A DNA stretch of 36,012 bases from Chitinophagaceae bacterium (GTDB lineage Bacteria; Bacteroidota; Bacteroidia; Chitinophagales; Chitinophagaceae), in NCBI GenBank assembly GCA_016787125.1, contig JAEUVM010000501.1:1-36012 (forward strand), in the 5' to 3' direction. This document shows positions 1 through 36,012 of the stretch, piece after piece. Position 1 is the first letter of the stretch. The number at the start of each line of letters is the position of its first letter. The notes under the pieces are model-generated. The model did no database searches, was not told where the DNA came from, and saw nothing but the letters and a program-made list of their open reading frames with translations. The translations under genes and the position numbers were made by a program.

Positions 1-119
1 CGCTCAGGATTGTTTTTCTTGTTTTTTACCGTGATATAACGGCTGGTGCCGGGCTGACCACTTGTCTTGTGCTCAGTGCATTCCAGGATTACTTGTACAC
101 GGTTGCCTTTCTTTGCCAT
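1..119 (-). CDS. rpmG: 50S ribosomal protein L33 (partial, C-terminus outside window)
   Basis: The reverse strand from the ATG at 119 reads [20 protein letters not shown] and continues with a [16 protein letters not shown] segment, which is the N-terminal two thirds of ribosomal protein L33. The reading frame is still open at base 1, so the gene is cut by the window edge. L33 is a small protein of the large ribosomal subunit near the E site. It lies just downstream of rpmB (L28) on the same strand, the usual Bacteroidota rpmB-rpmG pair. The two genes are separated by a 95-base A/T-rich gap holding a low-complexity inverted repeat. Identification rests on the start and the characteristic ECTEHK..G.PGTSRY pattern. 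Confidence 0.93.
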
Positions 120-124
120 TTTAT

Positions 125-213
125 GAATTTGAAAATTTGAAAATATGGAAATGTGTAAATGAAGAAAAGCGGAGGGTTATTTCACATTCTCACACTTTCA
201 CATTTCCACATTA
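125..213. repeat. low-complexity inverted array between rpmB and rpmG
   Basis: The left arm is built of short units such as TTGAAAA and TGGAAATGTG. The right arm carries the reverse-complement style (TTCACATT, CACATTTCCACATT). The best exact inverted match is TGGAAATGTG with its complement, about 10 bp, and a G-rich spacer (about 162-180) separates the arms. The layout (degenerate unit array, spacer, inverted array) resembles the elements at 3076-3264 and 4754-4925, although the unit sequence differs. Function is unknown; a transcript hairpin is possible. Confidence 0.4.
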
Positions 214-214
214 A

Positions 215-451
215 TTATATTTTTTCTCCTCTTGCCCTCAGTTCTTTTACCACACTGTACAGTCCGTTCTTATTAATGGTACGGATAGCGGTGGAAGACA
301 GCTTCAGGGTGATCCATTTATCTTCTTCGGCCAGGTAAAACTTCTTTTTCTGCAGATTCGGCAGAAAACGGCGCTTGGTCTTGATATTGGAGTGAGAAAC
401 TTTATTTCCCCCTACCGGCGTTTTACCTGTTACCTGACATACTCTTGCCAT
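215..451 (-). CDS. rpmB: 50S ribosomal protein L28
   Basis: This 78-residue protein begins [20 protein letters not shown] and matches ribosomal protein L28 in length and sequence. It has the N-terminal CxxTGK..GN.VSHSN pattern, the TKRRFLPNL segment and a basic C-terminus. L28 is a structural protein of the 50S subunit. It is first in a minus-strand pair with rpmG. A TACCTTTG -7-like box on the minus strand (475-482) lies 24 bases upstream of the start and is a plausible promoter. No Shine-Dalgarno motif is evident, as is normal in Bacteroidota. Confidence 0.96.
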
Positions 452-474
452 GATTGATACAAAATTTTGGACGG

Positions 475-482
475 CAAAGGTA
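475..482 (-). promoter_or_regulatory. candidate -7 box for rpmB-rpmG
   Basis: The minus strand reads TACCTTTG, an exact match to the Bacteroidota -7 consensus TAnnTTTG, ending 24 bases before the rpmB start. I found no TTG at the expected -33 distance, so this is supported by one box only. Confidence 0.35.
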
Positions 483-584
483 GGGGAAAGTCGCTGACTT
501 TTATCCCGCTCCGGAAGTTTTTTTTGCCCATGGGGTGGAAAAATACCCCGCCTCTTTCCGGCTGGCTTTCATCAGTTTAGCCAC

Positions 585-3011
585 TCAGTTGCCATTACCC
601 GCCCTTTCGGCTTCTTCGGTGGCGCCGCCTGCCGAGCGCCGGATGGCCTTCATCGCCTTGCCAAACCGCCAGGTAAAACTGATCCGGGCCACCCTGGAAT
701 CCCATTTTACCTCGAAGGGCTCATCAGAATTCTGGAAATTAGAATAACCCGAGTAATTCTGGGTGTATAAGATGTCACGGATATTAAATCGCACCGTTCC
801 CCTTCCCTTCATCACCTGTTTGGATACGCCAAATCCAAACTCGCCCTGCGGCGTCAGGCTCTCCTGGAGGTCGATCTGGCTGTTGGTCTGGTAATAGCCG
901 CTCAGTTCGGCCGCCCAGCCTTTCTTAAACTGAAACTGGTTATTCAGACTTACATTGAGCTGGCTCACTTCCGCCCGGATCGGCTTCCACACCACCCCTT
1001 CTATTATTTTATGGGTGAATACTGCCACACCCGTCAGCGACCACCATTTCGTCACCGGCCATTGCAGGGTAACCGTAGCGCCAAAGCTTTTGAAACTGCC
1101 CACATTGCCCCTTGTATAAAGAATAACGTTCTTGTTTACATTGCTGCTGTTAGAATCAATGATGAATATCTGCGAGAAATAATCTTTCAGGAAACTGTAA
1201 GAAATACCGGTGGAGAGCAACTGGCGGAAATTGTGCACCAACTCAAAATTCCAGGTGTACTGTGGCTGAATAAAGGGGTTGCCGCTCTCGAAAGTGTATT
1301 TATTGATCGTAATAATAAAAGGGTTCAGGTTTTGAAACTGCGGCCTGTCGATCCTTCGGCCAAAGCGAAAAGTAAAACTGTTGCTCGAATCTGCCTGGTA
1401 AGTAAGGAAAGCGGATGGAAAGAGGCTGCCATAATTTTTCCGGAAAGAAGAATCTTTCACCACGGTATTACCCAATTGATTGGCTTTATACGAAGTATTC
1501 TCGTAGCGCAGACCGGCCTGCCATTGCCATTTGGTATGGTCGCCGCTCAGACTGCTGTACACAGAATGGATCTTTTCATCGTACAGGAAGTGGTTACTGC
1601 GGCTGAGATCATCGAACCAGGCCGTTCCATCATTAAAAAAATACTCAGCCAGATTATCCGTATTGGTGCTGGCCGTTTTCAGACCTGCCTCCCACACATA
1701 CTTATTGAAGCGGCGGGTATAATCCATTTTGGCAGTGAAGATATCCAGCGTGGAAGGTATATTTCCCCGGGTAGCTTGTATGGTACTGCCAGGTGTGCTG
1801 AGTTGTGTTTCAAAAAACTGGTCGCCTTCAATATTGAAACGGATATAGTCCACATCAGCCGAAAGCTCACTCTTATCCGGAAAAGTATGTTTGCCATTCA
1901 CATTGAAGCCGGAGCGGCCGAAATTGATATTTCTGGTGCCCCAGGTATTGATGGTGGAATCAATAATATAGGCGGGCGACATCCAGTCGATCGTACTATA
2001 GCTTTTCGTGGCCCGGTCCGCATAGGAGCCGGTAAACACCAGCCCGAGTGTGGTGTTATTGCCGGCAAAGAAATCCAGTCCGGCCTTGATATTATGTGCT
2101 GCGATCTGTGTTTTGCTGAAATTGGGCTGTCGCAACAGCAGCGAATCATTTCCGTTCAGGTCAAAATATTTGCGCAGCGTGTACATGTCCATCATTTCCC
2201 GGCCCAACCTGTTGCCGTAGTTGACAAAAACATTCACCTTACCATTACGGTAGTTCAGGTTCAGACTATTGTTTGATTTAAAATAAAAACCCTGTCCCAG
2301 TCCTATACTGACCGAGCCGTTGAAACCTTTTTGTTTCAATTTTTTCGTTTTGATATTGATGATACCGGCATTACCGGCGGCATCATACCGGGCACCGGGA
2401 TTATCTATCAATTCTATCACATCCACCAGCGAGGCACTGATACCGGTGAGGTAGGCCTGCAATTCGGCGCCATTCAACTGCGTTTGCTTCCCGTCAATCA
2501 TTACCATCACCTGTGGCTTGCCCTTCATACTGATGGTGCCATCCCGGCCCACGGTAACGCCAGGCGATTTTTCCAGCACATCCATGATGGAGGCCCCAGC
2601 ATTGGTGATACCGGCTTCCACATTCACCACCGTTTTGTCGGGTGCAAATTGTATAAACGGTTTCTTTGAGGTAACAGTTACATTGCCCAGCACGGAAGAA
2701 GCTTGTGGCAGGATCACAGTCCGTTCCCCGTTTTGCTGCGCCTGATTTATTTGGGTAAATACTGACTGGTAACCGGTATGGCTCACCTGCAAGAGGTAAT
2801 CCTTAGCAGATGCTGTGGTAAATTCAGCAATGCCGTCCTTATCAGATACCTGTACTTTGATGAGGGTGGAATCCGTACCCATCAATTGCAGTGAAGCACC
2901 AGGCAGGGGCTGACGGGCTTCAGAAATAACCGTGATCCGGATCGTTTTAGCCTGGGCAAACAATCCGGTTGTTATGAATAGGGTAAATATAAAAACGAGT
3001 GCCTGTTTCAT
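585..3011 (-). CDS. TonB-receptor-like outer membrane beta-barrel protein (OMP_b-brl_3 type)
   Basis: This 808-residue protein starts with a signal peptide (residues 1-20, ending LFAQ). A carboxypeptidase-regulatory-like beta-sandwich follows (about 22-105, with LPGASLQLMGTDS and the DKDGIAEF turn). Next is a plug-like domain (about 110-225, with SIMDVLEKSPGV, VMVMIDGK and the GARYDAAGNAGIINIKTK motif), then a long beta-barrel with many alternating aromatic strands. The last part (FTWRFGK then a basic, Glu-rich tail) is typical of Bacteroidota OMP_b-brl_3 proteins. Such proteins sit in the outer membrane and are presumed to act in TonB-linked uptake or surface assembly; no substrate can be read from the sequence. 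No SusD partner is adjacent. It is monocistronic in this window. Confidence 0.88.
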   Translation of the reverse strand: MKQALVFIFTLFITTGLFAQAKTIRITVISEARQPLPGASLQLMGTDSTLIKVQVSDKDGIAEFTTASAKDYLLQVSHTGYQSVFTQINQAQQNGERTVILPQASSVLGNVTVTSKKPFIQFAPDKTVVNVEAGITNAGASIMDVLEKSPGVTVGRDGTISMKGKPQVMVMIDGKQTQLNGAELQAYLTGISASLVDVIELIDNPGARYDAAGNAGIINIKTKKLKQKGFNGSVSIGLGQGFYFKSNNSLNLNYRNGKVNVFVNYGNRLGREMMDMYTLRKYFDLNGNDSLLLRQPNFSKTQIAAHNIKAGLDFFAGNNTTLGLVFTGSYADRATKSYSTIDWMSPAYIIDSTINTWGTRNINFGRSGFNVNGKHTFPDKSELSADVDYIRFNIEGDQFFETQLSTPGSTIQATRGNIPSTLDIFTAKMDYTRRFNKYVWEAGLKTASTNTDNLAEYFFNDGTAWFDDLSRSNHFLYDEKIHSVYSSLSGDHTKWQWQAGLRYENTSYKANQLGNTVVKDSSFRKNYGSLFPSAFLTYQADSSNSFTFRFGRRIDRPQFQNLNPFIITINKYTFESGNPFIQPQYTWNFELVHNFRQLLSTGISYSFLKDYFSQIFIIDSNSSNVNKNVILYTRGNVGSFKSFGATVTLQWPVTKWWSLTGVAVFTHKIIEGVVWKPIRAEVSQLNVSLNNQFQFKKGWAAELSGYYQTNSQIDLQESLTPQGEFGFGVSKQVMKGRGTVRFNIRDILYTQNYSGYSNFQNSDEPFEVKWDSRVARISFTWRFGKAMKAIRRSAGGATEEAERAGNGN

Positions 3012-3075
3012 GCCAAGGGCTAAAATAACTCAACCTGCTGAGCCGGGAATAAATATTACGCCAACGGGGAAAAAA

Positions 3076-3264
3076 GCTGACCGAGGAACGTTGACCGAGG
3101 ACAGTTGACCGATGACGGTTGACCGGCTGCCAATTTGGAGAATCCCTCTGCGCCTTTGCGCCGCTGCGAGAAAAAAATCACCGAAACGACGCAAAGCATT
3201 AAGGATTTTTGCATTGAGAGACGGTCAACTGTCAACCGTCATCGGTCAACTGTCCTCGGTCAAC
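3076..3264. repeat. composite inverted repeat with 14-bp tandem units
   Basis: Four tandem 14-base units related to GTTGACCGAKGACR run from 3076 to 3131. Bases 3090-3123 (34 nt) are repeated exactly as the reverse complement at 3231-3264. Inside the loop is a nested pair, CTTTGCG at 3154-3160 and CGCAAAG at 3190-3196, set in the repetitive-looking stretch CTCTGCGCCTTTGCGCCGCT. No open reading frame of quality covers it. The element lies between the divergent barrel gene and lpdA, ending 18 bases before the lpdA -33 box. It resembles an interspersed non-coding repeat rather than a terminator. Confidence 0.8.
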
Positions 3265-3281
3265 CTCCCCCACTCCCCATT

Positions 3282-3312
3282 TTGCCCGATTGCCGCTTTT
3301 CAAATAACTTCG
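3282..3312 (+). promoter_or_regulatory. candidate promoter of lpdA
   Basis: TTG at 3282-3284 is followed after 20 bases by TAACTTCG at 3305-3312, close to the Bacteroidota consensus (TTG, about 19 bases, TAnnTTTG or TTCG). It would start transcription near 3318, giving a leader of about 30 bases before the lpdA ATG at 3349. Confidence 0.42.
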
Positions 3313-3348
3313 CCCATCCAATCTAAACTCAAAACATAAAACAATATC

Positions 3349-4752
3349 ATGGCATACGATGTAGTGGTTCTCGGAAGCGGTCCCGGTGGTTATGTGGCAG
3401 CTATCCGTGCAGCCCAGTTAGGCTTTAAGACAGCAGTGGTGGAAAAAGAAAGTCTCGGCGGTATCTGCCTTAACTGGGGTTGTATCCCCACCAAGGCCCT
3501 GCTGAAAAGCGCCCAGGTAAATGAATATATCAAACATGCAAAAGATTTCGGTATTGAAGCCACCGGCACTCCCCAGTTTGATGCCGTTATCAAAAGAAGC
3601 CGCGGTGTGGCCGACAAGATGAGTAAAGGTGTGCAGTTCCTGATGAAGAAAAATAAGATTGACGTCATCATGGGATTTGGCAAACTGGCCGGTAAAGGCA
3701 AACTGGAAGTAACTGATAAAGATGGTAAAAAGCAGGTGGTGGAAACCCGCCATATTATCATCGCCACCGGCGGAAGAAGCCGCCAGTTGCCATCCATGCC
3801 GATTGACGGTACAAAGATCATCGGCTACCGCGAAGCCATGGTGCTGCCGCAAATGCCCAAATCAATGATCGTGGTGGGAAGTGGCGCCATCGGTGTTGAG
3901 TTTGCCTATTTCTACAACAGCATGGGCACCAAGGTGACCATTGTTGAATTTATGCCCCGCATAGTACCAGTGGAAGATGAAGAAATTTCAAAAGAACTGG
4001 AAAAGCAGTATAAGAAAAGCGGTATTACCATCATGACCAATGCCGAAGTAACATCCGTAGATACTTCCGGCAGTGGTGTAAAAGCTAAAGTGAAAACAGC
4101 AGATGGTGAAACGGTGCTGGAAGCCGACGTGCTGCTGAGCGCCGTGGGTGTGGCCGCCAATATTGAAGGTATTGGTTTGGAAGAAACAGGTGTGAAGACT
4201 GACAAAGGACGGATCACTGTAGATAAATACGGACAAACCAGCATACCGGGCATTTATGCTATCGGCGACTGCTCACCCGGACAGGCATTGGCCCACGTAG
4301 CCAGCAAAGAAGGCATTGTATGTGTGGAGGCCATTGCTTATGCTGAAAATAAATATCATCACCAACCGGAGGCCATTGATTATAATAACATTCCCGGTTG
4401 TACATACTGCGTACCGGAGATCGCCTCGGTGGGCTATACAGAAAAGGCCGCCAAAGATGCCGGCTATGAAGTGAAAGTGGGCAAATTCCCGCTCAGCGCC
4501 AGCGGCAAGGCATCAGCAGCCGGCCACCCGGAAGGATTTATTAAAGTGATCTTCGATGCCAAATACGGCGAATGGCTCGGCACCCACATGATCGGGTATA
4601 ACGTAACGGAAATGATCTCCGAAACAGTAACCGCCCGCAAGCTCGAAACCACTTACCACGAAGTACTTAATGCCATTCACCCGCACCCCACTATCAGCGA
4701 AAGCATCAAAGATGCGATTGAAGTGGCCTACGGAGAGGCAATACATATTTAG
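3349..4752 (+). CDS. lpdA: dihydrolipoyl dehydrogenase (E3)
   Basis: This 467-residue flavoprotein is a clear dihydrolipoamide dehydrogenase. It has the FAD-binding GSGPGG at residues 9-14 and the redox disulfide C40-LNWG-C45 in GGICLNWGCIPTK. An NAD-binding GSGAIGVEF fold follows in the middle, then the second FAD site IYAIGDC, and at the C-terminus the catalytic HPTISE (H446, E451). It reoxidises lipoyl groups of 2-oxoacid dehydrogenase complexes and of the glycine cleavage system, passing electrons to NAD+. No E1 gene is nearby. An E2 gene lies 15 kb downstream at 19441. A promoter-like pair lies at 3282-3312 and two hairpins follow the stop codon. Confidence 0.97.
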   Translation: MAYDVVVLGSGPGGYVAAIRAAQLGFKTAVVEKESLGGICLNWGCIPTKALLKSAQVNEYIKHAKDFGIEATGTPQFDAVIKRSRGVADKMSKGVQFLMKKNKIDVIMGFGKLAGKGKLEVTDKDGKKQVVETRHIIIATGGRSRQLPSMPIDGTKIIGYREAMVLPQMPKSMIVVGSGAIGVEFAYFYNSMGTKVTIVEFMPRIVPVEDEEISKELEKQYKKSGITIMTNAEVTSVDTSGSGVKAKVKTADGETVLEADVLLSAVGVAANIEGIGLEETGVKTDKGRITVDKYGQTSIPGIYAIGDCSPGQALAHVASKEGIVCVEAIAYAENKYHHQPEAIDYNNIPGCTYCVPEIASVGYTEKAAKDAGYEVKVGKFPLSASGKASAAGHPEGFIKVIFDAKYGEWLGTHMIGYNVTEMISETVTARKLETTYHEVLNAIHPHPTISESIKDAIEVAYGEAIHI

Positions 4753-4753
4753 A

Positions 4754-4925
4754 GAATGGATAAGAGATAAAAGATAATAGTCCTGGCATACGTCGGGACT
4801 ATTTTTGGGGGGTAAATAATACAAACCCGGCCTCAACACAAGACTGTGCAACCCCCACTGCTTCCAACCAAAAGGAAAACTTGATCTCTGAAGAATTATT
4901 ATCCATTCACCATTATCTATTCACC
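4754..4925. repeat. low-complexity inverted array downstream of lpdA
   Basis: GAATGGATAA at 4754-4763 is repeated inverted as TTATCCATTC at 4899-4908. Each copy is embedded in degenerate units (GATAAGAGATAAAAGATAAT on the left; ATTCACCATTATCTATTCACC on the right). The arms frame the lpdA terminator hairpin and a spacer of about 110 bases with no gene. The arrangement parallels the elements at 125-213 and 3076-3264. Confidence 0.4.
4776..4806 (+). terminator. candidate rho-independent terminator of lpdA
   Basis: AATAGTCC at 4776-4783 pairs perfectly with GGACTATT at 4796-4803 (8 bp, 12-base loop). The stem runs straight into a short T run, TTTTT at 4802-4806. It lies 24 bases after the lpdA stop codon. 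Confidence 0.45.
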
Positions 4926-4935
4926 GAATAAAAGA

Positions 4936-4956
4936 GGCCCCGCATAATGCGGGGCC
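4936..4956. terminator. strong GC hairpin between convergent genes
   Basis: GGCCCCGCA (4936-4944) and TGCGGGGCC (4948-4956) form a perfect 9-bp stem with the 3-base loop TAA. On the minus strand the stem is followed by TCTTTTATTC, so it should end the M43 protease transcript (stop codon at 5022). On the plus strand it is followed by GTTTGCTT and could back up the lpdA terminator. Confidence 0.7.
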
Positions 4957-5021
4957 GTTTGCTTGCAATGCAGCCAATAAATTCAACAGGCTGGCGGTTA
5001 GTTATTAAGTTGGTTGCGACA

Positions 5022-6260
5022 CTATAATTTCAAGAATTTCAGTTTCATAGACTCCCCATCGTCCTTTTTCGCTGCAATAAAATATGTGCCTGCAGCAAGG
5101 CGGCTGACATCAATACGCATAATTTTCGACGTAATTGTCACATTTACAACATTTTGCCCCTGCAAATTTGTTATAAAAATATTTTTCCCGATCCACCGCT
5201 GATCATACGACAGGTCCAGCGTCAGCTCACCCGAAGCCGGGTTCGGATACAGGTTGGGGCGCAGCCATTTCGGATCAGCCTCTTCCGGCAAGGGTATTTC
5301 TGAAAACAGCGGCATATCCAGTCCCTTGGAACTGAGCAGTAACTGCCGCGGACCGCCTGCTTCAAACAGAGAACGCATCCGGGCCTTTTGTCCCTGGGTA
5401 AACATTTTCAGACACTCATCACCCGTAAAGTCCATGAAATTCATAAACATATCTCCATGTGGCGCATTTCCGCAAGTTACTCTTACCGTATTCGGGCACC
5501 CAATGGTATAACTGGCCTGCTTGGGAGTATCATCCACCCCATCGTCACCGCAATAGGCATCACCCCAAAGATGCTTAAGGTTTAGCCAGTGGCCCACTTC
5601 ATGTACAGCGGTTTTACCCTGTCCATAGCCGGAACCGGTAATACCAAAAGCCGCAAAGCTGATCACCAGCCCGTCCTTCGATATATCCGTACCGGGAAGG
5701 GTGGCATAACCGGCAAACTTGTCGAGGTTACATACCCAGATATTCAGGTAGCTCCTGGTATCCCAGGCATCGGCACCCATTTCGGCGGCAAATTTCATTT
5801 TATCGTCTGCCGTCCATTTGGTAACGGGTGTGTATTTGCGGGTAATACCATTGGTGGAGCGGCGGCGGGGATCAGATATTGCAAGTTGAAATTCTATTTC
5901 GCAATCAGCAGCCAATGAGCGGAAGTAAGCGGGTATGGAAGCGGTATCTGCATTTCTTTTTCTGAAGTATTTATTCAATGCATCGATCTGTGATTGTACC
6001 ACCGCATCACTGATCTTTTGCTCAGGTGTATGGTACAGGATATGCACAACGACGGGTATTTTGATCACCATACCGTCAATGCGGCCGGTGGTCCTTGCTG
6101 TTTTTTGTTGTTGCACAAAATCCTCCACGCCTTTCAGCCTGCTGGCGAGCGCCGGGTCTTTCTGCAATTCAGTCTGCTGGTAAGTGTATGTATGGCAACG
6201 CTCCTGTGCCACGAGGCTGCATGCGATGCATAAAGCAAGAAATAGTAATCCGCCCTTCAT
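5022..6260 (-). CDS. secreted M43 (pappalysin-like) zinc metalloprotease with T9SS sorting domain
   Basis: This 412-residue protein has a signal peptide (1-18, ending LVAQ), a short N-terminal region and a metalloprotease domain. The extended zinc motif HEVGHWLNLKH gives H220, E221, H224 and H230. It is followed by the Cys-rich segment GDAYCGDDGVDDTP and a Met-turn in FMNFMDFTGDECL, all as in peptidase family M43. The last 75 residues (LYPNPASGELTLDL to AAGTYFIAAKKDDGESMKLKFLKL) form a type A C-terminal sorting domain. The protein is therefore predicted to cross the outer membrane by the type IX system and be released or attached at the surface. A perfect promoter match at 6429-6458 implies a leader of about 160 bases. 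Confidence 0.93.
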   Translation of the reverse strand: MKGGLLFLALCIACSLVAQERCHTYTYQQTELQKDPALASRLKGVEDFVQQQKTARTTGRIDGMVIKIPVVVHILYHTPEQKISDAVVQSQIDALNKYFRKRNADTASIPAYFRSLAADCEIEFQLAISDPRRRSTNGITRKYTPVTKWTADDKMKFAAEMGADAWDTRSYLNIWVCNLDKFAGYATLPGTDISKDGLVISFAAFGITGSGYGQGKTAVHEVGHWLNLKHLWGDAYCGDDGVDDTPKQASYTIGCPNTVRVTCGNAPHGDMFMNFMDFTGDECLKMFTQGQKARMRSLFEAGGPRQLLLSSKGLDMPLFSEIPLPEEADPKWLRPNLYPNPASGELTLDLSYDQRWIGKNIFITNLQGQNVVNVTITSKIMRIDVSRLAAGTYFIAAKKDDGESMKLKFLKL

Positions 6261-6428
6261 TGTTTTCAGATAGTGCTAGGTTAAAAAAGGCATGACACAT
6301 CAATGCTGCCATGAGCTCATCAATAGAAATTGGAAATACGTAAATAAGGATAGTTGGGAAATTGAGGGCGTCTCAGCGGATATGATTTCGAAAGGGTGGA
6401 ATTAACCGGATCAAGGTGGATCGTGTTC

Positions 6429-6458
6429 CAAATATAATTCAAATAACGAATTGTGCAA
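6429..6458 (-). promoter_or_regulatory. promoter match upstream of the M43 protease gene
   Basis: On the minus strand TTG (6456-6458) is followed after exactly 19 bases by TATATTTG (6429-6436), a full match to the Bacteroidota consensus. Transcription would begin near 6423 and run about 163 bases before the protease start at 6260. Confidence 0.48.
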
Positions 6459-6591
6459 GAACTTTTTGTATCGTATTTTTCCGATACCGTCAGCCTGTTA
6501 TGGCATCCATTAAAAGGCCAGGATGCTTTCTTACCGGTTACTGATTCTGTACATTCACAAGTGAATAACAGGATGGCATTGATGAGGAGGC

Positions 6592-6599
6592 TATTTTTG
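6592..6599 (+). promoter_or_regulatory. candidate -7 box for the glutamine cyclotransferase gene
   Basis: TATTTTTG matches TAnnTTTG and ends 19 bases before the ATG at 6619. No correctly spaced TTG was found upstream, so support is partial. Confidence 0.27.
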
Positions 6600-6618
6600 T
6601 GGCATTCAAAACTGTACA

Positions 6619-7431
6619 ATGAAAAAACAACTCCCGCTGATCGCAGTTTCCGTTTTATGTATCGGTCTTGCTATGATAGCATGCAAAAACGGTGATAAAC
6701 CAGGTGGAGACGATCCCGTACCCGATCCGAACGCCCCCAAAAGCATGAGCTATTCAATCGTAGCCGCCTACCCCCATGATACATCCTCCTACACACAAGG
6801 CCTTCAGATATATAAAGGTGAACTGTACGAAGGCACCGGGCTGAATAATAAATCACGGCTAATGAAGGTGGACCTGAAAACAGGCAAAGCGTTGAAAAGT
6901 ATCAGCCTCGACTCCGTTTATTTTGGCGAAGGCATCACCATACTGAATGATACTCTCTACCAGCTTACCTGGCAAAACAAAGTGGTGTTTGTATATACAC
7001 TGAAAGACTTTAAGAAAATAAAACAATTCCCGCTCGCTACCGAAGGCTGGGGCCTTACTAACGACGGCAAAAACCTGATCGTAAGTGATGGCAGCAGCAA
7101 CCTGTATTATTATGAACCCTCTTCCTTCAAATTACTGAAAACACAGGCCATTATGGAGGGTAAAGATCCTGCCTTCAACCTCAACGAACTGGAATACATC
7201 AACGGTTTTGTATACGCAAACCAATATACTTATCCATACATCTTCAAAATCGATCCCAACAGCGGTATGGTGGTGGCAAAAGCAGACCTGACACAGGTCT
7301 GGAACCGGGTAAAGAATATTGACCCGCATGCTGAAGTACCCAATGGCATCGCTTATGACCCGGATACAAAGAAGGCGTACATCACCGGCAAATTGTGGCC
7401 CGAATTGTATGAAGTGCAGTTCAGCGAATAA
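6619..7431 (+). CDS. glutaminyl-peptide cyclotransferase family lipoprotein
   Basis: This 270-residue protein has an N-terminal signal with a lipobox-like end (AMIAC, Cys22) followed by a Gly/Asp/Pro-rich linker. It is thus likely an exported lipoprotein. The rest carries the successive signatures of the plant/bacterial glutamine cyclotransferase beta-propeller family: SYTQGL, LYEGTGL, FGEGIT, QLTW, EGWGLT, VSDGSSNL, LNELEYI, PNGIAYD and ITGKLWPELYEV. Family members convert N-terminal glutamine to pyroglutamate, protecting exported peptides or proteins from aminopeptidases. In this phylum many secreted proteins start with Gln after signal cleavage. It ends 6 bases before the stop of the convergent methyltransferase gene. 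Confidence 0.93.
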   Translation: MKKQLPLIAVSVLCIGLAMIACKNGDKPGGDDPVPDPNAPKSMSYSIVAAYPHDTSSYTQGLQIYKGELYEGTGLNNKSRLMKVDLKTGKALKSISLDSVYFGEGITILNDTLYQLTWQNKVVFVYTLKDFKKIKQFPLATEGWGLTNDGKNLIVSDGSSNLYYYEPSSFKLLKTQAIMEGKDPAFNLNELEYINGFVYANQYTYPYIFKIDPNSGMVVAKADLTQVWNRVKNIDPHAEVPNGIAYDPDTKKAYITGKLWPELYEVQFSE

Positions 7432-7437
7432 GCCTGC

Positions 7438-8334
7438 TTATTTACCAATAACATAGATCACTGAGCTGCATTTCTTAATATCACCTGTTGCTTTCATATT
7501 TGACCGCAGACCCGTAAAGAAGGAGGAGAAAAGCTTAATGCTGCCACTCCGGTATTTATTGCTCAGCATGGAGATGTAAAAACTATCATACCACATCGGC
7601 AGGTATTTGTAAACACGCATACCATGTTTCTCCGCCAGTTTGGCAACAGATACAGGCGAGAAATGATATAAATGCCTGGGCACATCGTAAGCGGCCCAGT
7701 ATTCCCTGAAAATAGCTGCATCAGCAGATGTATAATTAGGAACCGCAATAAAAAGGCGACCGTTTTCTGACAGCAGTTCTCTGAATCGTTCCATGTACCT
7801 GTTCAGCTCATGCACATGCTCCAGCACATGCCAGAGGGTGATGGCATTAAATCCACCCGCAGGAAGACTATAAAATTCACCAACCGGTAAAAGGGATACA
7901 TTATTCACACTCATTGCGGTGGTACGGGCATCCCCATCAGGCTCCAGCCCCGTTACCTGCCATTCGTGAGCTTTCATTTCTTTTACAAAAGCACCGGTAC
8001 CACTGCCCACATCCAGCAACTGACCCTTTTTTATGCCGGTCATCTTCTCCACCAATCTCCGCTTTCGGCGCAGGGTTCGCTTTCTCACCCATTGATACAG
8101 CCTGTTCACCAGTCCTTTGGAAGTATTCGTATGAGATATGTAGTTTTCAGATTTGTAATAAGGCCCGATACTTTGCTCATCCGGTACATGCTGTGTAAAT
8201 CTTGCTGTACAGTCAGCACACTCCATAATATCGAATACTTCACCGGAAACAGTGTGATCAGCAACTGCCATCACCTTCTTAATCGAAGTACTGCCGCATA
8301 ACGGGCATTGCTTATAGTCAATAAAGGAAGACAT
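7438..8334 (-). CDS. class I SAM-dependent methyltransferase with N-terminal zinc-ribbon-like CxxC pairs
   Basis: The protein has two CxxC pairs near its N-terminus (CPLC and CADC, about 29 residues apart), which probably bind a metal. A Rossmann methyltransferase domain follows, with motif I LLDVGSGTGAFV, an acidic LEPDGD turn and the HVLEHVHELNRYMERF motif. The C-terminal segment (YHFSPVSVAKLAEKHGM) is typical of Methyltransf_23-type sugar or lipid modifying enzymes. I start it at the Met giving MSSFIDYKQCPLC; an in-frame ATG 21 bases upstream (8355) is also possible. It is the last gene of a same-strand run, 44 bases after the HU-domain gene. The substrate is unknown. Confidence 0.85.
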   Translation of the reverse strand: MSSFIDYKQCPLCGSTSIKKVMAVADHTVSGEVFDIMECADCTARFTQHVPDEQSIGPYYKSENYISHTNTSKGLVNRLYQWVRKRTLRRKRRLVEKMTGIKKGQLLDVGSGTGAFVKEMKAHEWQVTGLEPDGDARTTAMSVNNVSLLPVGEFYSLPAGGFNAITLWHVLEHVHELNRYMERFRELLSENGRLFIAVPNYTSADAAIFREYWAAYDVPRHLYHFSPVSVAKLAEKHGMRVYKYLPMWYDSFYISMLSNKYRSGSIKLFSSFFTGLRSNMKATGDIKKCSSVIYVIGK

Positions 8335-8378
8335 CAGGGCGCAAAGTAAACTCAAAAAAAGATACCGGGATAAGGAAA

Positions 8379-9023
8379 CTATTGGAGCACATTATAAGAT
8401 GGTGAGGCAGAAACAGGATTGATCTTTTGCTGGTTGGCAGCAGATGAAGGCTCAACCCCATGCACAGAAAGATGCCATCCGATAAAAACGATTGCAAGCA
8501 AACCAGCCACCAATGCATAAGCCCACCAGTATGATCTTTTTTCATCCGGCTGGTTCAGCAATTCGGTCATTTCCGCAGCAGTTTTCTCATCCTCTCCCAC
8601 CCTCACCATGTGCTCCGCCTTTTGCCGTATCACTTTTTCACCAGCGACCGGTCTCTCATACATTGCAGTATCAGCAGCAGTAAAACGGACATCGCCGCCG
8701 GGTGCTTTTGAGAGAGTGCCAACCTGGTTCCAGTTTACTTCAGCGCCTTCACCCAGTTGTTTTTTAAGATCAAATGCAAAGTCGTTAAAACGGAAAATGG
8801 CCTCCCTGTCTGAAACATTCAAATTTCCAGCCAGCCATTTAAAAAAACCTTTGCCGGGCAATTGACCACCGGGCTGCATGGCAATCGTAAACGAAGGTGG
8901 CAGTATCTTTTTGTTGGGAAAATCAGCTTTCGCCGGGTTCCGCTCCAATAAAAAAGTGCCGATACCCGGCACTGAGATTTCTTTATGTTGCAATAAGTAT
9001 TGGTACAGTTCGCTGAACATCAT
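8379..9023 (-). CDS. CCDC81-type HU domain protein with one transmembrane helix
   Basis: This 214-residue protein opens with ELYQYLLQHKEISVPGIGTF, the hallmark of the prokaryotic CCDC81-like HU fold. A second related region lies at about 60-105 (DREAIFRFNDFAFDLKKQL, WNQVGTLSK). A charged linker follows, then one membrane helix (about 166-188, YWWAYALVAGLLAIVFIGWH) and a short polar tail. Many relatives end in a SPOR peptidoglycan-binding domain, which this one lacks. Its start codon overlaps the stop codon of the barrel gene (TGATG), implying translational coupling. The family's role is not established; envelope or cell-division scaffolding is an inference. Confidence 0.8.
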   Translation of the reverse strand: MMFSELYQYLLQHKEISVPGIGTFLLERNPAKADFPNKKILPPSFTIAMQPGGQLPGKGFFKWLAGNLNVSDREAIFRFNDFAFDLKKQLGEGAEVNWNQVGTLSKAPGGDVRFTAADTAMYERPVAGEKVIRQKAEHMVRVGEDEKTAAEMTELLNQPDEKRSYWWAYALVAGLLAIVFIGWHLSVHGVEPSSAANQQKINPVSASPSYNVLQ

Positions 9024-10735
9024 CAGTTCTTTTGGTCGAACGAAAATACAACTCCGCCGACAAAGTTGAATCCATATACAGGATATTGATTCCAGCGCTG
9101 GTATTCTTTATTAAATACATTGTTGAACTGCGTCCAGAGATTGATGTTTTTGGTGATCCTGAATTCCAAGCCGGCACTCAGGTCAACCGCACCTGCCAGC
9201 CGCTCCGGGGTATTATCCTTTTTGAGATATTGTGCACCACGAAACGCATAGAGGTCAGTTTTGAGCCAGAGGTCTTTGATAATAAGCAACCGCATGGCAG
9301 CTTTCAGTTCAAGCGGCACCAATCCCCAGGCTTTGGCCTGGTCCTGGAATCCGGTAAACTGGTTGAAAGTAAGTCCGGTGATCAGGGAGAATTTCTCGTG
9401 TATATTATAACCAACTTCGGCTCCAAGATTCACCACATTGATGCGGCTTTCATTTACCACCCGGAATGATTTGCCATCGCCTGCTGCACTGGTGTCGTTG
9501 ATAAACAGCGGCTGGTTATTCAGCTTGTTGAAGCCCACTTTGGCTGCATAAGTAAAGTGATTGCCTGCAGATCCTTTGAAGCCCGCAAACCTTTCTTCCA
9601 CCCAGGTATTTTTGAAATTATCAGGCAACCATAGCCAGGGATTTTGTGAAACGAGGTACTGGTACGTGGTTTTCCTGATATAACCTGTCCATCCTGCCTG
9701 GAAAGTAAAGCGACGATCCTCCGTACTGATATCGGCAAGAATGTTGGGAAACATTTTGAACGACTTATTATCCCACGACGGCCTGATACCTATCTGTGCA
9801 TTGATCTTTGATGTTTTGTATAAAACAGAGGGCGATATATAATAAATAGTGTTGTTGAAAGCAGCCTTATTATCCGGCGAAAGGCGGGTGAGATCAAATG
9901 TAAGTCCAAGGTTTACTGTAAACTGTTTGCCGATCGTTTTCTGCAGCGGCAGGTTGAGCACCGTGTTGCTTTCGGAGTTTTTAATATTATCACTGAAAAC
10001 ATCTATCCGCAGTTCCGGGGCATACGACAATCCGAATTCCGTTTTGTTGATATTATGCATGGCCAGCCTTCCGCTGATCGTCTGGTAGTTGCGCTTGATA
10101 GAATCGGTGGCAAACACGAGTGTCTTAGGTTCATAACCGTATTTGTAGGTACGAAACTGGTTCACCCCGACAGATGCATCCCATTGCATGTTATTGCCTG
10201 ATTTAAAATAACCGGCCAGCTTAATATCTGTTTTGGCAAATTTCTGAAACTCCAGTTTCCCATCTGATCCCACATGTTTGGCATAAATATTCAATCCGGC
10301 CGTTTTACCATCACCAAAAGAAATACCAGCCTGTATATAAGGAGTGCGGAGGCTGCCGAAACCAGCTTTTATATAACTGCTGTTGTTGAATTTACCACTG
10401 CTGTCAATGTCAAGCGCCAGTGGTTTTAAAATACCCGGCTGGTAGGCAAACAATAAATTCTGGTTGGGAATATCATAATTCAGTCTCGGCTTGGTGGTAT
10501 CGGCCACAGGCGGAGCGGCATTGAAGTTGATCTTGGCAGCTTCCCGCAATACCGGTTTGAAACTTGATACGATATTCACCCCTCCGCCTTTGGTGGTATC
10601 TTTTTGTGCCTGTACAAGAGTGAAGGCCAATAAACCCAACCCGGTAAGTATTAACCTGGAAACGCCACTGTTTTTTATCATACTGTCCATTTCGTTTATA
10701 GCTGTTTTTCTGCCTGTCTTTAATTTGTTGATCAT
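9023..10735 (-). CDS. outer membrane beta-barrel protein (TonB-receptor-like, no plug) of a TPR-barrel-HU operon
   Basis: This 570-residue protein has a hydrophobic signal segment (about 29-43, LILTGLGLLAFTLVQAQ) after a long basic N-terminus. A later Met (residue 16 or 19) may therefore be the real start, although the first ATG overlaps the upstream stop as ATGA. The mature part begins with a periplasmic stretch (VNIVSSFKPVLREAAKINF). It then consists of alternating beta strands to the end, closing with a TonB-receptor-like barrel tail (NLWTQFNNVFNKEYQRWNQYPVYGFNFVGGVVFSF). I see no clear plug domain. It is located between the TPR and HU genes with coupled starts on both sides, so the three products probably act together at the envelope. 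Confidence 0.82.
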   Translation of the reverse strand: MINKLKTGRKTAINEMDSMIKNSGVSRLILTGLGLLAFTLVQAQKDTTKGGGVNIVSSFKPVLREAAKINFNAAPPVADTTKPRLNYDIPNQNLLFAYQPGILKPLALDIDSSGKFNNSSYIKAGFGSLRTPYIQAGISFGDGKTAGLNIYAKHVGSDGKLEFQKFAKTDIKLAGYFKSGNNMQWDASVGVNQFRTYKYGYEPKTLVFATDSIKRNYQTISGRLAMHNINKTEFGLSYAPELRIDVFSDNIKNSESNTVLNLPLQKTIGKQFTVNLGLTFDLTRLSPDNKAAFNNTIYYISPSVLYKTSKINAQIGIRPSWDNKSFKMFPNILADISTEDRRFTFQAGWTGYIRKTTYQYLVSQNPWLWLPDNFKNTWVEERFAGFKGSAGNHFTYAAKVGFNKLNNQPLFINDTSAAGDGKSFRVVNESRINVVNLGAEVGYNIHEKFSLITGLTFNQFTGFQDQAKAWGLVPLELKAAMRLLIIKDLWLKTDLYAFRGAQYLKKDNTPERLAGAVDLSAGLEFRITKNINLWTQFNNVFNKEYQRWNQYPVYGFNFVGGVVFSFDQKN

Positions 10736-13700
10736 CCGCCAATCTTACCTGTCCGGCCTTCCTCATCAGTTACATCATTCAGTTTTGCCTGTGCCTCACT
10801 TTTCAGTTCAGGGTCAACTGTATTATCCACCACACTCTGGAAAGTGGCCTTGGCATTGAAGTAATCTTTTTGTTTGAAATAAATATCACCAAGAAGGATG
10901 TAAGCTTTTGTTATCCAGTAATCATAAGAGCCCGATTTGTTGATAGTTTCAAAGGCGGCTTTTTCTGCATCGGCCAGTTTGTTCAGTTGCATCCAGCAGC
11001 TGGCGATCTCATAGCGGGCTTCCGCTGCAAGTGCGGCCTTGTTTAGCTGTACTACCGATTTAAAACTGGCGATGGCCTGGTCGTACTGGCGGTTTACCTG
11101 GTAAGATTTGGCAATGGCCATATTTGCCAGTGTCTTATCATCATTGCTGCTTCCTTTGGCCGCCGTAAGCTCTTTTGCATTTTCCAATGCTTCTGTCCAT
11201 TTCTGCTGCTGGTACTGGCTCCGCAGCAGGCCCCGCATGGCTTCCAGTTTATTTTCCTGGCTGGATGTGATTTGTTTCAACTGCGCAAAATAAGTTTCAG
11301 CATCTGCATATTTCTTCAGTTCAAAGAAACTGATCCGGGCAGCAGTAAGGATAGCTCTTTCTGCATATTGATTAGGTGCGTTTTCGGCCACCATGCTGTA
11401 ACCTGTAAGTGCATTGGCCCAGTCTTTCTTAGCATTATATATTTCTGCCCGGTTGAAATTGGCATCAAGTACATGTGCACCATTCGGGAACTTCTGGATA
11501 TAACTGTTAAATGCGTTCAGCGCTCCATTCATATTCTGATCATCGTACAGTTTCTCGGCTGCATAATAGGTAAGAGAATCTTCGGTATCCACGCTGAGCG
11601 GACGGCCCGCCTGCCGCATGAAGTCGGCATATTCTTCAGGCTTGCCATCTTCGAGGTAAATGGTTTTTATATTATCCAGTGCATCTTCCGCCTCTGGTGA
11701 ACTGGCATACTCGTTTACCAGTAATTTAAATTCCTTTAATGCTTCTGCGTTATTGTCAATGTTGTAATAAGCGGTTCCGAGTTTCAGGTGTGCCTGCGGT
11801 ATCAGGCTTGTGTTGCCGCTGGATTTGACAATATTATTCAGATAAGGGATAGATTCACGAAATCGTTCATCAGCCAGGTAGGTGTTGGCAATTTCCATAT
11901 TAGCATCGGTAACCAGTGAAGAAGAAGGAAACTTCCTGATCATGGTATTCATCAGGGATATCTTCTCCGAAGAACTCTTCACGCCTGCCAGCATCGCATT
12001 TTGGAAAGTGGCATAATCTTCTGCCGGCCAGGAAAGTTTTATCACATTATCATACATCCCTTTGGCCTTTGCATAATCCTTCTGCATATAATAGCAATCA
12101 GCGGTGCGGATATATACATCCTGGGTGAAGGGATCTGAGTTCAATGCAGGGTTTTTAGCCAATGGTTCAAAATACTTCAGCGCCACCGGGTAGTTTTCCT
12201 TGCGGAGGTAAGCATAGCCAAGATTATAACGGCCATTATTCCTGTTGGCCTCTCCGTTGGCCGGAGAGCCGGCATCTTCATAAGCATGATAATACCGGAT
12301 AGCCTCATCCAGTTTTTTGCTGCGGTAGGCCAATTCTCCCTTCCAGAAATTCAGGAATGGTTTTACAGAACCATTATTGGGATCATTTAGTGCTTTATCA
12401 AGTAAGGCATCGGCTTCGGCCAGCTGACCATCGTTGATCATTTCGGTAGCCCGGCCGTACAATATTTTGGGATAAAGCCGTTTCGCATTATCAGAAGGCT
12501 TGTCAAGGCTCTCCAGCAATGCCTGTGCATCTTTAAAGTTGTTGGTGTTTGACAATACATCCACCAGCAATTCTTTTGCTTCCCGGTTGTAAGTTGAATT
12601 AGGATAATCAGCCACAAAAGAACTGAGTCCGTTCAGGGCTTCGTCCTGGTAACCCAGTTCATATGAAAGCTTGGCATACTGGTATTTGGAAATTTCTTTT
12701 TGCTCCAGGTTAGAACTGTTAGAAGAGCAAAACAGGAAGGCGTTCCTTGCGTTTGACTTCTGACCGGTTTTCAGGTAAGCATCGCCCAGCAGGTACATGG
12801 CATGCTGGCTGAGAGAATCGTCTTTACCGCTAAGTTGCTTGAAACCATCAATCGCCTTATTGAGTTGTTTTGCCTGGTAATAGCAATAAGAAAGTTCATA
12901 CAGGTCTTCCCGGCGAACCTTCTTAGAGCGGCTCACATAATCTTCGAGGTAAGGAAGGGCCTTGGCATATTCCCTTTTCTCAAAATAAGCATGACCGAGC
13001 ATTTGTTTCAGTTCCAGGTCGTAATACTGGGAACTGCTGCCGGTTTGTAATTTATTCTGGATATAGGTAATGGCTTCATCCTTCTTACCCTGTGCATAGT
13101 AAATCTGGGCGATATAAAATGGCACCACGGTTCCGTAGCTTTTCTCATTCTCCACCACTTTGAAACTTTCCAGTGCAGATCTATACTCTTTATCACGAAA
13201 AGCGAGAAACCCGTAATAATAATTGGCATCAACGTAATTGGGGTCATCCTTTATGCTCCGGATGCTGTTAAAAAGCGGTTTGGCTTCTGCAAAACGCTGC
13301 AGGGTGAAATAAGCGTAGCCCTGGTGAAATTTCATATCAGATATTTCCCGGTTGCTCAGGTTAGCGATCTCTGCCTGTTCATACCGGGTGGCAGCATCCG
13401 CCAGTCTTTGCTGCCTGAAATAATACTCAGCAAGATGGTAATTCATCATTTGTACCCTTGCGGTATTCTTTTCGAGGTCAATATACTCCTGTGCTTCTTC
13501 TTCAGCCCTGTCTTCATTTTGTTTCAACGCACAGACAGTGGTATAATAATTTATTTCCTGAACTGAAACAGGAGTATTGGCTTTGTCTGTCTCTTTTACC
13601 GAAGACTTCAGTTCCCTGAACAGCGGGTAGGCCAGGCTGTACTGCTCTTTCTGGAAATATTCTTTGGCTTCTTTGAAAGTTGCTGCGGGATCTGTGTTGT

Positions 13701-13770
13701 AAGCGGTTTGCTGGGCAAATGAACTGATACTAAGGGAAACTGCTATTGCTAACAAACTTTGATTCTTCAT
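10732..13770 (-). CDS. large secreted tetratricopeptide-repeat protein
   Basis: From the ATG at 13770 the protein has 1012 residues and starts with a typical signal peptide (MKNQSLLAIAVSLSISSFAQ). The open frame extends 24 codons upstream, but that extension has no signal character. The whole mature protein is built of TPR-like helical hairpins (repeated A..Y..A...F..... patterns with Tyr/Gly pairs such as FHQGYAYFTLQRFAEA and YELSYCYYQAKQLNKA). It is probably a periplasmic or surface scaffold that binds partner proteins. Its stop overlaps the barrel gene start by 4 bases (ATGA), making it the first gene of a coupled operon. The specific function is unknown. Confidence 0.88.
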   Translation of the reverse strand: MKNQSLLAIAVSLSISSFAQQTAYNTDPAATFKEAKEYFQKEQYSLAYPLFRELKSSVKETDKANTPVSVQEINYYTTVCALKQNEDRAEEEAQEYIDLEKNTARVQMMNYHLAEYYFRQQRLADAATRYEQAEIANLSNREISDMKFHQGYAYFTLQRFAEAKPLFNSIRSIKDDPNYVDANYYYGFLAFRDKEYRSALESFKVVENEKSYGTVVPFYIAQIYYAQGKKDEAITYIQNKLQTGSSSQYYDLELKQMLGHAYFEKREYAKALPYLEDYVSRSKKVRREDLYELSYCYYQAKQLNKAIDGFKQLSGKDDSLSQHAMYLLGDAYLKTGQKSNARNAFLFCSSNSSNLEQKEISKYQYAKLSYELGYQDEALNGLSSFVADYPNSTYNREAKELLVDVLSNTNNFKDAQALLESLDKPSDNAKRLYPKILYGRATEMINDGQLAEADALLDKALNDPNNGSVKPFLNFWKGELAYRSKKLDEAIRYYHAYEDAGSPANGEANRNNGRYNLGYAYLRKENYPVALKYFEPLAKNPALNSDPFTQDVYIRTADCYYMQKDYAKAKGMYDNVIKLSWPAEDYATFQNAMLAGVKSSSEKISLMNTMIRKFPSSSLVTDANMEIANTYLADERFRESIPYLNNIVKSSGNTSLIPQAHLKLGTAYYNIDNNAEALKEFKLLVNEYASSPEAEDALDNIKTIYLEDGKPEEYADFMRQAGRPLSVDTEDSLTYYAAEKLYDDQNMNGALNAFNSYIQKFPNGAHVLDANFNRAEIYNAKKDWANALTGYSMVAENAPNQYAERAILTAARISFFELKKYADAETYFAQLKQITSSQENKLEAMRGLLRSQYQQQKWTEALENAKELTAAKGSSNDDKTLANMAIAKSYQVNRQYDQAIASFKSVVQLNKAALAAEARYEIASCWMQLNKLADAEKAAFETINKSGSYDYWITKAYILLGDIYFKQKDYFNAKATFQSVVDNTVDPELKSEAQAKLNDVTDEEGRTGKIGG

Positions 13771-13955
13771 GTTGGGATGTCCTTTATCCGGTTGGCAATC
13801 CGCCTGTTGACGGCATGCTGGGTAAACGTTGCGAATATTCAAATTATTTCAGGCAAACCCAAACATCATTCCAAACAGGTGTGGATAAGTAAGTCTTCTT
13901 AAATTGTTTAACATTTTGTTGGTTGTTTCTGAGCCGGTATGCCTGTAAAATGCAG

Positions 13956-13986
13956 TTGAACTGAAATGAAATTATAGTTAGTTTCG
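13956..13986 (+). promoter_or_regulatory. candidate promoter of the thioesterase gene
   Basis: TTG at 13956-13958 is followed after 20 bases by TAGTTTCG at 13979-13986 (TAnnTTCG type). The ATG at 13990 lies only 3 bases downstream, so the transcript would be leaderless or nearly so. Confidence 0.4.
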
Positions 13987-13989
13987 GCC

Positions 13990-14400
13990 ATGTTTATAAC
14001 TGAAACGCAAGTACGGGTACGATATGCCGAAACCGACCAGATGGGTGTGGTATATCACAGTAATTATTTTCCCTATTTCGAATCGGCCCGGGCCGAATCT
14101 ATCAGGCAACTGGGGTTTACCTATGCAGATATGGAGCGGATGGGTGTTATCATGCCGGTGATCGAAGTACAATGCCGCTATCTTCGTCCGGCGCTGTACG
14201 ACGACCTGCTGACGGTAAAAACCACATTGAAAGAGTTGCCGGTACATCATAAGATCGAATTTCATCACGACGTTATTAATGAAAAACAGGAATTGCTCGC
14301 CACCGGCCGTATCATCCTTTATTTTATGGAAGCAAAAACTATGAAACGGACCACCATGCCGCCCGAATTACTGGAAAAGCTTCAGCCATATTTTACTTAA
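13990..14400 (+). CDS. acyl-CoA thioesterase, YbgC/FadM 4HBT hotdog family
   Basis: This 136-residue single hotdog-domain protein has the family signature VRYAETDQMGVVYHSNYFPYFESAR near the N-terminus. The Asp of ETDQMG is the usual catalytic residue, and His/Asn in VYHSNY complete the pocket. The C-terminal half carries the strand pattern KIEFHHDVINEKQELLATGRIILYFM. It hydrolyses acyl-CoA thioesters; the chain length preferred cannot be told from sequence. The M50 protease gene starts 9 bases after its stop, so they are probably co-transcribed. A -7 box immediately precedes its start codon. Confidence 0.92.
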   Translation: MFITETQVRVRYAETDQMGVVYHSNYFPYFESARAESIRQLGFTYADMERMGVIMPVIEVQCRYLRPALYDDLLTVKTTLKELPVHHKIEFHHDVINEKQELLATGRIILYFMEAKTMKRTTMPPELLEKLQPYFT

Positions 14401-14409
14401 TTTTAATTG

Positions 14410-15450
14410 ATGGACAATCATACTGCGCCAGGCCATGAAGACAAGCCGCTTTCCCAAAGTGAGAGTGAGCAGGATACCGGTGAAGCAATAGCGGTAACTG
14501 TACCTGTACCGCCGAAATACTACAAGCAGACTGAACCCGCCAGTATCTGGTTTCGCTCATTCCTGAGCCTCGCTGCTTACCTGGTACTTGGTTACTATAT
14601 TTTTCCTGATTACAGGGTGCTGCTGCTTATTACGGTAATAGTAATGATACATGAACTGGGGCACTTTATTGCAATGAAAGCTTTCCGGTACAAAGACCTT
14701 GGTATTTTTTTCATACCCCTGCTTGGCGCCTATGTTTCCGGTACAAAGAGGGAAGTTTCACAGCGGCAATCCGCAGTTATCCTGCTGGCGGGGCCTTTAC
14801 CGGGCATCATCATTGGTTGTGTTTTTTACCAATGGTTTCTTTCCGATCCGTTTACTTTTGTTTGGGGCCTGCCGACCCTGCTCATCGCAAAAGCATTTAT
14901 TTTCCTGAACCTTATCAACCTCTTCCCGGTTTATCCGCTGGATGGTGGTCAGTTACTCAACAGGGTTTTCCTGGATGAAGAAAGCTGGCTGAGCCGCATT
15001 TTTATTTTTCTTTCAATTGGCGCCCTTATCTGGGTGGCATTGTTTGCCTTTTCCAGGCCTTCCTATCCGCTGCTGCTGTTCCCGGCCATGATGATCATGC
15101 GGCTATTTGGCGACAAGCGGATGAACAACCTGGAAAAAAGAATTGAGGCCGAAGGCATCAATACAGATTGTGAATATGATGACCTGCCGGATGAAGACTA
15201 CTGGAAGATCAGGAATATTATCATTGAAGAACATCCGGCATTCAGGGATGTGCCCCCCTCTCCTCCTTACGAGTACCACGAAAAAGAAGAGCGGATCATG
15301 ACAACCGTTCAGGGATTGCTGCACAGGCACCTGCTGCAAGATGTATCTGTAGCAGGGAAAATTCTCATATTGATTATCTGGGCAGCAGGCATCGCCTCGC
15401 CCTGGCTGGTGAATATGGACCTTGATTTTCTGACCAGGCTTGGACGCTAA
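14410..15450 (+). CDS. M50-family (site-2 protease-like) intramembrane zinc peptidase
   Basis: This 346-residue polytopic membrane protein has HELGH (H81, E82, H85) in the first part of a hydrophobic core and a second metal-ligand motif NLFPVYPLDGGQ (D178). Both are typical of site-2-protease-like M50 enzymes. The first 45 residues are polar and probably cytoplasmic. A charged insert of about 90 residues (DDLPDEDYWKIRN to HEKEERIMT) precedes a final membrane helix. I chose the ATG at 14410; a TTG directly before it is in frame but less likely. Its substrate is unknown; family members cut membrane-spanning regulators. Its end overlaps the convergent DUF6526-like gene by 4 bases. Confidence 0.88.
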   Translation: MDNHTAPGHEDKPLSQSESEQDTGEAIAVTVPVPPKYYKQTEPASIWFRSFLSLAAYLVLGYYIFPDYRVLLLITVIVMIHELGHFIAMKAFRYKDLGIFFIPLLGAYVSGTKREVSQRQSAVILLAGPLPGIIIGCVFYQWFLSDPFTFVWGLPTLLIAKAFIFLNLINLFPVYPLDGGQLLNRVFLDEESWLSRIFIFLSIGALIWVALFAFSRPSYPLLLFPAMMIMRLFGDKRMNNLEKRIEAEGINTDCEYDDLPDEDYWKIRNIIIEEHPAFRDVPPSPPYEYHEKEERIMTTVQGLLHRHLLQDVSVAGKILILIIWAAGIASPWLVNMDLDFLTRLGR

Positions 15451-15878
15451 ACGCGGTGATAGTCAGCCCGCCAGTTTTTCACCGCCAGTTTGATATCCTT
15501 TGGCGACATTTTCTCGTCAACTGCTTTTTTAGCAAGCGCCGGAAATTCTTCATCGCTTGCAAAACGCAATGCTATGATCTGGCCGAGGCGTAGTTGTTTA
15601 TCCAATGGTTTGCCGGTAAGAACAAAGTGGCGGAAATTTTCCTCTGCACGGATGGCCCTGTCTTGTGCCTTCAGCGCAAAAGAACGGGCATACCAGAATA
15701 TGAGCAGGAATACAAGGAATACCACCACCAGTAATGCGGCTGAGTAATGATTTCCTGCACCATGATTATTCAGCAGGTTAATGATACTGCCGATAAGGCC
15801 GGTAAGTATCAGTAAAAAAGCAACACCATGGTATAGCGGAACGAAGCGAACGTGGTTCTTAACATTTTGGTCGGCCAT
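15447..15878 (-). CDS. DUF6526-like small membrane protein
   Basis: This 143-residue protein begins with a polar segment (DQNVKNHVRFVPLYH). Two membrane helices follow at about 18-36 (VAFLLILTGLIGSIINLL) and 44-64 (SAALLVVVFLVFLLIFWYARS). The rest is a charged helical cytoplasmic tail ending in DIKLAVKNWRADYHRV. The N-terminal pattern and length match the Bacteroidota-restricted family DUF6526 as I remember it; no function is known. It overlaps the end of the M50 gene by 4 bases on the opposite strand. Confidence 0.7.
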   Translation of the reverse strand: MADQNVKNHVRFVPLYHGVAFLLILTGLIGSIINLLNNHGAGNHYSAALLVVVFLVFLLIFWYARSFALKAQDRAIRAEENFRHFVLTGKPLDKQLRLGQIIALRFASDEEFPALAKKAVDEKMSPKDIKLAVKNWRADYHRV

Positions 15879-15925
15879 GTTGATTTGGTTTTATACCTGA
15901 AAATAAGCTTTTCGGCAGAATCAGA

Positions 15926-17341
15926 TTATTTTAATTCATCAAGCAATTTATACATCTTGCCAACCAAACCTGATGTTGCCCCGCTGTAGTTATTTACCAA
16001 TAATGAAAAGATATATTCCCTGCCGTCCTTTGCCTTATGATAACCGCAAAAGCCTTTTACATCCCCGATGGTACCGCTTTTCATCGTTATGCCGTTGTAC
16101 AAGGGCAGCGAATTAAGAAAATACGGGAACCAGGGCCTTGTCTTTGCGAATTTCAATATCTCCACCTGTGCATGCGTGGTTACCCGGTTCATTGGCGAAA
16201 GGCCGGAGCCATCATACATATTTAATTCGTCCTCATCCAATCCCTTTGTTTTCCAGAATCTTTTTATGAGAGCCACACCACTGTCCGTGGAAGCAAATCC
16301 CTGCTTTTCCAGGGCAACAGCTTTCACCAACGCTTCTCCATACAGGTTGATACTTTTTTTGTTGAACCAATAGATTATTGAGTCAAGTGCCGGAGAGTAA
16401 TGGGTGTAAATGATGGTTGAGTTCTTTTCTGTAATCGCCGGAAACTCCTGGCCGGTGTTGAACATATTTTCCAAACTGAATTTTGCGAACACTCCTTTTT
16501 GCCGCAGGCCATCTGTGAGTGTACTCTGAAATTCTGTCACCGGATTCACAAATGCACCGCTGATACCAAACCGGTTTTCCTCCACCGGGATAGTACCTGT
16601 TATGTACGCCGGTGATGAACCGATTGGCAGATAGATATAGGCATTATCACCGCTGCCCTTCTTTCCTGATTGCAGGGCAGGTATCATTTCAGCACTGTTG
16701 TATAAGCCGGGCTCTGTACCGGTAATATTTACCTCATCTCCCACTTTCTTGCCCGACTTCAAGTACACGGTGTACTGGTTTTCCCGCCAGTTGAGCGGAA
16801 AAGGTGCAGCGCCGTAGTAATTGCCAAGGTCTTGCCATATCCAGCGGTCTGGAATGTTATTTACTTCAAATCGGCTGTCGTCTACATACGCCAGGTAACT
16901 CACGGTATCGACTTCCAGTTTCTTAACAGCATTAATGAACTTGTCTGTAATGGCTGATGTACCAGTATTTGCATACCGCCAGCTGCCAAATGTGGGATCA
17001 CCGGATGGCAGGATGAAAATGCGGCCATTCAGCCTCCTGCGGCTGATGGTTCCCTGGTAGCCGAGTTTGGTCTGAAACCGGAAGTCTTTTCCGAGCAATT
17101 CAAAGGCGGTTACACTCGTAATGATCTTTTGTGTGGAAGCAGGTGCCAGTCCGATCTGTGCATTTTTATCAAACACCACTTCGCCGGTCTTTGCATCAAT
17201 TACGTAAAGGGAACTGATAGCATGGCGAAGCTGTACGTCGTTTTCAAATGTTTTCCATGCAGCCTGCAGGCGCTGTGTCACCGGTTGGGCTTGTGCTAAA
17301 AAACTATTGAACAAAAGGAAGATTACGGCTGCCAGCTTCAT
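15926..17341 (-). CDS. dacB: D-alanyl-D-alanine carboxypeptidase/endopeptidase, PBP4 (S13) family
   Basis: This 471-residue exported protein has a signal peptide (1-18, ending LAQA) and the penicillin-binding motifs of family S13. These are SxxK as S69-TQ-K72 in APASTQKIITS, the SGLSPMN segment that holds the SxN box, and MKSGTIGD as the KTG-like box. The domain insert between the first two motifs is present, as expected for PBP4. It trims or cuts peptidoglycan peptide cross-links in the periplasm. A TAGATTTG -7 box on the minus strand lies 15 bases before the start, in a 43-base region shared with the divergent Uma2 gene. Confidence 0.93.
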   Translation of the reverse strand: MKLAAVIFLLFNSFLAQAQPVTQRLQAAWKTFENDVQLRHAISSLYVIDAKTGEVVFDKNAQIGLAPASTQKIITSVTAFELLGKDFRFQTKLGYQGTISRRRLNGRIFILPSGDPTFGSWRYANTGTSAITDKFINAVKKLEVDTVSYLAYVDDSRFEVNNIPDRWIWQDLGNYYGAAPFPLNWRENQYTVYLKSGKKVGDEVNITGTEPGLYNSAEMIPALQSGKKGSGDNAYIYLPIGSSPAYITGTIPVEENRFGISGAFVNPVTEFQSTLTDGLRQKGVFAKFSLENMFNTGQEFPAITEKNSTIIYTHYSPALDSIIYWFNKKSINLYGEALVKAVALEKQGFASTDSGVALIKRFWKTKGLDEDELNMYDGSGLSPMNRVTTHAQVEILKFAKTRPWFPYFLNSLPLYNGITMKSGTIGDVKGFCGYHKAKDGREYIFSLLVNNYSGATSGLVGKMYKLLDELK

Positions 17342-17356
17342 AGAATTACTTTAAGT

Positions 17357-17364
17357 CAAATCTA
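17357..17364 (-). promoter_or_regulatory. candidate -7 box of the dacB-like gene
   Basis: The minus strand reads TAGATTTG (TAnnTTTG) 15 bases before the start at 17341. A spaced TTG was not found. It lies back to back with the plus-strand box at 17373-17380. Confidence 0.35.
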
Positions 17365-17372
17365 AAAAGAAT

Positions 17373-17380
17373 TAAATTTG
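17373..17380 (+). promoter_or_regulatory. candidate -7 box of the Uma2-cinA pair
   Basis: TAAATTTG matches TAnnTTTG and ends 4 bases before the ATG at 17385, so initiation would be leaderless or the box is fortuitous in this A/T-rich gap. No spaced TTG was identified. Confidence 0.28.
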
Positions 17381-17384
17381 AATA

Positions 17385-17975
17385 ATGGAAAATGAAGTTA
17401 AAGAACCGGCGCCGAAATACAACTATGTTTCGCAGGAGGAATACCTGCAGATGGAACGGGCTTCTGATGAAAAGCATGAGTATTACGATGGGGAAGTGTA
17501 TGCAATGGCAGGAGCATCGTTGCAGCATAATATTGTTGTAAAAAATATAAACACCCGGGCTCTGCCATTTTTGAAAGGCAAGTCATGCGATATGTTTGGC
17601 AGTGACCTGAGAATTCATATTCCTGAAAATTCTTTATTCACCTATCCCGATCTTTCTATCGTCTGCGGCACCCCTGAAAAATCAGACAGCGACAATGATT
17701 CCATTGTCAACCCGTCAGTAATTATTGAAGTACTTTCCAAATCAACCAAAGATTATGACCGTGGCAGCAAATTTATGTTGTACCGCAGCATCAGCAGCCT
17801 GAAAGAATATATACTGGTGGATTCCACCACCATCTCCGTTGAACATTTTGAAAAAGAACCCGACGGCAGCTGGCGGCTTACCGAATTCAGGCAACTGACC
17901 GACAGCTTTATGATATCAACCATTCAACTTCGTCTGCGGCTGAGCGACCTGTATGAAGATGTTTCCATTGACTAA
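17385..17975 (+). CDS. Uma2 family (DUF820) putative restriction-endonuclease-like protein
   Basis: This 196-residue protein has the Uma2 pattern: [28 protein letters not shown] at the N-terminus, the central SDLRIHI and PDLSIVCG strands, [10 protein letters not shown], and a C-terminal [14 protein letters not shown]. The Asp of PDLS and Glu of IIEVLS fit the PD-(D/E)xK nuclease core. This family is abundant in cyanobacteria and some Bacteroidota, often as standalone genes of unknown biological role. The cinA start follows 11 bases after the stop, suggesting one transcript. No toxin-antitoxin or modification partner is visible. Confidence 0.9.
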
Positions 17976-17986
17976 ATGAATTTCCC

Positions 17987-19249
17987 TTGACAACCATTAA
18001 TGCTTCTATTATCACCATCGGCGATGAATTACTGATAGGCCAGACGATTGATACCAACAGCGCCTTTATCGCACAGGAACTGAATAAAACCGGCATCTGG
18101 GTACACCGCCGTGTGGCTGTAGGTGATGTTTATGCCGACATCCGGCTGGCGCTGGATGAAGAAGGCTCCCGCTCCGATATCATCATCATCACCGGCGGAC
18201 TGGGCCCTACCGCCGACGATATCACCAAACCATTGCTTTGTGAATATTTCGGTGGTAAGCTGGTGGTGAATGAAAAAGTATTGGCCCACGTAAAGCATCT
18301 CTTTGAAAAAGTATTCCGCAGACCCGGCCCGATACTGGAACGAAACCTGAAGCAGGCCGAAGTACCCGATGTATGCACTGTACTGCACAACGCCCGTGGT
18401 ACCGCACCGGGTATGCTTTTTAAAAAAGACGGGAAAATATTCATCTCATTGCCCGGCGTGCCGCATGAAATGAAAGGACTGATGACCAATGAAGTGATAC
18501 CACGGCTGCAAGAGGCCTTTACCATGCCGGCAGTAGTACATCAAACCGCCTTCACGGCCGGCCAGGGTGAATCACAGATCGCTGAACTGCTGAAAGACTT
18601 TGAACCAGCCCTCCCACCGCATATCAAACTGGCCTACCTGCCCAACTATGGCATGGTAAAACTGAGGCTCACTTCCCGCGGTGAGAATAAAGAAGAAACA
18701 GAGAAAGAGCTGGCACCGTATTTTGACCGATTGCAGGAACTGGTAAAGGATTTTCTTGTTACCAATAAAGATGAAACCCTGGAGCAGGTGGTGGGTCATT
18801 TACTGAAAATGAAAGGTAAAACACTGGCCACTGCTGAAAGCTGTACCGGCGGCTATATCGCCCATCTCATCACCAGTATTCCTGGCTCTTCTGCTTACTT
18901 CAATGGAACCGTGGTAAGCTATGCCAACACTATAAAAGAAAATGTGCTGGGTGTAAAACATGACACCCTCGAAACGGCCGGTGCCGTTAGCGAGGAGACC
19001 GTATTGCAAATGGCAAAAGGTGCACTGGAATTAATGAACACAGATTATGCCCTTGCCACTTCCGGTATCATGGGGCCCGATGGTGGCACACCTGAAAAAC
19101 CGGTTGGCACCGTATGGATCGCTGCAGTCACCAAGGAAAGAACCGAAACCCTTCAACTGCACCTGCGCTTTGACAGGCAACGGAATATTATGCTGACGGC
19201 CAATGCTGCCCTCAACTTCCTGCGCCGGTTCATACTGGCTAACAGTTGA
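17987..19249 (+). CDS. cinA: CinA family protein (competence/damage-inducible, NMN amidohydrolase-type)
   Basis: This 420-residue two-domain protein opens with ASIITIGDELLIGQTIDTNSAF and continues with IIITGGLGPTADDITK, the MoaB-like CinA N-terminal domain (about 1-170). A linker domain follows. The C-terminal PncC-type domain begins near residue 260 (TLATAESCTGGYIAHL, SGIMGPDGGTPEKPVGTVWIA), with the active-site Ser in ESCTGG. CinA proteins process pyridine-nucleotide by-products (ADP-ribose pyrophosphatase and NMN deamidase activities). No ATG lies in frame at the right place; the frame starts at a TTG (17987), which I take as the start. It follows the Uma2 gene by 11 bases. Confidence 0.94.
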   Translation: MTTINASIITIGDELLIGQTIDTNSAFIAQELNKTGIWVHRRVAVGDVYADIRLALDEEGSRSDIIIITGGLGPTADDITKPLLCEYFGGKLVVNEKVLAHVKHLFEKVFRRPGPILERNLKQAEVPDVCTVLHNARGTAPGMLFKKDGKIFISLPGVPHEMKGLMTNEVIPRLQEAFTMPAVVHQTAFTAGQGESQIAELLKDFEPALPPHIKLAYLPNYGMVKLRLTSRGENKEETEKELAPYFDRLQELVKDFLVTNKDETLEQVVGHLLKMKGKTLATAESCTGGYIAHLITSIPGSSAYFNGTVVSYANTIKENVLGVKHDTLETAGAVSEETVLQMAKGALELMNTDYALATSGIMGPDGGTPEKPVGTVWIAAVTKERTETLQLHLRFDRQRNIMLTANAALNFLRRFILANS

Positions 19250-19272
19250 TAGCCTGATTAACCCCAAATCAT

Positions 19273-19280
19273 TACCTTTG
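19273..19280 (+). promoter_or_regulatory. candidate -7 box of the E2 gene
   Basis: TACCTTTG matches TAnnTTTG. The nearest TTG upstream (19246-19248) is 24 bases away, longer than usual. It would produce a leader of about 155 bases before the ATG at 19441. Confidence 0.3.
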
Positions 19281-19340
19281 GCCGGTCAATAAATGCTTGT
19301 CTTTCCTGCTAATCCGTGTTGCTGCAGTTGAAGTGTGCGA

Positions 19341-19356
19341 TCCCGCAGTGGCGGGA
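19341..19356. repeat. GC-rich palindrome in the E2 leader
   Basis: TCCCGC (19341-19346) and GCGGGA (19351-19356) form a perfect 6-bp stem with loop AGTG, followed by CAGG. It stands out from the A/T-rich surroundings and resembles interspersed CCCGC/GCGGG palindromes seen in this family of bacteria. There is no following T run, so a terminator is unlikely. Confidence 0.4.
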
Positions 19357-19440
19357 CAGGCTGCAAAGAATGACAAGTAATATTCTGTCGCCGGCCAACA
19401 AACTAAATTCCGGCAGGTAAACTGATAAACAAATAAAAAT

Positions 19441-20778
19441 ATGGCTGTTGTTGATTTAGTAATGCCAAAACTGGGTGAAAGCATCATGGAAGCTACTGTG
19501 CTGAAATGGCATAAGCAAGCTGGAGATGCGGTAAAAATGGACGAAACCATCCTGGAAATAGCCACGGATAAAGTGGATAGCGAAGTGCCCAGTACAGCGG
19601 CTGGTGTGATAGAAGAAATTCTTTTCAAAGTGAATGACGTTGTGCCGATCGGTACCGTCATTGCAAGGATACGTACCGGCGCAGCCGATGCTACGCCTCC
19701 CGCACAACCTGTAATCGCTGCCCCGGTGGTGGAAAAGATACAGGAAGCGGTGGTGGTGGAGCCAATGGCACAACAGCCTGCTGTTGCCAAACCTGCATCT
19801 TCCAACGGGCGGTTCTATTCTCCGCTGGTACTGAATATTGCTGCCAGTGAAGGCGTAAGCATGACAGAACTGGAAAACATTCCCGGTACCGGCAACGAAG
19901 GGCGGGTGACCAAGAAAGATATACTGCAATATGTGAGCACAAGAAAAAGTGGTGGAACCGTAACACAACCCGCCGCGGTGAGCAAAGAGATGATGATACC
20001 CATCAGCAAAGTGGAGCCGCAGGAACAACGCAATACCAAACCCGCCGGCGAACTGACCACCTACACCGGCAATGTGGAAATAATAGAGATGGACCGGATG
20101 CGCAAACTGATTGCCGACCACATGGTGCGAAGCAAACATACCAGTCCGCATGTGACCAGCTTCACCGAAGCCGATGTAACCAACCTGGTGCAGTGGCGTG
20201 ACAAGGTGAAGAAAGATTTTGAAAAAAGAGAAGGCAGTAAGATCACCTTCACTCCGCTGTTCATTGAAACGATCGTACGCTGTATAAAGAAATTCCCGCT
20301 GATCAATTGTTCGTTAGACGGCACCAACATTATTGTAAAAAAAGACATCAACATCGGAATGGCCACGGCACTGCCGAGCGGCAACCTGATCGTACCAGTG
20401 ATAAAAAATGCTGACCAGCTCAATCTTGTCGGTCTTACCAAACAGGTAAACAGCCTGGCCGATGCTGCCCGGAATGGCAAACTGAAAGCCGACGATACCA
20501 CCGGCGGCACTTTTACCCTGACCAACGTGGGCACCTTTGGCAGCCTGATGGGCACGCCGATCATCAATCAACCGCAGGTAGCCATTCTGGCCGTAGGCGC
20601 TATCAAGAAAAGACCAGTGGTGATAGAAACACCGGCAGGCGATAGCATCGCTATCCGCCACATGATGTACCTGAGCATGAGCTATGATCACCGGATCGTG
20701 GATGGCAGCCTTGGCGCCACCTTCCTGACAGCAGTAGCGAAGGAACTGGAAAACTTTAATGCCAACCGGGAATATTAA
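19441..20778 (+). CDS. dihydrolipoamide acyltransferase (E2) of a 2-oxoacid dehydrogenase complex
   Basis: This 445-residue protein has an N-terminal lipoyl domain (1-80) with the lipoylated Lys44 in EIATDKVDSEVPS. An Ala/Pro-rich linker follows, then a peripheral subunit-binding domain (about 122-162, YSPLVLNIAASEGV to GRVTKKDILQYV). The C-terminal catalytic acyltransferase domain ends with the active-site motif DHRIVDG (H417, D421). It transfers the acyl group from lipoate to CoA in a pyruvate, 2-oxoglutarate or branched-chain complex. The DKVDSEVPS lipoyl motif and single lipoyl domain favour the branched-chain or oxoglutarate type, but this cannot be settled without the E1 partner, which is absent here. 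E3 is encoded at 3349. Confidence 0.93.
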   Translation: MAVVDLVMPKLGESIMEATVLKWHKQAGDAVKMDETILEIATDKVDSEVPSTAAGVIEEILFKVNDVVPIGTVIARIRTGAADATPPAQPVIAAPVVEKIQEAVVVEPMAQQPAVAKPASSNGRFYSPLVLNIAASEGVSMTELENIPGTGNEGRVTKKDILQYVSTRKSGGTVTQPAAVSKEMMIPISKVEPQEQRNTKPAGELTTYTGNVEIIEMDRMRKLIADHMVRSKHTSPHVTSFTEADVTNLVQWRDKVKKDFEKREGSKITFTPLFIETIVRCIKKFPLINCSLDGTNIIVKKDINIGMATALPSGNLIVPVIKNADQLNLVGLTKQVNSLADAARNGKLKADDTTGGTFTLTNVGTFGSLMGTPIINQPQVAILAVGAIKKRPVVIETPAGDSIAIRHMMYLSMSYDHRIVDGSLGATFLTAVAKELENFNANREY

Positions 20779-20807
20779 TCCGGGAAAATGAGTCAACAGC
20801 GGAAAGA

Positions 20808-21329
20808 TCAATTGGAGGGTTTCCCGTATTTATCCCGCCTGAACTTATAACTGCTTCCTTTTCTTTTAAGGATAAACAGATTATCGTATTCGGAATCTTT
20901 CAGGTCGCCGGGTACCACGGTAGTACCGGCCAGTTTGTTGGCCAGGTCATCCACCGTATTGGAATGACCCACGATTAGCACATCACCCTTCCTTATTTTT
21001 TTTACCTGTTGAATAAATGCGTCGGTAGAATCAGGCTTTGGACTGTATAACTGAATATTCATGCCCAAGTAAAGTTCCTTCAGCGGTCTTGCAGTTGAGA
21101 TTGTCCGGAGGGTATTGGTGGAATAGATATGTTTTATATTCTTTGAACCCAATAATTGTTTTAATGCCAATGCCCGCTCCTGCCCTTCCAGGCTGAGTGG
21201 CGGATCCTTGATGGTCTGCATGGTTTCCGGGTCAATACCGGTGGCCTTCTCTGCATGGCGTACCACATAGATCGTATTGCCACAGGAAGCTGCGAAAAAA
21301 AGCAGGGAGAGAAGATAAAGTATCCGCAT
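20808..21329 (-). CDS. histidine phosphatase superfamily lipoprotein (phosphoglycerate mutase-like)
   Basis: This 173-residue protein has a short hydrophobic N-terminus ending in a lipobox-like FAASC (Cys16). It is followed directly by the catalytic RHG-type motif VVRHAEKA (R24, H25). The second catalytic His lies in VLIVGHSNTVDDLANKL, and a conserved Arg in STNTLRTISTARPL. The superfamily forms a phosphohistidine intermediate and removes phosphates from many substrates. Lipidation would place this one in the periplasm or on the outer membrane, unlike the cytosolic relatives. It converges with the E2 gene, 29 bases apart. The substrate is unknown. Confidence 0.88.
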   Translation of the reverse strand: MRILYLLSLLFFAASCGNTIYVVRHAEKATGIDPETMQTIKDPPLSLEGQERALALKQLLGSKNIKHIYSTNTLRTISTARPLKELYLGMNIQLYSPKPDSTDAFIQQVKKIRKGDVLIVGHSNTVDDLANKLAGTTVVPGDLKDSEYDNLFILKRKGSSYKFRRDKYGKPSN

Positions 21330-21414
21330 GGTTCAGTTATTTAACAACTGCAAATTAAACGAGCTTTTTGTTCTTTTTGTCTTTTTTGTAAATTAGGTAG
21401 TAAAAATTCGCACC

Positions 21415-22131
21415 ATGAAGTCTTTATCCGAAACCTGGTTTGCTGAAGGCCGTATAGATTTTGAGCTGAAAAAATACACTTTGCTGGCCTACCTGCAGGA
21501 GGTAAATAAGTATTTCAACGAAAACAAACTGTATCCCCAGCTGGCTGATATTGTTTTTCATTATAATAATATCGTGGCTTTCAGGGAAAACAAGAAGTAC
21601 CTGCAGGAACATTTTCCCAAAAAACTTACCGGCATCCAGATGGAAAAACTGCAGTTGCTTTATGAGAAAATGATAGAAGATGATGAACTGATGACTGAAC
21701 TGGAGGAGATCATCCATTATTCAGCCGGGAAGATCAGGAACACGATTCACAGCGGCACAGCCATTTATGAATTTGTGGAAGAAAATATCAGCATCACACC
21801 GATCGGGCTGCTGCCGCTCGACACACAGGAGGGCTATTTCTTTTTAAGCAGCGGTAATGAAAAAAGCACCCGTGTGTACCAATACCGGCTTTCTATTTTT
21901 GAAAAACATGATGAAAAATACCGCAGTATCCGCACCGCTTATTTAGACCTTCGTCACCGTGGCATCAGTTCCACCTATGAACATATCAAAGCGGAACTTA
22001 TCAGGCACCGTAAAGAATTGCCGAACCCGGCAGTGTATTCAATTGAGACAACGCTCACCTATCCTGTTGATGAAACCTTGCTGCCGATAGCCAAGCGAAG
22101 CCTCGTCAAGTTTATTTCAACAGCATCATAA
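21415..22131 (+). CDS. conserved-looking hypothetical cytoplasmic protein
   Basis: I do not recognise a family for this 238-residue protein. It has no signal peptide or membrane segment. The first half is strongly helical and charged (FELKKYTLLAYLQEVNKYF, ENKKYLQEHFPKKLTG, EKLQLLYEKMIEDDELMTEL). The second half has beta character (IYEFVEENISITPIGLLPLD, GYFFLSSGNEKSTRVYQYRLSIF) and a basic RSIRTAYLDLRHRG segment. Codon use and base composition match the neighbours. Three CTTTTTGT-like runs at about 9-base spacing (21364-21389) lie upstream. One can be read as TTG (21368-21370), 18 bases, TAAATTAG, a weak promoter. The product may be a Bacteroidota-specific structural or regulatory protein; this is a guess. 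Confidence 0.75.
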   Translation: MKSLSETWFAEGRIDFELKKYTLLAYLQEVNKYFNENKLYPQLADIVFHYNNIVAFRENKKYLQEHFPKKLTGIQMEKLQLLYEKMIEDDELMTELEEIIHYSAGKIRNTIHSGTAIYEFVEENISITPIGLLPLDTQEGYFFLSSGNEKSTRVYQYRLSIFEKHDEKYRSIRTAYLDLRHRGISSTYEHIKAELIRHRKELPNPAVYSIETTLTYPVDETLLPIAKRSLVKFISTAS

Positions 22132-22149
22132 AGAGAATACAGAGGCAGT

Positions 22150-25101
22150 TTATTTTTCAAGTTCCAGGCCCCAGTCTTTTCCTTTTTGCACGGCAGGCAC
22201 TCCTTCGGTGATCCATTTTGCAGGCTTCTCGCCTTTTAGTATCCAGTCGAAGAATTGCTGCATCCTGATCTGGTAGTCACGCATATCCTGCCGCTGTGTG
22301 AGGCCATGACCCTGCCCGTTGTAATTGAACATCCATACCTTCTTTCCAAGTCTTCGAAGGGCCGTAAAAAGTTCGATGCCCTGGTACCAGGGTACGGCCC
22401 CATCCGCATCATTGGCCATGATAACCATTGGCGCCGTTACATTTTGCAAATGAAAAAGCGGTGAGTTTTCCATGTACAAAGGAAGTTTTTCCCAGAGTGT
22501 GCCGCCGATACGGCTTTGGGTTTTCTCATATTGAAACTGCCTGTTTACCCCGCTCTCCCACCGTATGCCTCCGTACGCACTTGTCATATTTGCCACCGGC
22601 GCACCAGCCCATACAGCTTTGAAAAGTTTGGTCATGGTGGCTACTTGTGCCGCCTGGTAACCACCCCAGCTATGCCCCTGCAAGGCCATGTTGGTGCTGT
22701 CTGCAAAACCCAGTTTCACCAATGCCCTTGTGCCGCTTACGATATAATCATAGGCGCTTTTTCCCGGGTACCCGGTTTTATATTCAATATCAGGAACGAA
22801 AATGATATAGCCCCGGCTTACGAAAAAGGGAATGTTGATTGCACTGCGAATCGGTGCCGGTTCCCGGTAATCGTTTATTTCGTCGCTCTCCTTCTCATAG
22901 AAATAAACCACCACGGGATATTTTTTGGCAGGGTTAAAATCTTCGGGCTTGTAAATAACGCCGGTAGCCTGCTTACCGTTGTAGGCTTTCCAACTGAATA
23001 GCTCGGCCCGGCCCCAGTTATATTCTTTCTGCTGTGGATTGATAGATGTCAGCTTCACCCCGTCGCTTCCTTCCTCAGTCAGTTGCCAATGATAGAGATT
23101 GCCGGGTTCTGTAAAATTTTCCATGGTGAAAATATAGCTATTGGCTTTGGAGGCTTTGCTTACGGAACCAATCAGCACATCAGAATCGTAATGGATTGGC
23201 AGTAATTGTTTATCAAGCAGGGTATCTGTTGTGTATTTGCCCTGCCACAGACCTGCTTTCTTGTTTGCTTCAGAAAAAGAAGACAGCACTACCCTTTGAC
23301 CTTTTATAATAAATCTTTCTTCCGGGTCCATGGCGAGATAGCGGTAACGTACTTTCCTTTCTCTTCCGCCAGCTATGTATTGGGGGTTTCTTTTCGCCTG
23401 CGGATCTATCTTCCAAATGCCATACCTGTCATATATAAAAACGGCTTCATCGTTCTCCAGCCATTTCATTACACCATAATTCTGTGGTTCAGCCGGCGTA
23501 TCCCAGTCTTCCACAAAAAGCGGCGCTTTTACCCTGGCTGATATATTCCGTGCCGAATCGCCATCCCAGGTGAAATAATGCTTTGCCAGCCTGTCGTACC
23601 ACATGATGTATTTTCCGGTGGAAGAAGTGTAAACCTGGCCCAACAGGTCTTTCTTCACCAGTTTCTTTTCACCGGTGTTCACATTGATGGCATATACATC
23701 TTTTAAGGTGGTGCCGAGCCACTGACTTTGCACTCTTTTACCATAATCAGTCACACCAGCAAAAACATCACCGTCACCTTCATTTGTTTGCAATACCTGT
23801 GGTAATTCTTTACTGCCCAGGTAGTTTATCCCTTTGGAATCGATGTTGTAAACAGCGAGGTAATTCTCCTGCTGGGCAGCCCGCAGTCTTGCCGGCAATG
23901 TTTGCACGGTTTGCAGGTAATCATCATTATAATGCCAGATATCGAGTTTGGGTTTATCTATTTCAATGATCGTGGTGTCTTTGGGCGGCTGAATAGGTGC
24001 CACTCCGAAAAAGAGGCGATTGCCGCTTTTACTGAAATTGAGATTGCCAAACTCACTTACCGTCATCCCGAGGTGCATCCCTTCCGTGTTTTTATCAGCA
24101 AGCAATACGGCGCTGTCCATGCCGGATGTATAGTACCAGATGCGGTAAAACTTCTGCAGGTCTTTTGCCCGGGCATTCCGTTCGGCCAGGAAGGCGATCT
24201 TGCTGCCGTCATCCGTCATAGCAAAATTTTTGAAATCATTGCCCTCCCTGCTCAGCATGGTCGTTTTACCATCCTGCATATCATAAACTAAAACGGAATG
24301 TGAACTGGAAGAGTCGAGCGGGTCCCTGGCTTTTTCCACCAGCAGTTTGCCACCGGTTTTACTGAAATAGTATTCAAGCGTCTTGATAAAATAGACTTCG
24401 TCGCCGGTATGCAGATTGCGTAACACCATGTCGTTTCCTCTTTCTGCGGCAGGGCCTGAAATTTCATAACCATCGGCATCTTCAAAACCGGTTTCTTCTG
24501 CGTTATCATCCTTTCGCCGGTTCTTCTTTTCCGGCATGGAAGAGATAACGGCCTTCAGTGAATCAATCACCCTGTTCAGGCTATCGGTTACTTTGCGGCC
24601 AGTACCGTTATCTGTTGTCTTTGGCTTACCGGGCTGATCCATTGGTTTGTCGAGCTGGTAGGCCACCCAACCTGCATACTTCGAAGGGATTTTATATCCT
24701 TTTACTTTTTCGGTTTTCCATACTTCCTCTTTTCCCAGTTCAATAATACCGAGTGAGTCTTTTGGAAAATCTTCCGGCTTTTTCTTTTTTATCCGGGCTT
24801 CTCTTGTGTCCTTGTAAAATGGTTTTATTTTAAAAATGAGATAGCGGCTGTCGTCTGTGATGACCGCATTGTAACCCCTTGGAATGGATTTCTTATAGGC
24901 ATTGCCCGCAGCCTGTATCACCAGTTCATTATCGCCCTCCTGCGGGTCAATGGTATATACGATCCAGCGACCGTCATTGCTTATGAGTTTTTCACCTATA
25001 TGCTGCCATCCGTCGTACACTGAATGGTCAAGTGGCTTCTTTTGTGCCAGTAGCATTGAACAAAGAAAAAGCGATACAAAAAGAAAAGAAATCCGCTTCA
25101 T
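22150..25101 (-). CDS. secreted S9-family (prolyl oligopeptidase-like) serine peptidase
   Basis: This 983-residue protein has a signal peptide (1-19, ending LLAQ), then a long beta-propeller-like region of about 650 residues (repeated VYDM.DG, YFTWDGDSARN, IWKIDPQAKR strands). A C-terminal alpha/beta hydrolase domain follows. The catalytic triad is visible as S811 in GHSWGGYQAA, D900 in NDADGAVPWYQG and H932 in GQGHGL. Such enzymes cleave oligopeptides, often after Pro or as dipeptidyl peptidases, in the periplasm. A charged insert near 165-215 (GKPKTTDNGTGRK to EETGFEDADGYEISG) enlarges the propeller. It lies 48 bases after the methyltransferase gene start region on the same strand as that gene but upstream of nothing else coupled to it. 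Confidence 0.93.
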   Translation of the reverse strand: MKRISFLFVSLFLCSMLLAQKKPLDHSVYDGWQHIGEKLISNDGRWIVYTIDPQEGDNELVIQAAGNAYKKSIPRGYNAVITDDSRYLIFKIKPFYKDTREARIKKKKPEDFPKDSLGIIELGKEEVWKTEKVKGYKIPSKYAGWVAYQLDKPMDQPGKPKTTDNGTGRKVTDSLNRVIDSLKAVISSMPEKKNRRKDDNAEETGFEDADGYEISGPAAERGNDMVLRNLHTGDEVYFIKTLEYYFSKTGGKLLVEKARDPLDSSSSHSVLVYDMQDGKTTMLSREGNDFKNFAMTDDGSKIAFLAERNARAKDLQKFYRIWYYTSGMDSAVLLADKNTEGMHLGMTVSEFGNLNFSKSGNRLFFGVAPIQPPKDTTIIEIDKPKLDIWHYNDDYLQTVQTLPARLRAAQQENYLAVYNIDSKGINYLGSKELPQVLQTNEGDGDVFAGVTDYGKRVQSQWLGTTLKDVYAINVNTGEKKLVKKDLLGQVYTSSTGKYIMWYDRLAKHYFTWDGDSARNISARVKAPLFVEDWDTPAEPQNYGVMKWLENDEAVFIYDRYGIWKIDPQAKRNPQYIAGGRERKVRYRYLAMDPEERFIIKGQRVVLSSFSEANKKAGLWQGKYTTDTLLDKQLLPIHYDSDVLIGSVSKASKANSYIFTMENFTEPGNLYHWQLTEEGSDGVKLTSINPQQKEYNWGRAELFSWKAYNGKQATGVIYKPEDFNPAKKYPVVVYFYEKESDEINDYREPAPIRSAINIPFFVSRGYIIFVPDIEYKTGYPGKSAYDYIVSGTRALVKLGFADSTNMALQGHSWGGYQAAQVATMTKLFKAVWAGAPVANMTSAYGGIRWESGVNRQFQYEKTQSRIGGTLWEKLPLYMENSPLFHLQNVTAPMVIMANDADGAVPWYQGIELFTALRRLGKKVWMFNYNGQGHGLTQRQDMRDYQIRMQQFFDWILKGEKPAKWITEGVPAVQKGKDWGLELEK

Positions 25102-25149
25102 GCAGGAAGTTTTAGTTGGCCTAAGTTAAGGCATTGCATTTTATCTGTA

Positions 25150-26004
25150 TCAGGGCTTTACACCGGTGATAAGTCCATATTGCCACAGCCCTTTTTTCAT
25201 TCCTTTATACTGGTATTTACAGGCCGCTATATTGATTTTTTGCATTTCAGTAGCAGGCTTTGAAAAATTCACCTTTTTCCAAAGCAGGTATATACTTGCC
25301 AGGTAATAAAAACGGTATAAACGCCGCGACGAATGTGAAGCCTCTTTTGAAATATTCCGGTAGCTGACCTTATTAAAGCCTGCCATTTCCATAAACTGCT
25401 GAAAACGCCCCGGTGTTTCCAGGTAATTTACCTGCCAGCCATCCAGCCACTTCCGGATTACCGGATGTTTATTATTCTCAAATGCTGATACAAACCCATC
25501 GGCCACCACTAACCTTCCGCCCGGCTTTAGCAACCGGTATGCCTCGTTGATAAATTTATCCTTGTCATCTGCATAGCAAATACTTTCACAGCCCCAAACC
25601 ACATCAAAGCTTTCTGCAGGAAAACTGGTGGCAGCATAATCCATTACCTGGAATGTTGTCAGCTTCTCCGTTCCTTTTTTGATCGCATTGGCCCGGGCCT
25701 GGCCAGCCTGTCGCTCACTGAGGGTAATACCCGTTACTTCACATCCCAGGGAGGTGGCGAGAAAGATGCTGCTGCCTCCCACACCACAACCGGCATCCAG
25801 TACTTTATCATTGCGGGTAATGGCAGCCGCCTCCATCATCACCTCGTTCATCCGTTGCAATGACTGGGGGAAGGTTTTTACCTTATCATCCCAATAGCCG
25901 TAGTGAATGGCAAGACTGTTTTTCAGGTCCCACGAATCCTTGTATGCGTTTTCTGTATCCCTGTAATAGTCTGTTATCCTCTTGTGGTAATCATCAGCCT
26001 GCAT
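25150..26004 (-). CDS. SAM-dependent methyltransferase of the sterol/tocopherol methyltransferase-like group
   Basis: This 284-residue class I methyltransferase has the N-terminal LAIHYGYWDD signature shared with tocopherol, sterol and several natural-product C- and O-methyltransferases. Motif I is VLDAGCGVGGSSIFLA (D70-G75). Further motifs are VTGITLSERQ, FDVVWGCESICYADDKDKF and LLKPGGRLVVADGF. The C-terminal 70 residues form the small-molecule-binding lid usual in this group. Its first 11 bases overlap the end of the EamA transporter gene, so translation is probably coupled. The substrate is unknown; a hydrophobic or quinone-like metabolite is an inference from family resemblance. Confidence 0.88.
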   Translation of the reverse strand: MQADDYHKRITDYYRDTENAYKDSWDLKNSLAIHYGYWDDKVKTFPQSLQRMNEVMMEAAAITRNDKVLDAGCGVGGSSIFLATSLGCEVTGITLSERQAGQARANAIKKGTEKLTTFQVMDYAATSFPAESFDVVWGCESICYADDKDKFINEAYRLLKPGGRLVVADGFVSAFENNKHPVIRKWLDGWQVNYLETPGRFQQFMEMAGFNKVSYRNISKEASHSSRRLYRFYYLASIYLLWKKVNFSKPATEMQKINIAACKYQYKGMKKGLWQYGLITGVKP

Positions 26005-26884
26005 TTGCTGTCAGTTTTCGTTCAATTTTTACCAGTATAAAAATATGTATGATCAATGCCACCGCAATGATACCAAAACCGACATAGAACCACTTGCTGA
26101 GGAACTGGTTTTCTTTTTTTATCAGAAAGGCCAGAATGATACCATACACCGGCTCCAGGTTGAAAGTAAGGTTTACGGTAAAGGCCGAGAGCCGCTTTAA
26201 AGCGTGGCCGGAGAGCTGAAATGCGATCACTGAACAAAACCACGATAATACCAGCAGCCACCCAAGATCTTCCCAGCCCGGAAAGAAATTTTCGGCAGGA
26301 AAACGCTGCAGGTACAAAGGCAACAGCAGGGAAAGCACCAACAGCCCGCCTGTTTGCTGCCAGGTAAGCAATGTTTCCACATTCATCCGCTTCAAAAACT
26401 CCCGGTTGTAAATGGGGAATAAGGAAGCCAGCATGGCAGAGATAAGTCCGATAATGATACCTGTTTTGTACGCAGTATCAAAATGGAAGATGATCCAGAT
26501 ACCGGCCAAAGTGATCAATCCCAGCAGCAGTTCGATCCAGTTTACTTTCTTTTTCAATATCAATGGTTCAAAAAGGGCTGTAAAGAAACCAATCGAAGAA
26601 AAGCATACCAGCGCCACCGATACATTGGCATATTTTATTGACCCGTAAAAAGTAACCCAGTGCATGGCGGCAATAAAACCCACACCTGTTATTTTCAGGA
26701 TATCTTTTACCGGAAGCCGTTGGAGTTTTTTAAATAAAGAAAAAAGTATCCACATGGTGACCGCTGTAAACAGCAGCCGGTACCAAACGATCATTCCTTC
26801 ATTCATGGAAATGAGCCGCCCCAGTATGCCGGTAAACCCGGCAAGAAAAACGGCTGCGTGCAACTGAAGGAATGCTTTTTTCAT
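25994..26884 (-). CDS. EamA/DMT-family transporter
   Basis: This 296-residue protein has about ten membrane helices arranged as two EamA repeats (first repeat about 1-140, second about 148-285). It shows the family pattern GFIAAMHWVTFYGSIKYANVSVALVCFSS and, in the second half, FQLSGHALKRLSAFTVNLTFNLEPVYGIILAF. Such proteins export or import metabolites across the inner membrane; the substrate is not predictable. It is the first gene of a pair with the methyltransferase (11-base overlap) and diverges from cysC, whose start lies 61 bases away. Confidence 0.92.
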   Translation of the reverse strand: MKKAFLQLHAAVFLAGFTGILGRLISMNEGMIVWYRLLFTAVTMWILFSLFKKLQRLPVKDILKITGVGFIAAMHWVTFYGSIKYANVSVALVCFSSIGFFTALFEPLILKKKVNWIELLLGLITLAGIWIIFHFDTAYKTGIIIGLISAMLASLFPIYNREFLKRMNVETLLTWQQTGGLLVLSLLLPLYLQRFPAENFFPGWEDLGWLLVLSWFCSVIAFQLSGHALKRLSAFTVNLTFNLEPVYGIILAFLIKKENQFLSKWFYVGFGIIAVALIIHIFILVKIERKLTANAG

Positions 26885-26944
26885 TTTGCTGCAAACTATG
26901 GATTTATTTTTTTCCGCTTCGCAAATCCTGCTCTATATTACAGC

Positions 26945-27472
26945 ATGGTGATGATACAACTGACAGGGCTTTCTGGAGTGGGCAAATCTTCTGTTGCCTG
27001 GCATACTGCGAAGCTGTTGGAGGCCGATGGCATTTCTGCCGTAATTGTGGATGGGGATGTATACCGCCAAACACTTTGCAAAGACCTTGGTTTTTCCAAA
27101 GCTGACCGGCATGAAAATATCCGAAGGCTTGGTAAAGCCGCCCGGCAGTTTGTACTTGAAGGCAATGTAACGATCATTGCCGCCATCAACCCATACGAAG
27201 AGATCAGGAATGAACTGAAAGAACTTTATAACGCCAGCACAGTATGGGTGACCTGCCCGCTGGATGTATTGGTGCAAAGAGATACGAAAGGACTGTATAA
27301 GCGGGCCATGCTTCCGGAAGGGCACCCCGACAAAATCAGTAACCTGACAGGTTTTGGAGATACCTATGAAGAACCCAACTCTCCCGATCTTATACTTCAA
27401 ACGGATACAGAAACCCCAGGCGAAACTGCACAGCGACTGTATGATTATATAAAGCAGCTACTGGCGGATTGA
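26945..27472 (+). CDS. cysC: adenylyl-sulfate (APS) kinase
   Basis: From the ATG at 26945 the protein has 175 residues with the P-loop GLSGVGKS (8-15) and the APS-kinase hallmarks DGD.YR, LGFSKADRHENIRRLGKAA, EGNVTIIAAINPYEEIRNE and LPEGHPDKISNLTGFGDTYEEP. It phosphorylates adenylyl-sulfate to PAPS, the sulfuryl donor. The open frame extends 29 codons upstream into the divergent EamA gene. That extension lacks family similarity, so I use the Met next to MIQLTG. No ATP sulfurylase or PAPS reductase is in the window. A putative sulfotransferase gene converges from the other strand and overlaps its 3' end by 15 bases. Confidence 0.94.
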   Translation: MVMIQLTGLSGVGKSSVAWHTAKLLEADGISAVIVDGDVYRQTLCKDLGFSKADRHENIRRLGKAARQFVLEGNVTIIAAINPYEEIRNELKELYNASTVWVTCPLDVLVQRDTKGLYKRAMLPEGHPDKISNLTGFGDTYEEPNSPDLILQTDTETPGETAQRLYDYIKQLLAD

Positions 27473-28432
27473 CATGCGTATTTCTTCTATTTGCTCATAC
27501 AATTTATTGCAGGCAGAAAGGTCGGGTAATTCAACTGTTGGTTTGCTATCACCGCCAAAAGATTGCTCAGGGTATTTGGCATGGTAGCGGGTACGCTCTG
27601 TCTTTTTTTCCAATAATTCATTTGCCAATTCCATATTACCTGCTGCGGCTATCCTTTTTACAGCCGGTATCATACCGTCCTTGTAATTGATCAGAATTGC
27701 CTGTTCGTCTTCCTGCGCCACCTGCAGGAACTTTGTATAGAGTTTTTCCAGCACCATTGAAAAATAATGGCCAAAATCGTGGTACCGGATTTGTTCAGCA
27801 GCAATACCAAACATGGCCAGTTCCAGCATTCCCGGAACTGCCTGTATGCCTTGCCTTTTTTGCTGCGACCGCACCACTTCGTCCGGCGACCGGTACAATA
27901 AAATGAACGGCACACCGGGATAAAGCTTTCTCCATCTTTCCCAAAATAAAATATGCCAGCAATCGGTCTTAATAAACAAGTGTTGCTCCTGCCCGTTCTT
28001 TGGCTGTCCGTAAAATTTCACCGCCGCCTGCAGGTATTCGTCTGCTGTGGATGTTGATACAACCTCTTGCTGGTACTGCAATCGCAACAGTTCGTCAAAG
28101 AAAGGCACTTCCGGCAGCACGATATTTTGTTCATTCAATGAAAGTAACTGGGTAAGCATGGTGGAACCGCATCGGGATACATGAAAAATTATAGCTGCCG
28201 GTGCGATAGCAGATATGTCAGCCGCCCAACCTGGCAATTCGGATACCTGGCTGACACATTTGTGCCGGTGCTGGTTTTGCGGCAGGGCCCTGCATCGCAA
28301 GATCGTTTCATCAAAGAATGGTTCCCGGAAGCGGGTGCCGTTTACATCCAGCCAGTGGCAAAACAATTCATCCCCTTCCTTATAAAGTTTATAAGGTATG
28401 CTTCCGCTGATGAATGATGAATGAACACTCAT
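27458..28432 (-). CDS. sulfotransferase-like PAPS-dependent enzyme
   Basis: This 324-residue protein has a 5'-phosphosulfate-binding-like loop FHVSRCGSTMLTQLLS (R87-T91), comparable to the RxGSTxL loop of bacterial sulfotransferases. A 3'-phosphate-binding-like segment follows, FILLYRSPDEVVRSQQ (R181, S189). The first 75 residues are a family-specific extension, and there is no signal peptide. It would transfer sulfate from PAPS to an unknown acceptor, such as a surface glycan, lipid or small molecule. Its 3' end overlaps the PAPS-forming kinase cysC by 15 bases, tail to tail. The TATTTTCG box at 28437 lies only 4 bases before its start. Confidence 0.8.
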   Translation of the reverse strand: MSVHSSFISGSIPYKLYKEGDELFCHWLDVNGTRFREPFFDETILRCRALPQNQHRHKCVSQVSELPGWAADISAIAPAAIIFHVSRCGSTMLTQLLSLNEQNIVLPEVPFFDELLRLQYQQEVVSTSTADEYLQAAVKFYGQPKNGQEQHLFIKTDCWHILFWERWRKLYPGVPFILLYRSPDEVVRSQQKRQGIQAVPGMLELAMFGIAAEQIRYHDFGHYFSMVLEKLYTKFLQVAQEDEQAILINYKDGMIPAVKRIAAAGNMELANELLEKKTERTRYHAKYPEQSFGGDSKPTVELPDLSACNKLYEQIEEIRMSIRQ

Positions 28433-28436
28433 TCAG

Positions 28437-28444
28437 CGAAAATA
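28437..28444 (-). promoter_or_regulatory. candidate -7 box of the sulfotransferase-like gene
   Basis: The minus strand reads TATTTTCG (TAnnTTCG type) 4 bases before the ATG at 28432; no spaced TTG was found. It lies in the 37-base gap after the GT2 gene stop. Confidence 0.2.
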
Positions 28445-28469
28445 AGGCGGATGAAATAAACGGGGATAA

Positions 28470-29267
28470 TCAGAGCACCACATCATTCTTGGCTACCGGC
28501 TGCACATTATCTGCCACAGGAGCTTCAGCATTTTTAACCCTTCTGCGGTAATGGGTAAACCAGCTATGCCAGCGGAGTTTTAATACACCAAGGATACCTT
28601 CTTTTACAATGCCTTTATTCATTTTGGAGGTTCCGTAGGTTCTGTCCTGGAAGATGATGGGCACTTCCTTTATTTTGTAGCCGAGTTTCCAGGCTGCAAA
28701 TTTCATTTCGATCTGGAAAGCGTAGCCTACAAAACGTATCTGGTCGAGGTTGATGGCTTCCAGCACTTCTTTTTTATAGCATACAAATCCGGCCGTGGGA
28801 TCTTTTACCGGCATCCAGGTGATCATCCTTGTGTAAAGCGATGCACCTTTGGAGAGTGCTATCCTGTTCCGGGGCCAGTTTACCACGCCTCCGCCTTTGA
28901 TATAGCGGGAACCGATGGCCACATCGGCGCCTTCGTTTTTGCAGGCATTGTAGAGCCGGGGCAGGTCTTTAGGGTTATGGGAAAAATCGGCATCCATTTC
29001 AAATACGAAAGCATATCCTTTTGCAATGGCCCACTTGAAGCCGTGAATATAAGCAGTGCCAAGTCCAAGTTTGCCGGTACGTTCTTCGAGAAAAAGTTGG
29101 CCCTGGAATTTATGCTGCAATTCTTTTACGATAGCGGCTGTGCCATCAGGCGATCCGTCATCTATGACCAGTACATGAAATCCTTCACCGAGCTCAAAGA
29201 TGGCATGAAGAATATTTACAATATTCTCTTTCTCGTTGTAGGTTGGTATAATAACTAATTTCTCCAA
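28470..29267 (-). CDS. polyprenol/dolichol-phosphate mannosyltransferase-like GT2 glycosyltransferase
   Basis: This 265-residue GT-A enzyme has LVIIPTYNEKENI at the start, the nucleotide-binding VIDDGSPDGT (D36-D37) and the metal motif MDADFSHNP (D92, D94). It also has SRYIKGG, DPTAGFVCYKK and the acceptor-region FQDRTYGTSKM, all as in DPM1-type polyprenyl-phosphate mannose synthases. It lacks the C-terminal membrane domain found in some bacterial homologues, so it should be peripheral. It transfers a sugar from a nucleotide donor to a polyprenyl phosphate for glycan or glycoprotein assembly. It lies upstream of the sulfotransferase gene on the same strand with a 37-base gap. Confidence 0.93.
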   Translation of the reverse strand: MEKLVIIPTYNEKENIVNILHAIFELGEGFHVLVIDDGSPDGTAAIVKELQHKFQGQLFLEERTGKLGLGTAYIHGFKWAIAKGYAFVFEMDADFSHNPKDLPRLYNACKNEGADVAIGSRYIKGGGVVNWPRNRIALSKGASLYTRMITWMPVKDPTAGFVCYKKEVLEAINLDQIRFVGYAFQIEMKFAAWKLGYKIKEVPIIFQDRTYGTSKMNKGIVKEGILGVLKLRWHSWFTHYRRRVKNAEAPVADNVQPVAKNDVVL

Positions 29268-29347
29268 GCTGGTATTTGTATGCCGTAAAAAACGAATTTA
29301 CAAAAAAGCCTGATGGTTCGCTGTTAAAAAAAAGCCTGGTTGCCTGC

Positions 29348-30115
29348 TCAGCTTTTCTTCAGGATTGTCCGGGTGTAAATCTCTGTAAGTTTTTGCTTGG
29401 TGTGCTGGGGGAAATCACCTTTCATCATCCAATCATAATATTGTGGTTCGGCTTTGAGCACATCGGCTACAGGCCGTCCTTTATACTTTCCGAAGTTGAA
29501 AACCTCGGTACCATTCTCCATTACGAAACGGCGGGCAAAATCAACGATCTGGTCTTCTCCGGTCACTTTAAGAATGGAATCTATGTTATTGCCAAGTTCT
29601 GGATATTTTGCGAGCTGGGCTTCAAGCACCTCCAGTGTAGCGGAAGCATCAGCCTCGGCACCATGTGCTCCTTCCAGGTTTTTATTGCAGTAAAAGCGAT
29701 AGGCGGCGCTCAGTGTGCGTGGCTCCATTTTATGATAAATGCTCTGCACATCCACGAGTTTGCGGTTGCGCATGTCCACTTCCACGCCGGCACGGAGAAA
29801 TTCCTCCATTAGCAGGGGAATATCGAAACGGTTGGAATTGTAGCCGCCAAGGTCACATCCGTCAAGCACCTGTTTCAGTTCTTGTGCCGCTTGTTTGAAT
29901 GTAGGAGCATCTTTCACCATTTCGTTGGTGATACCATGCAGGTCGCTGGCGCCTTTGGGAATCGGCATCTCGGGATTAAGCAGTTTCCGCTTAACGATCC
30001 GGGTTCCGTCGGTCAGCACTTTTACAATAGCAATTTCCACAATACGATCCGTACCGGGATTTACACCGGTGGTTTCGAGGTCAATAATGGCAAGAGGCTT
30101 TTTTAGCTGGAGCAT
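29348..30115 (-). CDS. DEDDh 3'-5' exonuclease with C-terminal accessory domain
   Basis: From the Met of MLQLKKPLAIIDLETTG the protein has 255 residues; an ATG 10 codons upstream (30145) is also in frame. The exonuclease domain has ExoI DLETTG, the middle GYNSNRFDIPLLMEEF and ExoIII HGAEADASATLEV, giving the DEDDh set. The last 75 residues (EVFNFGKYKGRPVADVLKAEPQYYDWMMKG to the C-terminus) match the small DUF3820-like domain found after some DnaQ-type exonucleases. It is probably a DNA repair or RNA-trimming exonuclease rather than the replicative proofreading subunit. The GT2 gene follows 80 bases later. Confidence 0.9.
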   Translation of the reverse strand: MLQLKKPLAIIDLETTGVNPGTDRIVEIAIVKVLTDGTRIVKRKLLNPEMPIPKGASDLHGITNEMVKDAPTFKQAAQELKQVLDGCDLGGYNSNRFDIPLLMEEFLRAGVEVDMRNRKLVDVQSIYHKMEPRTLSAAYRFYCNKNLEGAHGAEADASATLEVLEAQLAKYPELGNNIDSILKVTGEDQIVDFARRFVMENGTEVFNFGKYKGRPVADVLKAEPQYYDWMMKGDFPQHTKQKLTEIYTRTILKKS

Positions 30116-30240
30116 CGGGTCAGTAATTTCACTTATTTCCTGCAATGAGGCGGTAAAGTTAACAGTTTAAAGTAGTTAGCAAAATCAAATTTGGCAGGCT
30201 TAAGTGGTATGGAAAATATCGATGACCGCAAAAACCTGCA

Positions 30241-30269
30241 TTGGGAAACACCAGGTAGTCTTATATTTG
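30241..30269 (+). promoter_or_regulatory. promoter of the 41-residue lipoprotein gene
   Basis: TTG at 30241-30243 is followed after 18 bases by TATATTTG at 30262-30269, a good match to the Bacteroidota consensus. Transcription would start near 30275, about 48 bases before the ATG at 30323. Confidence 0.45.
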
Positions 30270-30322
30270 CATTAACATAATAATCAGTGTCTTTCTTCGT
30301 TTAACTGACAAATATCCTCAAA

Positions 30323-30448
30323 ATGAAAAATAGATTTATCGCCGCTCTTCTTCTTGCTGTAGTAGCCCTGGCCATAACTTCCTGCTACTCATCCCGCAAA
30401 CAGGGTTGTCCCATGAACGCCCAGTCAAACTCAAAATTCAGAGGCTAA
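30323..30448 (+). CDS. small 41-residue lipoprotein
   Basis: The frame begins MKNRFIAALLLAVVALAITS and places Cys21 at a lipobox (ITSC) after a classic signal peptide. The mature part is only about 20 residues, YSSRKQGCPMNAQSNSKFRG. It contains one further Cys in a QGCP motif and ends in KFRG. A consensus promoter lies 48 bases upstream. The gene lies tail to tail with the cyclase gene: only one base separates the two stop codons. I believe similar tiny lipoproteins with a GCP...KFRG-like end occur in other Bacteroidota, but I cannot check this. Function is unknown; the free Cys could bind a metal or be redox-active. Confidence 0.75.
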   Translation: MKNRFIAALLLAVVALAITSCYSSRKQGCPMNAQSNSKFRG

Positions 30449-30449
30449 G

Positions 30450-31649
30450 TCATTTTTCTTCTTTCAACACTTTTGGTTTTCGGCGGAATAAACGCCGTCT
30501 TCTTTTTTCCATGCTTTCCACGGCAAGCCACAGGCTGTGCAACTCCACCTCCTGCTGTTTTCCTTTCAGTTGAAACCCTCCCAGCGATTCTGCCGCAAGG
30601 TATTTGGGCAGTTCTACCTGTTTCCTGATATAGTCTGAAATAATGAAAGAAGCATTCAGCTCGTGGCATTTGCTGAGTATCCTGGCTGTGGTATTAAGCA
30701 CATCCCCGTGATATGCGATCTCCGACTTATATTTTCCCACTTCTGATACCACCACGTTGCCGCCATGCAGCGCTGCCTTGAACTCCGGTACCCGGCCATA
30801 TCGTTGCTGGTATTGCTTTTCGTACCGCCTGATTTGTTTCTGTATGGCAAAAAAACAACGGGCACATACAGCATAACGCATCCCTTTGCGCAATGGCCAG
30901 GTTACCACCACTTCATCACCCACATACTGGTAAACCCGTCCAAAATACCGGGCGATCGGTTCACTGATATCATAGAAGTAATCCTGTAAGAAATGACTGA
31001 ATTCCATTTCACCCATTTCTTCTGCAATATCTGTGGAGTTATTCAGGTCGATAAAAAGAAAGAGACGTTCTTCCTGTTTCACCTGGTGATACTTACCCAG
31101 CACCAGGTTATAAATGGCATCGCGGCCAAGTTTGCGATGCAGTTCATCAAAAAAGTTTGACAACAAGGAAATAACCAACGCTATTCCAAGGAATTCAAAA
31201 ACCTTTCGTGTGGCAAAAAAATCATACAGGCTGTGGGGAAAGATCGTTTCATAGGTATTAATCTTCAGCCAGTTTACCAGCACCATGATAAAAAAGAAGA
31301 GTACCATGAACCATACCACCACCCTGAATGTGCGGTAAACCAGGTACCACCAGAACCGGGTACGGCGGTGCCGGCGGCGAAACTCCTGTGATTGAGTTTC
31401 AAAGAATGCGATGGCAAAACCGATCGGCACACTTACGATCAGGGAAGTGGAGAGTGCGATCCAGTTAAATCCGTGCCTGGTATATGCATAGAATGCGAAT
31501 AACAGTACCGACAGGTAGACTATATAAACATTGTTCTGTGAAATCACTTTCCACGGCTGCAGCAGGTCGAATGATGAAACTGCACGGGCACCGGCCTTTC
31601 CCGTCAATGTGCCGGGGTCCTCAGGGTTATGGTCATGCTCAATGCTCAT
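30450..31649 (-). CDS. membrane-anchored class III adenylate/guanylate cyclase-like protein
   Basis: This 399-residue protein has about four membrane helices in its N-terminal half (41-58, 62-82, 108-130, 150-166) and a cytoplasmic class III cyclase domain after residue 190. Metal ligands are visible as D201 in LFIDLNNST and D245 in QYVGDEVVV. The transition-state pair is N319 and R323 in HGDVLNTTARI, and K308 is a candidate base-recognition Lys. The second substrate-specifying position appears to be Ala312 instead of Asp or Thr, so the nucleotide made (cAMP, cGMP or other) is uncertain. No HAMP or sensor domain is seen. It diverges from the histidine operon. Confidence 0.9.
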   Translation of the reverse strand: MSIEHDHNPEDPGTLTGKAGARAVSSFDLLQPWKVISQNNVYIVYLSVLLFAFYAYTRHGFNWIALSTSLIVSVPIGFAIAFFETQSQEFRRRHRRTRFWWYLVYRTFRVVVWFMVLFFFIMVLVNWLKINTYETIFPHSLYDFFATRKVFEFLGIALVISLLSNFFDELHRKLGRDAIYNLVLGKYHQVKQEERLFLFIDLNNSTDIAEEMGEMEFSHFLQDYFYDISEPIARYFGRVYQYVGDEVVVTWPLRKGMRYAVCARCFFAIQKQIRRYEKQYQQRYGRVPEFKAALHGGNVVVSEVGKYKSEIAYHGDVLNTTARILSKCHELNASFIISDYIRKQVELPKYLAAESLGGFQLKGKQQEVELHSLWLAVESMEKRRRRLFRRKPKVLKEEK

Positions 31650-31706
31650 GAGTGTTAGTTTGATATGATCCCGATAACCGAATGTATGATTTATCCGAAA
31701 AATCCT

Positions 31707-31736
31707 TTGCGTAAATTTAAAATATCGCTACTTTTG
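31707..31736 (+). promoter_or_regulatory. promoter of the histidine operon
   Basis: TTG at 31707-31709 (within CCTTTGCG) is followed after 19 bases by TACTTTTG at 31729-31736, a full match to the Bacteroidota consensus. The leader-peptide ATG lies at 31746, 9 bases after the -7 box, so the mRNA would have almost no 5' leader before the peptide. Confidence 0.65.
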
Positions 31737-31745
31737 CTTTTAACA

Positions 31746-31802
31746 ATGAAAAAATACACACATACACATCATCATTTCTTCCTCCGAAAAGGTAGGCCGT
31801 GA
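31746..31802 (+). CDS. hisL: histidine operon leader peptide
   Basis: The 18-codon frame reads MKKYTHTHHHFFLRKGRP then TGA. Codons 6, 8, 9 and 10 are CAT (His), so four of five consecutive residues are His, a density expected only for an attenuator leader. It lies between a consensus promoter and a strong terminator in front of hisG. When charged His-tRNA is scarce a ribosome should stall at codons 6-10 (31761-31775). The last codons (GGT AGG CCG) double as the antiterminator strand. It is too short for usual gene calls. Confidence 0.85.
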   Translation: MKKYTHTHHHFFLRKGRP

Positions 31803-31827
31803 TGGTTGTATATGCAACAACGATATA

Positions 31828-31863
31828 AAAGGGCTTACTACACAGTAAGCCCTTTATTTTTTT
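31828..31863 (+). terminator. rho-independent terminator of the his attenuator
   Basis: AAAGGGCTTACT (31828-31839) and AGTAAGCCCTTT (31844-31855) form a perfect 12-bp stem with loop ACAC, followed by ATTTTTTT (seven T at 31857-31863). It lies 32 bases before hisG and after the leader peptide. Confidence 0.88.
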
Positions 31864-31894
31864 CAGGAATCGCCGGACATAACAATGAATTATT

Positions 31895-32755
31895 ATGAAT
31901 GAAATATTAAAGATCGCAGTCCAAAAATCAGGGCGCCTTTACGATGGCTCAATGAAACTGCTGAAAGAGTGTGGCATAGAAATCAGCAATGGCAATAACC
32001 AGCTACGGGTACAGGCAGCGGATTTCCCTGTAGAAATATTCTTTCTCCGGGATGATGATATTCCGGAATATGTACAGGATGCGGTGGCGGATATCGGCTT
32101 TGTCGGGGAAAATGTGGTGGTTGAGTCCGATAAAGAAATTGATATAACAGAGAAACTTGGTTTTGGGAAATGCCGCCTTTCCTTAGCCGTACCCAAAAAC
32201 GGTTCCCTGCAACAACCTGCAGATCTCGATGGCAAACGAATAGCAACCAGCTATCCCTTTATTCTTCAGGCCTATCTCATCCGCAACAAGATTAAAGCAC
32301 AGGTTCATCAGATCAGTGGCTCGGTGGAAATTGCCCCCAAAATTGGCTTAGCTGATGCCATCTGCGATCTTGTAAGTTCGGGCAGCACACTTTTTAGCAA
32401 CGAATTGAAGGAAATTGAAACAATACTTTTTTCCGAAGCAGTGCTGATCAGCAACAAACAACTTTCTCCCGCAAAAAAAATTATTCTGGAAAGCCTGTTG
32501 TTTCGCATAAGAGCAGTGAAAAAGGCCCGGAATAATAAATATGTGCTGCTGAATGCGCCGAATGACAAACTTGAAAGCATCTGCCGCCTTCTTCCGGGCA
32601 TGAAAAGTCCTACCATCCTGCCATTGGCAGCGTCCGGGTGGAGTTCCGTTCATTCAGTAATAAACGAATCGGATTTCTGGAATGTAATAGAACAATTAAA
32701 AGAAGCAGGCGCCGAAGGCATTTTAATAATACCCATAGAAAAAATGATCGTATAA
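31895..32755 (+). CDS. hisG: ATP phosphoribosyltransferase, long form
   Basis: This 286-residue protein begins LKIAVQKSGRLYDGSMKLLKECGIE and carries the HisG signatures DDIPEYVQDAVADIGFVGENVV and the PRPP-binding-like DAICDLVSSGSTLFSNELKEIE. The C-terminal 75 residues (VLLNAPNDKLESICRLLPGMKSPTILPL to EGILIIPIEKMIV) form the ACT-like regulatory domain of long-form HisG, so feedback inhibition by histidine is expected and HisZ is not needed. It condenses ATP and PRPP, the first step of histidine synthesis. It follows an attenuator. Its stop TAA shares its last A with the hisD ATG. A five-codon frame (31885) overlaps its start. Confidence 0.97.
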   Translation: MNEILKIAVQKSGRLYDGSMKLLKECGIEISNGNNQLRVQAADFPVEIFFLRDDDIPEYVQDAVADIGFVGENVVVESDKEIDITEKLGFGKCRLSLAVPKNGSLQQPADLDGKRIATSYPFILQAYLIRNKIKAQVHQISGSVEIAPKIGLADAICDLVSSGSTLFSNELKEIETILFSEAVLISNKQLSPAKKIILESLLFRIRAVKKARNNKYVLLNAPNDKLESICRLLPGMKSPTILPLAASGWSSVHSVINESDFWNVIEQLKEAGAEGILIIPIEKMIV

Positions 32756-34032
32756 TGAAAATGTATGCATACCCGGATATCGCCGAATGGAATACCATTT
32801 TAAAACGACCGGCAACCGAAAAGAAATTTTTACAAAAAACAGTAAGGCAGGTATTAAAAAAAGTAAAAAAGAACGGTGATAAAGCCGTAATAAAGTTTAC
32901 ACATGCCTTTGATGGTGTTTTGGTCAACAGCCTCCGGGTAAGTGAGGAGGAAATCACCACCGCCGCTTCAAAACTGACTGATGAATTGAAGGAAGCAATA
33001 CAGGTGGCAAAAAAAAATATTGAAAAATTTCATACTGCTCAAAAGGAGCCCATCACAATTACTGAAACAATGCCCGGCATCACCTGCTGGCGTCAATCGG
33101 TAGCCATTGAAAAAGTGGGATTGTACATCCCCGGAGGTACTGCCCCGCTTTTTTCTACCGTGTTAATGCTGGCTATACCTGCGCAACTGGCAGGCTGCAA
33201 AGAGATCATTCTCTGCACACCACCTCAGAAAGATGGTAGTGTACATCCGGCGATTCTATATACGGCCAGCCTTTGTGGAGCCACTGCAGTATACCGGTGT
33301 GGTGGTGCCCAGGCGATAGCTGCAATAGCTTATGGCACAGAAAGCATTCCGGCCGTACAAAAAATATTCGGACCCGGCAACCAGTATGTTACTGTTGCCA
33401 AACAAATGGTGCAATTGGATGGTGTGGCTATAGATATACCAGCCGGTCCATCTGAAGTATTGGTAATAGCAGACCATACAGCCATACCCGGTTTTGTAGC
33501 TGCCGATCTTTTATCACAAGCCGAACATGGACCCGACTCCCAGGTTGTACTTATAAGCACCAATAAAAAAACGGCCGGTCTGGTGCTAAAGTCCATCAAA
33601 GAACAACTCAAGACCTTGCCTCGTAAAGGAACAATAAAACAAGCACTCAAATATGGCCGGATCGTAATAGTCGGTACACTTAATGACGCAGTGGCGATTT
33701 CCAACCGGTATGCACCCGAACACCTTATCCTGTGCTGCGAAGATGCCGGGAAAGTTGCAGGAGAAATAACGGCTGCCGGTTCGGTCTTCATCGGCAATTA
33801 CTCACCTGAAAGTGCGGGAGATTATGCCAGCGGCACCAATCATACCTTACCAACCGGGGGATTCAGCGTTTCACACAGCGGTGTTTCGCTTGACAGCTAC
33901 ATAAAAAAAATAAGCTTTCAGCAATTGACAGAAGAAGGGCTTGCCAACATTGGTCAGACCGTAATGACCATGGCTGAAGCTGAAGGCCTGGATGCACATA
34001 AAAGAGCGGTTGAAATAAGACTAAATAACTGA
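32755..34032 (+). CDS. hisD: histidinol dehydrogenase
   Basis: This 425-residue enzyme has the HisD signatures VEKVGLYIPGGTAPLFSTVLMLAIPAQLAGC, YRCGGAQAIAAIAYGTESIP, KIFGPGNQYVTVAKQ, IPAGPSEVLVIAD and LLSQAEHGPDSQ. The catalytic Glu-His pair lies in RYAPEHLIL and the C-terminal GTNHTLPTGGFSVSHSGVSLDSYIKK is present. It oxidises histidinol to histidine in two NAD+-dependent steps with a zinc ion. The start at 32755 overlaps the hisG stop codon by one base (TAATG), so translation is coupled. A longer open frame extends 39 codons into hisG but has no family similarity. hisC begins 2 bases after its stop. Confidence 0.97.
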   Translation: MKMYAYPDIAEWNTILKRPATEKKFLQKTVRQVLKKVKKNGDKAVIKFTHAFDGVLVNSLRVSEEEITTAASKLTDELKEAIQVAKKNIEKFHTAQKEPITITETMPGITCWRQSVAIEKVGLYIPGGTAPLFSTVLMLAIPAQLAGCKEIILCTPPQKDGSVHPAILYTASLCGATAVYRCGGAQAIAAIAYGTESIPAVQKIFGPGNQYVTVAKQMVQLDGVAIDIPAGPSEVLVIADHTAIPGFVAADLLSQAEHGPDSQVVLISTNKKTAGLVLKSIKEQLKTLPRKGTIKQALKYGRIVIVGTLNDAVAISNRYAPEHLILCCEDAGKVAGEITAAGSVFIGNYSPESAGDYASGTNHTLPTGGFSVSHSGVSLDSYIKKISFQQLTEEGLANIGQTVMTMAEAEGLDAHKRAVEIRLNN

Positions 34033-34034
34033 TT

Positions 34035-35114
34035 ATGGAATTTACCATTGAAAAACTTGTAAGAGAAAATATCAGGAGGATGACACCCTATTCTTCTGCA
34101 CGTCATGAATTTGCCGGTGAAGCAGCTATTTTTCTTGATGCAAATGAAAACAGCATTGATTCGCCTGTACACCTTGTTGTCACCGGAAAAGATAGTTCCT
34201 TACAACTCAACCGATATCCTGATCCATTGCAGCATGAACTGAAAGAGAAGATAAGCCGGGTAAAAGGTGTGCCGGCGGAAAATATCTTCCTGGGTAATGG
34301 AAGTGACGAGGCAATCGACCTGCTGTTCCGTATTTTTTGCACTCCGGGCAAAGACAATGTGATCATTTTTCCGCCAACGTATGGCATGTATGAGGTTTGT
34401 GCTGAGATAAATGATATTGAAGTAAAAAAAGTACCGCTTCTCAGCAATTTTCAAATAAACCTTGAAGCACTTGAACAAACAATAGATCAAAATACCAGGC
34501 TGATCTTTATTTGTTCGCCCAACAATCCCACCGGCAACAGCATGAACCGGGAAGATGTGGAGACAATACTTAATAATTTTGACGGGCTGGTGATAGTGGA
34601 TGAGGCCTATATCAATTATGCCCGGCAGCGATCTTTTATTCCAGAACTGACAGAATACCCGAATCTTGTCATCCTGCAAACTTTTTCAAAGGCCTGGGGG
34701 CTTGCCGGGCTGCGGCTCGGAATGGCTTTTGCAGGTTTACCGGTTATTGAATACATGAACAAAGTAAAATACCCCTACAACATCAGCACAGCTACGCAAC
34801 AACTGGCGTTGGCAGCCCTTGAAATGGTTCCAACAGTAAACAACTGGATACAAGCAACGGAAGAACAGAAAAGCCGCCTGCAAAAAGAATTGGGAGCATT
34901 ATCTTTTACCCAACACATTTATCCGTCTGATGCCAATTTTCTTTTGGTCAAAATGAAGGAGGCAAAAAAAGTTTATGACTATCTGTCCCAAAAAGGCATT
35001 GTGGTACGTGACCGTTCCAGGGTAAAACTGTGTGAAGATTGTCTGCGTATCACCATCGGCACAATAGAAGAAAATAATCAATTGACAGACGCATTAAAAA
35101 ACTACCCGGCATGA
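34035..35114 (+). CDS. hisC: histidinol-phosphate aminotransferase
   Basis: This 359-residue fold-type I PLP enzyme starts [25 protein letters not shown] and has [53 protein letters not shown] and [11 protein letters not shown]. The PLP Lys219 lies in [15 protein letters not shown], and the C-terminal [23 protein letters not shown] carries the substrate-binding Arg residues. It transaminates imidazole-acetol phosphate to histidinol phosphate. It lies 2 bases after hisD and its stop overlaps the hisB start by 4 bases (ATGA). Confidence 0.97.
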
Positions 35115-36012
35115 AAAAGATACTATTTATCGACAGAGATGGCACCGTTGTAAAAGAAGCGCCTCCCTCCTACCAGCTTGATGCTTTCAGCAAACTGGAA
35201 TTTTATCCCGGCGTATTTAAATGGCTTGGGAAAATAGCTGCTCACACCGATTATGAACTTGTAATGGTGACCAACCAGGATGGACTGGGAACGCCTTCCT
35301 TTCTTGAAGAAGATTTCCGGCCGGTACATGAACATATTATGACAAGCCTTGCGAATGAAGGAATACAGTTCAGCGCTGTGCATATTGACAAAACATTTCC
35401 GGCAGATAACGCTCCCACACGGAAACCAGGCACCGGCATGCTGACCGGGTACCTGGATAATCTTTCTTATGATATTGCCGGTTCATTCGTTATTGGCGAC
35501 AGGATTACCGATGTACAACTGGCCCAAAACCTGGGTTGCAAAGCAATATGGATGAATACTGATGAAACGCTTGGCGCTACGGAAGTAACTGATAGCCGCA
35601 GTTTACTGGATCAGGTTGTGGCATTAGAGACTACTGACTGGGAGAAGATATACACCTTTCTTATATTGGGTAGCAGAAACCTTGTTCATGAAAGAGTCAC
35701 AAACGAAACAAAGATCAGCCTGCAGTTGAATCTTGATGGAACAGGAAAATCAGCTATTGATACCGGGCTAAAGTTTTTTGACCATATGCTGGCACAACTA
35801 AGTCGGCACAGTGGCGCAGATATTACATTAAATGTAACCGGCGACCTGGAGGTGGATGAACATCATACAATAGAAGATACAGCTATTACATTAGGCGAGG
35901 CAATATATAAAGCGCTTGGGAATAAAAGCGGGATTGAGCGGTACGGTTTTGTATTGCCTATGGATGATTGTCTTGCCACAGTGTCGATAGATTTCGGTGG
36001 CCGGAGCTGGCT
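35111..36012 (+). CDS. hisB: bifunctional histidinol-phosphatase / imidazoleglycerol-phosphate dehydratase (partial, C-terminus outside window)
   Basis: The frame from the ATG at 35111 is open to the window end. The N-terminal HAD phosphatase domain (about 1-165) has FIDRDGT (D8, D10), [18 protein letters not shown] and [13 protein letters not shown]. The dehydratase domain starts near 190 and shows [30 protein letters not shown] and DFGGRS with its metal-binding His residues. It catalyses two steps of the pathway. The usual zinc-binding CxH...CxC segment of the phosphatase domain (E. coli HisB type) is replaced by [15 protein letters not shown] with no Cys. ATGA overlap with hisC indicates coupled translation. 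Confidence 0.96.

Follow-up and report, generated by a model that had tools for sequence, protein, structure and literature searches.

Leader-peptide attenuation is textbook biology from the enterobacteria, and the classical set of operons controlled in this way comprises trp, his, leu, ilv, phe and thr. The enterobacterial his leader is represented by the Rfam family His_leader (RF00514), and Lopatovskaya (2010) reportedly may predict cases in the Bacteroidetes. His leaders are known from the enterobacteria and from some Firmicutes; those of the Firmicutes, found with hisZ/hisS and his operons, have three to five consecutive His codons and combine a short peptide with a terminator and an antiterminator (PMC9413887, PMC2965389, in the parts available). 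For the Bacteroidota the papers searched gave only hints. A study of Flavobacterium psychrophilum (2021) found strong indications that leader peptides attenuate amino-acid operons, and describes conserved structured 5' elements without Rfam hits upstream of pheA and hisG; neither the anatomy nor the mechanism of the hisG element is set out in its section on 5' cis-regulatory RNAs (PMC9723704). The Bacteroid-trp RNA (RF01692) is a candidate cis-regulatory RNA in Bacteroidetes (PMC2864571), and leader-peptide-like short ORFs are mentioned for Bacteroides (PMC7366714). In the accessible portion of a paper on Bacteroidota his genes the word “leader” is absent, and attenuation is mentioned once, for enterobacteria (PMC8305728). 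Among the papers searched, none was seen to describe the architecture set out below.

The window analysed here is a stretch of 36,012 nt from a Chitinophagaceae bacterium. Near its end, on the plus strand, lie hisG (long form, 31895–32755; NCBIfam TIGR00070 and TIGR03455 above cut-off), hisD (32758–34032; TIGR00069 above cut-off), hisC (34035–35114; TIGR01141 above cut-off) and a bifunctional hisB (35111–36010), which is cut by the window end (TIGR01261 above cut-off; NF003937 at 378 bits for the cut protein). The gene upstream (30450–31649) is divergent, on the minus strand, so a plus-strand terminator can affect only transcripts begun inside the gap before hisG. This gap contains, all on the plus strand, a putative promoter of the Bacteroidota type (TTTG at 31706–31709, a 19-nt spacer, and the −7 box TACTTTTG at 31729–31736) and, 9 nt further on, the ATG (31746) of an 18-codon leader ORF (31746–31802) encoding MKKYTHTHHHFFLRKGRP. 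Its His codons, numbers 6, 8, 9 and 10, are every one CAT (31761–31763 and 31767–31775), four within five codons. The sole terminator found by a terminator scan of 31500–32000, where shuffled sequence would be expected to give 0.3, occupies 31828–31855, with 12 pairs and a loop of 4, and is followed by ATTTTTTT; seven T (31857–31863) mark the expected end of a terminated transcript. The antiterminator strand A, GGTAGGCC (31791–31798), can pair at 8 positions, two of them G-U, with B, GGCTTACT (31832–31839), which is part of the terminator 5' arm (31828–31839); the 3' arm, C, spans 31844–31855. Promoter boxes, leader, antiterminator strand, perfect 12-bp terminator and T run are all present where the initial annotation had placed them. 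Absent from that annotation is a further hairpin (1:2), in which the His-codon segment X (31759–31776) pairs with Y (31799–31814), a segment that follows A, includes the stop codon and extends beyond it; A' (31778–31783) is a possible partner of A inside it. The stop codon, TGA at 31800–31802, adjoins A, with one base between. As a whole, the RNA from 31738 to 31864 folds at −35 kcal/mol, compared with −16.3 ± 2.9 in shuffled copies (z −6.4; 0 of 200 as good).

The enterobacterial hisL, outlined in part in PMC9413887, is like this element in that a leader with His codons precedes hisG and that three hairpins can form in alternative to one another, and it shares the intrinsic terminator and the apparent logic. 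In contrast to hisL, the window element is compact, strand A in this design takes in the stop codon or lies against it, the −7 box lies 9 nt before the ATG, and the peptide is a different one. The Firmicutes attenuators resemble it by description and belong to another phylum, in which they are described as lineage-specific. The hisG element of F. psychrophilum, from the same phylum as the window, may be a system of this type. At gathering score no Rfam family, Bacteroid-trp included, matches the window or 15 related loci; the covariance models of the enterobacterial His_leader and the T-box find no match in the window, and a search of 31650–31950 at E values up to 10 returns only unrelated low scores. 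At that sensitivity the leader is therefore unrelated to the described his leader; the initial annotation had judged the peptide and RNA folds apparently unrelated and had named Rfam his-leader models as a check. The element is thus predicted to operate like a his attenuator while standing outside the Rfam His_leader family.

The reading that we favour, with a probability of about 0.9, is ribosome-mediated attenuation of transcription, with charged His-tRNA as the signal that is sensed. RNA polymerase would initiate a few bases ahead of the leader ATG, with a ribosome trailing it. When histidine is scarce, the ribosome would stall at the His codons, covering X and stopping just short of A, so that A could pair with newly made B; the terminator would then be blocked and hisGDCB transcribed. 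When histidine is plentiful, the ribosome would reach the stop codon in or beside A and cover A, leaving B to pair with C, and transcription would end near 31863. Were no ribosome present, the X:Y hairpin around A would tend to retain A, so that the default would lean to termination.

hisG was found in whole genomes of the family (214/294), order (48/119), class (87/198) and phylum (128/148), sets that overlap slightly, as the order, class and phylum searches include some family genomes. Among the best matches listed, 204 hisG upstream regions were hand-picked for diversity, and are not a random sample. A short His-rich ORF (at least 3 His in 8 codons, starting with ATG, GTG or TTG) precedes hisG in 181 of these, although some of them may be chance ORFs, for example at L206; 161 of the 181 also have a terminator (93 in the family, 68 elsewhere), 20 have the ORF but no classical terminator, and 23 regions are without the ORF. 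By the same rule 88 of 90 family regions have the ORF, and at one of the two misses (L088) some 500 nt separate the element from hisG, so that part of it falls outside the 600 nt examined. A separate scan of named organisms, including Chitinophaga japonensis, Sediminibacterium ginsengisoli and Puia dinghuensis, gave an ORF with 3 or more His among 8 codons at 42/42 loci, with many genomes repeated, and puts the window within or close to Chitinophagaceae. The eight most distant HisG examined (30–33% identity, L205–L212) have no convincing leader. At nine loci (L126, L128, L129, L135, L138, L152, L156, L170 and L183) the leaders are His-rich or of a related type, and HHSS often forms their end. 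Their stop codon is flanked by the arms of an inverted repeat (e.g. TTCCTC before it and GAGGAA after it), and they have no classical terminator; this is perhaps another type of attenuator. In one family outside the class (L197–L200), long His-rich leaders stand before hisG with no recognisable intrinsic terminator, and Rho-dependent control there is a guess. Several genomes of the window's own genus are only 1.5–2.1 Mb in size, and two (G155 and G254), rated 100% complete, have no hisG match; this suggests reduced, perhaps auxotrophic, members of the genus.

The codons themselves are conserved. The family alignment (A1) holds 76 of the 86 terminator-bearing leaders among L001–L090, 14 loci having been removed by hand as near-identical or odd, plus any longer than 165 nt. 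In it CAT or CAC stands at the four aligned His positions in 73, 72, 74 and 76 of the 76 leaders, and variation confined so nearly to these two codons marks, at the level of sequence, a translated frame. The upstream box is widespread as well: TAnnTTTG occurs within 40 nt before the leader ATG in 87/93 family and 43/68 other leaders, compared with 11% of random positions, and ends within 10 nt of it in 63/93 and 19/68. The description of the window leader as “nearly leaderless” fits the distance from its −7 box, from which the start site is inferred. Only 5.5% of F. psychrophilum mRNAs are leaderless, and the median 5' UTR there is 24 nt (PMC9723704, as far as available); against this background, conservation of a near-leaderless start would be unusual. 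In 49/93 family leaders A starts 14–16 nt from the first base of the last His codon, just past a ribosome whose A site holds that codon. In 52/93 family leaders a GTRRG core of A supplies the stop codon as its TRR. Cores that serve as stop (n = 63) are GTAGG 32, GTAAG 24, GTGAG 7 and GTGGG 0, while those that do not are GTAAG 25, GTAGG 21, GTGAG 4 and GTGGG 3; this use of the cores means that antiterminator bases often double as the end of translation.

Both helices of the proposed switch leave a trace among the relatives, where covariation had been suggested as a check. In the terminator, 7/10 pairs have compensatory changes in the family alignment. The A:B pairing is stronger than in dinucleotide-shuffled copies (Fisher p ∼1e-52 for the 93 family leaders, 5e-33 for the 68 others), and is formed in 97.0% of family alignment cells, compared with 22.6–50.3% after sliding by 1–3 columns. 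Swapping partners within the family says little for A:B (own mean −14.29, swapped −13.78), because A and B hardly vary there. Among the 68 other leaders the energies of own partners sum to −938.7 kcal/mol, compared with −684.4 ± 22.4 when permuted, the best of 300 permutations reaching −748.1, so A:B co-evolves among lineages outside the family. An antiterminator and an intrinsic terminator that exclude each other are thus found by the pairing tests, the alignment and the terminator scan. A lack of conservation of the His codons, or of the pairings, had been named as what would count against the attenuator, and was looked for; both proved to be conserved. It is mainly this comparison with relatives that rules out chance as the source of the arrangement seen in the window.

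Hairpin 1:2 was assessed by duplex energies and permutation in place of RNAalifold, which on the family alignment recovers the terminator alone, because gaps misalign the Y region. Own X:Y partners sum to −1390.3 in the family (permuted −1233.4 ± 24.4) and to −936.3 in the others (permuted −703.8 ± 18.6), and at the window locus 0/100 shuffles are as good; by these energies, X and Y co-evolve. On the column alignment the hairpin is formed in 84.5% of cells, compared with 30.4–46.4% when slid, and shows little covariation. A CTTACC-like A' motif, often read as Leu-Pro codons, occurs in 56/93 family leaders compared with 5% of control stretches, and the inner A':A helix of the window itself is no better than chance (85/200 shuffles as good).

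The consequences of ribosome position were modelled with an assumed footprint, which reached at most 13 nt when counted from base 1 of the codon in the A site, on a transcript ending at the terminator loop. For the window leader the probability of A:B is 0.93–1.00 with the ribosome at codons 3–12, 0.70 at codon 13, and 0.00 from codon 14 to the stop; in this RNA folding model, then, a ribosome at the regulatory codons favours the antiterminator and one at the stop blocks it. Over the 161 leaders A:B is permitted at 726/767 His codons, but at only 20/652 of the codons at least 4 past the last His. If a switch is defined as a probability of A:B above 0.5 at the stall and below 0.1 at the stop, it is predicted in 97% of the 93 family leaders and 88% of the 68 others, as against 19% and 28% when the stretch between His run and terminator is shuffled. 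The state without a ribosome comes out less sharply: adding the demand that A:B stay below 0.5 there leaves 61% in the family and 53% elsewhere, and another tally of the model gives 59/93 and 39/68. Comparison and folding lend support to the scheme of the initial annotation, in which stalling would free the antiterminator and reading to the stop would cover it.

The strength of the terminator, and the fact that attenuator function in the window is a prediction, would also suit a constitutive premature terminator that merely lowers his expression, preceded by a chance ORF, with neither the His codons nor A having a role in sensing. This would leave unexplained the conserved His codons, the co-evolution of A:B and of X:Y, the spacing from the His run to A and the match of codon classes to operons (see below), and we consider it very improbable. 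Just as improbable, in our view, is that the leader ORF acts on translation and not on termination, by letting ribosomes reinitiate at hisG or by exposing the hisG start. For leader ORFs such reinitiation has been put forward, with a distance peak in Bacteroidetes too (PMC4833913, in part), and the 20 relatives with His leaders but no classical terminator could be taken in the same sense. In the window, however, 92 nt and the terminator separate the leader stop from hisG, and across family regions the distance from leader end to hisG varies from 65 to 368 nt while that from stop to terminator varies only from 22 to 48 nt.

A T-box or metabolite-binding riboswitch, for which translation would be unnecessary, has a precedent in the histidine T-boxes that regulate his genes of Firmicutes (PMC9413887, in part). 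The Rfam searches given above argue against it, as does the make-up of the window RNA ahead of the terminator, which is nearly all coding plus about 25 nt, and this seems the most improbable of the three. The ribosome-mediated attenuator remains the preferred reading.

Covariance model R1 scores the window element at 102.5 bits; the other match in the window (41.4 bits) is on the minus strand and overlaps the palindromic terminator. In the family R1 matches 46/60 genomes at 48 places. Of the 42 that could be assigned from coordinates or by reading, 38 are within about 500 nt upstream of hisG and 4 are before asd or before an aspartokinase pair. No hisG match was found in 13 of the 60 genomes, and R1 matches one of these, before asd. 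In the class it matches 25/99 genomes, and the two weak matches inspected (L273, L274) are not at hisG. The leader at hisG has clustered codons for the amino acid that the operon makes, and leader codon class agrees with the operon in the family more generally, as judged from the sequences. The His class (here at least 4 His in 8 codons, ATG start, plus terminator) is found at 82/95 hisG, 0/29 argG, 0/29 pheA and 0/30 asd regions; the Lys/Thr class at 30/30 asd, with 2 off-target cases at hisG and 4 at pheA; and the Phe/Tyr class at 27/29 pheA, with 0 off-target. Ile/Leu/Val leaders were scored 9 times at hisG, 12 at pheA and 3 at asd, and 29 family argG regions have no leader of any scanned codon class.

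Before asd (L276–L305), a Lys/Thr-rich leader with terminator stands at 28/30 family loci, or 30/30 with a looser window; that of the window's own genome reads MTMTKHTKRTEKHS (L282, G000:C183:11313–12314, minus strand). The switch model passes 23/28 of them compared with 24% when shuffled, and, unlike at hisG, A:B forms without a ribosome in most. At pheA (L378–L406), 27/29 family loci have alternating Phe and Tyr codons and a terminator, the genome of the window having MTSMKAYFGYYFYYFFFTKKPGMLLLKVN (L392, G000:C549:6198–6734, minus strand); inspection by eye places the A strand at the KPG codons, well ahead of the stop, and details differ from hisG. These sequences suggest that the two sets of leaders sense Lys/Thr and Phe/Tyr, respectively.

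Single leaders were seen elsewhere. At L217, from a different family of the order, ilvD is preceded by the leader MNNKQLSVILSIIISVVNIY and a terminator, recognised by eye and likely to be an Ile/Val attenuator; no leader was seen upstream of the ilvD of the window's genome. Before an aminotransferase and aspartokinase pair (L269, G026:C7), the leader MSRKLYKRMCQLTKQVGRYGIV, again with a terminator, perhaps senses Lys. Upstream of a GNAT-argG pair, one of the weak R1 matches (L273, G438:C36) has an Arg-rich leader, MTTILLNLRSPRRQPNTAG, together with a terminator, and the leader stop codon falls within the A strand. Arginine leaders were considered as a family feature and rejected, 0/29 family argG regions having at least 3 Arg in 9 codons plus a terminator; two of these regions have long Gly-rich ORFs with 2 Arg, which we put down to chance. 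The trpE N-terminal domain had no match in the window's genome and matches in 2/12 relatives.

The same his-leader design recurs in many relatives across the phylum, a spread that was absent from the initial annotation, and it supplies a covariance model for the annotation of his operons. Sensing of Lys/Thr and Phe/Tyr by the asd and pheA leaders would fall outside the classical set. On balance we lean towards the view that the Bacteroidota own a separately built attenuation platform, in which a near-leaderless leader ORF, translated without a Shine-Dalgarno site and with its stop in or beside the antiterminator, has been reused with other codons, including mixed Lys/Thr (asd) and Phe/Tyr (pheA). 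A conserved and co-evolving his attenuator in this phylum predicts coupling of transcription and translation in bacteria whose translation does not depend on Shine-Dalgarno sites. If the view of a separate platform is true, ribosome and RNA polymerase would keep step in the Bacteroidota, at least near the 5' ends of transcripts.
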